From Vibrio sinaloensis DSM 21326 (lineage in GTDB: Bacteria > Pseudomonadota > Gammaproteobacteria > Enterobacterales > Vibrionaceae), in contig NZ_AEVT01000031.1 in the NCBI RefSeq assembly GCF_000189275.1, forward strand, positions 1 through 64,000: a stretch of DNA of 64,000 bases, in the 5' to 3' direction. Each line of letters opens with the position of its first letter. The stretch's first letter is position 1. The notes beneath the pieces are model-generated. The model saw nothing but the letters and a program-made list of their open reading frames with translations. It ran no database searches and was not told the origin of the DNA. The position numbers and the translations under genes are program-made. This document shows, piece after piece, positions 1 to 64,000 of this stretch.

Positions 1-11
1 TCAATAAGATA

Positions 12-848
12 CTAGCTATTCATTAACGGTAGAACCACTTCCGCTGTTTCTTGCACCGATTCAGTGTACTCTGGATAACGATCTAGTAAGGTGTTGACTA
101 GTGCGTCGACAAGCAATAAAGCGCCCACTTTGGAAGCAAATGCCCCACCAGTCAATGGCCCCTCTGGGCGCGCTGCGACCAGCAGTTCATCCGATATTGC
201 AGAGAGCGGGCTGTGGCTAATATTGGTCAAAGAAACCACCGGGGTGCCCCTTTGATGAGCCAGTGAAGCTGCATGGATCACTTCTTTGGTGCTGCCAGAA
301 CTAGAAGCTGCAAACCACAAATCTCCGGCGCAACTTCGCCCGGCGCTCATCGCGGCCAAATGGGTATCTTCGTACATAATGGCTTTTTTGCCGATTCGCA
401 CTAAACGATAGGCAAGATAGCGACCGACAATACTCGACGCACCAACACCCACACAGCCGATAAACGACGCCTCATGAACCAGTTCGCAGATACGATGCAA
501 AGACTTACGATCAATAAGCTTCGCTGTATCTTGCAGACTGTCGACGGCACTTTGTGCCGAGATATCACAGATATCTCCCTCACCTTTCGGTTGATTTTGG
601 CTTGCTGTCTGACTGAGATCGACCGCTAAGGCCATACGAAAGTCAGAGTAGCCTTTGTAGCCCATATCTCGGCAGAGACGTACCACCGTTGCTTCACTGG
701 TTTTGGTATTTCGAGCTAAGTCCGTAATGGTTTGAAACTGGACATCATGAGCATTATCTAAAATGTAATCCGCAACCAGTCGTAACTTTTTACTTAATGG
801 CTCAATGTTTGAACGTAGTCGAACCAGTAGATTTTTAGGCGAATTCAC
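12..848 (-). CDS. nanR: NanR, RpiR-family repressor of sialic acid catabolism
   Basis: Transcriptional repressor of the MurR/RpiR family: an N-terminal helix-turn-helix (about residues 15-75) followed by a SIS sugar-phosphate isomerase fold (about 110-250, with GVGASSIVGR and the Ser-rich ASSSGSTKE loop that binds the sugar phosphate). In Vibrio vulnificus the orthologue binds ManNAc-6-phosphate and releases the nan operators; that function is transferred here from family and context. It is the last gene of the siaPQM-nanA-nanR operon. An ATG at 902 would give 296 residues, but a GTG at 848 has AAAGAGG a few bases upstream and leaves a 278-residue protein beginning just before the conserved NLLVRLRSNIEPLSKK helix, so I prefer it. 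No key residues appear lost. Confidence 0.9.
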   Translation of the reverse strand: MNSPKNLLVRLRSNIEPLSKKLRLVADYILDNAHDVQFQTITDLARNTKTSEATVVRLCRDMGYKGYSDFRMALAVDLSQTASQNQPKGEGDICDISAQSAVDSLQDTAKLIDRKSLHRICELVHEASFIGCVGVGASSIVGRYLAYRLVRIGKKAIMYEDTHLAAMSAGRSCAGDLWFAASSSGSTKEVIHAASLAHQRGTPVVSLTNISHSPLSAISDELLVAARPEGPLTGGAFASKVGALLLVDALVNTLLDRYPEYTESVQETAEVVLPLMNS

Positions 849-946
849 TAAGGCCTCTTTATATTTGTTTGGCTGAGCTAAAAGTATCAAAGACCTAGGC
901 ACATTGACACTCTATCGACGAGATTTCATTCCAAATTGTATCAATT

Positions 947-967
947 GAGAGGAGCAGCGCCCCTCTC
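947..967 (-). terminator. Hairpin between nanA and nanR, no U tract
   Basis: GAGAGG and CCTCTC arms extend inward to about 9 bp with one G-U pair and a 3-nt loop. No run of T follows on the minus strand, so it is more likely a partial terminator, RNA stabiliser or processing site that lowers nanR relative to nanA than a full stop. Confidence 0.4.
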
Positions 968-972
968 TCAGA

Positions 973-1869
973 TCAAAGAGACATGAAACCTGCGTCACGC
1001 ATTTTCGCGACCACATCGGCTTTTTGGCTAGCAGTCAGCGCTCGAATTGGTTGGCGAGGATCGCCAGCGTCAATTCCGTGTAGTTGCATCGCAACCTTAC
1101 CTGCCGCAACGCCACCGTACTCTACCAAGACTCGAATAATGGCAATCACTTTATCCATCAAGGCCGCGACCTCATCATGTTTACCTTGGTTAAACGCGTC
1201 AATGATCTTTAAGTACAAAGGCGCCGCATAATTGTAAGTACTTCCTACTGCGCCTACAGCCCCTACTGCAAGGCCGGCAGGTAAGAACTCATCCACACCG
1301 AAAGGAATATCGAACTTACCACCGCAAGCACGTACACAACGTTGGTACTCGTACAAATCAGCATTATTGAATTTGGCGCCAGACAAATTAGGGATGCGTT
1401 GCTCACCCTTCATCAGGAACTGTTCCAGATCGAGATTCACACCAGACATTCCCGAATGGTAGTAGTAAAAACCTTTTGAGGGAGCCGCAGCCGCAACTTG
1501 AGCGCAGTACTCTACCAAGTCGTCAACGCTGCCTGGTTTGAAGAAACACGGCCCAATCGCAGAGGTCGCCAAGATATCCAACGTTTCAGCGTGCTGAGTC
1601 AGATTCAGTGTGTCTACGATACTGAGCGCTCCTGTATGAAGGATAAGATCCAGTTTTCCATCCGCAGCCTTAACCCAGCGTTCAGCAATCGCTTTACGCT
1701 CCTGAACCGAGCAATGGATGCCTTCACCGGTTGTCCCGCACACGTAGGCCCCCTTCACTCCCTGTTCGATCAACAGCTGAGCAATATCATCAATCGCCGT
1801 AAAGTTGACCTTATTGTTGCTATCAAACGGTGTATGTGGCGCAGCGATAAGTCCAGTTAGCTTTTTCAT
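973..1869 (-). CDS. nanA: N-acetylneuraminate lyase
   Basis: Class I aldolase of the DHDPS/NAL family, 298 residues. It cleaves N-acetylneuraminate to ManNAc and pyruvate in the cytoplasm. Visible hallmarks are the carboxylate-binding GTTGE at 45-49, the catalytic Tyr137 in YYYHSG and the Schiff-base Lys166 in SGAKFNNADLYEY. The GTTGEG and YYYHSG sequences resemble the eukaryote-like NAL group seen in Vibrio more than the E. coli GSTGE form. It lies 21 bp downstream of siaM in the uptake operon, so import and first cleavage are co-expressed. Function is secure from motif and context. Confidence 0.95.
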   Translation of the reverse strand: MKKLTGLIAAPHTPFDSNNKVNFTAIDDIAQLLIEQGVKGAYVCGTTGEGIHCSVQERKAIAERWVKAADGKLDLILHTGALSIVDTLNLTQHAETLDILATSAIGPCFFKPGSVDDLVEYCAQVAAAAPSKGFYYYHSGMSGVNLDLEQFLMKGEQRIPNLSGAKFNNADLYEYQRCVRACGGKFDIPFGVDEFLPAGLAVGAVGAVGSTYNYAAPLYLKIIDAFNQGKHDEVAALMDKVIAIIRVLVEYGGVAAGKVAMQLHGIDAGDPRQPIRALTASQKADVVAKMRDAGFMSL

Positions 1870-1890
1870 TTTTATACCTTTAATTTGAGA

Positions 1891-3174
1891 TTACTGCCCG
1901 TAGCCTAAGAAGATTTCTGGAAGCAACAGGGTGAATTGAGGGAATACAGCCACCAATGCTAGAACGATAAACAGTGGCACCAACAGCGGGATAACGCCTC
2001 GAGTCAGAACATGGAACGGAATGTCACCAACCCGTGAGACGACGTAAAGAGCCATGCCCATTGGTGGAGTCAAAATACCGATCATCAGGTTCAAAATAGC
2101 CATCACGCCAAAGTGAACCGGATCAATGCCTACCGCACCCGCAACTGGAACCAAGAATGGAACTAGGAGCAGCAATAGTGCTAAAGATTCGATAAAGGTC
2201 CCCAAAAACAACAGCAATAAGTTGATCAGAAGCAGCAATACAAGTGGGTTTTCACTAATGGTCAAGAAGTAATCAGCCAACATTTGTGGTAACTGCTCAC
2301 GCGCAACAATCCAGCCAAATACCGTGACACCCATAACCATTAAGGCAACCACCGCAGTGGTATTAACGGTTTCTTTTAGAATGTCGACAAAGCCGCTGAG
2401 CGTGAGCTGTTTGTACACCACTGTCCCGAGGAAAAGTGCATACAGTGATGACACCACTGCAGCCTCAGTTGGGGTAAACTTACCAGAGAAAATACCGCCA
2501 ATAATGATGACGGGCGTCAGTAGCGAAAGGAAGGCCTCTTTGAATGACTTCAACTGCTCGCGGCGTGTCGCGCGAGGTAAGGTCATATAGCCACGTTTCT
2601 TACAGATAAAGTAACTCATGGTCATTAAAGCGACACAACATAACAGGCCAGGAATAGCACCTGCTAAGAATAAAGCGCCGATGGACGTATTTGAAACCAC
2701 ACCATATATGACTAGCGGTACTGAAGGGGGAACTAAAGGACCAATAATACAAGATGCAGCCGTCAATCCACCGGCAAAGTCATCGTGATATTTCGCATCA
2801 CGCATCGATTTAATCTCAAGCTGACCTAAGCCACCCGCATCTGCCAACGCAGAACCAGACATACCTGAGAAAAGTAGGCTCGCCATAATGTTCACATGAC
2901 CAAGACTGCCAGTGATATGACCCACCATAGATTTAGCAAAGTTAAAGATACGTTCGGTAATCCCAGCACTGTTCATTAAGTGCCCGGTAAGCACGAAAAA
3001 GGGTACCGCCAACAAAGTGAAGTTATCAATGCCACCCAACATTTGCTGAGCCGCAAAGTTAATCCCGGTACTGTTGGTTAAAACCAAAAACACCAGAGCG
3101 ACGAAAATAAGTGAAAAGCCTACTGGCATACCTGCAAACAGCAGCCCTAGCCAGCCAAAAATTGAACCTGCCAT
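1891..3174 (-). CDS. siaM: Sialic acid TRAP transporter large membrane subunit
   Basis: DctM-type large subunit of a tripartite ATP-independent periplasmic transporter, 427 residues, almost entirely hydrophobic with about 12 membrane segments. Typical DctM features are the early GMPVGFSL helix, the repeat-type sequences SGSALADAGGLGQLEIKSM and SCIIGPLVPPSVPLVIYG, and ILTPPMGMALYVVS near the end. It forms the Na+-driven channel with SiaQ and receives Neu5Ac from SiaP. The start has AGGGA seven bases upstream. Substrate is assigned from the operon with nanA and nanR, not from this sequence alone. Confidence 0.93.
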   Translation of the reverse strand: MAGSIFGWLGLLFAGMPVGFSLIFVALVFLVLTNSTGINFAAQQMLGGIDNFTLLAVPFFVLTGHLMNSAGITERIFNFAKSMVGHITGSLGHVNIMASLLFSGMSGSALADAGGLGQLEIKSMRDAKYHDDFAGGLTAASCIIGPLVPPSVPLVIYGVVSNTSIGALFLAGAIPGLLCCVALMTMSYFICKKRGYMTLPRATRREQLKSFKEAFLSLLTPVIIIGGIFSGKFTPTEAAVVSSLYALFLGTVVYKQLTLSGFVDILKETVNTTAVVALMVMGVTVFGWIVAREQLPQMLADYFLTISENPLVLLLLINLLLLFLGTFIESLALLLLLVPFLVPVAGAVGIDPVHFGVMAILNLMIGILTPPMGMALYVVSRVGDIPFHVLTRGVIPLLVPLFIVLALVAVFPQFTLLLPEIFLGYGQ

Positions 3175-3183
3175 AAGGAATCC

Positions 3184-3693
3184 CTACCTCTGTGCCACCT
3201 GCGAACCGGATGCGTTGGCACCCTTGTTAACGCAAAAAAGTTGTTTCGATATACCCAGCATCTTCTCCAACTGACGGAAAACCATAAAGACTCCACCAAT
3301 CGGCAAACTGTAGTTCATCCAAGCGCTGGATACGCCGAGTGTAATCAACTCGAAAAATGCGGTGCGCTGAACGTGCTGATAGCCCAAATAAATAATGGCG
3401 AAGATTGACACAAGCACAGCCAACTCTAGTGACAGAACTAGGCAAAGGCGCATCTTTTCCGGCAGTTTATCTGAGAAAAAAGTGATGTTGACGTGAGTGC
3501 TACGTTTTATAGCGATCGCGCAACCAATTAACGACATATACATAAACAGAACTCGGGCGAGTTCCTCACTCCAAAGCGAAGGATCATTAAGTAACCAGCG
3601 AGTACCGATCTGCCAGGAAAGCACAACCAGTAGCGCTGCCATCAACGGCACGGTTAAGATCTCTTCAATATTATCAATAATTTTTCTTAACAT
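3184..3693 (-). CDS. siaQ: Sialic acid TRAP transporter small membrane subunit
   Basis: DctQ-type small subunit with four predicted membrane helices and the family sequence WSEELARVLFMYMSLIGCAIAIKR. It pairs with SiaM, whose gene starts 9 bp downstream. An ATG at 3705 is also in frame, but the ATG at 3693 has GGAG six bases upstream, giving 169 residues. The separate Q and M subunits match V. cholerae SiaPQM rather than the fused SiaT of Haemophilus. The C-terminal tail (about 20 residues, polar) is not conserved in the family as I know it. Confidence 0.92.
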   Translation of the reverse strand: MLRKIIDNIEEILTVPLMAALLVVLSWQIGTRWLLNDPSLWSEELARVLFMYMSLIGCAIAIKRSTHVNITFFSDKLPEKMRLCLVLSLELAVLVSIFAIIYLGYQHVQRTAFFELITLGVSSAWMNYSLPIGGVFMVFRQLEKMLGISKQLFCVNKGANASGSQVAQR

Positions 3694-3705
3694 CTTGAGC
3701 TCCAT

Positions 3706-3728
3706 GGCTGACCAAACGCTGGCCAGCC
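3706..3728 (-). repeat. Hairpin between siaP and siaQ
   Basis: GGCTG/CAGCC and CCA/TGG arms flank a 5-nt loop, with one position forming G-U on the minus-strand transcript. It sits 13 bases before the siaQ start and ends without a U tract. Such intergenic hairpins can protect the upstream binding-protein message or modulate translation of the membrane subunit; that role is inference. Confidence 0.4.
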
Positions 3729-3762
3729 CGAGTAATCGAAAACAAACTGGGTGTTTGCTTTC

Positions 3763-4728
3763 TTACATTGCTGCTAGCTTTTTAACGATTGGTTCACCGA
3801 TCTTCTTCTCGAATTCGGTGTAAAGCGGCTGCATCGCTTCACGGAAAGGAGCTAAGTCAGGATACGTCACATTGACACCTTCTTTCTCAAAGAAAGACAC
3901 CAACTCCGCTTCTTGCTTCTTGACTGATGCAGTATGAGCTTCACCTGCTTTTGCTACCGCTTTGGTCACAATGGCTCGCTCTTCATCAGACAGTTTCTGC
4001 CAAGTCGATTCGGAGATGATCACCATCTGATCATTGACGATATGATTCGTCATCGCCAAGTTGTCCTGAACTTCGTAGAACTTCATGGTTTTGATAGTTG
4101 GTAGCGGGTTTTCTTGGCCGTCAACCGCATTGGTTTGCAGCGCAAGGTACACCTCTGAAAATGCCATTGGCGTCGGTGATGCACCGGATAATTTCGCGTA
4201 GTTCAAGTTAGGTTTTGCATTTGGTACACGCAGTTTGAGACCTTTGAAGTCTTCAATATTATTAAGAGGGCGGTTAGAAGTGGTTTCACGCGTACCGTTG
4301 TACCAAGTATCCAAGGCACGCCAGTTAAACTTGGTCAGCATTTCTTCACGGATACCTTGGCCGAATTCAGAATCAAACATGCGGCGCAGGTGTTCATAGT
4401 CACGCGCCACGTAAGGCAATGTCACCGCTTCAGCACGTGGAATCCATAGACCCATACGGCCAAACTCTGCGTATGTGATATCTAAGTCACCTAAGCTAAG
4501 TTGTTGTAGCATTGCGCGGTCATCACCCAGCTGTGCGCTAGGGTATAACGCTAACTTCAACTCCCCTTTACTCATCTCTTCAATCGTATCAGCCAGTAGT
4601 TTCGCAGAAGTGTATTCAACTGAACCAACAGAGGCTTGCATCCCCATTTTTAATGTCGTTTCCGCTTGTACAGAAGCAGCGCATCCCAACGCCAGCATAG
4701 CAAGAGTCAATTTATTAATGGCTTTCAT
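3763..4728 (-). CDS. siaP: Sialic acid TRAP transporter periplasmic binding protein
   Basis: DctP-family solute receptor, 321 residues from the ATG at 4728, which has AAGGGAA upstream; a longer frame to 4773 would add 15 residues before the signal peptide and is unlikely. Signal peptide at 1-22 ends in SVQA before ETTLKMG. The body carries the SiaP-like segments LKLRVPNAKPNLNYAKL and GASPTPMAFSEVYLALQ followed by VDGQENP, where the Arg and Asn of the first contact the ligand carboxylate in characterised SiaP. First gene of the minus-strand operon, reading from the NanR operator region shared with nanE. Confidence 0.95.
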   Translation of the reverse strand: MKAINKLTLAMLALGCAASVQAETTLKMGMQASVGSVEYTSAKLLADTIEEMSKGELKLALYPSAQLGDDRAMLQQLSLGDLDITYAEFGRMGLWIPRAEAVTLPYVARDYEHLRRMFDSEFGQGIREEMLTKFNWRALDTWYNGTRETTSNRPLNNIEDFKGLKLRVPNAKPNLNYAKLSGASPTPMAFSEVYLALQTNAVDGQENPLPTIKTMKFYEVQDNLAMTNHIVNDQMVIISESTWQKLSDEERAIVTKAVAKAGEAHTASVKKQEAELVSFFEKEGVNVTYPDLAPFREAMQPLYTEFEKKIGEPIVKKLAAM

Positions 4729-4789
4729 AGTGTTCCCTTTTATTCGATTTTTACCTTGTTTCACCAATTTCAAAAAAAACTTTTATTTT

Positions 4790-4844
4790 GTTTGAAAAAA
4801 ATCTTCGTTATGGATTATTATTGCCGTGAAGATTATTTTCAAAC
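4790..4844. promoter_or_regulatory. Probable NanR operator in divergent siaP/nanE promoter
   Basis: Two 17-bp arms form an inverted repeat with one mismatch: GTTTGAAAAAAATCTTC at 4790-4806 and GAAGATTATTTTCAAAC at 4828-4844, centres 38 bp apart. The repeat lies between siaP and nanE, the place where V. vulnificus NanR is known to bind. A TGTGATCG half-site at 4860 may be part of a CRP site but lacks a good second half. NanR binding here is inferred from symmetry, position and the encoded repressor. Confidence 0.65.
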
Positions 4845-4975
4845 CAACTTTTTACAAAATGTGATCGCGGACAAAAATTCGCCACCGTTATCAATTGGCA
4901 GACTGATTAGACGAATTGTGATGAATGAGTTTTTCACATTGATCCGCAACACAACGCTTATTTATGAGGCCCGTC

Positions 4976-5692
4976 GTGAGAACAAAAAGTTTAAATATCA
5001 GTGAATTAAGAGCATCCTTGTTAGGCCAAACTGTGGTTTCTATTCAACCCGTTGTTGGCAGTCCTTTAGAAAAAACCGAATTTATTGTCGCAATGGCTCG
5101 TGCTGCTGAGCAGGCTGGCGCTAAAGCATTTCGCATTGAAGGCGTCGAAAATGTCGCCGCCGTCGCTGCTGCCGTCAGTGTACCAATCATTGGAATCGTG
5201 AAACGTGACTTGCAGGACAGTCCTGTTCGCATCACACCTTTTGCTAAAGATGTTGATGATCTTGCCAATGCGGGAGCAACAATCATTGCTTTTGACGCGA
5301 CCGATCGAATTCGCCCAGAAAGCCGAGAGCATATTGCCGAAGCCATTAAGAATTCAGGCTGTTTTGCGATGGCGGACTGCTCTTGTTATGAAGATGGCTT
5401 TTGGGCTGGCCAACAAGGTGTCGAGATTATCGGCTCAACTTTGTCGGGTTATGTCGGTGAACACGAACCTATTGAACCAGATTTGCAGTTGGTTAAGCAG
5501 TTTTCTCAAGCGGGATTCTTTACAATGGCAGAGGGTCGCTACAACACACCTGAACTGGCCGCCAAGGCGATTGAATCCGGAGCGGTTGCCGTCACCGTCG
5601 GTTCGGCACTGACCCGTTTGGAAGTGGTCACTCATTGGTTTAACTCAGCGACTCAAGCAGCAGGAGTACAAGAATGCGAACTCTCGCGATAG
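4976..5692 (+). CDS. nanE: N-acetylmannosamine-6-phosphate 2-epimerase
   Basis: TIM-barrel epimerase converting ManNAc-6-P to GlcNAc-6-P. Family features are the N-terminal [17 protein letters not shown], the catalytic-region Lys in [20 protein letters not shown] and the phosphate-binding C-terminal [12 protein letters not shown]. An ATG at 4964 is in frame, but the GTG at 4976 has GAGG six bases before it while the ATG has no Shine-Dalgarno sequence, so I start at GTG (238 residues). The 3' end overlaps nanK by 19 bases, implying translational coupling. Divergent from siaP and presumably under the same NanR operator. Confidence 0.92.
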
Positions 5693-6537
5693 ATATTGGC
5701 GGAACTAAGATAGCCGTCGGCCTAGTAATAGACGGTCAATTAACCTCTCGTGAGCAATTTTCGACCCCAGTAGCGAATAACGCCGAAGACTTTGCTCAAC
5801 AGATCCTTACGCGCAGCCAACAGTGGCTCGAGTTAGTGGATTCGATCGGTGTCTCCACCACAGGTTTGGTGAGCAAGGCTGGCATTTCTGCTATTAATCC
5901 AGATACCTTGGCCTTTCCCACGCCCTTTCCGTTAGCCGATTGTCTGCAACAGCAAAGTGGCAAACCTGTCGCGATGTTGAACGATGCGCAAGCCGCGGCT
6001 TGGTACGAATACAAAATGCTGGACGACAAGGTTGATAATATGGCGTTTATTACCGTATCGACTGGCGTTGGGGGAGGAATCGTCATTAACCGACAGCTGC
6101 ATAAAGGCAACGTAGGCTTAGCAGGTCATATCGGCCACAGCGTAATCGATAGCCAAGGACCAACCTGTGGTTGCGGTCAAACAGGCTGCGTCGAGGCCAT
6201 TGCCTCTGGAACGGCAATCAAGAAAGCCAGTGACGCATGCTTTTCTCCACCGATATCCAATATTGAGCTGTTTGAAATCGCAAGCCATAACCCGCAAGCA
6301 GAAGCCATTATTGACCGGAGCGCTAACGCGATCGCTACACTCTGTTGTAACCTAAAAGCAACACTAGACCTAGACATCATTGTGTTGGGGGGCGGGATTG
6401 GCCTCGCTCTTGGTTATTTAGATCGTGTCAATCAGTTGATTCGGCAACGACCTCAGGCATTTCAGATTTCGGTGGTGCCCGCTCAGGGCGATTATGATGC
6501 TTGCCTGTTAGGGGCAGCATACCAATTCAAGGATTAG
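5674..6537 (+). CDS. nanK: N-acetylmannosamine kinase
   Basis: ROK-family sugar kinase, 287 residues, ATP + ManNAc to ManNAc-6-P. It shows the N-terminal phosphate loop [14 protein letters not shown], the catalytic Asp in [12 protein letters not shown], the ROK signature region ending GHIGH, and the zinc cluster [11 protein letters not shown] followed by VEAIASG. C-terminal [10 protein letters not shown] is the adenosine motif. It overlaps nanE and is followed 3 bp later by nagA. Its product is the effector expected to release NanR. Confidence 0.93.
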
Positions 6538-6540
6538 AAT

Positions 6541-7674
6541 ATGACTCTTCACGCCATTTCAGCCCCGCGACTTTTTGATGGGGTTCGCTACCATAATAAC
6601 GCAGCGCTGGTTTGGCAAGGCAGCCAAATCAAGCAGGTACTGCCAATCGAGCAGTTACCTGAATCCATTCCTTGCCAACACTACACCGACAGTATTATCT
6701 GTCCTGGTTTTATCGATATTCAAGTCAACGGTGGCGGTGGCATCATGCTCAATAGCGATACCTCGCCAGCCGCGATGCAAACCATCTGTGAAGCACACCG
6801 CCAGTTCGGCACCGCTTACCTACTTCCCACACTGATCAGTGCGACACCCAGCCAGTTAGCAAAAGCGCTACAAGCAACAGAACAGGCATTGAACGATAAT
6901 ATTGCAGGTGTATTAGGCGTACACCTTGAAGGGCCTTGGCTGAACCCAAAAAAGAAGGGCGCTCATGACGCCAGTTTGTTCTACGCTCCAGAGATCGAAT
7001 CTTTGGAAGGTTTGCCCTGGCTTAAACAAGGAAAAGTACTCGTTACCTGCGCAGCCGAGTTAATGGATACCAACGTGCTTCGCTGGCTAGACCAACAAGG
7101 CGTCATCCTCTCTTGTGGTCACTCCAATGCGCAATTTGACCAGCTCACAGAGCAGAAAATGGCATCGGTATCTGGTTTTACCCACTTGTACAACGCCATG
7201 TCTCCGTTTGAAGGCCGGTCTCCAGGCACAGTCGGCCGTGCACTGCTGACCGATCACGCGTGGTGCTCTGTGATCACTGATGGTATTCATGTTCACCCTC
7301 AGAGTGTGTTATTGGCTCATCGCATCAAACCCGAAGGAAAACTGTTGATCGTCACCGATGCAATGGCCTCTGTAGGCAGTGTTGATAACAAGTTTGAGTT
7401 GGATGGTCAAACCATTGAGTTGATCGACGGCAAACTGGTCAACAACGAAGGCTCTCTAGCCGGAGCGCATATTGGTATGGACGAATCTGTGGCGAACGTT
7501 ATCCGGTGGGGGATAGAAGAATCTGAAGCGATTAAGATGGCTTCAACCTACCCTGCTCAAGCAATGCGCTGTGATGATCTTGGTCAGCTTACTCCAGGCT
7601 ATCGCGCCGCTGCGACCGTACTTTCCAATGCGTATCAGTCACAAGCCGTGCTGGTTGATGGGATCGTCTATTAA
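6541..7674 (+). CDS. nagA: N-acetylglucosamine-6-phosphate deacetylase
   Basis: Amidohydrolase-superfamily metalloenzyme, 377 residues, hydrolysing GlcNAc-6-P to GlcN-6-P and acetate. Motifs seen: PGFIDIQVNGGGG near the N terminus, the metal ligand Glu in VHLEGPWLNP, His in SCGHSNAQF and GFTHLYNAMSPFEGR, and the catalytic Asp in VTDAMASVG. Last gene of nanE-nanK-nagA, completing the route from ManNAc to GlcN-6-P; no nagB lies in the window, so the final deaminase must be elsewhere. A terminator follows. Confidence 0.94.
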   Translation: MTLHAISAPRLFDGVRYHNNAALVWQGSQIKQVLPIEQLPESIPCQHYTDSIICPGFIDIQVNGGGGIMLNSDTSPAAMQTICEAHRQFGTAYLLPTLISATPSQLAKALQATEQALNDNIAGVLGVHLEGPWLNPKKKGAHDASLFYAPEIESLEGLPWLKQGKVLVTCAAELMDTNVLRWLDQQGVILSCGHSNAQFDQLTEQKMASVSGFTHLYNAMSPFEGRSPGTVGRALLTDHAWCSVITDGIHVHPQSVLLAHRIKPEGKLLIVTDAMASVGSVDNKFELDGQTIELIDGKLVNNEGSLAGAHIGMDESVANVIRWGIEESEAIKMASTYPAQAMRCDDLGQLTPGYRAAATVLSNAYQSQAVLVDGIVY

Positions 7675-7697
7675 CCTACGACCAGAATGCACATGTT

Positions 7698-7724
7698 AGG
7701 CGCTCTCTTAAGCGCCTTTTTATT
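7698..7724 (+). terminator. Intrinsic terminator after nagA
   Basis: AGGCGCT and AGCGCCT form a 7-bp stem with a 6-nt loop followed by TTTTTATT on the plus strand. It ends the nanE-nanK-nagA transcript. Confidence 0.85.
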
Positions 7725-7794
7725 GATGTGAAATCAAGAGCTTGACCCTAATACGTTTTCCTTGAACAATAATCTTATCTTCAAGGAGTGTTCT

Positions 7795-8661
7795 ATGTCA
7801 GACAAACTATCCACCACTGCCCTCGCCAAGCTGCGCCAGCAAGACGCAAAATCTCTGTTCACTGAACTCAAACAAGCGGGCTATATCAACCGCCACGAAG
7901 ACAACTGGGTTTTAACTGAGATGGGGGCTAAGTTTGGTGGTGAGTACGTTACCCATAGCCAATATGGCAAGTTTATCGTCTGGCCAGAAAACCTGCTAAT
8001 TGACCACAGTGCCTCAAGCGGGCAAAGGCTGTCTGCAACTCAAATAGGTCAGCGCTTTTCTCTGCCCGCAAAGAAAATCAACCAGTTGCTGCAAGAGCTA
8101 GGCTGGATAACAAGGCATGAACAAGGTTGGCAAGTGACTGCTTCCGGTGCAACAGTTGGCGGCCAACAACGTGAAGACAAAGAGAGTAAAGCACAATTTG
8201 TGGTTTGGCATGACACAGTAATACGCAACAAACGTCTCAAGCAATCGGTGGTCGAATTTTCAGGGCAAGACGCCGAGGCGCACGCCACCGATAAATCCTT
8301 ATCCAGCTTTCGCCAAAAGTTCGAAGCCAAACACCGAACCTTAGATGGCCATTATGTTCGCTCGAAAGGTGAGTTGATCATCGATAACTGGCTGTACATG
8401 AATGGCATAGTCCACGCTTATGACCGTCAATTACCGATCGAGCAAGATGTTCTGAGCGACTTTTATCTCCCTGCAGGCAAAGTGTATCTGCAATATTGGG
8501 GGGATGAACAGGGTTCAACCAGCGAACAACAACGAGAAACGATCACCGCAATCTATGCTGAACATGAATTTGCGCTCATTGATATTTACCCAGAAGATAT
8601 TGAACATCTTGATGAGCGCCTTCCAAGTAAACTGCGCGAGTTCGGAATTAAGGCGTACTGA
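7795..8661 (+). CDS. Predicted PD-(D/E)XK nuclease-fold protein with duplicated N-terminal module
   Basis: 288 residues from the ATG at 7795, preceded by AAGGAG; a longer frame to 7762 lacks this. The C-terminal part (about 170-288) looks like a restriction-endonuclease-like fold: RSKGELIIDNWL with Glu193, SDFYLP with Asp222, then the core strand VYLQYWG. In relatives this strand normally reads IEYWG, so Gln233 replaces the catalytic Glu. The N-terminal half holds two similar units (about 30-68 and 103-143), each with G(Y/W)I.RHE..W..T..GA..GG and ending in a VW pair, probably winged-helix-like. Relatives in Vibrio are often labelled glycerol kinase, for which I see no support. Function unknown; a DNA or RNA role is inference. 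Confidence 0.7.
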   Translation: MSDKLSTTALAKLRQQDAKSLFTELKQAGYINRHEDNWVLTEMGAKFGGEYVTHSQYGKFIVWPENLLIDHSASSGQRLSATQIGQRFSLPAKKINQLLQELGWITRHEQGWQVTASGATVGGQQREDKESKAQFVVWHDTVIRNKRLKQSVVEFSGQDAEAHATDKSLSSFRQKFEAKHRTLDGHYVRSKGELIIDNWLYMNGIVHAYDRQLPIEQDVLSDFYLPAGKVYLQYWGDEQGSTSEQQRETITAIYAEHEFALIDIYPEDIEHLDERLPSKLREFGIKAY

Positions 8662-8664
8662 CCC

Positions 8665-9561
8665 CTAACACCAACGAGGCGGCGTGTGTTTTGCTAACCA
8701 CTCGACTAAGCGCAAGATATTGGGCTGCTCCGTACCTGCTGGGGTCATTAAATAATACCCGTTGCCAGATAGAACACACTCATCGAAAGGCTGAACCAAG
8801 CGGTTCAGTTTAAGATCCCTTTCCGCTAACACCAGATCCCCCACCGCAATGCCATAGCCCAGTTGAGCAGCGCCTACCGCTTGATCTAACGTTGCAAACG
8901 TCTGGTTACGAGAGGACTTTTTCAGTTGCGGGGCAAAAGCCTCCAACCATAAATACCAATCGGTTTGTTCGACATTCGCATGTAACCAAGGTAATTCCGC
9001 TAAGGCACCCACTTTATCTTCGAATGTTTGGCTCACTTCTGGCCAAAGTTCTGGAGAACAGAGTGGAGACAAGCGTTCTTCGAACAACAACACTTGGTTA
9101 GTCGTTTTATTCTTGATCGCTTTCCCATACAAAATAGCCATATCAAAACTATCGAAATTGGGCGAAGACTGATGTTTGTTAGTGGATGTGAGCTCGACGT
9201 TAATATCAGGGAACTGCTGATGAAACTCCGCTAACCGCCCAAGCAACCATGAGGTAATACAGGTGGGAGCATTTAATCGAATGGTATTAGCACCATCGGC
9301 TACGTCCGTAATGGCTTTTCTCAACTGATTTACAATCTCTTCGGCGCAAACCACAAAACGCTCACCTTCGGGTGTCAGTGACAACCCCCTCGCATGTCGA
9401 TGAAACAGCGCTACGCCTATCAAAGCTTCGAGTGTCTGGATCTGGCGACTCATTGCGCCTTGGGTCATGTTCATCGCTTCAGCGGCATGGGTAAAATTCA
9501 AGTGCTGTGCGGTCGCAAGAAATACCTGTAACTGTTTCGTTGAAGGGAGTCGATTCATCAT
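8665..9561 (-). CDS. LysR-family transcriptional regulator
   Basis: 298 residues: N-terminal winged helix-turn-helix (NFTHAAEAMNMTQGAMSRQI at about 22-41) and a LysR substrate-binding domain. The sequence LFHRHARGLSLTPEG and the NAPTCITSWLLGRL start of the effector domain place it in the GcvA-like group. It diverges from the aminotransferase at 9711 with a 149-bp spacer, so that gene and the binding protein behind it are its likely targets. The effector is not evident; an amino acid is a reasonable guess from the neighbours. Confidence 0.88.
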   Translation of the reverse strand: MMNRLPSTKQLQVFLATAQHLNFTHAAEAMNMTQGAMSRQIQTLEALIGVALFHRHARGLSLTPEGERFVVCAEEIVNQLRKAITDVADGANTIRLNAPTCITSWLLGRLAEFHQQFPDINVELTSTNKHQSSPNFDSFDMAILYGKAIKNKTTNQVLLFEERLSPLCSPELWPEVSQTFEDKVGALAELPWLHANVEQTDWYLWLEAFAPQLKKSSRNQTFATLDQAVGAAQLGYGIAVGDLVLAERDLKLNRLVQPFDECVLSGNGYYLMTPAGTEQPNILRLVEWLAKHTPPRWC

Positions 9562-9710
9562 ACCTATGAGCCATGAGTTTTTAACATAGCTACTATGTAT
9601 TAATTTCGCTTCTCCGCCAAGCCTTTATTGACTAGATTAACAACCAGAAAGAATAATAATTCACTAACAGACGTTTTTGGTGACTACCTAGAAATAAAGA
9701 GAGATCAAAG

Positions 9711-10790
9711 ATGATTTCACTGGCTGAAAAATTAGCGCCTGAGAGCATAAAAAAATTAATACCTTATCAGTCTGCTAGACGAATTGGTGGCAATGGGCGC
9801 CTATGGCTTAATGCCAACGAGTTAGAACAATCTATCCTTTACGAGGAAAGCCAAGACGACTACACGCGCTACCCAGATTTTCTTCCTCATGATATTGCGA
9901 CGGCGTATCAGGCATACTGCCAAACTAACCAACCCACGATGGCTGTGCGTGGTGCAGATGAAGCGATAGACCTCCTTATTCGCACATTCTGTAAACCGGG
10001 GCAGGATAAAATCGCTATCTGCTCACCGACTTACGCTATGTATGAGTTTTGTGCAGAGTCCCTCTCCATTGATGTCATTGATGTTCCTTTGCTTGCGCCG
10101 GACTTCTCTGTGGACATCAATGGGGTGGTTCAAGCGGCCGAACAGGCTAATTTGGTCTTTCTCTGTTCACCCAATAACCCGACGGGCCAACCACTCAAAA
10201 AACAATCCATAGAGACGATTTTGCAGCAAACTCAACAAGATGCCATCGTGGTTGTAGACGAAGCTTATATTGAGTTTGAACTGAGTGAAAGCGTGGTTGA
10301 CTTAGTGGGTCACTATCCAAACTTGGTGGTGATCAGAACATTGTCTAAAGCCTTCGGCTTAGCCGCGGTACGATGCGGTTTTATCATCGCATGTGAAGCC
10401 ATCATGTCGTTTGTCTCAAAGCTCGTTCCTCCCTACCCTATGCCAGATAGTTCATCTCGCATCGTAATCAATGCGTTGAGTGAACAGGGCTTAGCGAAAG
10501 TCGCTCAATCGACGTCAAGGTTAAACAAAACACGAGAGCAATTTATTCACCATATCGCAGAATTGGAGTGGATTGAGCACACCTACCCCTCCTCAGCCAA
10601 TTTTGTGTTGGTACGAACCAAACCGTCGGTGGCCTTGTTCGATTATTTACTCCGACAAGGTATCGTCACTCGAAATCAAGCGCATGAACCGAGCTTGCAG
10701 CATTGTGTCAGAATCACGATAGGCTCAGAAGAAACCATGCGGGAAGTCGCTGAGATCATTAGCAATTACCCTTATAATGTAACCAAATAA
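9711..10790 (+). CDS. HisC-like PLP-dependent aminotransferase
   Basis: Class I/II aminotransferase of the histidinol-phosphate aminotransferase group, 359 residues. The PLP lysine is Lys213 in RTLSKAFGLAAVRCGF, the Asp of VVVDEAYIEFE contacts the ring nitrogen, and SPNNPTGQP is the substrate-loop motif. No other histidine biosynthesis gene is near. It is followed 10 bp later by an amino acid binding protein and diverges from a LysR gene, so it is more likely a catabolic or specialised aminotransferase for an imported amino acid than the biosynthetic HisC. Substrate unknown. Confidence 0.85.
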   Translation: MISLAEKLAPESIKKLIPYQSARRIGGNGRLWLNANELEQSILYEESQDDYTRYPDFLPHDIATAYQAYCQTNQPTMAVRGADEAIDLLIRTFCKPGQDKIAICSPTYAMYEFCAESLSIDVIDVPLLAPDFSVDINGVVQAAEQANLVFLCSPNNPTGQPLKKQSIETILQQTQQDAIVVVDEAYIEFELSESVVDLVGHYPNLVVIRTLSKAFGLAAVRCGFIIACEAIMSFVSKLVPPYPMPDSSSRIVINALSEQGLAKVAQSTSRLNKTREQFIHHIAELEWIEHTYPSSANFVLVRTKPSVALFDYLLRQGIVTRNQAHEPSLQHCVRITIGSEETMREVAEIISNYPYNVTK

Positions 10791-10800
10791 AAGGCTTATC

Positions 10801-11583
10801 ATGAAGAAACTACTGACCATAATCGCCTGCGCCTCAACACTCATTTCAACGTCTGCATTGGCAAACAAACCTGTGCGACTGGCTTCTGATTTTACCTACC
10901 CGCCTTTCAACTACATGGATGCGGACGGAAAACCGGCTGGTTTTGATATCGAGATTGCCGATGCTCTATGCAAAGAGGCGAAGCTTACGTGCACTTGGGT
11001 ATCACAAAGTTGGGACTCTTTGATTCCAAGCTTAATGGCTCGTAAATCTGACGTGATTATGGCCTCAATGCGCATCACTGAAGAACGTAAACAGCGTGTT
11101 CTGTTTACCGATAAGTACTACCAAACCCCAGCACGTTTCGTTGCCGCCAAGTCAGAGCCTGTAAGCATTTCAAAGCAAGGATTAAAAGGCAAAGTTATTG
11201 GAGTACAAACAGGGACAATCCATGACCGATACGTCACTGACATGTTTGGTGATGTCGCCGAGATCAAACGCTATAACGGCCAAGATGAAGTGTACATTGA
11301 TATGCAAAATGGTCGTCTAGACGTGACCTTTGGTAACTCGGATCAACTTTCACTGGCTTTCCTAGACAAAGAGATCGGCAAAGGGTTTGAGTTTGTAGGT
11401 CAAGCGGTCACTGACAAAGCGTACATTGGTGAAGGCACTGCTCTTGCTATGCGCAAGAACGACGAAGCATTAGCAGGCAAATTCAACCAAGCGATTAAAG
11501 CCATCCGCAACAACGGCACTTACGACAAAATTGCAGCAAAATACTTCTCGTTCGATATTTATGGTGAAGAGTTAAGTAAGTAG
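10801..11583 (+). CDS. ABC transporter periplasmic amino acid binding protein
   Basis: Family 3 extracellular solute-binding protein, 260 residues, with a signal peptide ending in TSALA (about 1-21). The mature start VRLASDFTYPPFNYMDADGK, the GFDIEIADALC segment and SWDSLIPSLMARKSDVIMAS are those of the HisJ/ArgT lysine-arginine-ornithine/histidine group. Unusually there is no permease or ATPase gene beside it; it may serve a transporter encoded elsewhere or act as a sensor partner. Probably co-transcribed with the aminotransferase and ended by the hairpin at 11601. Confidence 0.88.
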   Translation: MKKLLTIIACASTLISTSALANKPVRLASDFTYPPFNYMDADGKPAGFDIEIADALCKEAKLTCTWVSQSWDSLIPSLMARKSDVIMASMRITEERKQRVLFTDKYYQTPARFVAAKSEPVSISKQGLKGKVIGVQTGTIHDRYVTDMFGDVAEIKRYNGQDEVYIDMQNGRLDVTFGNSDQLSLAFLDKEIGKGFEFVGQAVTDKAYIGEGTALAMRKNDEALAGKFNQAIKAIRNNGTYDKIAAKYFSFDIYGEELSK

Positions 11584-11600
11584 CATTTATCTAAAAGCAA

Positions 11601-11626
11601 AAAGCCCCATGATTGGGGCTTTTTCT
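11601..11626. terminator. Bidirectional intrinsic terminator
   Basis: AAAGCCCC and GGGGCTTT arms with a 6-nt loop, A-rich before and TTTTTC after. It lies between the convergent binding-protein gene and yccF and can serve both. Confidence 0.85.
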
Positions 11627-11635
11627 GTTACTACA

Positions 11636-12064
11636 CTACTTTGAGTAACGGGCCATTGCGGCTTGCTCTTTAGGCACCACGGTTTTGCCAATCGGTGCCA
11701 ATGAAATGTAGGCCAGTTTTAAATGCTGCAGGGCAAACGGAATACCGATGATGGTAACAAAACACGCAACCGCAGACAGAATATGCCCAATTGCTAGCCA
11801 AATCCCTGCCAGTAGGAACCAAACCACATTACCAATCACGCCCAACGGACTGGTGCCAATATCCATCTCATTCGTTAACTCATCTCGCCCAATCACCTCT
11901 TGGCCAAATGGGAAAAACGAGAAATTACCGATCACAAAACATGCTCGGCCCCATGGAATTCCGATGATGCTTATAAAACAGATCAGCCCCACCAGCCACC
12001 AAGCTAGTCCCATGAAGATACCACCACACAGGAACCAAATGATATTACCGAGTGTTTTCAACAC
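11636..12064 (-). CDS. yccF: YccF-family inner membrane protein
   Basis: 142-residue polytopic membrane protein of the YccF (DUF307) family, with two similar halves: GNIIWFLCGGIFMGLAWWLV...SIIGIPWGRACF and GNVVWFLLAGIWLAIGHIL...TIIGIPFALQHLKL. The internal duplication and the two GIP(W/F) motifs are characteristic. The start is GTG at 12064, with AAGGAGA seven bases upstream; an overlapping ATG is out of frame. Function unknown in the family. Confidence 0.9.
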   Translation of the reverse strand: MLKTLGNIIWFLCGGIFMGLAWWLVGLICFISIIGIPWGRACFVIGNFSFFPFGQEVIGRDELTNEMDIGTSPLGVIGNVVWFLLAGIWLAIGHILSAVACFVTIIGIPFALQHLKLAYISLAPIGKTVVPKEQAAMARYSK

Positions 12065-12088
12065 ATTATTTCTCCTTATTAGAAAACC

Positions 12089-12382
12089 CTAACCATAGAC
12101 GTTTTCAAAATGTTCTACAGTAGGAAATGGCTCATAAAAATGGTGTAAAAGTGCTTTCCATTCCTGATATTGAGCAGACTGCCTAAACCCTTGCTCATGG
12201 TCTTCTAACGTTTGCCAGTTCACTAACAAAATGTAGCGACTGGGATTTTCAATACATCTTTGCAGTTGATGGGAAATGTAACCCTTCATTGAAGAGATGA
12301 TCGTTTGAGCTTTAGTAAAGTTTTGCTCGAACTCCGCCTCCAAATTAGGTTTCACATCCAGTATTGCGACTTCCAGTATCAT
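12089..12382 (-). CDS. Antibiotic biosynthesis monooxygenase-domain protein
   Basis: 97 residues with a single ABM/dimeric ferredoxin-like domain: a beta strand at MILEVAILDVKP, then an acidic helix, and RYILLVNWQTLEDHEQGFRQS in the middle. Proteins of this fold act as small monooxygenases, heme-degrading enzymes or non-enzymatic dimers; no specific residue set lets me choose. AAGGA precedes the ATG. It lies between yccF and a TauE-type permease, all on the same strand, but with no obvious functional link. Confidence 0.8.
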   Translation of the reverse strand: MILEVAILDVKPNLEAEFEQNFTKAQTIISSMKGYISHQLQRCIENPSRYILLVNWQTLEDHEQGFRQSAQYQEWKALLHHFYEPFPTVEHFENVYG

Positions 12383-12417
12383 AGTTTTTCCTTAACCTAA
12401 GATGAACAGTGATAAAT

Positions 12418-13149
12418 TTATTGCATCAATCCTTGCCAAACTGCTGTTGCACCACTGACAGTACACAGCAGTAATGCCCCAGTGCGGATTTTCTCTTTCG
12501 GCAAAGAATGGGTCGTCAGTTGTGCCAGTTTATAGCCCAACCAAGACGCTGGGATAAGAGGAATCGAAATCCACACGTGGTGCCAAGTGAAGAACCCCGC
12601 AGGGATTTGAATAATCAATGAGATGATGGAGCTAAAAACGAAAAACGCAGACAAATTCCCGCGCAATTGATTGGCTTCTTGATGCTGTAAAAGCAAAGCC
12701 ATCGGTGGTCCCCCGATAGCAGAGCTGGTGCCAAAGAAGCCAGAGAAAAACCCCGCGACACCCATGCGAGTGGGCGTAGGTTCAATACGAAATGGCAATA
12801 GGCTCACGGCAACAGCAAACAACACCAAAAGCCCAAGCCACAACGCCAGCAGCTCAGTCGAGACCATCACCAATAATACGCCACCAGCAATGGACCCTGG
12901 TACGCGTCCAATTAGCGCCATTTTCAATCCACCGATTTCGACACTCGCACGGTGCTTCAAGGCATTTAGAATCGAGATAAACAGCGCAACCAAACAGATT
13001 GGAGCCGGAACATAGTCTGGAGAAACAAGAATTAGCAAAGGCGCTGCCACAATGGCAAGCCCAAAGCCAATGGCAGTTTGAACGAACGAACCGAGGAAAA
13101 TTAAAAATGCCGCAATCAATGCTGGTTGCGTGACCCATTCAGCAAACAT
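12418..13149 (-). CDS. TauE/SafE-family membrane permease
   Basis: About 243 residues, eight predicted membrane helices, from the sulfite exporter TauE/SafE family of anion permeases. The family pattern is FLGSFVQTAIGFGLAIVAAP in the first half and a similar GFFSGFFGTSSAIGGPPMALL in the second. The frame extends to a TTG at 13170, but the ATG at 13149 is the first conventional start; neither has a strong Shine-Dalgarno sequence. Substrate is unknown; family members move sulfite, sulfoacetate, taurine or other organic sulfonates. Confidence 0.85.
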   Translation of the reverse strand: MFAEWVTQPALIAAFLIFLGSFVQTAIGFGLAIVAAPLLILVSPDYVPAPICLVALFISILNALKHRASVEIGGLKMALIGRVPGSIAGGVLLVMVSTELLALWLGLLVLFAVAVSLLPFRIEPTPTRMGVAGFFSGFFGTSSAIGGPPMALLLQHQEANQLRGNLSAFFVFSSIISLIIQIPAGFFTWHHVWISIPLIPASWLGYKLAQLTTHSLPKEKIRTGALLLCTVSGATAVWQGLMQ

Positions 13150-13259
13150 ATCGTTAATATCTAGTAACAAACAGAACCGTCATCATAATCTAACGCGATG
13201 AAATTGCGACCGATTATCGCGCTAAACCGACAAATATTTCCCGCTTGAGAAAACCAGGC

Positions 13260-14513
13260 TCACTCGCCAAGCCAGCGAGTAATGAATTGCCTGTGAGGGT
13301 CATACATTTGAGTTTGCTTGTCGAGATTAAAACGTCGCGATGGATTCGGATCAGCGCCCACACCAGCAAGGTACTGCCAGTTGCCCCAATTAGAGGCGAC
13401 ATCATAATCGATTAACTGAGTTTCGAAGTAAGCGGCGCCATATCGCCAATCCATATCTAGCTCATGGATCAAACAACTGGCTGCGAGCTGACGACCTCGG
13501 TTCGATAGGTAACCCGTGGCGTGCAGTTGCTTCATGCAAGCGTTGACTATCGCAAAGTCCGTTTCTCCTTTCGTCCAGCGATGAAACTTACTTTGATCCA
13601 AAGGCTTAGTCACGGTTGATGCAGTGATTCCTGAGCGAGCGAACAGCAAAGCACCATGTTTCATGGCATACCAATAGAAGTACTCACGCCACAGAAGCTC
13701 AAACACAATCCAATACGTCGACTCATTCGCGCCTATCTCATGTTCATAACGCTGAATGTACGCCACGAGTTGCGCCGGAGACAAACAGCCAAGCGCAAGC
13801 CAAGGGGAAAATTTGGTCGAATAACTCTTGCCCACCAACCCATTTCGAGTCTGTTTATAATGACTGGCAAAGTCGTGGCTAAAGTACCACTGACAGTGCT
13901 GCTGGCCGGCCGTTTCTCCTCCTAGATAATCCACGCGAGGGTCTGCTTGATGAGGTTGGCTCCTCTCTTCTGGTGGTAAAGGCGTTGATGGTAGCTCGCT
14001 GACCGGTAGCAGATCGCGAGTATTAACAGGCTCCATGCACTTGCGAAAGCGCGTAAAGGTGGCGGGAAGTTGAGCTAAAGTGAAAGGCAACTGCGATTCT
14101 TGAAACAGGCTATTTACCGACAGGCTAACGACCTTAAGGTAGGGAAATTGCTGCTTCAGCGTGTGCATCTGCTTAGTTTCATCCCAACCCGCACAGCGAT
14201 TAACATACAAGTGAGTGACGTTATATTGCTCAATTAAACTCGGTAGTGTCTGCTCAGCTGTTTGATGAATAACCGCCAAGCGCTGTCCTTGCTTAGCCAA
14301 CGAATGGTTGAGATCCTGTAGGGCTTGATCAACAAATCGGAGCCGATGAGCGCCGAGTTGTTGTTGGCCAGAGAATTGAGCCAAAAAGGGAGTCAGTTGA
14401 GGATAAAGGTAAACACAAATCAGTTGGTCAACCTCGCTAGCAGCCTCTGTGAGTAGTGGGTTATCGGCCACTCTTAAATCGTTGGTAAACCAGTACAAGC
14501 CTGTCTTGTGCAT
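13260..14513 (-). CDS. DASH-type cryptochrome / photolyase
   Basis: 417 residues from the ATG at 14513, with GGGAAGA next to it and AGAAGGGAG slightly further out. N-terminal photolyase alpha/beta domain (GLYWFTNDLRVADNPLL) and C-terminal FAD-binding helical domain. The DASH subgroup is indicated by YDVASNWGNWQYLAGVGADP, the following RRFNLDKQ and the C-terminal MYDP. Family members repair cyclobutane dimers in single-stranded DNA or act as blue-light sensors. It stands alone, between the TauE permease and the MFS gene. Confidence 0.9.
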   Translation of the reverse strand: MHKTGLYWFTNDLRVADNPLLTEAASEVDQLICVYLYPQLTPFLAQFSGQQQLGAHRLRFVDQALQDLNHSLAKQGQRLAVIHQTAEQTLPSLIEQYNVTHLYVNRCAGWDETKQMHTLKQQFPYLKVVSLSVNSLFQESQLPFTLAQLPATFTRFRKCMEPVNTRDLLPVSELPSTPLPPEERSQPHQADPRVDYLGGETAGQQHCQWYFSHDFASHYKQTRNGLVGKSYSTKFSPWLALGCLSPAQLVAYIQRYEHEIGANESTYWIVFELLWREYFYWYAMKHGALLFARSGITASTVTKPLDQSKFHRWTKGETDFAIVNACMKQLHATGYLSNRGRQLAASCLIHELDMDWRYGAAYFETQLIDYDVASNWGNWQYLAGVGADPNPSRRFNLDKQTQMYDPHRQFITRWLGE

Positions 14514-14609
14514 TCTTCCCACTCCCTTCTGAGTTAACAAACAAAAAATGATGGTTTGTCAGTCAGATATACGCAGAAGGGAGTCGTTTGGTTTTATTGC
14601 TTCAATACC

Positions 14610-15821
14610 CTAAGCTAACGCGACACGGCGAATAGGCTTGTCATTAATAGGTAAGTGAATCAATGCGGCTGCAAATGCCAAGACCACCGTTGACCACCAA
14701 ATTGGTTCGTATGACCCGTAGTAATCATAGATTCTCCCCCCTACCCAAGCGCCTAAAAAGCTGCCGACTTGGTGAGTGAAAAAGACTAAGCCGTACAAGG
14801 TCGATAGGTACTTAGCACCGAATATTTGTCTGACAAGTCCGGAGGTTAATGGCACGGTACCCAACCAGCAAAAGCCAATTGCCCCACCAAAAATTGCAGC
14901 GGTGTGTTCGGTCACAGGTAAGGTGACGAACGCACCGATAACGATCGTACGCACAATGTAGAGCGCCGACATCACATGACGTTTGCTGAACTTATCGCCC
15001 ATCACGCCCCAAAAATAAGAGCCAAAAATATTGAAAACACCCACATAAGCCAGTGCCATCGCCGCTGTTGAGGCTGGCAGCTGTTTATCGGCTAAGTAAC
15101 TTGGTAGGTGAGTCGCAATAAACATGACGTGAAAGCCACAAACGAAAAAGCCCATGTGGATTAGCCAGTAACCTTTGTGTGAAAAGGCCTCTTTCAGCGC
15201 TTGTTGTAATGTCTGGTGCTCATCGCTCGCTGAGGCACTTTGCGATGCTTGCGATGGCTTCGCCCCTTTCATAAACAAAGCAAACGCAATCATGGTACTG
15301 CACAAAATGGCAAATCCTTGTAGAGCGCCTTGCCAGCCAAAATCACTCAGCATTGCCTGAGCACCCGGAATCATAGCGAACATGCCAAAAGATCCAGCGG
15401 CCGTGGTTAAACCAAACGTTTTTGCGGTATGTTCTGCTGGAACAACTTTAGCTACGGCACCCAAAACTATCACGTAGCTGGTCGCACTCAAGCCAAGGCC
15501 AACCAACACACCGAGAGAGAGGTATAGAACACTCGGTTCAACCGCAATCGATGTTAAGTACAAACCTAAACCATAGGCAATCGCACCCAGTATAATGATT
15601 CGCTTAGCACCGAAACGATCCGCCGCCATACCAACAAACGGCTGGAAAACACCAAATAGCAGATTTTGCAGTGCAATAGCGAAGCTAAAGAACTCACGGC
15701 CAGTTTGGAAATGGTCCGAAATCGGCATCATAAAAATACCGAAAGATTGTCTAATACCAAGACACGTGATCAGGATGGCAATACCTAGCCAAACCATTAA
15801 AGGGAAACGGAAAATACTCAT
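14610..15821 (-). CDS. Major facilitator superfamily transporter
   Basis: 403 residues, 12 predicted membrane helices, MFS fold with GMAADRFGAKRI between helices 2 and 3 and GVMGDKFSKRHVM in the second half. The overall pattern resembles the monocarboxylate/oxalate-formate antiporter group (early GIRQSFGIFMMPISDHFQ). The start is tightly coupled to the small His-tailed ORF upstream: that ORF ends 9 bp before this ATG, and its TAA stop forms part of the TAAGG Shine-Dalgarno sequence. Substrate unknown; the coupled His-rich protein raises the possibility of a metal or metal-chelate substrate. Confidence 0.88.
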   Translation of the reverse strand: MSIFRFPLMVWLGIAILITCLGIRQSFGIFMMPISDHFQTGREFFSFAIALQNLLFGVFQPFVGMAADRFGAKRIIILGAIAYGLGLYLTSIAVEPSVLYLSLGVLVGLGLSATSYVIVLGAVAKVVPAEHTAKTFGLTTAAGSFGMFAMIPGAQAMLSDFGWQGALQGFAILCSTMIAFALFMKGAKPSQASQSASASDEHQTLQQALKEAFSHKGYWLIHMGFFVCGFHVMFIATHLPSYLADKQLPASTAAMALAYVGVFNIFGSYFWGVMGDKFSKRHVMSALYIVRTIVIGAFVTLPVTEHTAAIFGGAIGFCWLGTVPLTSGLVRQIFGAKYLSTLYGLVFFTHQVGSFLGAWVGGRIYDYYGSYEPIWWSTVVLAFAAALIHLPINDKPIRRVALA

Positions 15822-15830
15822 GTTTTTGCC

Positions 15831-16010
15831 TTAGTGATGATGGTGGTGAGAGTGTTCGATGCCATCGGCAGATTGCTGATGACAGCCGCTATTGATCGCT
15901 TGCTGCGCCAACACTTCAAGCAATCGCGGAGAGTGATGAACGGCAAACAACGTGACCACCAGCAACAGGGTCATTCTCACAAGCTGAGCAAAAAGTGATT
16001 GAGAAAACAT
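15831..16010 (-). CDS. Small membrane protein with polyhistidine C terminus
   Basis: Predicted 59-residue protein from the ATG at 16010, with TGAGG about 8 bases upstream; an in-frame ATG at 16091 would add 27 residues without support. It has one hydrophobic segment (about 9-25, LVRMTLLLVVTLFAV), then HH, a CH pair and a C terminus of EHSHHHHH. The first part could be a signal anchor. The His-rich tail suggests metal binding, which is inference. Coupled to the downstream MFS gene. I do not recognise the family; the reality of the ORF rests on its Shine-Dalgarno sequence, membrane segment and coupling. Confidence 0.6.
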   Translation of the reverse strand: MFSQSLFAQLVRMTLLLVVTLFAVHHSPRLLEVLAQQAINSGCHQQSADGIEHSHHHHH

Positions 16011-16137
16011 GGTTTGTGCCTCAGCGTAGTCAATAAAAAGAGCGCGAAGTTTAGTGACTTCAATCACATGACTCAAATGACATTTGAGCAAGTAAGCTAT
16101 GCGAAAAATGCATAGTCATCAGCAATGGAGAAAGCGA

Positions 16138-16674
16138 GTGCTAGAGAAGGAAACCACAGGACTTATCGTCATCGATATCCAAGGCAAGTTGGCGCGTGTT
16201 GTCGACGACAGTGAAGGCATGATCAGTCAGTGTGAAAAACTGATTCAAGGCTGTCAGGTCTTAGGTCTGCCAGTGTTATGGCTAGAGCAAAACCCGCAAC
16301 GACTAGGGAGCACGGTCGAAGAACTGCGAACACTGCAAACACAACCCGTCTTTGAAAAGTTCACCTTTGACGGCTGCAAAGACGCCCATTTTGCTCAGGC
16401 ACTTGCTCAATCTGGCATTCAACACTGGTTGGTGTGTGGCATCGAAACTCATATCTGCGTCTACCAAACTGTTCAAAGCCTCATTGCCCTCGGTTATCAA
16501 GCTCATGTGGTCAGCGATTGCGTCTCATCTCGCAGTAAAGAAAGTAAGGCCTTAGCACTTAACAAGATGACTCAGTTAGGTGCCAAAACCACTAACGTAG
16601 AAATGTGTTTGTATGAAATTCTGCAAGATTGCCGCGCGCCAGAGTTCAAATCCATTCTTCAATTGATTAAGTAA
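16138..16674 (+). CDS. Isochorismatase-fold cysteine hydrolase
   Basis: 178 residues of the isochorismatase/nicotinamidase superfamily. The catalytic triad is visible as Asp13 (VIDIQGKL), Lys74 (FEKFTFDG) and Cys107 (ETHICVYQ). Closest in style to the YcaC-like group of hydrolases with unknown substrate. An ATG at 16099 is in frame but would add 13 basic residues; the GTG at 16138 is preceded by GGAGAAA and places the protein start right before the first strand, so I prefer it. Divergent from the His-tailed ORF/MFS pair. Confidence 0.87.
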   Translation: MLEKETTGLIVIDIQGKLARVVDDSEGMISQCEKLIQGCQVLGLPVLWLEQNPQRLGSTVEELRTLQTQPVFEKFTFDGCKDAHFAQALAQSGIQHWLVCGIETHICVYQTVQSLIALGYQAHVVSDCVSSRSKESKALALNKMTQLGAKTTNVEMCLYEILQDCRAPEFKSILQLIK

Positions 16675-16704
16675 ATTGGCTTTAAAATTGATTGTCGTCA
16701 AACG

Positions 16705-16744
16705 TACATCGTTTATACCCTTTAGTGCGATGTAAATTAGACAT
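16705..16744. repeat. Inverted repeat upstream of norR
   Basis: TACATCG at 16705-16711 and CGATGTA at 16738-16744, 26 bp apart. It sits in the 114-bp region between the isochorismatase gene and norR and could be an operator or a weak structure; nothing in it matches a site I know. Confidence 0.3.
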
Positions 16745-16788
16745 CAGCTTGCTAGGATGCGCTCACATTCAAACGCATCCTAAAGCTT

Positions 16789-18321
16789 ATGACCGCCAAT
16801 ATGAACAAAGTGCTGCTCGATATTGCACTCAACCTCAGTTCCAACCTCAACAGCGAAAGTCAGTATCAGCACCTGATCGACGGCATTGATCAAGTATTTC
16901 CCTGCGATGCCAGCGCTTTATTTGTCTTTGATGAAGATGGGTTTCTTGTTCCTGTGGCGGCAAAAGGTTTATCCAGCAGTGTGCTTGGACGGCGCTTCTT
17001 CCCGGCCGCACACCCACGCCTTGAAGCCATTATGCATAGCAAGCAACCGGTTCGCTTTGATGCCAACTGTGAGCTGCCAGACCCATTCAGCGGCGTATTG
17101 CTCAGTGAGCAAGTAGAGCTAGATGTTCACGACTGCTTAGGGTGCAGCCTCCACGTTGGTGGTCAGTTGGTGGGTCTACTGACACTCGACTCGCTCACCG
17201 TTGGCGCGTTCGATCGCATTGAACCTGTCACCATAGAAACCTTTGCCGCTCTCGCAGCCGCAACTTTGCGTAATATTGGCCAACTTAAAGCTCTGAAAGC
17301 TCAGAACAAAAAACAAAAGCATGTCACCGAAACCTTGATCCAGCAAGCTCGCTCAAAAGAGGGCGAAATGGTCGGTTTAAGTGAACAGATGCAGCAACTG
17401 CGAAACAACATCGCGACGGTAGCAAAATCAGACTATGCCGTTTTAATCACCGGAGAAACTGGCGCTGGTAAAGAGCTGGTCGCTCACAGCGTTCACGCCC
17501 AGTCGCACCGTAGTACCAAACCCATGATTTATGTAAACTGCGCCGCTCTGCCGGAAGGCCTTGCGGAGAGCGAGCTGTTTGGTCACGTTAAAGGGGCATT
17601 TACCGGAGCAAACAGTTCAAGGGCGGGGAAATTTGAACTTGCCGACGGCGGGACCATCTTTCTAGATGAGCTGGGAGAGTTGCCCTTGGTGCTACAAGCT
17701 AAATTACTGCGCGTGATTCAACAAGGCGAACTACAGCGAGTTGGCAGTGATAAGCACTTGCTGGTCAATGTTCGTATCATCGCAGCGACCAACCGCCAAT
17801 TAGAGAAAGAAGTCGAACAAGGGCTGTTTCGTGCCGATCTCTATCACCGCCTCAATGTGTTCCCAATTGCCGTCCCTCCACTCAGAGCGCGCAGCGGCGA
17901 CATCCCCGTTCTTGCTGGCTACTTGCTAGAAAAGGTACGCAGCCAATTCAATATCCCTAACCTACATTTACATCCAAAGGCCCTAACCCAATTGGAAAGC
18001 CAATCTTGGCCGGGTAATGTTCGCGAACTGGAGCACACCCTAACCCGCGCAGCGTTACGCGCCATTCAAGAGCAGCAAACCATCATTGGCCGTCAGCACT
18101 TCGAATCGACCTCAGCAAAGACGGAAGTGAAGTTCAGCAGCAAGTACTTTCCACAGCAGAGCACGGGAATGCGTTCATTGGTCGAAGACTACCAACGTGA
18201 TTTGATTCAACACGCACTTGGTCAATCAAATGGTACCTGGTCCCAAGCGGCTGAATTTCTGCAACTTGATCGCGGAAACCTGTATCGAATGGGTAAAAAG
18301 CTTGGGGTCAGTCCAGAGTAG
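16789..18321 (+). CDS. norR: NorR, nitric-oxide-sensing sigma-54 activator
   Basis: 510 residues in three parts: N-terminal GAF domain (about 20-170) that in NorR holds a non-heme iron sensing NO, an AAA+ sigma-54 interaction domain (about 200-420) with Walker A GETGAGKE, the sigma-54 loop GAFTGA, Walker [11 protein letters not shown], and a C-terminal Fis-type helix-turn-helix ([20 protein letters not shown]). In Vibrio cholerae NorR controls NO detoxification genes. No norVW or hmp lies next to it here, but hcp at 33166 has a sigma-54 promoter with GT-N7-AC sites, a plausible target. An alternative ATG lies four codons in. Confidence 0.92.
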
Positions 18322-18337
18322 GCTTACTTGAGTTACG

Positions 18338-18733
18338 TCATTCTTTATCGAAACTATCCACCACAATCGCGCCCATAGAGGCCGGCATAGCGATGACAAT
18401 AACACGGCGTAGTGAAGTATAAGGATCGCTCAGTATCGGCAGCTTATCAATGCACAGAAGAACCAAAGCAACCACCAGGGCCGCCATTAAATAAGCGGAC
18501 ACAATTCTGAACACAAATACCCCTTTTCGCTGACTCACATTGCGTTGAAACACGCTTTCATAGGTGTACAAAGAGAGAAAAATCAGAGACAAACTCACCA
18601 ACATCATCAGGTTACCAATAGGTAAGGTTTCTCCAAGTCGCCAAGCTTCTTCGGAGAATGAAATCGGTACCGCCAAGGCGAATGCACCGACAAAGATTTG
18701 CCCGGCATCTTCAACGTTGAAATTCAGCTTCAT
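18338..18733 (-). CDS. DUF2391-type membrane protein
   Basis: 131 residues with four predicted membrane segments. The sequences FVGAFALAVPISFSEEAW and VIAMPASMGAIVVDSF are typical of the DUF2391 putative integral membrane family. It starts directly after the mscS stop codon, so the two are translated together. Function unknown; pairing with an MscS channel suggests a role in the envelope. Confidence 0.8.
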   Translation of the reverse strand: MKLNFNVEDAGQIFVGAFALAVPISFSEEAWRLGETLPIGNLMMLVSLSLIFLSLYTYESVFQRNVSQRKGVFVFRIVSAYLMAALVVALVLLCIDKLPILSDPYTSLRRVIVIAMPASMGAIVVDSFDKE

Positions 18734-19279
18734 CTACTCGACCTTATCTAAAGGGGCGTTGCTTTCACTCAAACTCGGCTTCACTAGGATTTTGGTGACC
18801 CCTTTTTGCAATACTAGGTTGTTTGGATAAGTAATCACATTACCACTCTCATGACGCAAAATGACATGGAACATCGTAATGTCGATGATCGTTCCACTGA
18901 TATCGTCATCCTTATCCGAGACCTTCACTCGATCACCAATCCTGTATGGGAATACAAAGAAGATCAGCACACTCGCCGTCAGGTTGCTAAGCATCGACCA
19001 CTGTGCGACCAACGCCACACCGAGCACAGCAAATATAGACGACAAGAAGAGAGACACGTCACCGAACCCCAAATCGAGCGCAATGGTGAATAGGGAGACA
19101 AATACGATAAACAGTGCAAAACTGAATGCCTTACTGACGAATTTTTCCCTCTCCAGCGAGACTTGTTTTTTCTGCGCCAACTTACTTATCCACTGCAAAC
19201 CGAGCTTTCTCACTAGCAAGTAACCTGCGATAAGCAATACACCCAACAAGGCTTGCTGGATTAACGGTGACAACGACAT
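18734..19279 (-). CDS. Small MscS-type mechanosensitive channel
   Basis: 181 residues, shorter than E. coli MscS (286). It keeps two or three membrane helices, a pore helix region (SSIFAVLGVALVAQWSMLSN) and the MscS beta domain (FPYRIGDRVKVSD, then ISGTIIDITMFHVILRHESG and TYPNNLVLQ), but lacks most of the C-terminal alpha/beta cage. Such minimal MscS-like proteins are common. GGAGC precedes the ATG. The gene follows zntB by 11 bp and precedes the DUF2391 gene. Confidence 0.88.
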   Translation of the reverse strand: MSLSPLIQQALLGVLLIAGYLLVRKLGLQWISKLAQKKQVSLEREKFVSKAFSFALFIVFVSLFTIALDLGFGDVSLFLSSIFAVLGVALVAQWSMLSNLTASVLIFFVFPYRIGDRVKVSDKDDDISGTIIDITMFHVILRHESGNVITYPNNLVLQKGVTKILVKPSLSESNAPLDKVE

Positions 19280-19290
19280 TTATAGCTCCA

Positions 19291-20226
19291 CTAGATAAAT
19301 TTAAACTTCTTCAAAATGATGATTTCAACCACAGCAATCAACAGTAAGCTCAAGCAAAACAGAGTAAATGCCATAGGTTCATCAACTCCCGGGATTCCCC
19401 CGATGTTGACGCCAAGCAGACCAGTAAAGAAGCTAGCCGGAAGAAAGATTCCCGCAATAATCGAAAACAAATAGGTGTTACGATTCATGATTTCATTTTG
19501 TTTCTGGTTCACGCTGCCTAGGTGAAAGTTTATCTGATCAATGTAAAACTCTATTGACTCGTTTATTCGCAAGATACTGTCTAAGCCATTCTTAATCTGC
19601 AAACTCTGGGACGTTAGCATCGGCAATTGAGCATTAATCAAATCTTCGAAAACATAGCGTTGTGGCTTGATGTATCGACGGAGTTTGAGAAGGCGTAGGT
19701 GCGTCTGATTGATCTCTTTTATCGACATCGATTCATCTTGTTCAAGCTCCCCTATCGACTCCTCGATGTTACTTAGAAAATCGGCAATTAATCGATTCAC
19801 GCTGTTCATCAAAGAGGTCAAAACAGAATCGAGCGATCGTGGGCCTGAACCATTTTCTAGATCACTTAACAATTGCGAAACGGCACGCGAAGGTACTTTT
19901 CTTGTAGTGATCAAAGTGTTGTTGAACCACAAAATTCTTAGACTCAACATGTCATCAGGCTCTGAACCTTGGTTGAGGTTAATCCCCCTCAATATAACGA
20001 GGAAACAGTCTTCGGAATAGGTTTCAAAACGTGGGCGAGTATCATTGGCCAACAAGGAATCAATGATCGCACTCGGCACTTGGTTAACTGCCAACCACTC
20101 TCGTAAGCCAGCTTGTTCACGCTGACAGTGGTACCAGTTACCTTGTTCGAAAGATTCAGCAAGGTTCGGTTTGGATACAGGTTTGGCCGTGGAAAAGCAC
20201 CAACGCGAAATCAGAAAATCGCTCAT
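19291..20226 (-). CDS. zntB: ZntB-like CorA-family metal ion transporter
   Basis: 311 residues: large N-terminal cytoplasmic domain, a long stalk helix, two C-terminal membrane helices and the loop motif GVNIGGIPGVDEP. The GVNIGG(I/V)PG form is that of ZntB rather than CorA (GMNFEHMPE). ZntB moves Zn2+ coupled to a proton gradient in characterised proteins. The N-terminal WHC.. region and acidic stalk are normal. First of a same-strand run with MscS and DUF2391 behind it, and 26 bp downstream of the EAL gene. Confidence 0.88.
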   Translation of the reverse strand: MSDFLISRWCFSTAKPVSKPNLAESFEQGNWYHCQREQAGLREWLAVNQVPSAIIDSLLANDTRPRFETYSEDCFLVILRGINLNQGSEPDDMLSLRILWFNNTLITTRKVPSRAVSQLLSDLENGSGPRSLDSVLTSLMNSVNRLIADFLSNIEESIGELEQDESMSIKEINQTHLRLLKLRRYIKPQRYVFEDLINAQLPMLTSQSLQIKNGLDSILRINESIEFYIDQINFHLGSVNQKQNEIMNRNTYLFSIIAGIFLPASFFTGLLGVNIGGIPGVDEPMAFTLFCLSLLLIAVVEIIILKKFKFI

Positions 20227-20252
20227 TGGGTAAGATCCCTAACAATAAGTGG

Positions 20253-21029
20253 TTAGATTAAGCCCATATGCTTTAAATTAGGCTCAGGTAAGGCTTCAAA
20301 CTCGGGCTTGGCGATAAAATAACCTTGTTGCAACGAAATGCCAATTGAATTTAGAAAATCAAACTCAGCTTTGGTTTCCACCCCCTCCGCCAGAGGTATA
20401 ACGTCAAGCTGACGAAACATCTCAACGCATTGCTTAACAATAACTTGCCGACTTGGTGAATGATCAATGCCACGGATCAACGACATATCAATTTTGGCAA
20501 TGGTTGGATGAAACTCCGCCAATAAGTTGAGTCCAGAGTATCCGGCTCCAAAATCATCGATAGCCGTCATAAAGCCCAGAGCGTTGTAATAGTCGATAAT
20601 TCGCTTTACATGCTCTACATCATGCAGCTTTTCGACTTCCGTAAACTCGAACAGGATTTTCTCTGTCGGGAACTGATATTTAGTGGCGATACGTAACGTG
20701 GCTGCCATGCAGCGTTCAGGCTCGTAAATCGCATTTGGCAAGAAGTTAATGCTTAGCACACTGTCCATTCCCAACGAAGAGGCCAACTTTATCGCTTTCG
20801 CGCGACACTCTTGGTCGAATGCGTATTTGTTGTCTTCGTTGACCTGAGATAACACATGCAAGGCGGGTTCATTGTGGTTGCCTCTCACTAATGCCTCATA
20901 GGCAAAAATTTCACCGCGCGCCACATCATAAATAGGCTGAAATGCCATAGAAAAGTCGTCAACCTTCCACTTTTTGCACTTGCACTGTTCACATTGATTC
21001 GCGTACTTTTCGCCCTCGTCATCAACCAA
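20253..21029 (-). CDS. EAL-domain cyclic-di-GMP phosphodiesterase with Cys cluster
   Basis: Stand-alone EAL domain of about 258 residues, with all expected active-site signatures: EALVRG, SINFLPNAIY, FEFTEVEKL, DDFGAGYSG, the Lys of IAKIDMSLI, AEGVET and the final QGYFIAKP. It should hydrolyse c-di-GMP to pGpG. A short N-terminal tail carries CEQCKC, a possible metal or redox site that is not part of the EAL fold. The frame opens at a GTG at 21047 with no ribosome site; GGAGG lies seven bases before a TTG at 21029, which I take as the start. Related short Cys-tail EAL proteins are found next to BLUF or sensor domains, but none is fused here. Confidence 0.85.
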   Translation of the reverse strand: MVDDEGEKYANQCEQCKCKKWKVDDFSMAFQPIYDVARGEIFAYEALVRGNHNEPALHVLSQVNEDNKYAFDQECRAKAIKLASSLGMDSVLSINFLPNAIYEPERCMAATLRIATKYQFPTEKILFEFTEVEKLHDVEHVKRIIDYYNALGFMTAIDDFGAGYSGLNLLAEFHPTIAKIDMSLIRGIDHSPSRQVIVKQCVEMFRQLDVIPLAEGVETKAEFDFLNSIGISLQQGYFIAKPEFEALPEPNLKHMGLI

Positions 21030-21145
21030 AATCAAACCTCCAAGCACCAGAATGCTATCAATTGAATAGATAACAGAAGCTTAGCTTAGGATTGCTCGAA
21101 GCGCGAAAGGATGACAGGTAACCTAACAAGAGCGTCGCTAGAGAA

Positions 21146-21167
21146 GCTGGGTGAGGGCTCACCCAGC
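21146..21167 (-). terminator. Strong hairpin after ribB
   Basis: GCTGGGTGA and TCACCCAGC form a perfect 9-bp stem with a 4-nt loop just downstream of the ribB stop on the minus strand. The following tract is only moderately T-rich. It is the likely 3' end of the long sugar operon. Confidence 0.6.
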
Positions 21168-21187
21168 GGGTAAATGATTGCAGGGGC

Positions 21188-22297
21188 TTAACTCTCTATG
21201 TATTCAACCACCTCTAAACCAAATCCGGACAAGGCATGATATTTCTTGTTCGCAGAGGATAGCAGATTCATTTTTGACACGCCAAGATCCGCAAGAATTT
21301 GCGAGCCGACACCTATCTGTCGAGTGGTGTGAACTTTCTTCCCAAGTACCGCCTTCTGCCCACTGTCTTCGGCTTGGTAGTGCTTCACACGGTTAACCAC
21401 CGATTGTGAGCTTTCTGACTGGCCGAGAATGACCAGCACACCTCCATCATTGGCAATCTTGTGCATCGCCTTATCCAATGGCCACGCTTGTGTTCGATCT
21501 CGCTGAGACAGCAATACGTCGTTAAACGTATCTTGCAGGTGCACACGTACATTCGTCGGCTGCTGATTGATTTCTCCACGGCACAGGGCGTAGTGAATTT
21601 GGTTATCAATGGTGTCGAGATACGTCACCATTGAGAATTCGCCAAATTCCGTTGGCAATTGACACTGTGCCACACGCTCTATCGTCGTCTCATTGCTATT
21701 GCGGTATTCAATCAGGTCAGCGATTGTGCCTAATTTGATACCGTGCTTTTCAGCAAAGACCTCCAGTTCTGGTCTGCGTGCCATGGTGCCATCTTCATTG
21801 AGTATTTCGACGATCACTGACGCTGGTTCCAACCCCGCCAAGCGCGCGAGATCACAGCCTGCCTCAGTGTGGCCTGCGCGAACCAGTACACCGCCTTCTT
21901 TAGCCGCGAGGGGGAAAATGTGTCCCGGTTGAACGAGATCCTGCGCTTGGGCATCAGCGGCCACTGCCGCCTGTATCGTCACTGCGCGATCTTCGGCAGA
22001 AATCCCAGTGGTGACCCCTTGTGCCGCTTCAATCGATACTGTAAAAGCCGTCGCCCAAGGCTCTGTCGGGTTGGAAACCATAGGAAAAAGGTTCAAGTGC
22101 TCACACCTTTGCTTCGTTAAGGTCAAACAAATCAACCCTCGCCCATGAGTCGCCATAAAGTTGATGTCTTGTGCGCTGACATATTGCGCAGCCATCATGA
22201 TGTCACCTTCATTTTCCCTATCTTCGTCGTCCATTAAAATCACCATCTTTCCTTGACGATAATCTTCAATCACATCTTTTATATTGCTTATCGGCAT
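21188..22297 (-). CDS. ribB: 3,4-dihydroxy-2-butanone-4-phosphate synthase with degenerate GTP cyclohydrolase II domain
   Basis: 369 residues. The N-terminal half (about 1-205) is a complete RibB: the acidic loop [20 protein letters not shown] and the [16 protein letters not shown] motif. It converts ribulose 5-phosphate to 3,4-dihydroxy-2-butanone 4-phosphate and formate. The C-terminal half aligns with GTP cyclohydrolase II, but the zinc motif (normally three Cys in C-x10-C-x-C) is replaced by [20 protein letters not shown], so that activity should be absent. Its start is 6 bp after the TIM-barrel gene upstream. Being last gene of a sugar catabolic operon, not behind an FMN riboswitch, makes a catabolic or salvage role possible. 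Confidence 0.88.
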
Positions 22298-22303
22298 ACG
22301 ACA

Positions 22304-23155
22304 CTACCTATGAGTTGGTTGAGAAGCGGCTGTAATGTAATCGACGCTTTGCGCCAATGCGTGGATGATGTTGTCCATGGTTTCCGGCGCTCTACCACGA
22401 ATTGGGAAAGAGTCTTTGCGTCGATACATACGCAGTGGTTTTTCAATGCTGAATGGAATTGTGCGAGCGGCTAATGCAGGAATGATCGTGTTGTAATCAA
22501 TGATCCCCTGACCTAACGCCGGAAATGTGAAACGATCATCGTGCACTTTGACATCTTTAACATGAAAATGACGGCAAAACGGCAGCGCTATTTTAGCCTC
22601 CTCTCCTGGGCTCAAATTGGGCACTAAAGAGACTGAATTACCCGGGTCAAAATTAAGCGCCAGAGCTTCACTTTCCACTTCGGAGAGAATTCGAACCCCA
22701 TCGTGAGCGCTGGCAAACGCGTTAAAATTGTGGTCACCTCCGTTTTCGATACAAATGATGCGCCCTTTGTCTTGCGCGTAGTCAGTCAGCACCTTTAGGT
22801 TCTGCACGATTAAGTGACGGTCGGCAATAGGTCCCGTGCACGTATTGAGGTAAACAGCCCCGAGTTGCTCGGCGAAGTCGATTCGCGCCATGAACTCTTC
22901 AATGGCATTCGGCGAGGCAAGATTCATGGTACAGCCTAACGCGTCGGTAGTTAGCCCCTCTTTTTCCATCAGATTATTGAGATAACCTGCATGAGTGGCC
23001 GAAAACATATCGCTATCCAACTGGCCGACATAGCCTTGATTGAAAGCGAACTCGACCTTATTGACGCCCAAACCTTTGATTGTTTTCAGTGACGTTTTCA
23101 AGTCGTGGCCATCGAAAATTGCAGTGTTAATGGCCAGTCTATCTATGATAGTCAT
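22304..23155 (-). CDS. Xylose-isomerase-like TIM barrel sugar epimerase/isomerase
   Basis: 283 residues of the AP endonuclease 2/xylose isomerase-like superfamily. Putative metal and catalytic residues are Glu in CIENGGDHN, Asp in ALNFDPGNS, His in FHVKDVK and Glu in FSIEKPLR. Members include epimerases and isomerases of tetruloses, hexuloses and their phosphates; the LerI protein of tetritol pathways in mycobacteria is, as I recall, one of this superfamily. AAGGAAA precedes the ATG. Operon position between tpi and ribB suggests it works on a phosphorylated ketose. Exact substrate not determinable. Confidence 0.8.
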   Translation of the reverse strand: MTIIDRLAINTAIFDGHDLKTSLKTIKGLGVNKVEFAFNQGYVGQLDSDMFSATHAGYLNNLMEKEGLTTDALGCTMNLASPNAIEEFMARIDFAEQLGAVYLNTCTGPIADRHLIVQNLKVLTDYAQDKGRIICIENGGDHNFNAFASAHDGVRILSEVESEALALNFDPGNSVSLVPNLSPGEEAKIALPFCRHFHVKDVKVHDDRFTFPALGQGIIDYNTIIPALAARTIPFSIEKPLRMYRRKDSFPIRGRAPETMDNIIHALAQSVDYITAASQPTHR

Positions 23156-23208
23156 CGGTAATTTCCTTTACTCTTTTTGGGGTGGTAATCATGGTGTTTA
23201 ATCAATGA

Positions 23209-23985
23209 CTACTTTGAGCGCTGACGAAGGGCAATGCTGAGCAACTCTGCGTACCCCTCCGCTTGCCAAGCACTTCTGCCCACAAACACACCGTCTATAT
23301 TGGGTTGAGCCAATAAGCCTTCGGCGTTGTCAAGGTTAACGCTACCGCCGCAGACAAGCGTCATGTCATTCGCGCAAGCTTGGCCATATTGCTGCTGCAA
23401 GGCTTGCCGTATGGCTAAATGAACCCACTCTGCCTCTTCGTTTGTCGCTGGTGTGCCTTGTTCGCCAATTGCCCAAACAGGTTCATAGGCAATGATCACC
23501 TGCGCTAACTGATGAGATTCAACGCCAAACAGGGCGATTTTAACTTGGCGGACAACCGACTCTATTGAGACCCCCCACTTCTTCTCTTGCGCGGTATCCC
23601 CCACGCAGACAAGCGGCGTTAAGCCATGTTTCAGGGCGGCTCGGACTTTGAGGTTGACTGTCTCGTCGGTTTCGCCAAACATCGCGCGGCGCTCAGAGTG
23701 ACCAATCTCAACAACCGAGGCGCCACACTCTTTCACCATTAGCGGTGACACCTCTCCAGTAAAGGCACCCTGATCTTGCCACCCCATGTTTTGCGCACCG
23801 ATAAGAATGGGCAAATTCGAGAAGCTCTCCGCCACTTGAGAAATGTATGGGAATGGCGGGATCACAAAAGCTTGAATGGTATCTTCACTCTCTATCAAAG
23901 CAGGCGTTACAGCAGAGGCCCACGCTTGTGCTGCACGCTTGTCTTTGGTCATTTTCCAGCTTGTTCCAATCCAGATCTTCTTCAT
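23209..23985 (-). CDS. tpiA: Triosephosphate isomerase paralogue (EryH-like)
   Basis: 258 residues of the TIM family with catalytic His96 (VEIGHSERR) and Glu168 (AYEPVWAIG) and Lys11. The N-terminal motif reads WIGTSWKM, with Ser9 in place of the invariant Asn of NWKM in glycolytic enzymes. That WIGTSWKM form is the one I associate with the erythritol-pathway paralogue (EryH/TpiA2, L-erythrulose 1-phosphate isomerase). The C-terminal VCGGSVN and GVFVGRSAW phosphate motifs are present. It overlaps dhaL by 4 bp, so the two are coupled. Likely acts on the DhaKL product rather than in glycolysis. Confidence 0.85.
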   Translation of the reverse strand: MKKIWIGTSWKMTKDKRAAQAWASAVTPALIESEDTIQAFVIPPFPYISQVAESFSNLPILIGAQNMGWQDQGAFTGEVSPLMVKECGASVVEIGHSERRAMFGETDETVNLKVRAALKHGLTPLVCVGDTAQEKKWGVSIESVVRQVKIALFGVESHQLAQVIIAYEPVWAIGEQGTPATNEEAEWVHLAIRQALQQQYGQACANDMTLVCGGSVNLDNAEGLLAQPNIDGVFVGRSAWQAEGYAELLSIALRQRSK

Positions 23986-24614
23986 GCTGCAACCTGCTCC
24001 GTCGCAAATTCACACATAAACTGAAGAATAAAAGCCATTGACATCGCCCCTGGATCCGGGTGACCAAGTGAACGTTCACCCAGCGTTTTAGCTTTGCCTG
24101 TTGTGGCGATCATCTGCTTGGTGGCTTCAACCCCGAGAGCCGCAGCGTCAGCGATACTCGGTAAATGTTCCGCCAAGTCACCTTCAAGAGTCTCACTCAC
24201 TTCAACGGCAGCAACTAACGCATCAATCATGGTTTTATCCCCCGGCTTAGCACCACCGCGGTCATAAACGCCTTGTAACCCTCCGGCTAAAAATGCCGCT
24301 AAGGTTTGAGCATCTAACTCTTGAGCCCCTTTGATCGATTTAGCACCAGAGCGGAACAAGGTGCCAAAAATCGCTCCAGACGCGCCCCCCATCGTCGCCA
24401 TCATGGTAGAGCCGATTTTTAGCAGCAGTTTGCTCACGTCTTCGGGCTGATAGTCGCTCGCAAGTAATTCTGCGACCGCTTTAAATCCTCGCTCCATACC
24501 TATGCCGTGGTCACCATCGCCGATGGCTTGATCATACTTAGTGAGAACCGGTTCACTGGCGACCATTTTTTGAGCGACATGCGCCATCATGTCTTTTGTT
24601 GTTACTGCATCCAT
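23982..24614 (-). CDS. dhaL: DhaL-type kinase nucleotide-binding subunit
   Basis: 210-residue DhaL/Dak2 domain, all helical, with the Mg-binding aspartates Asp28, Asp33 and Asp35 in YDQAIGDGDHG, the GGASGAIFGTLF phosphate-binding segment and DGAKPGDKTMID-like GGAKPGDKTMID. It transfers phosphate to the ketose held by DhaK. There is no dhaM phosphotransferase gene here, which in E. coli donates phosphate from PEP; the enzyme may therefore be ATP-dependent like fused kinases, or use a DhaM encoded elsewhere. Two bp separate it from dhaK, and it overlaps tpi. Confidence 0.92.
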   Translation of the reverse strand: MDAVTTKDMMAHVAQKMVASEPVLTKYDQAIGDGDHGIGMERGFKAVAELLASDYQPEDVSKLLLKIGSTMMATMGGASGAIFGTLFRSGAKSIKGAQELDAQTLAAFLAGGLQGVYDRGGAKPGDKTMIDALVAAVEVSETLEGDLAEHLPSIADAAALGVEATKQMIATTGKAKTLGERSLGHPDPGAMSMAFILQFMCEFATEQVAA

Positions 24615-24616
24615 AG

Positions 24617-25618
24617 TTATTTCCTCAAAGCAAATGAATCACACGGTAAATCAAACAGGTTTTTAAGCTCCTCATCGAGTTTCATGAGCGTAATTGAATA
24701 ACCCGACATCTCTTGTGACGTACAGTAACTGCCAACGAGAGTGTCATGGACAGTGATGCCACGTTCAGCCAGCTTGGCATGAGCTTGACGCGTTGCGATG
24801 AGCAGCTCCATGTACGTTGACGCCCCTAGGTTATTCACCAGTAGGCACACTTCATCACCCGATTGATAAGGAAGGTCTTGGCATAGCTGATCAATTAAGC
24901 GCTCGACCACCTTATCTGCCGAGGTCATCAGCTCTCTTGAAACGCCGGGCTCTCCGTGCAGGCCCATGCCAATCTCAAGCTCATCGTCCGGGAGCTCAAA
25001 ATTAAAGCTATTGGTTTGTGGTACCGAGCCTGCGGATAGCGCAACGCCAATCGAGCGAGTGTAGTCGCGCGCACGCTCGGTTACCGCAACGATCTGATCA
25101 AAATCATTGTAAGCCTCTGAGGCAGCACCCGCGATTTTGAGAACAAACAAGTCTCCTGCTGTCCCGCGACGCTCTTGAATCTTATCTAATGGGGCGGAGG
25201 CAACATCGTCCCAAACACGTATCGTGTGGGTGCGAATGTCATCATCATCGGCAAGCTCAGCGGCGATGTCGAAGTTCATGTTGTCGCCCGCGTAATTGCC
25301 ATAAATGTAGATGACGCCTTTGCCATTATTGACCGCTTCGGTCGCTTGCAAAATAACGTTTGGTGCAGGTGCCGCAAAGATATCTCCCAGCGCAGCTGCA
25401 TCCGCAAGACCTGGGCCAAGGTAGCCAGCAAACAAAGGCTCATGACCTGCACCGCCACCCGTTAATATCGCGACTTTATCTGCTGGGAAATCGGTTCGAA
25501 TCGCCGCAGTCACACCCGGAAGGGCTTCTAACTTACCATTCATCGCGACCATTAGGCCCTCAAACTGTTCTTGTGCGACGTTTAAAGGCTCGTTAATCAG
25601 TTTCTTAGGTTTTCTCAT
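24617..25618 (-). CDS. dhaK: DhaK-type ketose-binding kinase subunit
   Basis: 333-residue Dak1 domain. GGGAGHEP at 54-61 includes His59, IYGNYAGDNMNFD includes the catalytic Asp near 112, and His221 in GMGLHGEPG is the residue that binds the ketone covalently as a hemiaminal. It holds dihydroxyacetone or a related small ketose such as erythrulose. Paired with dhaL 2 bp downstream and preceded by the pdxA paralogue 4 bp upstream. Substrate choice between dihydroxyacetone and a tetrulose cannot be read from sequence by eye. Confidence 0.92.
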   Translation of the reverse strand: MRKPKKLINEPLNVAQEQFEGLMVAMNGKLEALPGVTAAIRTDFPADKVAILTGGGAGHEPLFAGYLGPGLADAAALGDIFAAPAPNVILQATEAVNNGKGVIYIYGNYAGDNMNFDIAAELADDDDIRTHTIRVWDDVASAPLDKIQERRGTAGDLFVLKIAGAASEAYNDFDQIVAVTERARDYTRSIGVALSAGSVPQTNSFNFELPDDELEIGMGLHGEPGVSRELMTSADKVVERLIDQLCQDLPYQSGDEVCLLVNNLGASTYMELLIATRQAHAKLAERGITVHDTLVGSYCTSQEMSGYSITLMKLDEELKNLFDLPCDSFALRK

Positions 25619-25622
25619 CGGC

Positions 25623-26642
25623 TTACCCTTGCTGAGTGTGTTTGTTCTGGTAGCTGCTCGCCATACGTACGGTGAGCTTCAGCGCGTTTTCCATTGCCGG
25701 TGTCGAGGCGATGTTCTTGCCGTAAATGTCAAACGCTGAACCATGGTTGGCCGTGGCGATAGGGATCGGGATTCCCCCTTGCACCGTCACTCCACGGTCA
25801 AATCCCATCATTTTTAGCGCCGTTGCCCCTTGATCGTGATACATAGAAACAATCGAGTTCATCGCTTCTTTCTCTACCACCCACATGGTGGTATCGCCGG
25901 GGAACGGACCAAAAGCTTGAATGCCTTTCTGTTGGGCTTTCTCTATGGCAGGAGTGATGATAGTAATCTCCTCATCTCCGAACAGGCCGCCTTCACCACC
26001 ATGTGGGTTCAATGCTTGAACCGCTATCCGTGGTTGCTCAAAGCCCGCCGATTTCAGGGTTGAATCCATCAATTCAATGGTTTCCAGAACGGAATCAACG
26101 CTCAAGTTATCAACAACATGCTTAAAAGGAATGTGCGACGTGACACGTCCAGCCCAAATGTCATCCACGACATTCACTTCACATCCAAAGCCATCAAACC
26201 CTGTCAGCTCGGCAAACCATGACAGTTCGTCTCGATGCTGCAAACCAGCTTTGCTCATCGCTTGTTTATTCAAAGGAGCAAAACAGATGCCATGTGTTTT
26301 GTGTGCTAAGGTCAAATCCACCGCAATTTTTAGTGATTCCAGAACGTAAGTCCCCCCTTGAGGGGTCGCTGAACCATACTGAATCGCGTCTGGGTGGGAG
26401 CTTTTAAACTTCAGGAGTACGGGTTTGCCTGCACTGAAATTAGCTTGCTCAAACTGTTCAACTACATCGTATTCAAAAGACGTTTGGGCGATATCCATCC
26501 CTTTACGCAGTTCATACTCATCGGCAATGATCAAAATGTTAGCCTGAAGGCGATTGGCTTCTTGCGCCAATACTTTAACTGCAACCTCAGGGCCAATGCC
26601 TGATGGGTCCCCGAGGACAAGTGCAATAGTTGGTTTAGTCAT
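25623..26642 (-). CDS. pdxA2: PdxA-family 4-phospho-hydroxyacid dehydrogenase
   Basis: 339 residues, PdxA fold with N-terminal GDPSGIGPEV, metal ligands His in GLQHRDEL and in VVDNL-preceding FKHVVD, and MYHDQG, and the C-terminal TANHGSAFDIYGK. PdxA proper oxidises 4-phosphohydroxy-L-threonine for vitamin B6. Paralogues in sugar-acid operons (PdxA2) oxidise 4-phospho-D-erythronate or threonate and release DHAP and CO2. Context in a TRAP/dhaKL operon without other B6 genes favours the second type. No DtnK-like kinase for the acids is in the window. Confidence 0.88.
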   Translation of the reverse strand: MTKPTIALVLGDPSGIGPEVAVKVLAQEANRLQANILIIADEYELRKGMDIAQTSFEYDVVEQFEQANFSAGKPVLLKFKSSHPDAIQYGSATPQGGTYVLESLKIAVDLTLAHKTHGICFAPLNKQAMSKAGLQHRDELSWFAELTGFDGFGCEVNVVDDIWAGRVTSHIPFKHVVDNLSVDSVLETIELMDSTLKSAGFEQPRIAVQALNPHGGEGGLFGDEEITIITPAIEKAQQKGIQAFGPFPGDTTMWVVEKEAMNSIVSMYHDQGATALKMMGFDRGVTVQGGIPIPIATANHGSAFDIYGKNIASTPAMENALKLTVRMASSYQNKHTQQG

Positions 26643-26658
26643 TTCTCAGTTCCTTGAA

Positions 26659-27942
26659 TTATTTATAGATGTAGTCCACGAATCCAACGGACAACGCCGG
26701 GACATAAGTGGCCAGCAGCAGCACCGCAAACAGTACGCCGATGAATAGCACGTTGACTTTGGTTACCTGCCAAATGTCGCGCTTAGCGATTGAGCAAGCA
26801 GTGATCAAAACGCTGGCAACAGGAGGGGTTTGTTGACCAATAGAGATGTTGAGCGCCAACATGATACCGAAGTGGATTGGGTCAATGCCCAGCTCATGAA
26901 TTAGCGGTAGTACAATCGGCACGGTAAGAATGATGGCCGCCGCGCCGTGCAAGAACACACCAACGATAAGCAACATGACATTAAGCATCATCAACACCAC
27001 ATATTTGTTCTCTGAGATACTTAAGATGCCAGCAGCCATCGCTTGAGGGACTTCTTGTTCCGTTAGGAATAACCCTAATACCGCCGACGTTGCGACCAGC
27101 AACATCACAACCGATGTTCCGGTTACGCCTTCCATCATCGCTTTATAGAAGAGTTTTAGGTTCATCTCTCTATAGATGAAGACACTGATAAGCAGCGCCA
27201 AAAGTACGGCAATACCCGCCGCCTCAGTCGCGGTCATAAAGCCCGATAGAATGCCGCCTAAAATCGCAAACGGGAGAGTTAATGCCCAGAACGCATCCTT
27301 AAACGCGACGCCCAGTTTACGTAAACTAAACGCCTCTTCGCGTGGTAAGTCATACTTCACAGCGTAGTAGTAACACACCGCAAACATACCTGCGGCGCCG
27401 AGCAACCCGGAGACGATACCCGCCACAAAAAGCTGCGAGATAGAAACATCGGCCATCGCCCCATAGATGATCATCGGAAGAGATGGGGGGATGATCACGG
27501 CAAGCGAGGCGGATGAAGAGGTGACGGCAGCCGAGAAACTTCCCGAATAACCGCGTTTTTTCATCGCTGGGATTAAAATTGAGCCAAGAGCAGCCACATC
27601 GGCGACCGCAGACCCAGAGATCTCAGCAAAGATCATAGAGACACCCACGTTCACCATAGATAGGCCACCACGTACAAAACCAACAATCGCGTTAACAAAG
27701 TTGATCAAACGAAGCGAAATCCCACCTGTGTTCATTAAAGCGCCCGCAAATACGAACAGAGGAATCGACAGCAGGGTAAACTTTGAGCCACCTTCGAACA
27801 TGGCCAATGCCGCGTTATAGATCGCATCAACACCGGATGTTGCCACCATGCCCACCAATGCCACTGCACCAATTGCTACGCCAATAGGGACATTGATCAT
27901 CACTAGTGCAATCAAACAAATTAAAACTAATATCGCACTCAT
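26659..27942 (-). CDS. TRAP transporter large membrane subunit (second system)
   Basis: 427-residue DctM-type protein. Family segments are INVPIGVAIGAVALVG near the start, SGSAVADVAALGSILIPAMK, SLAVIIPPSLPMIIYG and the late IGQQTPPVASVLITA. It overlaps the small subunit by 4 bp. It shares only family-level features with SiaM, and its ligand is set by the binding protein at 28579. Confidence 0.92.
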   Translation of the reverse strand: MSAILVLICLIALVMINVPIGVAIGAVALVGMVATSGVDAIYNAALAMFEGGSKFTLLSIPLFVFAGALMNTGGISLRLINFVNAIVGFVRGGLSMVNVGVSMIFAEISGSAVADVAALGSILIPAMKKRGYSGSFSAAVTSSSASLAVIIPPSLPMIIYGAMADVSISQLFVAGIVSGLLGAAGMFAVCYYYAVKYDLPREEAFSLRKLGVAFKDAFWALTLPFAILGGILSGFMTATEAAGIAVLLALLISVFIYREMNLKLFYKAMMEGVTGTSVVMLLVATSAVLGLFLTEQEVPQAMAAGILSISENKYVVLMMLNVMLLIVGVFLHGAAAIILTVPIVLPLIHELGIDPIHFGIMLALNISIGQQTPPVASVLITACSIAKRDIWQVTKVNVLFIGVLFAVLLLATYVPALSVGFVDYIYK

Positions 27943-28511
27943 TTCACTGCCTCCATCGCGTCAGCCATATCCTTTTTCGCATCACGAATGGCTTCTTTAA
28001 TTTCTTCGTCTTCTTGTGTTGACCCTGAGCACAACAGCGCCCATGCATGGGGTAGTGAGCACAATTGGGCAACGATAAACAAAACCGCACCGATAGGCAG
28101 CGCCGACTGCGCAAAGGACAAGGTGACAAACTCTAGGCTGGTGAGCGTCTCTTCACCAAAAATTTCGAGTAGGTAGTAACTGGCCCACGCAACAACCGCG
28201 AAAAAACCGATTACGATGATCTCGCTAAACAGAAAGGTGATCTTTCTGAGTGTTAATGACATGCTTGCAACCAAACCACCAAACCCCATGTGTGAACGTT
28301 TCAGCGCACACAAGGCAGAGCCATAAAACGTCAGCCACGCAAGTAAAATGGCGGATACTTCGTCGTACCAATACAAAGAAGCGCCACTAAAACGAGAAAA
28401 AACCGCAACAATAATGATGGCGCTAAGTGCGATAAGAATCGTCATGGAGATAGCGATCAGCACTTTTTCTAGTATGTTTGAAATTGTGTTAATACCGGCT
28501 AGAAAAGACAT
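27939..28511 (-). CDS. TRAP transporter small membrane subunit (second system)
   Basis: DctQ-type protein of about 190 residues with four membrane helices, YWYDEVSAILLAWLTFYGSA in the typical position and a charged C-terminal tail (DEEIKEAIRDAKKDMADAM). An ATG at 28526 is in frame; the ATG at 28511 has GAGGG six bases upstream and is preferred. Preceded by a terminator-like hairpin that separates it from the binding-protein gene. Confidence 0.9.
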   Translation of the reverse strand: MSFLAGINTISNILEKVLIAISMTILIALSAIIIVAVFSRFSGASLYWYDEVSAILLAWLTFYGSALCALKRSHMGFGGLVASMSLTLRKITFLFSEIIVIGFFAVVAWASYYLLEIFGEETLTSLEFVTLSFAQSALPIGAVLFIVAQLCSLPHAWALLCSGSTQEDEEIKEAIRDAKKDMADAMEAVK

Positions 28512-28535
28512 CGTAAGCCCTCGCATAATTAAGCC

Positions 28536-28563
28536 AAAAAGGCCGCGCGTGATTCGCGCAGCC
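28536..28563 (-). terminator. Intergenic terminator/attenuator between TRAP receptor and membrane genes
   Basis: On the minus strand GGC.GCGCG and CGCGC.GCC pair around a 5-nt loop with one internal mismatch, followed by five U. It lies between the binding-protein stop and the small-subunit start and looks like a partial terminator that gives more receptor than channel. Confidence 0.7.
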
Positions 28564-28578
28564 TGTTTTTAAGGGTGG

Positions 28579-29562
28579 TTATTTCGCAGATGCCATCGCT
28601 TTGTTGAGCATCACTTCGCCGTTATTCACGTTCTTAATAAAGTCGTCATAGATTGGCTGGCTTGCATTCACGAACGCATCTCGGTTCGCGACATTCAGCT
28701 TCATTCCACCAGCAACCAACTTATCTTTAAGCTCGGTTTCCAGTTTGGCAGCTTGTTGGTAGCCCCACTGTTGAGCGTTCGCAGCTGAGCTTTCTAAAAT
28801 AGTGCGCACTTGCTCAGGGAATTTGCCGTAATGGCGTGCGCCGGCGGTGAGGTAAGCTGGCGTGTAAACGTGATTTGTGACACTTAAGTAGCCTTGTACT
28901 TCATGTAACTTAGCCGCATAAATATTGGTGTAAGGATTTTCTTGACCGTCAATCACACCCGTTTGCAGACCAATAAAGACTTCACTGAAGCTCATCGGCG
29001 TTGGGTTAGCTCCCCAGTTTTTGAACATCTTTACGCGCCAAGAGCTATTTGGAGTACGCAATTTTAGCCCTTCTAGGTCACTTGGCTCGTTGATCGGACG
29101 CTTAGCATTGGTGATATTACGGAATCCGTTTTCCCAAAAGCCGATCACTTTATAACCTTTCTTCTCTGCAGCAGGGGCAATGTAGGGCCAGAAAACGTCC
29201 TGTTCTATTTTTGCCACATGATCACGGTCGGAAACTAAAAACGGGAGTTCAAACAACGCCATTTCTGATACATGGGTTGGCAGCGTCGAGGTAAGAAGCG
29301 CCAGATCAACGGTGCCAAGTTTCAGCTTCTGCTGTACATCTTTGTCTTTACCTAACTGCGCAGCACCAAAGAACTTAAGGTTGTAGTCAATGCCCTGCTT
29401 TTTAAATTCTTCATTGGCAACCTCAGTAAAATACTGTGTTGTGTTGTACTGCAATGAGCCAACTTGTGCACTGGTTGCAACTTTAAGATCTTTAGCAAGC
29501 ACTGCCCCTGAAAATAGGGTAGCTATGGCAATTGTTGAGTAAGTAATTGTTGTATTATTCAT
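28579..29562 (-). CDS. TRAP transporter periplasmic binding protein (second system)
   Basis: DctP-family receptor, 327 residues from the ATG at 29562 (an in-frame ATG at 29592 would put ten residues ahead of the signal peptide). Signal peptide ends in GAVLA before KDLKVATSAQ. Conserved ligand-region segments are LKLRTPNSSWRVKMFKNWGA, then NPTPMSFSEVFIGLQTGVID and GQENP; the Arg of LRTPN should bind a carboxylate or hydroxyls. Second gene of the operon after rpiB. Ligand unknown; operon enzymes point to a C3-C4 sugar, polyol or sugar acid. Confidence 0.9.
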   Translation of the reverse strand: MNNTTITYSTIAIATLFSGAVLAKDLKVATSAQVGSLQYNTTQYFTEVANEEFKKQGIDYNLKFFGAAQLGKDKDVQQKLKLGTVDLALLTSTLPTHVSEMALFELPFLVSDRDHVAKIEQDVFWPYIAPAAEKKGYKVIGFWENGFRNITNAKRPINEPSDLEGLKLRTPNSSWRVKMFKNWGANPTPMSFSEVFIGLQTGVIDGQENPYTNIYAAKLHEVQGYLSVTNHVYTPAYLTAGARHYGKFPEQVRTILESSAANAQQWGYQQAAKLETELKDKLVAGGMKLNVANRDAFVNASQPIYDDFIKNVNNGEVMLNKAMASAK

Positions 29563-29601
29563 CGTTAGTTTCCACGTTAATCCATTAAACATTGTTTCGG
29601 T

Positions 29602-30048
29602 TTAGTTTATAAACTCTCTCTCTATCTCTTTGATTCGGTTAACTTTTGGTGTAGAAGGACCATCTGAAAACTCCGAATCTAACCAAGTATCGAGAATCGC
29701 TTTTGCGAGTTCGTGACCGATAACACGCGATCCCATGGTAATGATTTGCGCATCATTACTTTTGCGTGCTCTTTCTGCCGAAAACGTATCGTGACAAAGA
29801 GCAGCACGAATCCCTGGAACCTTGTTTGCAACGATAGAAACACCAATCCCCGTCCCACATAAAATAATGCCCCTTTGGTGCTTACCTTCGCTCACTGCAA
29901 CACTTACGGTTTTCGCGATATCGGGATATAAAGTCGCGTTCTCAGGGTCGACCCCATAATCCACAAACTCTATCCCTTTCGAGGCCAAGTGAGACTTTAA
30001 GCACTCCTTAAGCTCAATCGCAGCATCATCACAACCTATCGCTATCAT
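29602..30048 (-). CDS. rpiB: RpiB/LacAB-family sugar phosphate isomerase
   Basis: 148 residues, RpiB fold. The active-site Cys64 in ILCGTGIGVSI and the GIRAALCHDTFSAERARKSN segment are conserved; the N-terminal motif is GCDDAA where ribose-5-phosphate isomerase B of E. coli has GCDHVG, so a catalytic-region His is Asp here. Paralogues in erythritol operons (EryI) convert D-erythrulose 4-phosphate to D-erythrose 4-phosphate. First gene of the minus-strand operon; AGGAGG sits just before the ATG. Ribose 5-phosphate isomerisation, feeding RibB, is the main alternative. Confidence 0.87.
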   Translation of the reverse strand: MIAIGCDDAAIELKECLKSHLASKGIEFVDYGVDPENATLYPDIAKTVSVAVSEGKHQRGIILCGTGIGVSIVANKVPGIRAALCHDTFSAERARKSNDAQIITMGSRVIGHELAKAILDTWLDSEFSDGPSTPKVNRIKEIEREFIN

Positions 30049-30471
30049 GTTTCCTCCTGTTCAAATGACCACGAAAGTTACAAATGATACTGAACGTTTA
30101 ATCATCAAAATAACACTTGAACATTATTTAACTGAGATCATCGTCAACAAAAATACACAAATAATTAACATTTTCGTGATCGATACTAGTAACATTTTAA
30201 AAACAATTGTTCGACGCAGCAAACATCCAACCAAAATCACAAAAAATATTTATTAATTTAAAATCAATTACTTAGACCATAAATCAACAGTAACATTTAG
30301 TTACTTGTTAGAGCCAAAACTCTATTCTTAGTCGCAATACTCCTGCTCGATATGCGTTTTGATAATATGAACACAGCCATGAACTATTGAAAGTAATAAG
30401 ATGCGAACATTTGTTTTTACACCTGAACATATGATTTAATCATTGAACATATGTACAACAAGGAAGAAAGT
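30049..30471. promoter_or_regulatory. Divergent control region rpiB / glpX
   Basis: 423 AT-rich bases without a credible gene. It contains repeated TGAAC-type elements: TGAACGTTTA at 30091, TGAACATTAT at 30118, TGAACATATG at 30424 and again at 30444, the last two exactly 20 bp apart. The last is nearly a palindrome (TGAACATATGTACA). The middle, from about 30130 to 30420, shows no structure I can interpret beyond A/T richness. Confidence 0.6.
30424..30457. promoter_or_regulatory. Probable SorC-family operator pair
   Basis: Two copies of TGAACATATG spaced 20 bp (two helical turns) lie just upstream of the glpX ribosome site. The second, TGAACATATGTACA, differs from a perfect 14-bp palindrome at one symmetric pair. 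TGAACA...TGTTCA palindromes are bound by LsrR, a SorC-family regulator, and a SorC protein is encoded downstream at 31531. Binding is inferred. Confidence 0.5.
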
Positions 30472-31476
30472 ATGAACCAGCTAGGATTAACCCTGACACA
30501 AGTGACAGAGGCGGCAGCGCTTGCTGCCTATCAATGGCTCGGCAGAGGGTGTAAAAACGCAGCTGATCAAGCGGCAGTATCAGCCATGCGTAAACAACTG
30601 AATGCGAGCGAGATAGAGGCAAGAATTGCCATTGGAGAAGGCGAGATCGACGACGCTCCTATGCTCTATATCGGCGAAGAGTTAGGGCGAGGGGGCGCTA
30701 AAATTGATATTGCTGTTGACCCAATCGAAGGGACGAGAATGACCGCAATGGGACAAGCCAATGCGCTCGCCGTTCTCGCGGCAACAGAACGTGGTGCTCT
30801 ATTACAAGCGCCCGACATGTATATGGAGAAGTTGGTGACTCGCCCGCAAGCTAGCAGCGCAACCATTAACCTATCTCAACCGTTGGAAGAAAACTTAATC
30901 AATATTGCACGTGCGCTGAATAAACCCCTCTCCCAATTGGCGGTTGCAACATTAGCCAAACCGCGACATGAGAAGCTTATCGCCCAGCTTCATTCTCTAG
31001 GAGTAAAAGTGTATGCGTTCCCTGATGGGGATGTTGCTGCATCTTTGCTGGTTTGCCTACCCGACAATGATATTGATGTGATGGTTTGTACTGGGGGAGC
31101 GCCAGAGGGGGTGATAAGCGCTGCAGTTGTCAAAGCTCTTGGAGGTGTGATGCAAGCTCGCTTGCTGACTCGTGACCATGTTAAAGGGGCAACGCCAGAG
31201 AACATTCGACTCGCTAACAAAGAGCATCAACGCTGTCTACAAATGGGCACCACTCCCAACCGTATTCTCACCCTTGATGACATGGTAAAAACTGACAATA
31301 TTATCTTTTGTGCAACCGGAATTACCAAAGGGGATGTTGTAAATGGCGTGCAAAAGTACGCTCAACACCTAACAACTGAGACTCTGCTTGTACAAGGGGA
31401 AACAAAAACGATTAGAATGATCTCGTCAACTCATCAGGCAGATACCGCTAACGAGTTGATTACACTGAAAGTATAA
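30472..31476 (+). CDS. glpX: GlpX-family class II bisphosphatase
   Basis: 334 residues from the ATG at 30472, which has AAGGAAG upstream; the in-frame ATG at 30451 lies inside the operator-like repeat. Metal and substrate motifs are IGEGEIDDAPML, GRGGAKIDIAVDPIEGT and GGAPEGVISA. Class II fructose-1,6-bisphosphatases also act on sedoheptulose-1,7-bisphosphate. In the setting of an erythrose-4-phosphate-forming operon, aldol addition of DHAP to E4P and dephosphorylation of the bisphosphate is a plausible job. Followed by the SorC regulator gene 54 bp downstream. Confidence 0.9.
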   Translation: MNQLGLTLTQVTEAAALAAYQWLGRGCKNAADQAAVSAMRKQLNASEIEARIAIGEGEIDDAPMLYIGEELGRGGAKIDIAVDPIEGTRMTAMGQANALAVLAATERGALLQAPDMYMEKLVTRPQASSATINLSQPLEENLINIARALNKPLSQLAVATLAKPRHEKLIAQLHSLGVKVYAFPDGDVAASLLVCLPDNDIDVMVCTGGAPEGVISAAVVKALGGVMQARLLTRDHVKGATPENIRLANKEHQRCLQMGTTPNRILTLDDMVKTDNIIFCATGITKGDVVNGVQKYAQHLTTETLLVQGETKTIRMISSTHQADTANELITLKV

Positions 31477-31530
31477 TCAAACGAACAATAAAGATGTGGT
31501 GTATCAAAACCTCAGCTTCAAAGGAAGAGC

Positions 31531-32511
31531 ATGGACTTGACCAATATTGAACAAACTGAAGAAACCAACCTTCTGACTGAAATAGCCGTCGCCTACTATC
31601 AAGATGGCGCCACTCAAGAAGAGATTTCGAAGCGTTTTGGGCTTTCACGGGTTAAAATCGGCCGATTGCTTAAGCGAGCCCGAGACCAAGGCATTGTCGA
31701 AATAAAGGTTAAATACCATCCAGTGTTTGGGGCAAAATTGGAAGAGCAACTCAAAGAACGCTTCGGACTGAAACGCGCGTTGATCGCACTCGATCAGCCA
31801 ACGGAAGAAGAGCAGCGCGCTTTGCTAGCCGGGGTTGTTTCGACCTACTTATCTTCAACCCTTAAAGACGGTATGGTGATTTCTGTGGGCCAAGGGCGTA
31901 ATGTCTCCGCGGTATCAGAACACATCGGCGTAGTAAACCCGAAGAAATGTACCTTTGTCTCTAGTATCGGTGGTATTCATCCTCGAGGTGGAATGCTTAA
32001 CGCCGACCATATTTCTCGTCAGTTTGCCAAAACATTTGGTGGAGTAAGCGAAACCCTCTATGCTCCGGCTTATATTCGTAATCCTGAGCTTAGAAATGCG
32101 CTACTAGAAGATGAAACCGTGCAGCAAACCATGGATATCGCGCGTAAATCAGACGTAGCGTTAGTCGGTATCGGTGACTTGAACGAGAGCAGTTATATGG
32201 TCAACCTTGGTTGGTTCTCAGTCCAAGAAATGGTTGAGGCAAGAATACAGCAAGGGGTAGTTGGTGAAGTAGGTGGTTATGATTTTTACGATATCAAAGG
32301 CCAAGTGCAAAACACCAAAATGAGTAACCGTGTGATTGGCTTAACCATAGCGGACTATCAAAAAATCCCTCAGGTCATTGCGATCGCCGCCGAAAGCAGT
32401 AAGCCCCTGTCTATTGTTGGCGCGTTACGTACCGGAGCTATAGATATACTCGCAACCAGTGTCGCCAACGCAATCACCATCCTCAATCTCGACGCCCAGC
32501 AATATAGTTAA
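31531..32511 (+). CDS. SorC-family sugar-binding transcriptional regulator
   Basis: 326 residues: N-terminal helix-turn-helix (ATQEEISKRFGLSRVKIGRL at about 30-49) and a C-terminal sugar-phosphate-binding domain of the SorC family (SVGQGRNVSAV, FVSSIGG, VALVGIGDL, LTIADYQKIPQVIAIA, GALRTGAIDILAT). EryD of erythritol operons and LsrR belong to this family. Co-directional with glpX and divergent from the rpiB-TRAP-dhaKL operon, it is the obvious local regulator. Its terminator follows at 32521. Confidence 0.9.
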   Translation: MDLTNIEQTEETNLLTEIAVAYYQDGATQEEISKRFGLSRVKIGRLLKRARDQGIVEIKVKYHPVFGAKLEEQLKERFGLKRALIALDQPTEEEQRALLAGVVSTYLSSTLKDGMVISVGQGRNVSAVSEHIGVVNPKKCTFVSSIGGIHPRGGMLNADHISRQFAKTFGGVSETLYAPAYIRNPELRNALLEDETVQQTMDIARKSDVALVGIGDLNESSYMVNLGWFSVQEMVEARIQQGVVGEVGGYDFYDIKGQVQNTKMSNRVIGLTIADYQKIPQVIAIAAESSKPLSIVGALRTGAIDILATSVANAITILNLDAQQYS

Positions 32512-32520
32512 CCGCAACAA

Positions 32521-32544
32521 AAAAGGCGCTATATAGCGCCTTTT
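32521..32544. terminator. Bidirectional intrinsic terminator
   Basis: AAAAGGCGCT and AGCGCCTTTT form a perfect 10-bp stem around ATAT, flanked by A and T runs on both sides. It separates the SorC gene from the convergent small ORF. Confidence 0.9.
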
Positions 32545-32558
32545 AATTCTTCAGTAGC

Positions 32559-32717
32559 TTAAGCTGCCCAAGATAATCCTGTCAGTACAACGGTTGCGGC
32601 GGCTACCGTGTACATAGCGATAATCGTTGCGACTTCTTTCGCCTCAAACCGTAACGCAGCTTTCTTTCCTTGATTGCTATCCTGAGCCAAGCTGTCAATG
32701 TTCATCGTATTGTTCAT
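32559..32717 (-). CDS. Small single-span membrane protein (hypothetical)
   Basis: Predicted 52 residues from the ATG at 32717, with AAAGGTG six bases upstream. The N-terminal half is polar (MNNTMNIDSLAQDSNQGKK) and the C-terminal half hydrophobic (ATIIAMYTVAAATVVLTGL) ending SWAA. It fills the space before the bidirectional terminator and has its own upstream region. No family recognised; called from ribosome site, membrane segment and terminator only. Confidence 0.45.
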   Translation of the reverse strand: MNNTMNIDSLAQDSNQGKKAALRFEAKEVATIIAMYTVAAATVVLTGLSWAA

Positions 32718-32993
32718 AACCACACCTTTTCTCCCAATCAAAATTGGTTAAATTATACACAAAATGTGATTTAGATCCACACGTTCTGTAATTAAATTAC
32801 CAAAAATATGCTAATTTCGACACTTAAAAAGAAACTTAATTACATCAAACTAGGATGTATTTTTTACAACACCCCTTAAAACACTGACACACGCATGAGT
32901 AACAAGCTGAATTTGCGACGCTTTGTACACTAAATAAGTAAGCCACTCGGGGGAAAAGAACGCATTCATGGTTTCGTTGTTCGTCTTCTCGTT

Positions 32994-33027
32994 GTCAATT
33001 ACACAACGGTTGCGATGTGAAATTTAC
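32994..33027 (+). promoter_or_regulatory. Putative NorR enhancer sites upstream of hcp
   Basis: GTCAATTACAC at 32994-33004 and GTGAAATTTAC at 33017-33027 both fit the GT-N7-AC core of NorR sites and are 23 bp apart. A degenerate copy beginning GTTTCG lies another 23 bp upstream at 32971. They sit 57-90 bp before the sigma-54 promoter, a normal enhancer distance. Confidence 0.5.
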
Positions 33028-33082
33028 AACACACACAGTTTTAATAAATATAAATATCATTTAATATCAACAACTTAACTAT

Positions 33083-33098
33083 TGGCACGCTCTCTGCT
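33083..33098 (+). promoter_or_regulatory. Sigma-54 promoter of hcp
   Basis: TGGCACGctctcTGCT: the -24 GG at 33084-33085 and the -12 GC at 33096-33097 have the required 12-bp offset, and the -24 element is a perfect TGGCACG. Transcription should begin about 33109, giving a leader near 57 nt before the hcp ATG. Confidence 0.75.
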
Positions 33099-33165
33099 CT
33101 GCCTGTGACAAATTATCAATAAGCGGACTCATCCGCTAAACACTTACTGTTACTGGAGACGCGCA

Positions 33166-34827
33166 ATGTTCTGTATTCAATGTGAACAGACAATTCAAAC
33201 CCCTACCGTGAAAGGTTGTTCATTTGCCCAAGGCATGTGTGGCAAAACATCTGAGGTTTCAGACTTACAAGACGTTCTGGTTTATACCCTGCAAGGCGTA
33301 TCCTACTGGGCAACCCAAGCGGTCAAATTCGACATTATCGACAACGAAATCAATCAGTGGGCACCAAGAGCGTTTTTCTCAACACTGACCAATGTTAACT
33401 TTGACCCAGAGCGTATTCTTGAGCTGTCAGCACAAGCCGCTCAGTTCAAAGCTCGCCTAAAAGAGCAAGTAGTTGCTGCAGCCAAATTATCCGATATCAA
33501 GCTGGATACGCCACCTGTGGTTGCTGATTTTGAACTGCCAGCCAGCGCCGAAGCCATCTTAGCCTTTGCGCCTCAAGTTGCTGTCAACCGTGGCTACGAA
33601 ACGATTAGCGAAGATGTAATTGGCTTGCGCCTACTCTGCCTTTACGGTCTGAAAGGGGCAGCGGCTTACATGGAGCACGCCCGCGTACTTGAGCAAACCT
33701 CAGACGACATTTACGCTGAGTATCACCAAATAATGGGCTGGCTCGGCACCGATCCACAAGATCTGAATGCCCTACTTGAGTGTTCGATGCAGATTGGTCT
33801 AATGAACTACAAAGTCATGGAGATGCTTGATCACGGAGAAACCGCCACATTCGGTCACCCAGAGCCAACAGCGGTTAACGTGAAAACGGTCAAAGGTAAA
33901 GCCATCTTAGTTTCAGGGCATGACCTGCACGATTTGGAGAAAATTCTCCAGCAAACCCAGGGCAAAGGCATCAATGTTTACACCAATGGTGAAATGCTAC
34001 CGGCTCACGGCTATCCAGAGCTAAACAAGTACCCTCACTTAGTCGGTAACTACGGCAGCGCTTGGCAAAATCAACAAAAAGAGTTTGCTAACTTCCCTGG
34101 CGCTATCGTCATGACCTCTAACTGTTTACTTAACCCAAATGTGGGTCAATACGCAGACCGCTTATTTACCCGTAGCATCGTCGGCTGGCCTGGTGTCGCA
34201 CATATTGAAGGCGATGATTTCAGTCAAGTTATTGAATGTGCCCTAGCGCAAGATGGCTTCCAACACGATGAAATTGAACAGATGATTACCGTCGGGTTTG
34301 GCCGCAATGCGCTTATGCAAGCGGCCCCAGCTGTAGTAGAAGAAGTGAAAGCAGGCAACATTAAACACTTCTTCTTAGTTGGTGGCTGTGACGGCGACAA
34401 ATCTGAACGCAGCTATTACACAGACTTCACTGCTCAAGCGCCAGAAGACAGCGTAATCCTAACCCTAGCTTGTGGTAAGTTCCGCTTCAACAAAAACCAG
34501 TTTGGTGACATCAATGGTATCCCGCGCCTACTCGATGTTGGCCAATGTAACGATGCGTATTCTGCCATTCAGCTTGCTCTGGCACTGTCGAAAGAATTTG
34601 ATTGCGACATTAATGAACTGCCACTTACTCTGGTTCTTTCATGGTTCGAGCAAAAAGCCATCGTCATATTGTTAACTCTGTTCGCTCTCGGTGTTAAAGG
34701 CATCTACACGGGTCCAACTGCGCCTGCTTTCTTGACGGATAACCTGCTTGCCACTATCCAAGAGAAGTTTGATATGCGCTCAATTGGTAACGTAGAAGAC
34801 GATCTAAAAACTATCCTAGCCGCCTAA
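33166..34827 (+). CDS. hcp: Hybrid cluster protein (hydroxylamine / NO reductase)
   Basis: 553 residues. N-terminal Cys3, Cys6, Cys18 and Cys25 ([17 protein letters not shown]) match the E. coli-type [2Fe-2S] motif; later [24 protein letters not shown] and [10 protein letters not shown] supply ligands of the hybrid Fe-S-O cluster. Hcp reduces NO to N2O at low concentration and has hydroxylamine reductase activity in vitro; it also takes part in protein S-nitrosylation. Hcr, its NADH-dependent reductase, is encoded next. Expression probably depends on sigma-54 and NorR, from the promoter above. Confidence 0.95.
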
Positions 34828-34841
34828 CCCTACACTGCTCA

Positions 34842-34886
34842 CGCCCAATACTTGCCTGCTCCTAGCTTAAGTATTGGGCGCTTTTC
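34842..34886 (+). terminator. Terminator/attenuator between hcp and hcr
   Basis: CGCCCAATACTT (34842-34853) and AAGTATTGGGCG (34869-34880) form a perfect 12-bp stem with a 15-nt loop, followed by CTTTTC. It ends only about 16 bases before the hcr ATG, so hcr is either partly attenuated or read through. Confidence 0.75.
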
Positions 34887-34901
34887 TATAAGAGAGTTAC
34901 C

Positions 34902-35939
34902 ATGTTTATTGAATGGCAAAACAATCAAGCAGCAACCATGCGTTGCAAAGATAAATGGCCCGAGACAGACGACGCTGTCAGTATCATCCTTGAGCCCAGT
35001 GATGGAAACAGAATTCAATTCAACGGATTCAAACCTGGTCAGTTCGTCTCTTTGGGAATCAAAATCGACGAAAAAGTCGAGTACCGCGCTTACTCTATCG
35101 CCTCAATGCCTGGTGAAGAGCATATTAAGCTGACTATCAAACGCGTCGAAGGTGGTCTTGTCTCCAACTACCTGCTCGATCAACTGTGCATTGGCGATCA
35201 AGTCAGCGTTCTCGCACCAACCGGTCCATTTAACAGCGTAGATTGTCCACCTCAAGATAAAGTCGTCATGCTCAGCGCTGGCTGTGGTATTACTCCTGTC
35301 ATGTCGATGAGCAAAACTTGGTTAGCAGAACAAACCGAACTGGACATCGTGTTTGTCCATATGGCGAAAAGCGCCGCTCAAACCATCTACTTTGATGAAT
35401 TGGAGACAATGGATGCAAAACACGAACACTTTCATTTGAAGCTGCTACTCAAAGACAATAGCGGAACACGTCATCCCCAGGGGCGGCTCGATCTTGAGTG
35501 GCTAAAAACTCTTTGCCCAGATATTGCGCAAAGAACCGTGTACTTGTGTGGACCAACGCAATTTATGCAAGACATGGAAAGAAATGCCGCACAGCTTGGG
35601 GGAGAGAGCAGCCAATTTCACCAAGAGAGCTTCACGCCGATTGAATCGCATCAAACGGAGCCTTCAAATGGCGGCGTAGTGCAAGTTGACGTCCCTGCTT
35701 TTGGCGTATCCACTCAAGTTGACCAAGGTGCAACACTGGCTGATGTGCTTGAGGGAAATGGGGTTCCGATCATTATCGCCTGTCGCAGTGGTATGTGCGG
35801 TTCATGCAAATGTAAAGTCACTAAAGGGGAAGTGTCTCGTTCCAGCACCGAGACACTATCTGAGCAAGATATCGCCAACGGTTACACACTCGCCTGCTCT
35901 AGCCAGCTTCAAAGCGATGTAGAGATAGAACTGGGCTAA
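34902..35939 (+). CDS. hcr: NADH oxidoreductase for Hcp
   Basis: 345 residues in three domains: FAD-binding (RAYSIASMPGEEHIKLTIKR), NAD-binding (MLSAGCGITPVMSM) and a C-terminal plant-type [2Fe-2S] ferredoxin domain with Cys294, Cys299, Cys302 and Cys332 (CRSGMCGSCKC, ACSS). It passes electrons from NADH to Hcp. AGAGAG lies before the ATG, in the shadow of the intergenic hairpin. The domain order matches E. coli Hcr. Confidence 0.93.
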   Translation: MFIEWQNNQAATMRCKDKWPETDDAVSIILEPSDGNRIQFNGFKPGQFVSLGIKIDEKVEYRAYSIASMPGEEHIKLTIKRVEGGLVSNYLLDQLCIGDQVSVLAPTGPFNSVDCPPQDKVVMLSAGCGITPVMSMSKTWLAEQTELDIVFVHMAKSAAQTIYFDELETMDAKHEHFHLKLLLKDNSGTRHPQGRLDLEWLKTLCPDIAQRTVYLCGPTQFMQDMERNAAQLGGESSQFHQESFTPIESHQTEPSNGGVVQVDVPAFGVSTQVDQGATLADVLEGNGVPIIIACRSGMCGSCKCKVTKGEVSRSSTETLSEQDIANGYTLACSSQLQSDVEIELG

Positions 35940-35995
35940 ACACAGCGAAAGCAAGTCTCAGGGCTGGCTTCCAATTGCAACTTATCTATGCGTTA

Positions 35996-36037
35996 AAGAT
36001 GCGGTTAACGGCTTCTCTTGCCGCTTTCCGCATTCTT
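35996..36037 (+). terminator. Branched hairpin after hcr
   Basis: AAGATGCGG and CCGCATTCTT pair with one bulge, and an inner CGGC/GCCG stem closes a 7-nt loop. No clean U tract follows, so termination is possible but not certain. Confidence 0.5.
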
Positions 36038-36118
36038 CACTCTTGTTCAAACATCTGATGTGATCGTCTTTCTATTTTGCTTAGTATGAATAATGCGGCT
36101 AACGAAAAGGACAGCACG

Positions 36119-36658
36119 ATGAAAACAACATGGCTAGTGATGACGCTGATCAGTGTGGTGAGTTTTGCAGCCCTTGGTCGCCAATGCCCAGAGATTTTGC
36201 AATCGACGCAGCGACTTCTCAATACCGATCAAAGCGTAGACCTGTGCCAAGAGTTCAAGGGAAAGACCTTGCTCGTCGTGAATACCGCCAGCCAATGCGG
36301 CTTTACTTCGCAATACACTCAACTTGAGCAGCTACATCAGGCGTACCAACAACAAGGCTTTAGTGTTGTCGGCTTTCCTTCCAATGACTTCAAACAAGAT
36401 AGAGGCAGCGAAGCCCAATCAGCTAAAGTATGTTACTTGGATTACGGCGTGACTTTTCCCATGATGGCTCGAAGCCAAATTAAAGGCAGTCAGGCCAATC
36501 CTGTTTTTGCTCAGATCAGCCAACAAGCCGGTGTCGAGCCACGATGGAACTTCTACAAGTATCTGATTAACCGAGAAGGGCAAGTGGTGGCTACCTTTCC
36601 CAGTTCTACCTCTCCAATGAGCACAACCTTGACCCAAGCGATTGAAAAACACCTTTAA
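36119..36658 (+). CDS. Glutathione-peroxidase-family protein, exported
   Basis: 179 residues from the ATG at 36119 (AAAGGA upstream; the longer frame to 36077 is unlikely). The N terminus MKTTWLVMTLISVVSFAALG looks like a signal peptide, so it is probably periplasmic. Peroxidatic Cys60 (NTASQCGFTSQY), Trp143-Asn144 (RWNFYKYLI) and a likely resolving Cys105 are present. The tetrad Gln of classic enzymes is Asp90 in FPSNDF. As a Cys-type GPx it would reduce peroxides using thioredoxin-like donors. Its stop codon overlaps the stop of the convergent ABC gene by two bases. Confidence 0.85.
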   Translation: MKTTWLVMTLISVVSFAALGRQCPEILQSTQRLLNTDQSVDLCQEFKGKTLLVVNTASQCGFTSQYTQLEQLHQAYQQQGFSVVGFPSNDFKQDRGSEAQSAKVCYLDYGVTFPMMARSQIKGSQANPVFAQISQQAGVEPRWNFYKYLINREGQVVATFPSSTSPMSTTLTQAIEKHL

Positions 36659-38469
36659 CGCACTAGATGCTTAAACTGTAACTCGACTAACCTTTGGTAT
36701 AGGTCACAGCTTTGCATCAATTCAAGGTGAGTACCAATATCGACCAGTTGACCGTGTTCTAATACTGCGATTTGATCCGCGTGTTGGATGGTGGAAAGTC
36801 GATGGGCGATAATGATGGTTGTTCTGCCTTGCATCAGTTGGTCAAGCGCTTGTTGTACATGGTGTTCGCTTTCGCTGTCCAAGGCGCTGGTTGCTTCATC
36901 CAACAACAATATCGCTGGATCCTTTAATATCGCCCGTGCAATGGCGATGCGTTGCTTTTGGCCTCCTGAAAGACGTACACCACGCTCCCCTAAGAAACTC
37001 TGATACCCTTCTGGCAAGTTAACAATGAAGTCATGAGCGTGCGCTTTTTTCGCCGCCTCAATGACTTGTTCATCGGTCGCGTTGGGGTTGCCATAGCGAA
37101 TGTTGTGCATTACGTCATTGCTAAACAGGGCTGGCTGCTGAGGCACTAATGCCATCTGCTGACGCAACTGGCTGGGCTCGCAATCGCGTAAATCGATGCC
37201 ACCAATACGCACTGTTCCGTGCTGAGGGTCGTAGAAACGCTGTAGCAACTCGAATAAGGTAGTTTTGCCGGCACCGGAAGGACCAACCAACGCCAGCACT
37301 TTCCCTTCTTGTACCGATAGGTTAAGTCCTTCAATCGCTGCACTGTCGGGACGTGACGGATAATGAAAAGTCACTTGGTCGAACTGCACATCGCTAGCCA
37401 CTTGATCGAAACTATCGATAGGCTGCTCTGGCGCAGTAATATCGCTCTTCACCTGCAAAATCTCGATTAAGCGCTCTGTTGCCCCTGCGGCGCGTTGCAA
37501 TTCACCAAGCACTTCCGATATTGTCGCCACCGACGACGCAACCATAATGGCATAAAAGACAAACGCACCTAGGTCTCCTGCCGACATTGTACCTTGAATG
37601 ACATCACTGCCTCCCACCCATAACATGCCTGCAATCGCACTAAACACAATCACAATTACGCCAGAAATCAGAATGGCACGTTGCTTTACCCGCCGACGGC
37701 CAATGTCATATGCACGCTCCACTTCTACGGCAAAGGCTTGTTTTTCCTGAGGCTCGTAACTGTAACTTTGTACGGTTTTAATATGTTCGATCGCTTCACC
37801 TGCGTAGCTACCGACATCGGCCATGGAGTCTTGGCTCTGACGCGATAACGCCCGAACACGTCGGCCATAGAAAAGTATCGGAACCAGAACAAAAGGCACA
37901 GAGGCAAGCACAATCAGCGTCAACTTCACGTTCGTCGCAAACAACATCACAATCGCGCCAATACACATCAACGCGCTGCGCATCGCCATGGAAAATGACG
38001 AGCCAATAATGCTTTGCAACAAGGTGGTATCGGTGGTGATACGCGACATGATGTCACCACTGCCGTTGGTCTCAAAGTAACTTGGGTGAAGCCGAATAAT
38101 GTGGTTAAACACCGCGAGGCGAATATCCGCACTGACTCTTTCGCCAACCGACGACACCAAGTAAAAACGAAAGAATGTACCAATCGATATCAAAACCGTA
38201 ATCAACAAAATAAACTGGATCGCACTGCCAAGCTCTGCGGTTGACTGCTGGGCGAAGCCTTCATCTATGAGTATTCTCACGCCGTAACCAACCGACAAGG
38301 TTAATGATGCGGTGAAAATCAATGCTAGCAATGCTGCTGAGACTTTCAGCTTATAGGGGCGAATGAAAGCGGTCAGCTCAAGCAAGATGGCTAAGTTCTT
38401 GGATTTATCTTGCGCTGGCTTTTGGCTCGATGATACCGACATAGAGCTGGTGTTTGATTGCACGGACAT
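36655..38469 (-). CDS. MsbA-like ABC exporter (fused membrane and ATPase domains)
   Basis: 604-residue half transporter: type I exporter membrane domain with six helices (about 25-320) and an ATPase domain (about 355-600). ATPase motifs are GPSGAGKTTLFELL, signature LSGGQKQRIAIARA, Walker B ILLLDEATSALD and the switch His in IIAHRLSTI. It would work as a homodimer and export lipids, drugs or peptides; MsbA itself is normally encoded with lpxK, which is absent, so this is a paralogue. N-terminal 25 residues are Ser-rich and polar. Confidence 0.9.
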   Translation of the reverse strand: MSVQSNTSSMSVSSSQKPAQDKSKNLAILLELTAFIRPYKLKVSAALLALIFTASLTLSVGYGVRILIDEGFAQQSTAELGSAIQFILLITVLISIGTFFRFYLVSSVGERVSADIRLAVFNHIIRLHPSYFETNGSGDIMSRITTDTTLLQSIIGSSFSMAMRSALMCIGAIVMLFATNVKLTLIVLASVPFVLVPILFYGRRVRALSRQSQDSMADVGSYAGEAIEHIKTVQSYSYEPQEKQAFAVEVERAYDIGRRRVKQRAILISGVIVIVFSAIAGMLWVGGSDVIQGTMSAGDLGAFVFYAIMVASSVATISEVLGELQRAAGATERLIEILQVKSDITAPEQPIDSFDQVASDVQFDQVTFHYPSRPDSAAIEGLNLSVQEGKVLALVGPSGAGKTTLFELLQRFYDPQHGTVRIGGIDLRDCEPSQLRQQMALVPQQPALFSNDVMHNIRYGNPNATDEQVIEAAKKAHAHDFIVNLPEGYQSFLGERGVRLSGGQKQRIAIARAILKDPAILLLDEATSALDSESEHHVQQALDQLMQGRTTIIIAHRLSTIQHADQIAVLEHGQLVDIGTHLELMQSCDLYQRLVELQFKHLVR

Positions 38470-38626
38470 GTGACCTTATGGTTCTTGATAGGCTTAGTCA
38501 GCTTACCACCAGCTCGGATTGGCAGACAGTTTTTACGCACGCTTCTGATACATAACCCAACAATTCCCGCGGTTTACATCACTCAATGTTGGCGTATGAT
38601 AGCGAGCCTATCAGGCCAGATTGAGA

Positions 38627-39532
38627 ATGACCATGCCATCATCCGCTACCACCACGATCCCTGTCGGGGTTCGCTTTATGTTGCTTTCCGCATTGGGCTT
38701 TGCACTGATGTCAGCGTGCGTCAAATACGTAAGTGAACATGGCATACCGGTGTTTGAAATCGTAGCCGCCCGAGCCTTGGTCTCTCTTATCATCAGTTAC
38801 CTAGACATCAAACGTAAACGTTTGTCGGTGTGGGGCAACAACAAGCCTTTACTCATGCTACGCGGCTCTGTCGGTACCGTGGCATTAATGTGCGTCTACT
38901 ATTCGGTCACGACACTGCCACTCGCCGAAGCGACCATCTTGCAATACGTACATCCTGTTTTTACTGCTTTGCTCGGTGTACTGTTCTTAAAGGAGCGCAT
39001 TCAAGGTGCGACTATGATCTGCATTGCTTTGTGTCTAGCCGGCCTTGGGCTCATGGTGCAACCAAGCATGGCACAAGGTTCTGGTCATGAATTGCCGTTA
39101 TTCAGTGTCATGATGGCGCTGCTCGGCGCCTTGGGTAGCTCTATCGCCTACGTAGTGGTAAGAAAACTTAGCCAGACCGAAGACAGCTCGGTGATCATCT
39201 TTTACTTCCCACTAGTGGCACTGCCAACGTCGGTATTTTTGATGTGGCAAGATTTCGTCATGCCTAGCCTTTATCTCACTTTGATGCTGGTGTTGGTAGG
39301 GGTGTTTACGCAAATTGGACAATATGGCTTAACCAAAGCCATGCAAACCCAAGCTGCGGGTAAGGCTTCGGCATACTCTTACGTTCAGATTGTTTTCTCT
39401 ACCCTCATTGGCGTTTGGATATTCAATGAAATTCCATCTATTTGGACTTATTTAGGCGGCGGTCTTATTGTAACGGGCGCACTGATCAACGTATTTGGCA
39501 AGAAACTGATCCCTAGTAAACGACCGGCTTAA
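38627..39532 (+). CDS. EamA/DMT-family transporter
   Basis: About 301 residues with ten predicted helices and two EamA repeats (LSALGFALMSACVKYV... and LLGALGSSIAYVVVRKL...). The frame opens at a TTG at 38621; ATG codons at 38627 and 38633 are both possible starts. DMT exporters move amino acids, nucleotides or other metabolites outward; substrate not deducible. It diverges from the ABC exporter with a 157-bp gap. Confidence 0.87.
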   Translation: MTMPSSATTTIPVGVRFMLLSALGFALMSACVKYVSEHGIPVFEIVAARALVSLIISYLDIKRKRLSVWGNNKPLLMLRGSVGTVALMCVYYSVTTLPLAEATILQYVHPVFTALLGVLFLKERIQGATMICIALCLAGLGLMVQPSMAQGSGHELPLFSVMMALLGALGSSIAYVVVRKLSQTEDSSVIIFYFPLVALPTSVFLMWQDFVMPSLYLTLMLVLVGVFTQIGQYGLTKAMQTQAAGKASAYSYVQIVFSTLIGVWIFNEIPSIWTYLGGGLIVTGALINVFGKKLIPSKRPA

Positions 39533-39659
39533 TGTGCGGCTTGGGCTGGCGATACTCTTAGACCTCACAATACCAGCGTGTTTTTGTCCACAAAAATGCG
39601 CTGCTGCGTCGATTTATGGCAAACTGATCAACTATTGATAGATGCAATAAATAAAGCTC

Positions 39660-40613
39660 ATGGAAGAGTATCAGCAGCAAATTGCGCAGCTTGAAGAAAA
39701 AGTTGCTCAGTTAGAACGTGAAAAACAGCGCTTAGAAGAAAAGCTCAACGCTGCTCTCGATGGCACAGGATTGTGCTTATGGGAGCAAGACGTCCCAACT
39801 GGCAAGCTCAGAATTTTCAACATGGAGTGGGGAAAGATGCTTGGCTACCAACCACATGAGTTGGAAGCCACGGTCGATGTATGGAAAAGTAAGCTTCACC
39901 CTGAAGATTATGATCTGGCCGTAGGTGCATTTGAAGCGCATTTAAATGGTGACGCAGATACCTATCAAGTGGTTCATCGAATGATGCACAAAGATGGTAG
40001 CCACAGTTGGGTGTCCGATAGAGGTAGAATCATTGAATATGATCACCAAGGTCAGCCACTTCGCATTATGGGTACCCACATCGATATCACTAACGAAAAG
40101 CGTTACGAACAAGAGCTGGCAAAGCTAGCCAATGAAGACCCCCTCACCGGATTGTTCAATCGCCAAGCGCTAAAAAATCACTTTGAGGCCTACTCGAAAC
40201 AGAACGGCCAGCAACGCTCTGCACTGATGTTTATCGACCTCGATGACTTTAAACAGGTCAACGATCATCTCGGCCATAAAGCGGGCGATTTAGTCTTAAT
40301 TGAAGTCGCCAACTGGTTGCGCCAATATGCCCCGCCCTCAGCATTCATCGCTCGACTGGGTGGCGATGAGTTTGTCATTCTTGCTAGCGAACAACCCCAA
40401 GATGAACTCAACCGCTTCGCAGACCACCTTCTCAGTCAAGCATCGCAACCCATCCTGCTGGATAATGGGGAAGCAAAAATTGGGTTCAGTATTGGTATCT
40501 GCTATTTTCAATCATCTTTGCACCCATTTGAAGAACTGTATGTGGCCGCAGACAAAGCCATGTATCAGGTTAAGCAAACAGGTAAGAACGGTGTAGTCAG
40601 CATCACGATGTAA
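39660..40613 (+). CDS. PAS-GGDEF diguanylate cyclase
   Basis: 317 residues: an N-terminal coiled coil (about 1-30, Gln/Glu-rich heptads), one PAS_3-type domain (about 32-148, with WEQDVPTGKL, LHPEDYDLAVGAF and HIDITNEK) and a GGDEF domain (about 155-315). The catalytic GGDEF is intact at 234-238 and the metal Asp193 is in FIDLDDFKQVNDHLG. The inhibitory RxxD site five residues before GGDEF is absent (PPSA), so product inhibition at that site is not expected. No membrane segment: a soluble sensor. Confidence 0.9.
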   Translation: MEEYQQQIAQLEEKVAQLEREKQRLEEKLNAALDGTGLCLWEQDVPTGKLRIFNMEWGKMLGYQPHELEATVDVWKSKLHPEDYDLAVGAFEAHLNGDADTYQVVHRMMHKDGSHSWVSDRGRIIEYDHQGQPLRIMGTHIDITNEKRYEQELAKLANEDPLTGLFNRQALKNHFEAYSKQNGQQRSALMFIDLDDFKQVNDHLGHKAGDLVLIEVANWLRQYAPPSAFIARLGGDEFVILASEQPQDELNRFADHLLSQASQPILLDNGEAKIGFSIGICYFQSSLHPFEELYVAADKAMYQVKQTGKNGVVSITM

Positions 40614-40624
40614 CCGAAGATCAA

Positions 40625-41551
40625 TCAATGCGTGCGCTGTTTTAGGCGCACACCAGCTTTAGAGCCCATGGCCTTTGGTAACAGTGCGCAACCAATGTTA
40701 GCCACGATAATGATCATCAGCCCGAGCAACTGGCTAGCTTGATAACTCTCTTGATAAAACAGCACTTGCCACAAGGCGGTAAAAATCAGATTGGTGTAAA
40801 TTAAAGGGGCCAACTGCGAGTTAGATTGCGCCATTTTATACGCCTTTGAGCGAAACACTTGGGTATTAATGATCAACAACGCTAACGCTATTAAGGTTGC
40901 AATTAACAATCCGTCGCTGGCCGTTGACGTGTGGACAAGTTCAACTTGATTCCAAACGCTGAACATTAGAAATGGTACAAGCACTACCGCCGCAAACAAG
41001 AAGGTCCAAAAGTTTATTTCAAACGCATTTAAGCTGGTTTTACTGGCGCGATAGAGAGCCAATTGCGAGCCCGCATTAAACATACCCGCCGCTAAGCCGA
41101 CCAGCAGTTCAACCCTGAAGTTGACTCCCGATACGTCACCTGCCAATAAGACAACACCAACAAATGTCATCAACAGCCCGAGGATATTCAAGCGACTCAC
41201 TTTCACGGAAAAGATTAATTTTTCTAACAAAGGGATGAACATCGGACCCGTGCTAAATAACACCACGCTCTCAACCAGGCTGAGATGAGTAAGAGAGTAG
41301 ATAAAACACATCTGGCACAAGCCAATACATACTGCCCTTGCCCACAGAGGTTGCAGTAACTTTCTCTCTGGTAAACGCAGAGACTGACGAAATACAACCA
41401 CCAGCAACAGAGCCGCAGGCACAATAAAGCGAAGAAAACTCAGTAGACTGGCTTCCATATGTTGGCTAAGAAATTTGGAAAACAAGCCGGTTAATGACAA
41501 ACTGAATGTTGAAGACAACATAAACAAAACTGGGTACAACTGATTCGACAT
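40625..41551 (-). CDS. EamA/DMT-family transporter
   Basis: 308 residues, ten helices, two EamA repeats (LTGLFSKFLSQHMEASLLSFL and LAAGMFNAGSQLALYRAS). It diverges from a LysR gene at 41642 with a 90-bp spacer, a usual layout for an exporter controlled by its own LysR regulator. It converges on the GGDEF gene. Not closely similar to the other EamA gene at 38627 beyond family features. Confidence 0.87.
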   Translation of the reverse strand: MSNQLYPVLFMLSSTFSLSLTGLFSKFLSQHMEASLLSFLRFIVPAALLLVVVFRQSLRLPERKLLQPLWARAVCIGLCQMCFIYSLTHLSLVESVVLFSTGPMFIPLLEKLIFSVKVSRLNILGLLMTFVGVVLLAGDVSGVNFRVELLVGLAAGMFNAGSQLALYRASKTSLNAFEINFWTFLFAAVVLVPFLMFSVWNQVELVHTSTASDGLLIATLIALALLIINTQVFRSKAYKMAQSNSQLAPLIYTNLIFTALWQVLFYQESYQASQLLGLMIIIVANIGCALLPKAMGSKAGVRLKQRTH

Positions 41552-41641
41552 AACTCCTCCCGTATTGGCGCTAAGTCTAGGGGTAACCAGAAAAAATAAA
41601 AAACGCGTTATATTTACACCAACTGTAAGAAAAACTAACAG

Positions 41642-42529
41642 ATGAAAAACTACGCTCCACTCAAGTCTCTCTATTCATTTGTCGCCGTCGCCGAAACAGG
41701 CAGCATGACCGATGCCGCTAAAGCGCTGAACGTCAGCCATTCAGCCATTAGTCAGGCGATTAAATCTTTAGAGCATCAACTTGGGCAACCTCTGTTTCAG
41801 CGTGTAGGTAGAAACGTGGTGTTAAACGCCAATGGTCGCAAATACTACAAACAAGTCGCCCCTGCGCTTGAGCAGATCGTCAGCGCAACACAAGACATAA
41901 TAGGTGAGCAGCAAAGTCATCGATTAACTCTCAACATGGTCAACTCTTTGGCCATGCATTGGTGGATCCCTCGCGTAAATGAAATCAACCAATTTGCTCC
42001 GCAACTGGATATCCGGATCTCCACCTTAACTGGCAGCTTCGCAATGGAGTATGAAGGCGTTGATGTAGCAATCATTCATGGTAAAACCGACGACTGGCAG
42101 GATTACTATTGTGAACTACTCGCAGAAGACGAATTAGTTATGGTAGCCAGCCCTGAGCTTCTCCAAACGGGTGATTCGCCTAAAACACTGATGCAGCGTT
42201 ATCCCGCGATAATAGCAGCGAATGACAGACGCAAGCATGACTGGCAAGTCTGGTGTGAACACCATCAGCTACCCGTGCCAGACAGTGGACACAATTTGAG
42301 CTTTGCCGCTTCCGTTCAAGCTGTGCAAGCCAGCGTACGACGCTTGGGGGTATTCGTGACTCATAGACAATTTATCCGTGACGACGTCGCGCATGGACTA
42401 TTGGTTGAGGTCGGCGACAGCGTTCTTAACCCTCATCAGGACTTCTACTTTGCTTGTCCCAAAGAGAAACTCAAAAACGAACATGTGCTGACGCTAAGAA
42501 GTTGGCTTCGTAATGCCTTCTCCGCCTGA
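41642..42529 (+). CDS. LysR-family transcriptional regulator
   Basis: 295 residues with winged helix-turn-helix (SMTDAAKALNVSHSAISQAI at about 21-40) and LysR effector domain. The layout and MTDAAKALNVSHSAIS resemble GcvA/AmpR-type regulators. Probable regulator of the divergent EamA exporter. Effector unknown. Confidence 0.88.
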   Translation: MKNYAPLKSLYSFVAVAETGSMTDAAKALNVSHSAISQAIKSLEHQLGQPLFQRVGRNVVLNANGRKYYKQVAPALEQIVSATQDIIGEQQSHRLTLNMVNSLAMHWWIPRVNEINQFAPQLDIRISTLTGSFAMEYEGVDVAIIHGKTDDWQDYYCELLAEDELVMVASPELLQTGDSPKTLMQRYPAIIAANDRRKHDWQVWCEHHQLPVPDSGHNLSFAASVQAVQASVRRLGVFVTHRQFIRDDVAHGLLVEVGDSVLNPHQDFYFACPKEKLKNEHVLTLRSWLRNAFSA

Positions 42530-42733
42530 TGGTCAGCTTTGCCCATCGATAGGAAAAGGGCTGCTCACCGTTAGCCGTTGGTAAACATAAGGCTAGCTCA
42601 TCGGAAGCACCAATCCCCCCAACAAAATAACCACAATAAAATAGCAACAATTTTACTCATTCCACAGCACATCTCGGATTGCTTGGCTATCATTATGCAT
42701 ATGGTTTAATAAAATTAAAACGCAGGTGGCGCC

Positions 42734-45700
42734 ATGAAGAAGCTGTTAAATGCTTTATTGCCCAAAAGAGCAATGCCCCCTTCAACGGCAGACAACGGAA
42801 TAAAAACCAGTATTCTCGACTTGTTGTCTGAAGGTTTGATCATTTTTGACGGACAACCGGACTCGCACGCCATTTTTTACGCCAACCCTTCATTTGTTGA
42901 CTACTACAAAACCCCACTAAACCAAATCATAGGTTGTAAGGTCAGCGATTTCTTTTCTCGCTATACCGAAACCCCATTTATTCAAGCTCTACTCAATAGC
43001 CAAGATGCACACTTATCTATCCCCCTGAACGTAAAAATAGCAGTGGATGGTGAAGACAAATGGCTGAGCTTGCACGTTGAAGTAATGAATCAAAAGGCGC
43101 AGCAATCTAAGTATTATGTCTTGCGCCAGACCGATGTCACGCAAATTCATCTTGTGCGCGAAGAGCTACGCCACTCAAACGCCCAACTGTCTCAGCTTGT
43201 CTCAAGTCAGAGCCGCAAGCTACATCAACATGACACTCAAATCGGTGTCATGTTTGAGCAGTCACTCGACAATATGCTACTGCTGGATGATGACCTCACG
43301 CTCATAGACATCAATGATGCAGCGCTCAAACTGTTTGGTCGCAGCAAGCAAAAAATAATTGGTCTTTCGGTATCTAGCCTTTTGAATGATTTTGATGATC
43401 AAGTCATCAAAGCGTCACTAGCAACAGCTGAAATGCACCGAGAAGTCCCGCTAGATACCATGTTGAAAGTAAAAAATCACATCGGCCTCAGTTCACTTTC
43501 TGGTTCCGTTCGCTACATAACAATTCGCAACCATGACAAAATCGTGCTCACCTTACGCGATGTCCATTCTCAGCACCTCGTTCAGAAGGAGCTACGCCGT
43601 AGCCAAAGCGAACTCGAACGAGTCTTACGTAATTTAAACTTGGCTACCCAAGCTGGAGGAATTGGCATTTGGAGCTGGGACTTCACAACCAATGAGTTGG
43701 CCTGGGATGAGCGAATGTACGAAATGTATGGTGTCGACCCCAACAACTGTGAAAACAACTATGCCATGTGGCAAGAGCGCGTGCTTGATGAAGACATCTA
43801 TCCCGCCGAGCAAGCACTCAATGACGCTAGAGAAAGGCTAAGCCAGTTTAATGCGGAGTTTCGAATCCAATTACCAAGCGGGGAGATTCGTTGGATAAAA
43901 GCGGCGGCAGATGTTTTGTTTGACCACAACGGTGAAAATCCAATCGGTATGGGTGGCGTTAATATCGACATCACTAAAGAGAAGAATGCGCAAGAAAACT
44001 TTCGTCATGAAAGTGAAACCGCATTAGCCGCTAGCGAAGCCAAGTCGATGTTTTTAGCCAATATGAGCCACGAAATCCGCACCCCGATGAACGGTGTCGT
44101 CGGTATGTTGAGTTTACTTAGTGAAACCGAGCTCAACACTGAGCAGAAAAACATGGTGACCACCATCAAAGACTCGGCGCTCACTCTGCTGCATATCATC
44201 AACGATATCTTAGATTTTTCGAAAATTGAAGCGGGGCAAATGTCTTTGGAAAGCGTTCCCGTCGAACTGCAAAAGCTGATCGAAAGAACGCTGGATGTGT
44301 TATGCCTGCAAGCGAGTAACAAAGGTATTGAACTGTATCTCACCTACGATGCTAATTTACCTAAAGTCATTATGAGCGATAGCGTACGCCTAAGTCAGGT
44401 ACTGCTCAATATCATTGGCAACGCCGTCAAGTTCACTGACAGTAATGACGACGTTAAAGGCAAAGTATGGGTTTCTGCGACACTCAATGATCATGAAATT
44501 GCACCATATATAGAGATCATCGTGGAAGACAACGGCATCGGTATGACCGAAGAGCAGATGAAGCGGCTGTTTAATGCGTTTACTCAAGCCGATACCAGCA
44601 CCACTCGATTGTATGGCGGCACTGGTTTAGGGTTGTCGATTACTAACTCTCTGCTCGAATTGATGGGGGGTAACATCAAAGTCGATAGTCACCATGGATC
44701 CGGGAGTCGCTTTTACATTGAGCTACCATTTATACCCGCCGAAGACGAGCCTCATGATCCTGTTCCCGACTACCTCGCGGGTGCAAAACTGCTGTTCGTC
44801 ACACAAGATGACAACATAGCGACCTTTAGTGACATCAATGTCTCTCAATATCGCTGTAAGAGTCGTGTAGTCCCGACCATGCAGAAGGCACTCACAGTAT
44901 TGCAATACGCCGCCAAGAATCAAGCTTCGCTTGACGCCATCATCATAGGCCCAGATCTGTTCCACTTTTTCCATGAGCACCCCATCGCCAAATTCAACTC
45001 ACCTTTGTTAGAAAAACAAAAGTTTATCTACCTAACACGAGAGCCAGGAGGAGAGGTCGGACTCGTCAACGAAAACAGTTATGTGATGGCATGTAGCCCG
45101 CTTAAACCCAGTGAGCTCTTTACCGCAATAGGTGTAATCCGTGGAAAAATTAGTTGCTCTTACAAAGAGGCAATCGAGAGCAGTCCATTGGACAAACAAG
45201 ATCAAGAGTCTGAGCAAGGCCTGATACTCGTGGTCGATGACCAATCAACTAACCGAGATGTAATTAGCAGACAGTTGGATTATCTAGGTTACCAATGCGA
45301 GCTCGCCGTCCACGGCCAAGAAGCACTTCAGAAATGGAAGACGGGCAACTTCGACTTAATCCTCACAGATTGCCATATGCCCGTCATGGATGGCTACGAG
45401 CTATCGAAGCAAGTTCGCCTATGTGAGCGACAAGACAAATCTCTAGGTCATATCCCCATTGTGGCCATCACGGCGAATGCTCTGGTCGAGGCGTCTGAGC
45501 AATGTATTGCTGCTGGGATGGACGATTACTTGACCAAACCCGTAGAGCTCAAAACACTGTCTGAAACGATAAAGAGGTGGATGCTTATTTCACCAATGCC
45601 CAATGAAGCCAGCGCGAGCAAAGAACAAGAATGTCTCATTGCGGTCGAAGATCTGCAAACCTCTCAACCAGACCCAATAAGCCTGAAAGCCCTAGAGCAA

Positions 45701-46030
45701 ATTTTAGGGACCTGCGACCAAGGTATTTTGGCGCCACTGCTTGCAGGTTATTGGGACTCAGTCCAAGAAGATATGTCATTGATCGACCAAGCACTTTCCA
45801 CTCAACAAGCGGAATCATTACAACAAATCGCTCATGCAGCGAAAGGGGCAGCACGATCAGCAGGCGCTGAGCCGTTAGCCAATTATTTTGAGTCGTTGCA
45901 GCACAACGCATTGAGTCAAGATTGGGAGCAACTTAGCGAAACGATCAATGCCAGCCACAAGGAAGTGCAGCGCCTTGCACATTATCTAGTGAACCACTCA
46001 TATATCGACAATACGGAAGTGACATTATGA
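42734..46030 (+). CDS. Hybrid sensor histidine kinase with three PAS domains, pseudo-receiver, receiver and Hpt
   Basis: 1098 residues. Order: PAS (about 25-140), coiled coil, PAS (about 165-285), PAS_3 (about 310-420), HisKA with phospho-acceptor His446 (NMSHEIRTPMNG), HATPase (EDNGIGM, GTGLGLSIT), a receiver-like domain at about 680-810 lacking the phospho-Asp (DAIIIGPDLF), a true receiver with Asp879 (LILTDCHMPVMDGYE), and an Hpt domain with His1034 (AHAAKGAARSAG). No membrane helix, so a soluble phosphorelay sensor. The final codons overlap the response regulator start by 4 bp (ATGA). Signal unknown; layout is like the cytoplasmic part of BvgS/EvgS kinases. Confidence 0.92.
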   Translation: MKKLLNALLPKRAMPPSTADNGIKTSILDLLSEGLIIFDGQPDSHAIFYANPSFVDYYKTPLNQIIGCKVSDFFSRYTETPFIQALLNSQDAHLSIPLNVKIAVDGEDKWLSLHVEVMNQKAQQSKYYVLRQTDVTQIHLVREELRHSNAQLSQLVSSQSRKLHQHDTQIGVMFEQSLDNMLLLDDDLTLIDINDAALKLFGRSKQKIIGLSVSSLLNDFDDQVIKASLATAEMHREVPLDTMLKVKNHIGLSSLSGSVRYITIRNHDKIVLTLRDVHSQHLVQKELRRSQSELERVLRNLNLATQAGGIGIWSWDFTTNELAWDERMYEMYGVDPNNCENNYAMWQERVLDEDIYPAEQALNDARERLSQFNAEFRIQLPSGEIRWIKAAADVLFDHNGENPIGMGGVNIDITKEKNAQENFRHESETALAASEAKSMFLANMSHEIRTPMNGVVGMLSLLSETELNTEQKNMVTTIKDSALTLLHIINDILDFSKIEAGQMSLESVPVELQKLIERTLDVLCLQASNKGIELYLTYDANLPKVIMSDSVRLSQVLLNIIGNAVKFTDSNDDVKGKVWVSATLNDHEIAPYIEIIVEDNGIGMTEEQMKRLFNAFTQADTSTTRLYGGTGLGLSITNSLLELMGGNIKVDSHHGSGSRFYIELPFIPAEDEPHDPVPDYLAGAKLLFVTQDDNIATFSDINVSQYRCKSRVVPTMQKALTVLQYAAKNQASLDAIIIGPDLFHFFHEHPIAKFNSPLLEKQKFIYLTREPGGEVGLVNENSYVMACSPLKPSELFTAIGVIRGKISCSYKEAIESSPLDKQDQESEQGLILVVDDQSTNRDVISRQLDYLGYQCELAVHGQEALQKWKTGNFDLILTDCHMPVMDGYELSKQVRLCERQDKSLGHIPIVAITANALVEASEQCIAAGMDDYLTKPVELKTLSETIKRWMLISPMPNEASASKEQECLIAVEDLQTSQPDPISLKALEQILGTCDQGILAPLLAGYWDSVQEDMSLIDQALSTQQAESLQQIAHAAKGAARSAGAEPLANYFESLQHNALSQDWEQLSETINASHKEVQRLAHYLVNHSYIDNTEVTL

Positions 46031-46734
46031 GTCAATTTGATCCCACATTATTTACCATTCTCGTCGTTGAGGACCATAAGTTCTCTCGTCAGGCACTCAT
46101 TGGCATGTTAGTCCGCAGTGGCTACGAAAATGTCCTATCGGCTAAAGATGGTCAGGAAGCCATCGATAAATGTAATCGAAATCATATAGATCTGATCATT
46201 ACCGATATTAATATGCCCAAGGTTAATGGCCTCGAATTGATAAAATCTATACGACAAGCCAGCACTCAAATAGCCAATCATACCAGCATCCTTGCTGTCA
46301 CAACCCTTTCAGACACCAGCACAATTTCCGCCTGTATGACACTCGAAGTTGATGCGTTTCTTGTTAAGCCAATTTCCGTCAAGTGCGTGCAAGAAAAAAT
46401 CCAGTCTGCGGTTTGTGCTCCCAAGACGCTATTTCAGCAGCACCTCTATGAAGCCGTGGATACCCATATTTCACTGTCGGTTCCGTCTGAGGAAAAAGAC
46501 AGCATCGAGAAAATTCGTCAAATTCAAAGTGAGGTGCACGAGCTCACCACATTGTCTGATCTTCGTGACGGCATGACATTAGTCTATGACATCAATGCCA
46601 ATAACGGAGGCTGCTTGCTGAAAGCTGGTACCGTGTTAAACGAAAAGCTAATTAAACGATTATTCGAACTGAGCTCAATTATCGATTTCAAGACGCTACA
46701 CGTCCGCGTAGACCAAAAGCAACTGGCCGTTTAG
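46027..46734 (+). CDS. Response regulator with unclassified C-terminal domain
   Basis: 235 residues: receiver domain (about 10-130) with Asp60 (DLIITDINMPKVNG) and acid pair VVEDHK, then a helical linker and a C-terminal region containing LRDGMTLVYDINANNGGCLL and KAGTVLNEKLIKRL. That last pattern is similar to a short segment found at the ends of some HD-GYP response regulators, but no HD-GYP or DNA-binding domain is present. Translationally coupled to the hybrid kinase, its presumed phosphodonor through the Hpt domain. Output mode unknown. Confidence 0.87.
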   Translation: MSQFDPTLFTILVVEDHKFSRQALIGMLVRSGYENVLSAKDGQEAIDKCNRNHIDLIITDINMPKVNGLELIKSIRQASTQIANHTSILAVTTLSDTSTISACMTLEVDAFLVKPISVKCVQEKIQSAVCAPKTLFQQHLYEAVDTHISLSVPSEEKDSIEKIRQIQSEVHELTTLSDLRDGMTLVYDINANNGGCLLKAGTVLNEKLIKRLFELSSIIDFKTLHVRVDQKQLAV

Positions 46735-46747
46735 CTACCTAAAAGTC

Positions 46748-46776
46748 CGCCAGCTTAACGTAAACATAAGCTGGCG
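46748..46776. terminator. Hairpin between response regulator and convergent MFS gene
   Basis: CGCCAGCTTA and TAAGCTGGCG form a perfect 10-bp stem with a 9-nt loop. On the minus strand it is followed by GACTTTT, on the plus strand by no T run, so it may mainly end the MFS transcript. Confidence 0.6.
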
Positions 46777-46784
46777 AACACCTA

Positions 46785-47999
46785 CTATGCGATACGTCGA
46801 ACCCTCGTTATCATCAAGAATAAAGCGGTCATCAACTGCAATAAGAAGCATAGAATGAACAGTGCTTGAATCCCTATCGCTGAGGCAAGATAACCCGATG
46901 ACGCAAGTCCAAAAGGCATCAGCAGTTTGAACAGCGAGCCCGTTAGCCCTGTCACACGACCCAAGCAGTGTTCATCGAAGGCTTCTTGGCGATAGCTCCA
47001 AATACAAATGCTGCTATAAAGCCCAATCGCCGAAATCCACATAAATGACACTGCCAAACTCACCAATCCCGGCGAGATTAGTGGCAGCACGAAACCCACA
47101 GCTTCGAGAGTGATGGACAAAATCAAAAGCCAGCCTAAGCCTAATTTCTGGCGTAATTTGTCTGCACTGAAGGAGCCAATCAACCCTCCGATACCAGACG
47201 CCGCAATGAGGTAACTGACTTCAATCGCACTCATTGCCAGCTCCGCTTTGGCAAAGTAGATGGCTTGTATCCAAAATACCGCACCTGTGGTGTTAATCAC
47301 CATGACCGCTAAGGTAATCGTCCACATGTTGCGTTCTGCTCGGAGAATTCGCCACCCTTCAAACAGAGCAGACAAGACACTTTGTTGTTTCGACGCCAAC
47401 GCTGGCTGAACAGACAGTTTTTCCAACTGCCAGTAAGCGAGCAATAGCATTAATCCAACGCCGATAAAAACATTATGGATCGCCGATAAAAACATCAAGG
47501 CACCCGATAGCACTGGACCAACGGTTTCCATAAAGCTATTGAGTGCACTCATTCTCGCCACCGCAGTGTTTTGCACAGAGTGGTCAAGTGCGCGCTTCAT
47601 CATCGACATTCGCGCATTATGATAACCGTAGTTGCAAGCCATCATGACAAAGGCCGCTGGGAATAACACCCACAGCGGATTGGCTAGGTACTCAACCGCA
47701 AAATAAGACAGGGCCACCATCAAAGCTTGTCCAATCAACATGACTTGTGACCAACGCTTCTTATCCACACGGTCAACCCAAACACCAATAAACAGCGCGA
47801 GCAATAAGTTAGGTAAAAACTCGACCGCTCTCATCCAACCCATCATCTCTGAAGATTGGGTTAACTCGAACACTAAGAGCGGTAAAGCGAGATTGTACAC
47901 TTGAGCTGAGAAAGCGACGAACAGAGCGCTTGAAAACAGTATTTGAAATGGCCGATTCCGCCAGATTGAAGTGCGATTGGGTTGAGAAAGTGTCTCCAT
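46785..47999 (-). CDS. MFS transporter
   Basis: 404 residues from the ATG at 47999 (AAGGAAGG upstream); the frame continues to 48128 across the divergent promoter but that extension is not credible. Twelve helices with GVWVDRVDKKRW in the 2-3 loop, a pattern of the EntS/tetracycline-like exporter group. Divergent from an SgrR-type regulator at 48090. E. coli SgrR similarly neighbours the sugar exporter SetA, but this MFS does not look like SetA in detail. Substrate unknown. Confidence 0.87.
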   Translation of the reverse strand: METLSQPNRTSIWRNRPFQILFSSALFVAFSAQVYNLALPLLVFELTQSSEMMGWMRAVEFLPNLLLALFIGVWVDRVDKKRWSQVMLIGQALMVALSYFAVEYLANPLWVLFPAAFVMMACNYGYHNARMSMMKRALDHSVQNTAVARMSALNSFMETVGPVLSGALMFLSAIHNVFIGVGLMLLLAYWQLEKLSVQPALASKQQSVLSALFEGWRILRAERNMWTITLAVMVINTTGAVFWIQAIYFAKAELAMSAIEVSYLIAASGIGGLIGSFSADKLRQKLGLGWLLILSITLEAVGFVLPLISPGLVSLAVSFMWISAIGLYSSICIWSYRQEAFDEHCLGRVTGLTGSLFKLLMPFGLASSGYLASAIGIQALFILCFLLQLMTALFLMITRVRRIA

Positions 48000-48089
48000 T
48001 TTCCTTCCTTTTGATTTCCATACGATTGGTTTATTATCGGAATTAAAAGATGAAGAAAAATAGAAGTTGAAAAAGGATATTTCACCTTT

Positions 48090-49775
48090 ATGCGCTATTG
48101 GAATGCATTGGCTTTCTGCCAATACCACCTCACGACCACTCAGTTTGTGCCTGTCTCACTCGATGTATTCAGTACCGCGCTTAGCTGCACGCGCCGCAAC
48201 GCTCAACTGTTAATCAAACGCCTTGTTAAAGAAGAAGTGATAGAATGGCAACCGGGAATCGGCAGGGGGAATCATCCCAAAGCAAAGCGACTGAAATGTT
48301 TGGCACAAAGAATAGAATTTCAAGCACACCGATGCTTAGAGCAAGGTCAAATAGAAGACGCAATCGCTTTGATCCATAGTGAAAAGCGCAATCAGTTTCT
48401 CTCCGAGTACTTAGCACAATATCAAGCTACACCAAGCAAAGCGCATATTCTACAAGTGCCTTTCTATCGTGGCACTCATAACTTAGATCCCATCACAATT
48501 AATCGCCGAACAGAACAGCATATTGCTAGCTACCTCTACGCAAGGCTGTTAAAACAAGACTCTCACAGTAACGGCTTCGAAGGTGACCTAGCCCACTCTT
48601 GGGTGCACAGAGGCGACACTTTATCGATTGTACTGCGCAAAAATCTGACCTTTCACGATGGCAATCCACTACTGGCTGCAGATGTAAAAGCACACTTCGA
48701 GCGATTGATGGCCTCTTCATCAAGCTCAGTGGCATTGTTTAGTTACATAGATAGCGTGATTGTTGATGGCGATTATCGCATCACATTTCGCAGTAACACT
48801 ATGCCTTCGTTGTTGCCTAAGCTGCTTGCACATGGAGCAATGGGGATATGTAAAATGGTCGGTGACACTCTCTATGGCAGCGGTTCATTTATCCTCAAAA
48901 CCCAAACCGAGTGGCAGACGACGTTAACGTGCAACCCTCATTATCATGGTTTTAGACCTTGGCTTGACGGCATAGAAATATGGAATATCGGTGACAAAGC
49001 GAAGACATTTGAGTTGAACAGTGATGTGGTCCATGGCAGTCATTTAAAACACAGCCGCAAGGGGTTTATCCGCCACCAGCAATGGGAACGCGGTTGTGTG
49101 CACAGCATGCTCAACCCCAAACGCCACACTTGGATGAGATCGCTTAAACACCGCCAATACTTACAGCAGATTATTACTTCGATGCCTGAGCCCAGAGGTC
49201 TAGATTGCGAAAAACTGGCGACGGCGACAGGCATGATGTCTGCCCCTAAGCCGATTGTGTCTCAAATGGCCTGTATAGAACGGTTTGACATTGCACCACC
49301 TTGCGAAGCGCTAACTGTTCTGACCTATCAGCTAGGCACTCACATCGCCAGCGCCAAGAGATTGGTTGAGACTCTTCAACTAGTGGGAGTCCCTTGCGAG
49401 TTGGAAGTGGTTGAATACCCAATCTTTAACCAGCTTACTACACTTGCCAGCGCCGATATCATTGTGACGGGGGAAGTGTTTAGTGACGATATCGAAATGT
49501 CTTGGTTAGGTTGGCTACTGGCCACTCGTTCCAACGACGCTTGTTACACCAGCGATGACCGAATTTGGCTGAATGAGAATATTCAGCGGGTAATGCAGTT
49601 CGAGTCAGACGCGGATAAGCACAACGCTTTTCAGTCGTTAGAGCGCGCGCTGATCGATAAAGGCATCTATCAACCTATGTACCATGTCGAGCAGGATCTT
49701 AATGTGTCTGAGAATGTCTCCACCCCTGAGCTACTTGCCAATGGCTGGATAGATTTCAACCAAGTCACACTGTAA
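48090..49775 (+). CDS. SgrR-type transcriptional regulator
   Basis: 561 residues: N-terminal winged helix-turn-helix of the SgrR kind (VSLDVFSTALSCTRRNAQLL) and a large family 5 solute-binding domain (about 120-460; NLTFHDGNPLLAADVKAHFE, CNPHYHGFRPWLDGIEIW). SgrR in E. coli activates sgrS under glucose-phosphate stress, but most Vibrio paralogues have unassigned roles. The intergenic region to the MFS gene is only 90 bp, so no sgrS RNA fits there. Controls the MFS gene by inference. Confidence 0.85.
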   Translation: MRYWNALAFCQYHLTTTQFVPVSLDVFSTALSCTRRNAQLLIKRLVKEEVIEWQPGIGRGNHPKAKRLKCLAQRIEFQAHRCLEQGQIEDAIALIHSEKRNQFLSEYLAQYQATPSKAHILQVPFYRGTHNLDPITINRRTEQHIASYLYARLLKQDSHSNGFEGDLAHSWVHRGDTLSIVLRKNLTFHDGNPLLAADVKAHFERLMASSSSSVALFSYIDSVIVDGDYRITFRSNTMPSLLPKLLAHGAMGICKMVGDTLYGSGSFILKTQTEWQTTLTCNPHYHGFRPWLDGIEIWNIGDKAKTFELNSDVVHGSHLKHSRKGFIRHQQWERGCVHSMLNPKRHTWMRSLKHRQYLQQIITSMPEPRGLDCEKLATATGMMSAPKPIVSQMACIERFDIAPPCEALTVLTYQLGTHIASAKRLVETLQLVGVPCELEVVEYPIFNQLTTLASADIIVTGEVFSDDIEMSWLGWLLATRSNDACYTSDDRIWLNENIQRVMQFESDADKHNAFQSLERALIDKGIYQPMYHVEQDLNVSENVSTPELLANGWIDFNQVTL

Positions 49776-49790
49776 ACGCGGCGATGAGTA

Positions 49791-50609
49791 CTACCTTTGC
49801 TTCTGAAGGTGGCGATAGTTTGCCATCACATCGCTATTCGGTTGGTACTGCGAGATTAACTGCTCACGCAATCCTTGTTCACGCAGCAACAAAAAGCTTT
49901 CTTTAAGGGCCTTGACGACTTGAGGTGACGTCTTTTTGCCCGTGACCAGCCACAACTCTTTACACAATTGGCGGACTTTCATCACTTCAACAAAATTATT
50001 GGGGTCAAATCCGTACTGCTCCATACGATAGTAGTAACTCGCCGTCACAAGCGGCGCAAAATCGACTCGGTCGGCACGAAGCAAGCGGATGACATCTTTC
50101 CCTTGCTCAACAGGAATACGATTTGTCATTCCTAGCTTCAGTAGCAGCTCTTCAAATGAACTCTCAGCTTGGGTAGCGAAGCGGAAGTCTACGAGTTCGT
50201 CGAGATCGATAGGTAGAACATCGGGTCCATCTTTATAGCGGTACAGGCCGACTTCATAGGGAGATACTTCTCCGATCCAGTGATACTGGCCTTCACGCTC
50301 TGGTGTACGAGAAATCGAAAAAAACAGACTATTTTCATCTCTTTGCGTGATGCGAATAGCCCGCTTCCAGGGAACAAAATGGACAGCCTCTATCTCCATG
50401 GGTAGCGATTTGGCCGCTTGCTCCACTATCGCTTCAACGAACTTCACCACATACCCTTCGGGGCGATGATCAATTTGGACTTGCAGAGGGGGGAATTCTT
50501 GAGTGTAGAGGTTAAGCTTGATTGGCTCGGCTGCAACGCTAGCGGCGAAAGCAGCCGCAATCAACAACGCCAAGCGACGAGAAAGGCTGCAAAGAATGGT
50601 CGAAAACAT
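49791..50609 (-). CDS. Orphan family 3 periplasmic solute-binding protein
   Basis: 272 residues with a signal peptide ending in ASVAA (about 1-27) and a family 3 binding domain (LNLYTQEFPPLQVQ, VHFVPWKRAIRITQ, GMTNRIPVEQGKDVIRLL). The AEPIKLNLYTQEFPP start and PWKRAIR segment are those of a large set of Vibrio/Shewanella orphan binding proteins of the amino acid type that stand without permease genes. It may detect rather than import. Converges on the SgrR gene. Confidence 0.8.
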   Translation of the reverse strand: MFSTILCSLSRRLALLIAAAFAASVAAEPIKLNLYTQEFPPLQVQIDHRPEGYVVKFVEAIVEQAAKSLPMEIEAVHFVPWKRAIRITQRDENSLFFSISRTPEREGQYHWIGEVSPYEVGLYRYKDGPDVLPIDLDELVDFRFATQAESSFEELLLKLGMTNRIPVEQGKDVIRLLRADRVDFAPLVTASYYYRMEQYGFDPNNFVEVMKVRQLCKELWLVTGKKTSPQVVKALKESFLLLREQGLREQLISQYQPNSDVMANYRHLQKQR

Positions 50610-50764
50610 GAAATTATTTTTATTATTTATATAGTTAGAGTGAAACTATAAATTAACCATTTTTTATAGCAACCGATTATAGGTCTAACCATTGATTCGA
50701 TCACGCAGACAAGAAAGCGCTTTTACTACCGACATAAAAAACAATAACTGGATCAAGTTACCCA

Positions 50765-51253
50765 CTAAAATGGTAATTCAACTTGCATCATCACATCACC
50801 GTCGTAACGATCATGCCAGCGATAATCCAGACGCATTCTTGGTTCCCCAGAAGCTTTCGTACCAAAGCCCAAACTCAGCTGAACACCATGACTCAAAATC
50901 CATTCTTCTGCATCCATGTGTTGCAAACGCCCTTCCAGCTCGGAAGGAACCCAGATACCTAGGCCAATGTAGTTAGAGGCTAAGCTTTGGGTCAAAATAG
51001 GGTTGGTTTCGCTTTGGAGCACCCAATTCGACCAGTAGTCTGTTTCTTGCGCTGAGTCGTCTTGGCTCACAAAGTCATAAAGCTCATCCACTTTAGTCGC
51101 GGTGTACTCTATGCCCTCTAACAGCGAGAAACAAATCCCATTCGAGGAGTGGAACAACACCGACTCATTGGATAAATCAGGCTGATACATCTCGCAGGCA
51201 CCCGCCGATCCGGAAAATACCGCCAGTAAAGTCATCAATTGCACCTTACTCAT
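50765..51253 (-). CDS. Hypothetical exported protein
   Basis: 162 residues. N-terminal MSKVQLMTLLAVFSGSAGAC looks like a signal peptide, possibly lipobox-like (GSAGAC) but without the usual small-residue pattern exactly. The remainder is acidic with Trp and Tyr clusters (DYWSNWVLQ, RLDYRWHDRYDGDVMMQVEL). I do not recognise a family. It lies 29 bp from the NadD-like gene on the same strand. Confidence 0.65.
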   Translation of the reverse strand: MSKVQLMTLLAVFSGSAGACEMYQPDLSNESVLFHSSNGICFSLLEGIEYTATKVDELYDFVSQDDSAQETDYWSNWVLQSETNPILTQSLASNYIGLGIWVPSELEGRLQHMDAEEWILSHGVQLSLGFGTKASGEPRMRLDYRWHDRYDGDVMMQVELPF

Positions 51254-51282
51254 TCACACCTCTGATTTATCGTAGAATGCTT

Positions 51283-51795
51283 TTAATAATACGCTTTATC
51301 GACCAATTTTCGCCACACTTTAGGGGTGGTCAATTGTGAGATATCGTTACTGTTTTTCAGCGCATTGCGAATATCGGTACTGCGAACCTTAACCTTTTCT
51401 GGGCAAGCCATCACAGCCCAACGAGACAAGATTTCATCCGCTTTATAGAATTTAGCAAAATTAAGCAGATTGTCCGGCCCCATTACGAAAGTTAGCTCGC
51501 AATTTTCATACCGACTTTCTAGCGCTTCTAAGACGGCAAACGTCGTCACGCTTTCACCCGGAGTATGCAGTTGTTCTTCAATTGTCGAACGCTCCACATT
51601 GTCCATTCCGAGATCATCGATGAACTCGTCAACCAACTCACAGCGGGCTGTGTAATCCAGCATTTGTTTACCCCAAGCATGTGCAATGCTCGGCAGGAGA
51701 AGAACTCTGTCGTAGTGGGCGAGCGACTCGATAACACTTTTATGGCCGAGACTAGGTGGATTAAATGCGCTACCAAATACGGCTATTTTGTTCAT
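51283..51795 (-). CDS. NadD-like nicotinate-nucleotide adenylyltransferase
   Basis: 170 residues, nucleotidyltransferase of the cytidylyltransferase-like fold. GSAFNPPSLGHKSVIESL contains the first HxGH-type motif (LGHK), MGPDNLLNFAKFY is the middle motif and RSTDIRNAL the ISSTxxR-type motif. It joins ATP and nicotinate mononucleotide. It is shorter than typical NadD (about 210) and the housekeeping nadD normally sits by holA, so this is a second enzyme. Divergent from nadE with a 172-bp gap rich in inverted repeats: NAD formation in two genes. Confidence 0.85.
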   Translation of the reverse strand: MNKIAVFGSAFNPPSLGHKSVIESLAHYDRVLLLPSIAHAWGKQMLDYTARCELVDEFIDDLGMDNVERSTIEEQLHTPGESVTTFAVLEALESRYENCELTFVMGPDNLLNFAKFYKADEILSRWAVMACPEKVKVRSTDIRNALKNSNDISQLTTPKVWRKLVDKAYY

Positions 51796-51820
51796 TTTTT
51801 CCCTTATTTTATGCTGAAGA

Positions 51821-51832
51821 CTGTGATCACAG
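51821..51832. promoter_or_regulatory. Palindrome in nadD-like / nadE control region
   Basis: CTGTGATCACAG, extended by one base each side to a 14-bp perfect palindrome. It resembles a CRP site with the 6-bp spacer missing, so CRP is unlikely to bind in the normal way. Possible operator; regulator unknown. Confidence 0.4.
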
Positions 51833-51875
51833 TTTTCTATTAGGTGGATTTAGGTATCATAGAGCCTTGGTCACT

Positions 51876-51912
51876 TTACGAGATCACTTTAGCAAAAAAG
51901 GTCATCTCGTAA
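51876..51912. promoter_or_regulatory. Inverted repeat upstream of nadE
   Basis: TTACGAGAT at 51876-51884 and ATCTCGTAA at 51904-51912 are perfect complements, 19 bp apart. They lie 56-92 bp before the nadE start. Either a two-site operator (28-bp spacing) or the stem of an RNA leader. Confidence 0.45.
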
Positions 51913-51967
51913 GATGATTAAATATCGAAACAAATTTTAACGTTATTGCTTGCAGGAAGGAAACAGA

Positions 51968-52795
51968 ATGGAACAGTTGATTCGCGACGAGATGCGTGTA
52001 CTGCCATCGATAGACCCTCATTTTGAAATTACCCGTCGTGTCGACTTCATCAAACGCAAATTGCAGGAAGCAGGATGCAAAGCGCTGGTTCTTGGGATCA
52101 GCGGTGGTGTTGATTCGACTACATGTGGACGTTTAGCTCAGATCGCAATTGATCAGCTCAATGAAGAGACCACTGGTGGCTACCAATTCATTGCCGTTCG
52201 CCTCCCGTATGGTGAGCAAAAAGATGAAGACGAAGCACAATTGGCACTTGGCTTTATTCAACCGTCTCACTCGGTATCGGTAAACATCAAAGCAGGTGTT
52301 GATGGAATTCATGCAGCAACCAATACCGCATTGGAAGGCACAGGCTTGATCCCACAAGATGCAGCAAAGGTCGACTTTGTAAAAGGCAATGTCAAAGCGC
52401 GCGCGCGCATGGTCGCTCAATACGAAATCGCGGGCTATGTGGGTGGCTTAGTTCTCGGTACCGACCATTCAGCTGAGAATATTACTGGCTTCTACACCAA
52501 ATTTGGTGATGGTGCTTGCGACTTGGCTCCGTTATTTGGGCTAAGCAAACGCCAAGTACGAGAGGTCGCGGCTACTCTTGGCGCACCTGAGCTACTGGTG
52601 AAAAAAGTCCCTACCGCTGATTTAGAAGAGCTTGATCCGCAAAAAGCCGATGAAGATGCGCTTAACCTCACTTATGACCAAATTGACGACTTTTTGGAAG
52701 GCAAACCGGTTTCTCAAGAGGTGACCGAGCGCCTTGTACACATTTACAAAGTCACTCAACACAAGCGCCAACCGATCCCAACCATTTACGATTAA
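51968..52795 (+). CDS. nadE: Ammonia-dependent NAD+ synthetase
   Basis: 275 residues from the ATG at 51968 with AGGAAGG upstream. The pyrophosphate loop [35 protein letters not shown] and the [18 protein letters not shown] segment are diagnostic. It amidates deamido-NAD with ammonia and ATP; no glutaminase domain. Paired divergently with a NadD-like gene, an NAD recycling or supply unit. A palindromic hairpin follows at 52804. Confidence 0.95.
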
Positions 52796-52803
52796 CGCCT
52801 TCA

Positions 52804-52825
52804 GCCCACAGTGACCACTGTGGGC
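52804..52825 (+). terminator. Hairpin after nadE
   Basis: GCCCACAGTG and CACTGTGGGC are perfect complements with a very short loop; a T-poor tail follows. Probable terminator or message-stabilising structure. Confidence 0.6.
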
Positions 52826-53054
52826 GATTGCTTATCCATAAGTGCGCAAAATAGAAAGAGCGCAACGTAACACTAAGCCGCCTAAAAACTCACCATTTAT
52901 TGACCTTTTTATCTAGCTACTTTTATTCGTTTTCTCTAAAATACTCTTCGGAGACTGTCTTCAATTTCACGCAGTCGCAATAAAACATTAAACCTTACTG
53001 CTATCACGCTTGAATCAGTCCTTTTGTTTTCGAAAGTAATAAGTGTATTGGTAT

Positions 53055-53603
53055 ATGGATCAAGATAAGTTTACGAATATTTATCGCTTGCCAACCGCGA
53101 TTCAAATCCGCATTGGTAAATGGCAACAGACCTTCAATGGCACTTCAGATCTTGTGATGCATCAAGCGATTGATGTTCGCAACAAGCAGTACCGCAAGCA
53201 AAACTATCTGCCTGCTGGTTGGTGTGTACAACTTTTTGATAAAGAAGATATTTCTATCACCAATCATGGCAAATACATTCAAACCGCAATGCGAACCATG
53301 CTTGACCGAAAAGTCTCTTACAAGCGCATCTATTTAACTCGCTTGCCACTGGAGCAAGCGGAGCCAGGCTTGATCGCGTTTAAACAAGAGTGGATAGCAA
53401 AACACAATCGAGTTGCGCGTAAGTACAATCAGATACGCAAAAAACAATTCATTAAAATGGCACTTGAAGAGCAAGAGACGCTCTATCCATCGATTGAAAA
53501 AGCACAGTTTGATCGAACCTTGTGGAATAAGCTGGCTATTTCAGAGCTGGGGAACCCTAAAAAGTTTGATAATCCGTACTTTGTAAAAAAAGCCAAAGTG
53601 TAA
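53055..53603 (+). CDS. Hypothetical protein
   Basis: 182 residues from the ATG at 53055 (a GTG at 53043 is also in frame; neither has a clear ribosome site). Basic, Lys- and Tyr-rich, no membrane segment or signal. IRIGKWQQTF, CVQLFDKEDISITNHGKYIQ and KHNRVARKYNQIRKKQFIKM are visible; the last is a basic helix. No family recognised. A good terminator follows. Confidence 0.7.
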   Translation: MDQDKFTNIYRLPTAIQIRIGKWQQTFNGTSDLVMHQAIDVRNKQYRKQNYLPAGWCVQLFDKEDISITNHGKYIQTAMRTMLDRKVSYKRIYLTRLPLEQAEPGLIAFKQEWIAKHNRVARKYNQIRKKQFIKMALEEQETLYPSIEKAQFDRTLWNKLAISELGNPKKFDNPYFVKKAKV

Positions 53604-53607
53604 TCAT

Positions 53608-53633
53608 AAAGCAGCCTAGAGCTGCTTTTTTGT
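53608..53633 (+). terminator. Intrinsic terminator
   Basis: AGCAGC and GCTGCT, with flanking A and T, form a stem around CTAGA followed by TTTTT. Ends the 53055 gene; convergent to the binding-protein gene at 53641. Confidence 0.8.
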
Positions 53634-53640
53634 TGTCGGC

Positions 53641-54423
53641 CTAATATCTTGCGAGTATTTCCTCATACAAGGTTTTGCCTGAATCGCCTTTCGTCGATTT
53701 AAGTAAATCGACCCCGCGTTGAAGCTTCTCTACCAATTCAGTATCAGTTTGCTTGTTAAAAGCAAAATACACTTCCCCTTCTCGCACTAAATACACCGAT
53801 TGAAACATCTTCGGGTCAACATCGACTTGACGAGACCACCAATAAGCGGCGCGTTCAGAGTACACTAACAAATCAATACGCTTCTTCATTAACTGCTCAG
53901 CAAGCACAGTTACGTAAAGTGCCTCTTGCATTGAGTCACGTGGTATTCCCATAGAGAGGAGACTTTGTTCACCAATATCATCGCGAATCACGCCAATCCG
54001 ATACTGAGCCATATCCATAGGTGAAGCAATATTGATGTCTGAGTCTTTGCGCGCGAGCACCACTACTTTAATTCGCGCAATTGGACCAACCCAAAGAAAC
54101 AGATCTTCACGATGCTCAGAGCGGGTTGTCGAAAAGAGCACGGTATTTTTTTTGGTCAATACTGTACGATAAGATCTCGCCCACGGCTGCAGTATCAGCT
54201 GATCTAAATCTATCGGCTCACCAACCACCTTACTTGCCTCAAGCAGCAAATCTACGGCATAACCGGTAATCCGTTCGTTATCTAGGTAATTGGCAGGAGG
54301 GTAAGTTTCGGTATAAAACGTGAGCTGCCTGAGGTCTTTTCGACTATCACTCAGTACCGTAGCTGAAAAGCTCCAGCTTAATAAGAAAAAAACTATCAAA
54401 CGGTAAGTGTTTAACTTAGCCAT
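53641..54423 (-). CDS. Orphan family 3 periplasmic solute-binding protein
   Basis: 260 residues with signal peptide (FFLLSWSFSATVLS, about 1-25) and family 3 domain: LTFYTETYPPANYLDNERIT, GYAVDLLLEASKVVGE, LQPWARSYRTVLTKKNTVLF. Same general kind as the protein at 49791 (ETYPP / QEFPP start and PW.R segment). No transport partners adjacent. It may support chemosensory or signalling functions; ligand unknown. Confidence 0.8.
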   Translation of the reverse strand: MAKLNTYRLIVFFLLSWSFSATVLSDSRKDLRQLTFYTETYPPANYLDNERITGYAVDLLLEASKVVGEPIDLDQLILQPWARSYRTVLTKKNTVLFSTTRSEHREDLFLWVGPIARIKVVVLARKDSDINIASPMDMAQYRIGVIRDDIGEQSLLSMGIPRDSMQEALYVTVLAEQLMKKRIDLLVYSERAAYWWSRQVDVDPKMFQSVYLVREGEVYFAFNKQTDTELVEKLQRGVDLLKSTKGDSGKTLYEEILARY

Positions 54424-54548
54424 AGACTCGCCCTCCCTAGCTCATACTTATAAACGTAGTTCATATGCAGAAAGTTCTAAAGAAAGTGCGAGTAGAATCT
54501 CACTATTACCTCTATGGAGGTATGGCCGCTTTATCTATGAGCAAAGTG

Positions 54549-54833
54549 TTACGCTAACAGTCCATTTTTTTGCAATGCGCGTTTAACGCTTGTACACATT
54601 TTGCCGAAACGTCGAATCTCATCAAACTGAGGGATCACCCCTCTGTGCATCGCCGCTTCCCAATAAGTGAGCTCAGAATCCACCATTTCGAGTAACTTCT
54701 TCGGACAGCCCATACAACTTCCTTTTAAGCCGCAGATAAAGGTTTCTGGCTCGTACAAAGGCAAGGTGACTTTGACTTGTTCGATGATTGAATACATCGC
54801 CGAAACGCGATCGGGTTTAGAAGAGGTAGGCAT
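54549..54833 (-). CDS. Small four-cysteine protein
   Basis: 94 residues with Cys34, Cys40, Cys43 and Cys80 (ICGLKGSCMGCPKKLLEMVD and KMCTSVKRAL). C-x5-C-x2-C-P plus a distant Cys could hold an iron-sulfur cluster or zinc. The first 12 residues are disordered in look, and an internal Met13 could be the start. No family name known to me. Alone between a binding protein and arcC. Confidence 0.65.
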   Translation of the reverse strand: MPTSSKPDRVSAMYSIIEQVKVTLPLYEPETFICGLKGSCMGCPKKLLEMVDSELTYWEAAMHRGVIPQFDEIRRFGKMCTSVKRALQKNGLLA

Positions 54834-54923
54834 TCGAAGTGCGCCAACAAAGAAAGAGTTGGCGCATTATAGGGGCTGACGGAGAAAAGCCAATACCTAT
54901 TGTGAGTAGTCTAATAAGGCAAG

Positions 54924-55853
54924 TTAGTAGTACTCAATACCTTCGCCTTGAGTGATTAAGGTTCCGGCTTGCTTGCTAATCACTTTGTCGAGTTCAAACA
55001 GCGATCCAATTGCCGCTTCACCACGACCCGATTGAACAAACTTACACACGGCATCCACTTTTGGTCCCATTGAGCCTGCAGGGAAGGTAAAGTCTGCGAG
55101 CCCTGCTGGAGTCGCCACCTTCATTTCTGCCTGATCTTCTTTGCCGTAATTACGATAAATCGAGCCGTCAGTCAAAATAACGAATAGATCGGCATTAATA
55201 CGCTCTGCGAGTAATTCAGCTGTCAGGTCTTTATCAATCACACATTCAACGCCAACACTGTGTCCGTTTTCAATCGAAACTGGCACACCACCGCCACCAC
55301 ACGCAATCACTACGTTGTCAGCATTTAACAGGGTTTCGATTTGAGCCACTTCAACAATCTCTTTTGGCATAGGAGAAGGCACAACGCGACGGTAGTATTC
55401 ACCATCTGCTTTAAATTGTTTGTCACTGCTTGCCATGATCTCTTGCGCTTTCGCTTCACTGTATACAGGACCAACAAACTTGGTTGGGTTAGCAAAGGCA
55501 GGATCTTCTTTGCTGACTTGAGTCTGTGTGACCAGTGTAGCGACATTCAGACGAGCATCGCTGTTGCGCAATTCTTGTTGCAACATATAGCCAACCATGC
55601 CACATGTTTGAGACCCTAGCACGTCCATAGGGTACGGCGTGGTTTGTGGTGAATACTCTTGGTATGCCGCATTTTGCTCCATCAGAAGGCCGACTTGCGG
55701 CCCATTACCGTGCACGATAACGACTTGGTGCTCTCCAGCAATATCAGCAATGTTCTTCGCTGCACGTTGGATGTTTTCTCTTTGATTTTCCGCCGTCAAA
55801 GCCTGACCACGAGCGAGCAACGCATTACCACCTAACGCTAATACAATACGCAT
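54924..55853 (-). CDS. arcC: Carbamate kinase
   Basis: 309 residues of the amino acid kinase fold. Signatures: LALGGNALLARGQ at the start, VIVHGNGPQVGLLM, AYQEYSPQTTPYPMDVLGSQ, VIACGGGGVPV and CVIDKDLTAELLAERI, then AGSMGPKVDA. It makes ATP from carbamoyl phosphate in arginine deiminase or other ureido pathways. Neither arcA nor arcB is adjacent, which is unusual. The 346-bp upstream region has a TGAAT-type ArgR-box-like sequence near 56004, weak. Confidence 0.92.
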   Translation of the reverse strand: MRIVLALGGNALLARGQALTAENQRENIQRAAKNIADIAGEHQVVIVHGNGPQVGLLMEQNAAYQEYSPQTTPYPMDVLGSQTCGMVGYMLQQELRNSDARLNVATLVTQTQVSKEDPAFANPTKFVGPVYSEAKAQEIMASSDKQFKADGEYYRRVVPSPMPKEIVEVAQIETLLNADNVVIACGGGGVPVSIENGHSVGVECVIDKDLTAELLAERINADLFVILTDGSIYRNYGKEDQAEMKVATPAGLADFTFPAGSMGPKVDAVCKFVQSGRGEAAIGSLFELDKVISKQAGTLITQGEGIEYY

Positions 55854-56199
55854 AAACCTACCCTCCAGAATCGAATTTTGTGTATGGAATTTATTTGAAT
55901 TGTTCGGTGGAGAGATTAATTAAATAAGTACAATCAAATCGTGATTATTATCGACAATATTAACCATGAATAAGAAGGGATATATATCCAAGAGTTCATA
56001 GACTGAATATTATTTCGCAAACACTCATTACTGTATATTTTTCGTCATTAAATAGCGAAAAAGGCTGAATAGTTAATTAAGTTATCAAGGCTAGAGCTAA
56101 CAGTTTTTTGTCTAGCTTCTTAAACTCCATCACAAAATGGTTTACTGTAATGCACGCTCAGCAATAATTATCCGACCATTATTCAGTATGGGAGACACT
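55854..56199. promoter_or_regulatory. arcC / DUF924 divergent intergenic region
   Basis: 346 bases, A/T-rich, no gene I can support. TGAATATTATTTCG at 56004-56017 is about 12 of 14 positions like an ARG box, single rather than paired. Both genes would be transcribed outward from here. Confidence 0.35.
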
Positions 56200-56751
56200 A
56201 TGAATATCAATAGTACGGCACAGGAAGTCCTCAATTTTTGGTTCGAAGAACTTGAGCCCAAAGACTGGTTTGTCAGCAGTGATGCAGTTGATAAAACGAT
56301 TATCCAGCGCTTTAAAAGCCTGCTCGAAAGCGCCTCTAAGTCAGAACTTTATGCATGGCGAGAGACCGCAGAGGGTCGCTTGGCCGAGGTGATTGTCCTC
56401 GACCAGTTTTCACGCAACATCTACCGCAACTCACCGCTCGCGTTTGCACAAGATCCGCTGGCCTTAGCTCTCGCTCAAGAAGCCATCAGGTTGGAGCTTG
56501 ACCAACAACTGCCCATAGAGAAACGTGCATTCCTTTATTTACCTTTCATGCATAGTGAATCGAAAGTTATTCATAAAGAGGCTGTAAAGTTGTTTAGTCA
56601 ACCGGGTTTAGAGAATAATTATGACTTTGAACTAAAGCACAAGGTGATAATAGATAAATTTGGTCGATACCCGCATAGAAATTCGATATTAGGCAGAGAA
56701 AGCACACAAGAAGAAATAGACTTTCTTACTCAGCCAGGTTCAAGTTTCTAA
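56200..56751 (+). CDS. DUF924-family protein
   Basis: 183 residues from the ATG at 56200, preceded by GGAGA. Typical family segments: VLNFWFEELEPKDWFV, LAEVIVLDQFSRNIYR, SPLAFAQDPLALALAQEA, FLYLPFMHSESK and FGRYPHRNSILGR. All-helical, TPR-like; function not established in the family. The longer frame to 56137 crosses the promoter and is not supported. Same strand as the dehydrogenase 34 bp downstream. Confidence 0.87.
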   Translation: MNINSTAQEVLNFWFEELEPKDWFVSSDAVDKTIIQRFKSLLESASKSELYAWRETAEGRLAEVIVLDQFSRNIYRNSPLAFAQDPLALALAQEAIRLELDQQLPIEKRAFLYLPFMHSESKVIHKEAVKLFSQPGLENNYDFELKHKVIIDKFGRYPHRNSILGRESTQEEIDFLTQPGSSF

Positions 56752-56785
56752 CAATAAATAACGTCAGTTTGAAAGGACAAACCCA

Positions 56786-57763
56786 TTGAAAATCGCAATA
56801 TTAGATGATTACCAAGATCAAGTTCGCCACTTAACCAGCTTTACGGCGCTGCAAGCCCATCAAGTCACCGTGTTCAACGATACCATAACTGACCTCGACG
56901 CTTTGGTCGCTCGTCTTCAGCCATTCGATGCTGTTATTCTTATTCGCGAGCGCACCGAAATCAGCCAAGCCTTGCTTAGTCGGCTACCTAACCTTAAGTT
57001 AATCAGTCAAACAGGTAAAATTAGCAATCACCTGAATCTTGATGACTGCACCCAACATAACGTGGCGGTTGCTGAAGGCGTTGGCTCTCCGGTAGCGCCT
57101 TCAGAGTTGGCTTGGGCATTAATCATGGCCGCCACACGCCACCTTCCGAGCTATATCGCAAACTTACATCAAGGTCACTGGCAACAATCAGGTCCACTTG
57201 GGTTAGGAACCTGTTTGCACGGCCGTACCTTAGGCATTTGGGGCTTTGGCAAAATCGGTCAACGCTTAGCGAAATTTGCCGACGTCTTTGGCATGAAAGT
57301 AATGGTCTGGGGGAGTGAAACGTCAAGAGCCAAAGCCGTTCAAGATGGATACCAAGCGGCACAAAGTAAAACGCAGTTTTTTCGCAACTGCGACATCGTC
57401 TCTCTAAACTTACGACTCAATAACGCCACGCGCCACATCGTTACCCTAGAGGATATCAATGCGATGAAATCAGGCTCGTTACTGGTGAATATCAGTCGTG
57501 CAGAGCTCATTGAACCGAATGCTTTGTATCAATCTCTGCGTGATAATCCAGATAAACTCGCCGCTGTGGATGTGTTTGAACAAGAGCCAGCAAACCACGC
57601 AAATCAACCGCTTCTCAGCTTACCCAATATCGTCGCTACGCCCCACCTAGGCTATGTCGAACAAAACAGCTATGAGCTCTACTTTAAGTGGGCTATCAAC
57701 AATGTAGTCAGTTTTGCCAACGGTGCACCAGAAAACATCGCCAATCCGCAAGTATTGAGCTAG
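56786..57763 (+). CDS. D-2-hydroxyacid dehydrogenase family protein
   Basis: 325 residues of the formate/glycerate dehydrogenase family. NAD-binding GIWGFGKIGQRLAKFA, catalytic Arg in VNISRAELI, Glu in VDVFEQEP and His in ATPHLGY form the expected set. The start codon appears to be TTG at 56786: AAAGGA lies eight bases upstream and no earlier ATG exists. Closest to phosphoglycerate-dehydrogenase-like enzymes acting on small hydroxyacids; substrate unknown. Confidence 0.87.
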   Translation: MKIAILDDYQDQVRHLTSFTALQAHQVTVFNDTITDLDALVARLQPFDAVILIRERTEISQALLSRLPNLKLISQTGKISNHLNLDDCTQHNVAVAEGVGSPVAPSELAWALIMAATRHLPSYIANLHQGHWQQSGPLGLGTCLHGRTLGIWGFGKIGQRLAKFADVFGMKVMVWGSETSRAKAVQDGYQAAQSKTQFFRNCDIVSLNLRLNNATRHIVTLEDINAMKSGSLLVNISRAELIEPNALYQSLRDNPDKLAAVDVFEQEPANHANQPLLSLPNIVATPHLGYVEQNSYELYFKWAINNVVSFANGAPENIANPQVLS

Positions 57764-57773
57764 TGTCTCTGGC

Positions 57774-58295
57774 TTAATAACTCCGACTCACGAACTCGAC
57801 TTCCTGTACTTGCTGTACACGATTGGTATAGGAAGCGAGTGCATACATTACATTGGCCAATAGATTTGCGTAGCGGAATAGAATTGGGGCTGGGCTGCGT
57901 TTCCCAGAATGCTCTATTGCGACTAGGGCTCTCACCACTTTTTTAGCCTGTGTACGACATAAATGCAGTTCTGCAGACGTGCGGTGACCTCCCGGTAGAA
58001 CAAACCCTTTAAATCCCCCGTCTAACTTTTCGCGTAGCGCATTGTAATCTTGATAAAGCTCTTGCAACTGGGTTTCATCAATCGCCAGTTTGCCGCGAAC
58101 CGAACCATTAAGATGATAAACATTAGGCTGTAAGCGACGGAGTATGTCACGGCTGACATCGTCCAGCTCTAATGTCAGCACTAGACCAACGCGGCTACAT
58201 AACTCATCACTTGCGATTTCAAAATCGCAGACAGGGCTATCTTCGTAAATAAAGGGATAGCAAATTTCACCATGGTCTTTGCTTACAGGTCTCAA
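57774..58295 (-). CDS. PduO-type cobalamin adenosyltransferase-like protein
   Basis: 173 residues. The C-terminal part has the family's FVLPGGHRTSAELHLCRTQA-type motif and IASDELCSRVGLV matches the early DELN segment, but the N-terminal nucleotide motif (TxxGDxGxT) is missing and the Arg pair after the LH.CR motif is altered. The start is TTG at 58295 with AAGGAGC six bases upstream. It may bind cobalamin or ATP without the normal activity. It lies just beyond the hutZ terminator on the same strand. Confidence 0.75.
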   Translation of the reverse strand: MRPVSKDHGEICYPFIYEDSPVCDFEIASDELCSRVGLVLTLELDDVSRDILRRLQPNVYHLNGSVRGKLAIDETQLQELYQDYNALREKLDGGFKGFVLPGGHRTSAELHLCRTQAKKVVRALVAIEHSGKRSPAPILFRYANLLANVMYALASYTNRVQQVQEVEFVSRSY

Positions 58296-58315
58296 TGTTC
58301 GCTCCTTGTATCAAT

Positions 58316-58341
58316 AAAAAAAGGGGCTCAACAGCCCCTTT
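58316..58341 (-). terminator. Intrinsic terminator after hutZ
   Basis: AAGGGGCT and AGCCCCTT pair around a 4-nt loop; on the minus strand eight T follow. It ends the hutW-hutX-hutZ transcript. Confidence 0.88.
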
Positions 58342-58366
58342 CTGATCTTCCTAGAATAACGGAAAA

Positions 58367-58897
58367 CTACTGATTAGAAACCTTTTTGTGGCCTTCTTGT
58401 AGGTGAACAAAGTCAACAAGGTCGTCGCCAGACACCTGATACGCTTGACCGAAGCCCTTCACGAACAACCCCTTCTCTGGTTTCATGTTGAACAGAACGA
58501 AGTCTTCTAGCTGGCTCAAACCGTCAATGATTTCACCGAAACGCTCTTTTAGTTGAGCGACCACTTGCAACCATTGCTCTGACTCACGCTCTACCACGCT
58601 AGCCGCCGCATCGAACGTTAAACGCTTACGAGCAAATAGCTGCTTAGAGCTATCTTCGTCTTCGATCATCATGATCGACACGCTTGGGTTTGCTTTAAGG
58701 TTACGAGCATGGCGAGCAATTTCAGAGATCAGTACAAAGTAACCATCCTGGTTTTGAACAAAAGGTGCATAGCTGACATTCGGACGACCCTCAGCGTCGA
58801 CGGTTGCTAGCTGTAGCGTGCGACGCTCTTGGCGAAACTCTTTAATTTCAGGTCCTAGTCGGCCTTGCAGGCGCTCTTGTTTTACTTGTTGATCCAT
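58367..58897 (-). CDS. hutZ: HutZ, heme utilisation protein
   Basis: 176 residues, pyridoxamine-5'-phosphate-oxidase-like split-barrel fold, with the C-terminal His170 (LQEGHKKV) at the position of the heme ligand in V. cholerae HutZ. HutZ degrades or stores heme in the cytoplasm after delivery by HutX. Segments: GPEIKEFRQERRTLQLATVD, PSVSIMMIEDEDSSKQLFAR, RKRLTFDAAA. AGGAG precedes the ATG. Last of hutW-hutX-hutZ. Confidence 0.94.
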   Translation of the reverse strand: MDQQVKQERLQGRLGPEIKEFRQERRTLQLATVDAEGRPNVSYAPFVQNQDGYFVLISEIARHARNLKANPSVSIMMIEDEDSSKQLFARKRLTFDAAASVVERESEQWLQVVAQLKERFGEIIDGLSQLEDFVLFNMKPEKGLFVKGFGQAYQVSGDDLVDFVHLQEGHKKVSNQ

Positions 58898-58970
58898 TAT
58901 TGACTCCTAACTTTCTCTTTTTGCCAGCCTGCTTTTAGTTCACAAACTGGCGCTATTTTAATTATATGTA

Positions 58971-59483
58971 CTATTTCTTGAACTCTTGTTGCCACTGCTT
59001 GAACTGTTCAACTTGTTCAGCAATGAGCTCACGCTTTTCGTTGCGACCTAAGTAGATCTTGAAGATGTTGTTACCCGCTTCACAGAAGAAGCCAAAGTGG
59101 TGACTTTCTCGTCCCATGAATGGCTTACTCACTAAAGCAATGTTTTTAACGTTGTCCAATTTAAGGTGACCGTGCAGTTCACCTTCACGCCCCATTAGGT
59201 TGTAGTAACCACGCGCAACCTTACCTTTAGGGAAAGGCGCCTTCACTTCGAAGATCGAGCCAAACGAGTGAACGATAGTCGTCACTGGTCCAAAGCCAAC
59301 GAGTTGCTCAAGAATGGTTTGAGCTTGTTCACCAGGAACTAACGCAACCATTGCTTCAGGCAGTGCCGCGACCGCTTCAAATTCAGAAATCTCTAAACGC
59401 TCTGCGATTGCAGCTGGGAGTAAAGTAGGTTCTTGCTCAATTAACTGAGCCACTTGTTGCTTAATTGCTTCCATATTTTTCAC
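58971..59483 (-). CDS. hutX: HutX, heme trafficking protein
   Basis: 170 residues of the HutX/ChuX family (VVTI-type TTIVHSFGSIFEVKAPFPKG and YYNLMGREGELHGHLKLDN, with FCEAGNNIFKIYLGR). It receives heme and passes it to HutZ in V. cholerae. The ATG has GGAAG close upstream, and the hutW stop adjoins it. Confidence 0.93.
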   Translation of the reverse strand: MKNMEAIKQQVAQLIEQEPTLLPAAIAERLEISEFEAVAALPEAMVALVPGEQAQTILEQLVGFGPVTTIVHSFGSIFEVKAPFPKGKVARGYYNLMGREGELHGHLKLDNVKNIALVSKPFMGRESHHFGFFCEAGNNIFKIYLGRNEKRELIAEQVEQFKQWQQEFKK

Positions 59484-60857
59484 TTATAACGAAACCGCAG
59501 ACTCAACTGCAGTGGTTTGTTGAAAGGTTTGCTGTAAAACTTGAATTGCCGCTTGCGCTAAAGACACAGTCCAAAATCGTCCTGCCAGTGTCAGCACCAA
59601 GTAATCATCTTCGACTTGAGCCAATCCACGCTGTTGCCATACTTCAAACAGTGGTCGTAAAAACTCAAAACTCGACTGCCCGTTGAAATCAGGCAAAGCG
59701 ATTTTGCTGACAACACCATGGTCAAAGCCGGACTTCAGTGCGGCAAACAGTGGCTCCAAGAAGTGTTGCTTGGTCAACATCACTACCGTCGAATCGCCAG
59801 ACTTAATCGCGTTCATATAGCTTTCTAATGTGCGGTGATTCATCATGCCGAATCCACCTATGTTTCCGCCAGCACCGCAACCTATGGGTAAAACTTCCGC
59901 ATAGGTTTTGGCTAAGCTGTTGTATTGGCTGCGTTCGCGATTATCACGAGTCCAGTGATTGACACTGAGCTGGGTTAAATGGTGCTTCGCCATAAAATCA
60001 CTGCCGATTTTATACATCGCCGCTTTCTCGGCGGTGGTAGCCGGAGCTGGTATGCGACCTTTTTCAACCATATTGATCATTGGCGCACTGCCACCCACAA
60101 CGAGCTGATACAAGTCGAGACCGTGCGCGCCTGTCGCCATAAAGTCGTTGAGATCTTGCTCAAACACTTCTTCGGTTTGGTAAGGCAAGCCATAGAGTAA
60201 ATCGACGATGATTGGTGCTTGTTGGGTCGCGCTCAATGAGGCCACTCGCGCCATCACATCTTCGCGGTCATCTAGGCGTTTTGCGCTGCGGCGAACTTTC
60301 GTATTGAAGCTTTGAATGCCAAAAGAGTATCGGTTAAAGCCACCTTCAAGGGAGCGCTCAAACATTTCATCGCTGAATCGGTTGATACGTCCTTCAAGGG
60401 TGATCTCACAATCCGTAGACAGTGGGAAAGAGCGACGAATTGCTTTGCCAAGCCGCTCTACTTGCTCAGCAGAAAGATCGGTTGGCGTACCTCCACCAAT
60501 GTACACGGCATGAAACAGGCCAGTTTGTGTCCAAGGCTGTGCCGCTTTTTGTGCGATTTCGATCATTAACGCTTCGAAGTAGTCATCCACCAGCTTACGG
60601 CTTGCTGCGTTTTGAAAGAAGTTACAGAAGGTGCATCGAACACGACAAAACGGGATGTGAATGTACAAGCATCGTTTGGCGCTTTTTTGACCTTGTTGAT
60701 CGTATAACCGACTCAGAATTTCAACTTTCTGATCCGGTGGGATTGGTGAAGCCATTCCACCAGCATGCGCTGACTTTTTTTGTGGAAAAGCGTACCTGAG
60801 AGGATCGGGCGTATCAGCCCCTAAAATTGATTCATCAAATTTATAAATATCTAACAT
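59484..60857 (-). CDS. hutW: HutW, radical SAM heme utilisation protein
   Basis: 457 residues, HemN-related radical SAM enzyme. Cluster cysteines Cys71, Cys75 and Cys78 lie in HIPFCRVRCTFCNFF; GGGTPTDL is the SAM-binding motif. HutW is thought to take part in anaerobic heme ring opening. The first gene of the hut operon; its upstream region is shared with tonB and contains a Fur-box-like sequence. Confidence 0.93.
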   Translation of the reverse strand: MLDIYKFDESILGADTPDPLRYAFPQKKSAHAGGMASPIPPDQKVEILSRLYDQQGQKSAKRCLYIHIPFCRVRCTFCNFFQNAASRKLVDDYFEALMIEIAQKAAQPWTQTGLFHAVYIGGGTPTDLSAEQVERLGKAIRRSFPLSTDCEITLEGRINRFSDEMFERSLEGGFNRYSFGIQSFNTKVRRSAKRLDDREDVMARVASLSATQQAPIIVDLLYGLPYQTEEVFEQDLNDFMATGAHGLDLYQLVVGGSAPMINMVEKGRIPAPATTAEKAAMYKIGSDFMAKHHLTQLSVNHWTRDNRERSQYNSLAKTYAEVLPIGCGAGGNIGGFGMMNHRTLESYMNAIKSGDSTVVMLTKQHFLEPLFAALKSGFDHGVVSKIALPDFNGQSSFEFLRPLFEVWQQRGLAQVEDDYLVLTLAGRFWTVSLAQAAIQVLQQTFQQTTAVESAVSL

Positions 60858-60939
60858 CTTATTAATCTCTCAACGCTTGTCATCCCTGGCTTCACGTCGT
60901 TTTAACTGAATACTGAAAACATGATAATTTGGGGCTAAT

Positions 60940-60958
60940 GATAATGCAATTGATAATT
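60940..60958. promoter_or_regulatory. Fur-box-like site between hutW and tonB
   Basis: GATAATGCAATTGATAATT matches the 19-bp Fur consensus at about 13 of 19 positions, and an overlapping register beginning at GCTAATGATAATG also fits at 12. Repression of both divergent operons by Fur with iron is expected from Vibrio and fits this place. Confidence 0.6.
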
Positions 60959-61026
60959 GATCTTATTTGTATTGTGAGTAATAATCGCATTCCATTTTCA
61001 AGTAATCAGAGCTTTGTGAGGACAGT

Positions 61027-61794
61027 GTGAATCTGAAACGATACACAATTGCAGGAGGCGTCTCCTTGATGGTGCATGCAGCATTCCTGTTTGTCGCCCA
61101 TGAACCTAAGTCTTTCGCGATGCCGGCAGGCGCCGATAGTTCAGTTGTATCTATCACGTTTACCCCCGCACCACAGCCGAAAGCTGCAGAGAACACGCCG
61201 ACTGAAACGCCACCAGTAGAGCAAACCGTTGAACCACCACCTCCTCCACCTCCACCTGTCGAACCGCCTCCGGTTAAGAAGGTAGTGAAAAAGGCGCCGG
61301 TAAAGAAACCAAAACCCGTCGAGAAAAAGCCTGAGGTCAAAAAGGTAACTAAGAAGCCACCACCGAAGAAACAACCGCCTAAGCCTCAACCGAAAAAACC
61401 AGAGCCCAAACCGGCGGTTGAGCAAAAAGTGGTAAAAAAGGAACAGCCGAAAAAGCAAGACGTCAAAGAAGTAAAGAGTCCAGAGGCCACCAACTCAGGT
61501 ATCGAGAAGATACCGGTCTTGGTACAAGAACCTTCCTTCTTGAGTAAGCCACGCCAGCCTAAGTATCCGAGAATCGCTCAAAAGAGGGGGATTGAAGGTA
61601 CGGCAATGATCGAGGTTTGGCTCGACGAAAATGGCAAGCAAGTCAAGCAAGTACTCGTCTCGTCATCCGGTGCAACCATACTCGACAAGTCTGCGCTGAA
61701 AGCAATTAAGAAGTGGAAATTTTCTCCACACACAGTCGGTGGCAAATCCGTTGCTCACCGAGTAAAAATCCCAGTTCGCTTTAAATTGGATTAG
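61027..61794 (+). CDS. tonB: TonB energy-transducing protein
   Basis: 255 residues, GTG start with GAGGA five bases upstream. N-terminal membrane anchor (YTIAGGVSLMVHAAFLFVA), a long Pro/Lys-rich spacer at about 45-165 (PPPPPPPVEPPP, then KKP and PKK repeats) and a C-terminal TonB domain (PKYPRIAQKRGIEGTAMIEV, KAIKKWKFSPHTVGGK). It couples the inner-membrane proton gradient to outer-membrane heme receptors. First of tonB-exbB-exbD-hutBC. Confidence 0.95.
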   Translation: MNLKRYTIAGGVSLMVHAAFLFVAHEPKSFAMPAGADSSVVSITFTPAPQPKAAENTPTETPPVEQTVEPPPPPPPPVEPPPVKKVVKKAPVKKPKPVEKKPEVKKVTKKPPPKKQPPKPQPKKPEPKPAVEQKVVKKEQPKKQDVKEVKSPEATNSGIEKIPVLVQEPSFLSKPRQPKYPRIAQKRGIEGTAMIEVWLDENGKQVKQVLVSSSGATILDKSALKAIKKWKFSPHTVGGKSVAHRVKIPVRFKLD

Positions 61795-61796
61795 TA

Positions 61797-62504
61797 ATGG
61801 AACATTTAGAAAATATACAACAGCAACTTGGCCTTATGGCTTGGCCACTTATCATTTGTTCAGCCCTGACTGTAATGATTATTGCTGAGCGCCTTTTTCA
61901 AGTTTTAATCAGTATCGGTGTTGGCAAGCGTGTCATTCGTACTGAGTTAAAGAATGTATCCCCGACCAACAGCAAGGATATAGAGCAGTTAGCCGAAAAA
62001 TTGTCACCTAAACGCCCTTTACTCTATAAAGGGGTAGCAATGTTACTCGCTCATCATTCGTTCCCTAAGACACTTCGTGAAGATGCCGCAGGCATGTGGC
62101 TACAAGAGAAACGTCACCAACTCAATTCTGGTCTGCGTCTGCTGACACTTATTGGTGTGATTAGCCCTCTTATCGGCCTTTTGGGCACCGTTCTTGGTCT
62201 TATTGAAATGTTTAAAGGCGTTGCTGCCTCTACTGGTAATATTACGCCTAACGACCTAGCAGACGGCCTTGGCTTGGCGATGCGTACGACCGCTGCGGGT
62301 CTTTTAATTGCACTCCCTGCTATTGCGGGCGCTCAGTTACTTGGTCTTTGGGCCGATAAGGTAATGGCGAAACTGGAGCACACGCTTAACTATGTCAACT
62401 TATGGCTAGAGGGTATTAGCCTGCAACATGTCTCGCCAGAGCGCTCAACGAAAACAACAGAGACCGCTAACGACACCAGCAAGCCTATTGAGGCTCAGGC
62501 ATGA
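61797..62504 (+). CDS. exbB: ExbB proton channel subunit
   Basis: 235 residues, three membrane helices with a large cytoplasmic loop; LLTLIGVISPLIGLLGTVLG and MRTTAAGLLIALPAIAGAQL are MotA/TolQ/ExbB signatures. Works with ExbD to power TonB. Overlaps exbD by 4 bp. Confidence 0.94.
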   Translation: MEHLENIQQQLGLMAWPLIICSALTVMIIAERLFQVLISIGVGKRVIRTELKNVSPTNSKDIEQLAEKLSPKRPLLYKGVAMLLAHHSFPKTLREDAAGMWLQEKRHQLNSGLRLLTLIGVISPLIGLLGTVLGLIEMFKGVAASTGNITPNDLADGLGLAMRTTAAGLLIALPAIAGAQLLGLWADKVMAKLEHTLNYVNLWLEGISLQHVSPERSTKTTETANDTSKPIEAQA

Positions 62505-62914
62505 TCAAGGTTACACAAGACGATAATCGCTTTGGTCTAACACCAGATCTCACACCATTACTGGATATTATTTTCATTGTAATGGTGTTCCTGATGCTGA
62601 CGGCGGCAGTGAAATTGGATTCATTAGAGGTGGATTTACCGACCACTGACTCACAAGTCGTTTCAGAGGTCGACACTAAGTCAATCACCATCAATATATT
62701 ATCCGAAGCGCCTTATTGGGCCATCGATGGCAAAGAATACATCGACTGGGATAACTTTACATTGGCACTCCTCGAGCAACAAAAGTCAGATACCAAACCC
62801 ATTGTTATTGGGGCTGATAAAACCGCTGACGTTCAACACCTAGTCAAACTTTTAGCCTTTCTCCAAGAAAACGGAATTCAAGCTACTCAGTTACTGACGG
62901 AAGATTCTAAATAA
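62501..62914 (+). CDS. exbD: ExbD proton channel subunit
   Basis: 137 residues with one membrane helix near the N terminus. The essential Asp lies in LTPLLDIIFIVMVFLMLTAA; periplasmic part ends QENGIQATQLL. Completes the TonB-ExbB-ExbD energising complex; 11 bp before hutB. Confidence 0.94.
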   Translation: MIKVTQDDNRFGLTPDLTPLLDIIFIVMVFLMLTAAVKLDSLEVDLPTTDSQVVSEVDTKSITINILSEAPYWAIDGKEYIDWDNFTLALLEQQKSDTKPIVIGADKTADVQHLVKLLAFLQENGIQATQLLTEDSK

Positions 62915-62925
62915 CAGAGTTCAAC

Positions 62926-63762
62926 ATGCAAAAGACATTTATTAATACCGTAGCCACAATCGCGCTATCCCTTACTGCTAGCTATGCCACTGCCAACGAA
63001 CGTATTATCAGTGCAGGGAGCGCTGTCACTGAGCTGATCCTCGCTCTTGAGCAGCAAGACCAACTGGTTGCCGTTGATGTCACCAGCCAACTGCCACAAG
63101 GCATGACGTTACCGAAGATTGGTTACCACAGAAACCTATCCTCAGAAGGCTTATTAGCTCTCGGTCCAAACCGCCTGATTGGCTCTGATGAAATGGGCCC
63201 AGACACCACGCTTGCGCAGTTGAAATCTGCAGGAGTATCCGTAGACATCGTCAATACCGACGCCACACCTGCTGGCTTATTAGCCCGTATTGATGAGATT
63301 GCAGAGCTTACGGGAGCCGAAACCCAAGCGCAGCAGCTCAAAACGGAAGTGAATAAGAAAATTGCCGCACTAGAAGCCAACAAACCTAGCGAAGCGAAAA
63401 AGGTGCTGTTCCTTCTGATCCACGAAGGTCGTCCGGCAAACGTGGCCGGTAAAGAAACCCCGCCAGATGCCATTATCAACCTTGCTGGCGGCATCAACCC
63501 TGCCGCAGACAAGCTTACCTCTTACAAACCTCTTTCAACGGAAGCCATGGTTGAGATGCAGCCCGATGTCATTCTGGTTAGTGGACGCAGCTTAGAAAAA
63601 ATTGGTGGCGCCGATGAAATCTTGAAAAAGATGCCTTTGCTTGCGGCAACGCCTGCGGGTCAGAACAAACGCTTTATCACAATCGACGGTCATGCACTGG
63701 TCGGCGGTTTAGGCTTAAAGAGCCTAGAGGAAGCGGAACGTCTAAGTAAGCTTCTAAAGTAG
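62926..63762 (+). CDS. hutB: HutB, periplasmic heme-binding protein
   Basis: 278 residues, signal peptide ending SYATA before NERIISAGSAVTE. Class III (BtuF-like) binding fold: GYHRNLSSEGLLAL, LIGSDEMGPDTTLAQLKSAG, PLSTEAMVEMQPDVILVSG. It brings heme from the outer-membrane receptor to the HutCD permease-ATPase. Followed by hutC. Confidence 0.93.
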   Translation: MQKTFINTVATIALSLTASYATANERIISAGSAVTELILALEQQDQLVAVDVTSQLPQGMTLPKIGYHRNLSSEGLLALGPNRLIGSDEMGPDTTLAQLKSAGVSVDIVNTDATPAGLLARIDEIAELTGAETQAQQLKTEVNKKIAALEANKPSEAKKVLFLLIHEGRPANVAGKETPPDAIINLAGGINPAADKLTSYKPLSTEAMVEMQPDVILVSGRSLEKIGGADEILKKMPLLAATPAGQNKRFITIDGHALVGGLGLKSLEEAERLSKLLK

Positions 63763-63775
63763 AGCATTCACGGAT

Positions 63776-64000
63776 ATGTTGTTACGTCGTCTTCCTCTTT
63801 CCGCTACGCTGACTTTGTTTGCCGTTGCACTGGCAGTGACTGCGATAAGCTCGGTGACTGTTGGGCCAATGAATATTGGCTTTTTAGACAGTGTACTTAG
63901 CTTGGTTTCACGCACCAATGAACTCGCCCCACACATCAACTTAGTCATTCATGAAATTCGCTTCCCGCGTACCCTATTGTGTATGTTAGTAGGCGCGATA
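63776..64000 (+). CDS. hutC: HutC, heme ABC permease (partial, cut by window end)
   Basis: Only the first 75 codons are present, open to the right edge. MLLRRLPLSATLTLFAVALA is the first helix, and HEIRFPRTLLCMLVGA is the FecCD-family signature of periplasmic-binding-protein-dependent permeases. hutD should follow beyond the window. Confidence 0.9.
   Translation, partial: MLLRRLPLSATLTLFAVALAVTAISSVTVGPMNIGFLDSVLSLVSRTNELAPHINLVIHEIRFPRTLLCMLVGAI

Follow-up and report, generated by a model that had tools for sequence, protein, structure and literature searches.

Passages of three papers (PMC2409183, PMC7996999, PMC6573034) describe basigin and embigin as single-TM ancillary proteins of the mammalian monocarboxylate carriers MCT1–4, and those of the first two report that the outer Ig-I domain of basigin harvests protons and anions for MCT1. 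For the regulation of acrylate genes, the parts of PMC13104084 concerned with Halomonas D47 describe control of acuI by AcuR (TetR) and AcuZ (LysR) and discuss LysR-type T-N11-A boxes. AcrZ (with AcrB) and CydX are described as small single-helix membrane proteins whose targets are a large transporter or another complex of the membrane.

Here we analyse a locus of Vibrio sinaloensis DSM 21326 in which a gene for a small His-tailed protein directly precedes the gene of a major facilitator superfamily (MFS) carrier. It lies in a 64,000-nt stretch (contig NZ_AEVT01000031.1, positions 1 to 64,000), which we call the window. The reading we favour, held with about even confidence, is a bicistronic transport unit, LysR-regulated together with acuI. 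Its carrier would move acrylate or some similar acid, and the small protein would serve that carrier as a dedicated accessory with one helix. Such a unit would resemble basigin and embigin in giving a monocarboxylate carrier a single-TM ancillary protein of its own. It differs in that no sequence relation was found, the small protein is 59 aa long and carries no Ig domain, and the TM8 Arg is missing from the bacterial carrier; the partnership here is a presumed one. Small membrane-protein modulators also include KdpF and SgrT; compared with AcrZ, the protein described here has another sequence, a presumed MFS rather than RND partner, a gene placed directly before that of the carrier, and a Cys-His motif with a His tail.

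A conserved small protein gene ahead of an MFS gene

The features of the locus are listed below by window coordinates.

14610..15821, minus strand: MFS carrier, 403 aa, distant MCT/OFA-type relative (PF07690, 146 bits; NF049980, 150 bits; 6g9x, E 1.4e-17)
15829..15833, minus strand: TAAGG, the small-ORF stop (TAA, 15831-15833) overlapping the Shine-Dalgarno-like stretch of the MFS gene, read from the sequence
15831..16010, minus strand: small protein gene, 59 aa with stop; single helix, core S3-Q45, variable His tail 46-59
16048..16053, minus strand: putative -10 TAAACT (TACACT in many relatives), from the sequence and its relatives
16071..16079, minus strand: CATTTG, overlapping the putative -35 TTGAGT and beginning 17 nt after the box
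16097..16115, minus strand: predicted LysR-type box CTATGCA-N5-CGCATAG (T-N11-A), centred at about -65 of the putative start and part of an exact composite site

The translation of the ORF at 15831-16010 (minus strand) is MFSQSLFAQLVRMTLLLVVTLFAVHHSPRLLEVLAQQAINSGCHQQSADGIEHSHHHHH; its 59 residues end in HSHHHHH, as the preliminary description of this DNA had stated, and the single membrane helix named there is likewise predicted. An AlphaFold model places helices at residues 6–26 and 28–41, followed by a loose tail (mean pLDDT 73, rising to a mean of 93 over residues 11–20; pTM 0.40). The invariant R12 preceding the helix suggests that the protein sits N-in.

For the comparison across genomes, 180 MFS relatives were confirmed in genome contigs, the best 80 were kept and the DNA upstream of them was read. 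An intact small ORF precedes the MFS gene in 78 of these best 80 loci; it is 5'-truncated in L072 and absent in L110, from Marinomonas. The same order of genes, with the small ORF immediately before the gene for this carrier, occurs in Vibrio, Aliivibrio, Photobacterium, Agarivorans, Colwellia and Endozoicomonas; an Aliivibrio fischeri strain (L097) is one bearer of the pair. Conservation statistics refer to 79 sequences (the 78 intact loci and the window, with the L072 and L110 rows left out), many of them from close relatives, which makes the counts non-independent.

The core from S3 to Q45, 43 residues long, aligns in all 79 sequences with no gap. Ten residues are invariant throughout (S3, Q4, Q9, R12, L17, A38, G42, C43, H44 and Q45), and H25 is kept in 78; a divergent copy, L190 (MFKQS..., GCHS), shows that even residues invariant in the 79 can change. 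The preliminary description had named poor conservation, or a synonymous pattern untypical of coding sequence, as grounds for giving up the ORF, and neither was found: core codons have a mean pS of 0.78 and a mean pN of 0.23, the all-pairs mean pN/pS is 0.29, and pN is lower than pS in 78 of 78 core comparisons with the window sequence. The short length and low-complexity tail would suit a chance or non-coding ORF within a 5' UTR, an explanation that is refuted by this codon pattern together with residues invariant across genera and has practically no probability left. The small ORF is a real protein gene whose core is under purifying selection. Its conserved part is the membrane helix with GCHQ, while the His tail and the coupling to the MFS gene are less conserved.

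The family is new in the sense that it has no match in the libraries searched; its general kind, the single-helix transporter accessory, is known. The window protein matched no family in Pfam or NCBIfam, and among 49 members scanned against Pfam no family recurred in more than one (four stray matches to other families, in one member each). Neither the window protein nor the 49 members gave a Pfam match to CbtB-type small proteins or to DUF2946, the family of CruR, and a profile of the small protein found no solved structure in the PDB up to E 10. Plasmid records with a small-ORF match hold two to three annotated features in total and are uninformative on whether the ORF is annotated.

The carrier, its linkage to the small ORF and the junction between them

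The carrier scores 146.3 bits against the major facilitator superfamily model PF07690, above the gathering cut-off of 33.4, and 150.4 bits against NF049980 (L-lactate MFS transporter SfMCT), below the cut-off of 320. To our knowledge, SfMCT has no small partner. Its structure, 6g9x, is the nearest solved chain (E 1.4e-17), with an oxalate:formate antiporter also among the nearest. In a gap-free alignment block read by eye, H250, D257 and N276 of SfMCT correspond to H238, D245 and N264 of the carrier, whereas the substrate arginine of TM8, R280, is replaced by Ser268; the roles of these four residues in SfMCT are described in parts of PMC6573034. The substrate may therefore differ from that of SfMCT. 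Judged by its sequence, the carrier is MCT-like and outside the SfMCT equivalog, and sequence alone does not tell what it transports. A propionate-tolerance MFS of P. putida was considered as a lead and set apart by its description in PMC7936288, where the cluster it belongs to also has membrane-fusion and outer-membrane components.

The small ORF and this carrier occur almost exclusively together. Across 196 genomes of the genus, the small ORF was matched in 98 (E ≤ 0.01) and the MFS gene was found in 98, with both genes in 97; the small ORF occurs alone in G169, where the MFS matches in part, and the MFS gene alone in G019. Within the order sample of 295 genomes, the small-ORF profile matches 29, and these same 29 have the MFS orthologue (at least 74% identity); three further MFS homologues at 44–46% identity come without a small-ORF match. 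In the class sample the profile matches two of 369 genomes, the window's own and one weak, stop-containing match, and MFS homologues, apart from that of the window's genome, reach at most 50% identity. No recognisable small ORF was seen upstream of 12 MFS homologue loci at ≤50% identity (11 from the class, one from the order). At the level of loci, the MFS orthologue is adjacent in 53 of 54 small-ORF loci, the exception being a weak, stop-containing match.

The preliminary description had taken the small protein for a metal-binding accessory peptide of the transporter. The accessory part gains circumstantial support from the near-perfect co-occurrence of the small ORF with one group of MFS orthologues and from their adjacency, and the metal-binding part fares poorly, as set out below. 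A single-TM accessory is expected to combine one predicted helix with strict genetic linkage to one transporter, and both are found here. The MFS gene does persist, with its promoter box intact, at loci that have lost the small gene or keep only a damaged copy: L110, G019, both copies in G176, and L072 with its truncated ORF. In G019 (L200) the MFS gene stands behind a decayed small ORF; G176, counted among the 97 genomes with both genes, has two MFS copies (L196, L197), each behind a decayed small ORF, and stops interrupt the ORF in both genomes. An apparent transposase gene, judged by eye, lies beside one of the G176 copies. Since the carrier is kept without an intact small gene, the small protein is not strictly required.

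That independence, the invariant Cys and a predicted regulon shared with acrylyl-CoA detoxification would also suit a free-standing stress microprotein that shares a LysR promoter with the MFS gene and acts elsewhere, for instance as an electrophile sensor through Cys43. None of the 53 verified loci stands apart from the MFS gene, however, which favours a joint function, and elsewhere there are only weak matches, in G016 and G167 (30% identity, E about 0.002). Each is a second match; the one in G016, with no MFS orthologue found in the 16 kb examined, was judged to be chance. We consider a free-standing microprotein quite unlikely.

At the junction, the small-ORF TAA begins TAAGG and the MFS ATG follows 9 nt after the stop, so the arrangement reported earlier, a stop codon inside the Shine-Dalgarno-like stretch of the MFS gene, is borne out in the window. 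It is not general: a 9-nt gap recurs in only 21 of 79 loci. Gaps are at most 16 nt in 67 loci and overlaps occur in seven, within a range of -4 to +63 nt. The gap modulo 3, which sets how the two frames stand to each other, is 0 in 48, 2 in 22 and 1 in nine. Folding of 105 nt of RNA around the MFS start, at 21 of the 79 loci, gave no structure signal (mean z 0.22).

These data bear on the second earlier proposal, a leader peptide whose translation would gate the MFS gene. Gating of this kind would work through stalling or through coupling, and CruR, CutF and MdtU would be comparable cases. In PMC9426467, CruR of Bordetella is an upstream ORF of a copper-linked operon; the likeness lies in a short ORF directly upstream of transport genes, whereas the small protein here has no Pfam match to such a family and an RNA-level gating signal was not found. 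The overlap of stop codon and Shine-Dalgarno stretch in the window and the prevalence of gaps of at most 16 nt are what gating would predict. Conservation at the protein level across the whole core is not, nor is retention of promoter and MFS gene where the small ORF is gone, and the variable gap, a tail of 0 to 34 codons, the use of all three frame relations and the unstructured junction RNA argue against such a switch. A gating leader is accordingly rather improbable, and ordinary translational coupling is possible where the genes are close.

A promoter architecture shared with acuI

The rule for LysR-type boxes is a T-N11-A dyad, and TGCA-N5-TGCA fits it. Upstream of the small ORF the box takes the general form CTATGCA-N5-TGCATAG, with a TACACT-like -10 in many loci. 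It scores at least 11 of 14 in 72 of 81 loci, with a spacer of 5 in 71 of these 72, and CATT[TGA][GA] follows at exactly +17 from the box in 67 of the 72; L110 is counted among the misses although its box is present, the stretch searched having excluded it. A dyad of this kind at a constant register upstream of a promoter is what a LysR-type site should show. The quorum-sensing box of AphA (ATATGCA-N6-TGCATAT, PMC3440409) was considered and rejected, the spacer here being 5, not 6, in 71 of 72. A 17-bp inverted repeat (CTCAAATG, one base, CATTTGAG) at window positions 16072-16088, over the putative -35, is less complete in other upstream regions.

Genome-wide counts against controls show that the palindrome alone is unspecific and that the composite site is specific. 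The palindrome occurs exactly at three places in the genome, and the two besides this promoter fall within long open frames; with one mismatch allowed, each strand has 30 sites versus 35 for the reversed control, which is no excess, and among 20 one-mismatch regions read, 15 sites lie within open frames. The composite ATGCR-N5-YGCAT-N19-CATTT, in contrast, is exact at two sites in the 4.9-Mb genome, the small-ORF/MFS promoter and the acuI promoter, compared with one site for the reversed composite in the same genome. Among the 79 small-ORF promoters it is present with no mismatch in 50, one in 17, two in ten, three in one and five in one (67 of 79 with at most one). Forty acuI upstream regions, 37 of them readable, gave 21 with no mismatch and 13 with one (34 of 37 with at most one); the remaining three have two mismatches (L279), three (L268) and five, that is, no site (L275). 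In 237 control stretches of 220 nt within MFS coding DNA the composite never had fewer than four mismatches. Across 187 genomes of the genus, a hand-counted table gives an exact composite in 130 versus 31 with the reversed control, and among the 150 composite sites listed, at least 64 are followed by an MFS orthologue within 450 nt.

The AcuI protein (L215:5233-6210) scores 468.8 bits against the acrylyl-CoA reductase model NF051456, above its cut-off of 440. From the shared promoter architecture, the small ORF–MFS unit and acuI appear to be co-regulated. A candidate regulator is encoded beside acuI: in the window's genome, a LysR orthologue (G000:C87:45230-46159, 69%) is convergent with acuI. 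Relatives of this acuI-side gene adjoin the unit itself in six loci, two from Colwellia and four from other genomes of the order, and in the Marinomonas locus L110 a relative (67% identity) adjoins the MFS gene. In the six loci where the LysR gene adjoins the unit, no box reaches a score of 11, and the assignment of the LysR protein is therefore strong in Vibrio and weaker in those loci. In 80 chosen genomes, a LysR relative (E ≤ 1e-60) is present in 40 of 40 with the MFS gene and in 33 of 40 lacking it; the match in G590 has 46% identity only, and those in G001 and G003 are partial. The LysR gene is thus wider spread than the unit and does not track it.

The likeness to Halomonas D47 lies in acuI and acrylate/3-HP genes under dedicated regulators and in the LysR-type T-N11-A boxes. 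There, acuI is controlled by AcuR, of the TetR type, whereas here a LysR-type box precedes acuI, and the second predicted target here is the small ORF with the MFS gene. E. coli acuI (yhdH) mutants are described in part of PMC4029986 as hypersensitive to acrylate, which fits the theme of a toxic acid.

The histidine tail and the proposed transport unit

Conservation of the tail, which the preliminary description had proposed as a check, does not hold up: the part after GCHQ is 0 to 34 residues long in the 79 sequences, with at least four His in 63, fewer than four in 16 and at most one in eight. In Photobacterium indicum (L107:2828-2962) the protein stops exactly at GCHQ, a natural tail-less variant. 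Where present, the richness in His is probably selected rather than a product of codon slippage, since 44 of 44 HHHH runs mix CAT and CAC codons.

A metal-binding accessory peptide, in which Cys43-His44 and the tail bind Zn, Ni, Co or Cu for the MFS carrier or to regulate it, would draw on the codon mixing and the many tails with four or more His, and on C43 and H44, invariant in all 79, with H25 in 78. It meets a tail that falls to one His or none in eight sequences, L107 among them, a predicted regulon that pairs the unit with acuI and holds no metal gene, a carrier of MCT/OFA type, and a Pfam scan of 49 small-protein members with no metal family among its matches. With a variable tail and a predicted regulon in acrylyl-CoA/monocarboxylate metabolism, metal binding as the core function is unlikely; the Cys and His residues might still bind metal.

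In the transport unit that we favour, a LysR regulator sensing acrylate or a related compound would activate acuI and the small ORF–MFS operon. One mRNA from the operon's own promoter would encode the small single-pass inner-membrane protein and then the MCT/OFA-like carrier. The small protein would insert as one helix beside the carrier, as a modulator of its assembly, stability or activity, with the polar N-terminal face (S3, Q4, Q9, R12) and the helix as the presumed contact and with GCHQ and the His-rich tail outside the helix. The carrier would move acrylate or a related short monocarboxylate, in a direction that is conjectural, and the separate acuI would supply acrylyl-CoA reductase. 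A read-through model of small protein and carrier has low confidence (pLDDT 54.6) and no interface.

A bolder version, by analogy with basigin, is a long shot: a one-helix protein of marine bacteria would dock on an MCT-type carrier, place a His-rich tail that collects protons and anions, together with a Cys-His motif, at the outer mouth of that carrier, and speed uptake or export of acrylate-like acids, with one LysR regulator governing both the unit and acrylyl-CoA reductase. That the tail might collect protons and anions as the outer domain of basigin does is speculation.

Word searches of open-licence PubMed Central returned no description of the small protein, the MFS carrier or a LysR–acuI–MFS regulon in vibrios, and no acuI-linked MFS acrylate carrier. 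Acrylate is a product of DMSP breakdown. The small-protein family is tied to one carrier, and the predicted regulon that joins the two to acuI is tiny; this predicted link to acrylyl-CoA metabolism was unexpected. If the favoured reading is true, single-helix partners of monocarboxylate carriers could be studied in a tractable bacterial system, and vibrios would have a candidate acrylate transporter.

As for the surroundings, no gene besides the small ORF and the MFS gene approaches presence at all of the best 80 MFS loci. The most frequent other neighbour, downstream of the MFS gene on the same strand in 27 of the 80, is a TauE/SafE-family permease (window 12418-13170). An ArsR-like regulator gene lies up to about 2.4 kb upstream of the MFS gene in 12 of the 80; in L193 and L194 such a gene immediately precedes the unit. 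It is often near a permease that looks ArsP-like by eye. In the window, a divergent isochorismatase-family gene and a NorR-like-looking GAF/sigma-54 activator gene (16097-18321) start beside the putative operator, inside which the isochorismatase frame has its first ATG (16099).
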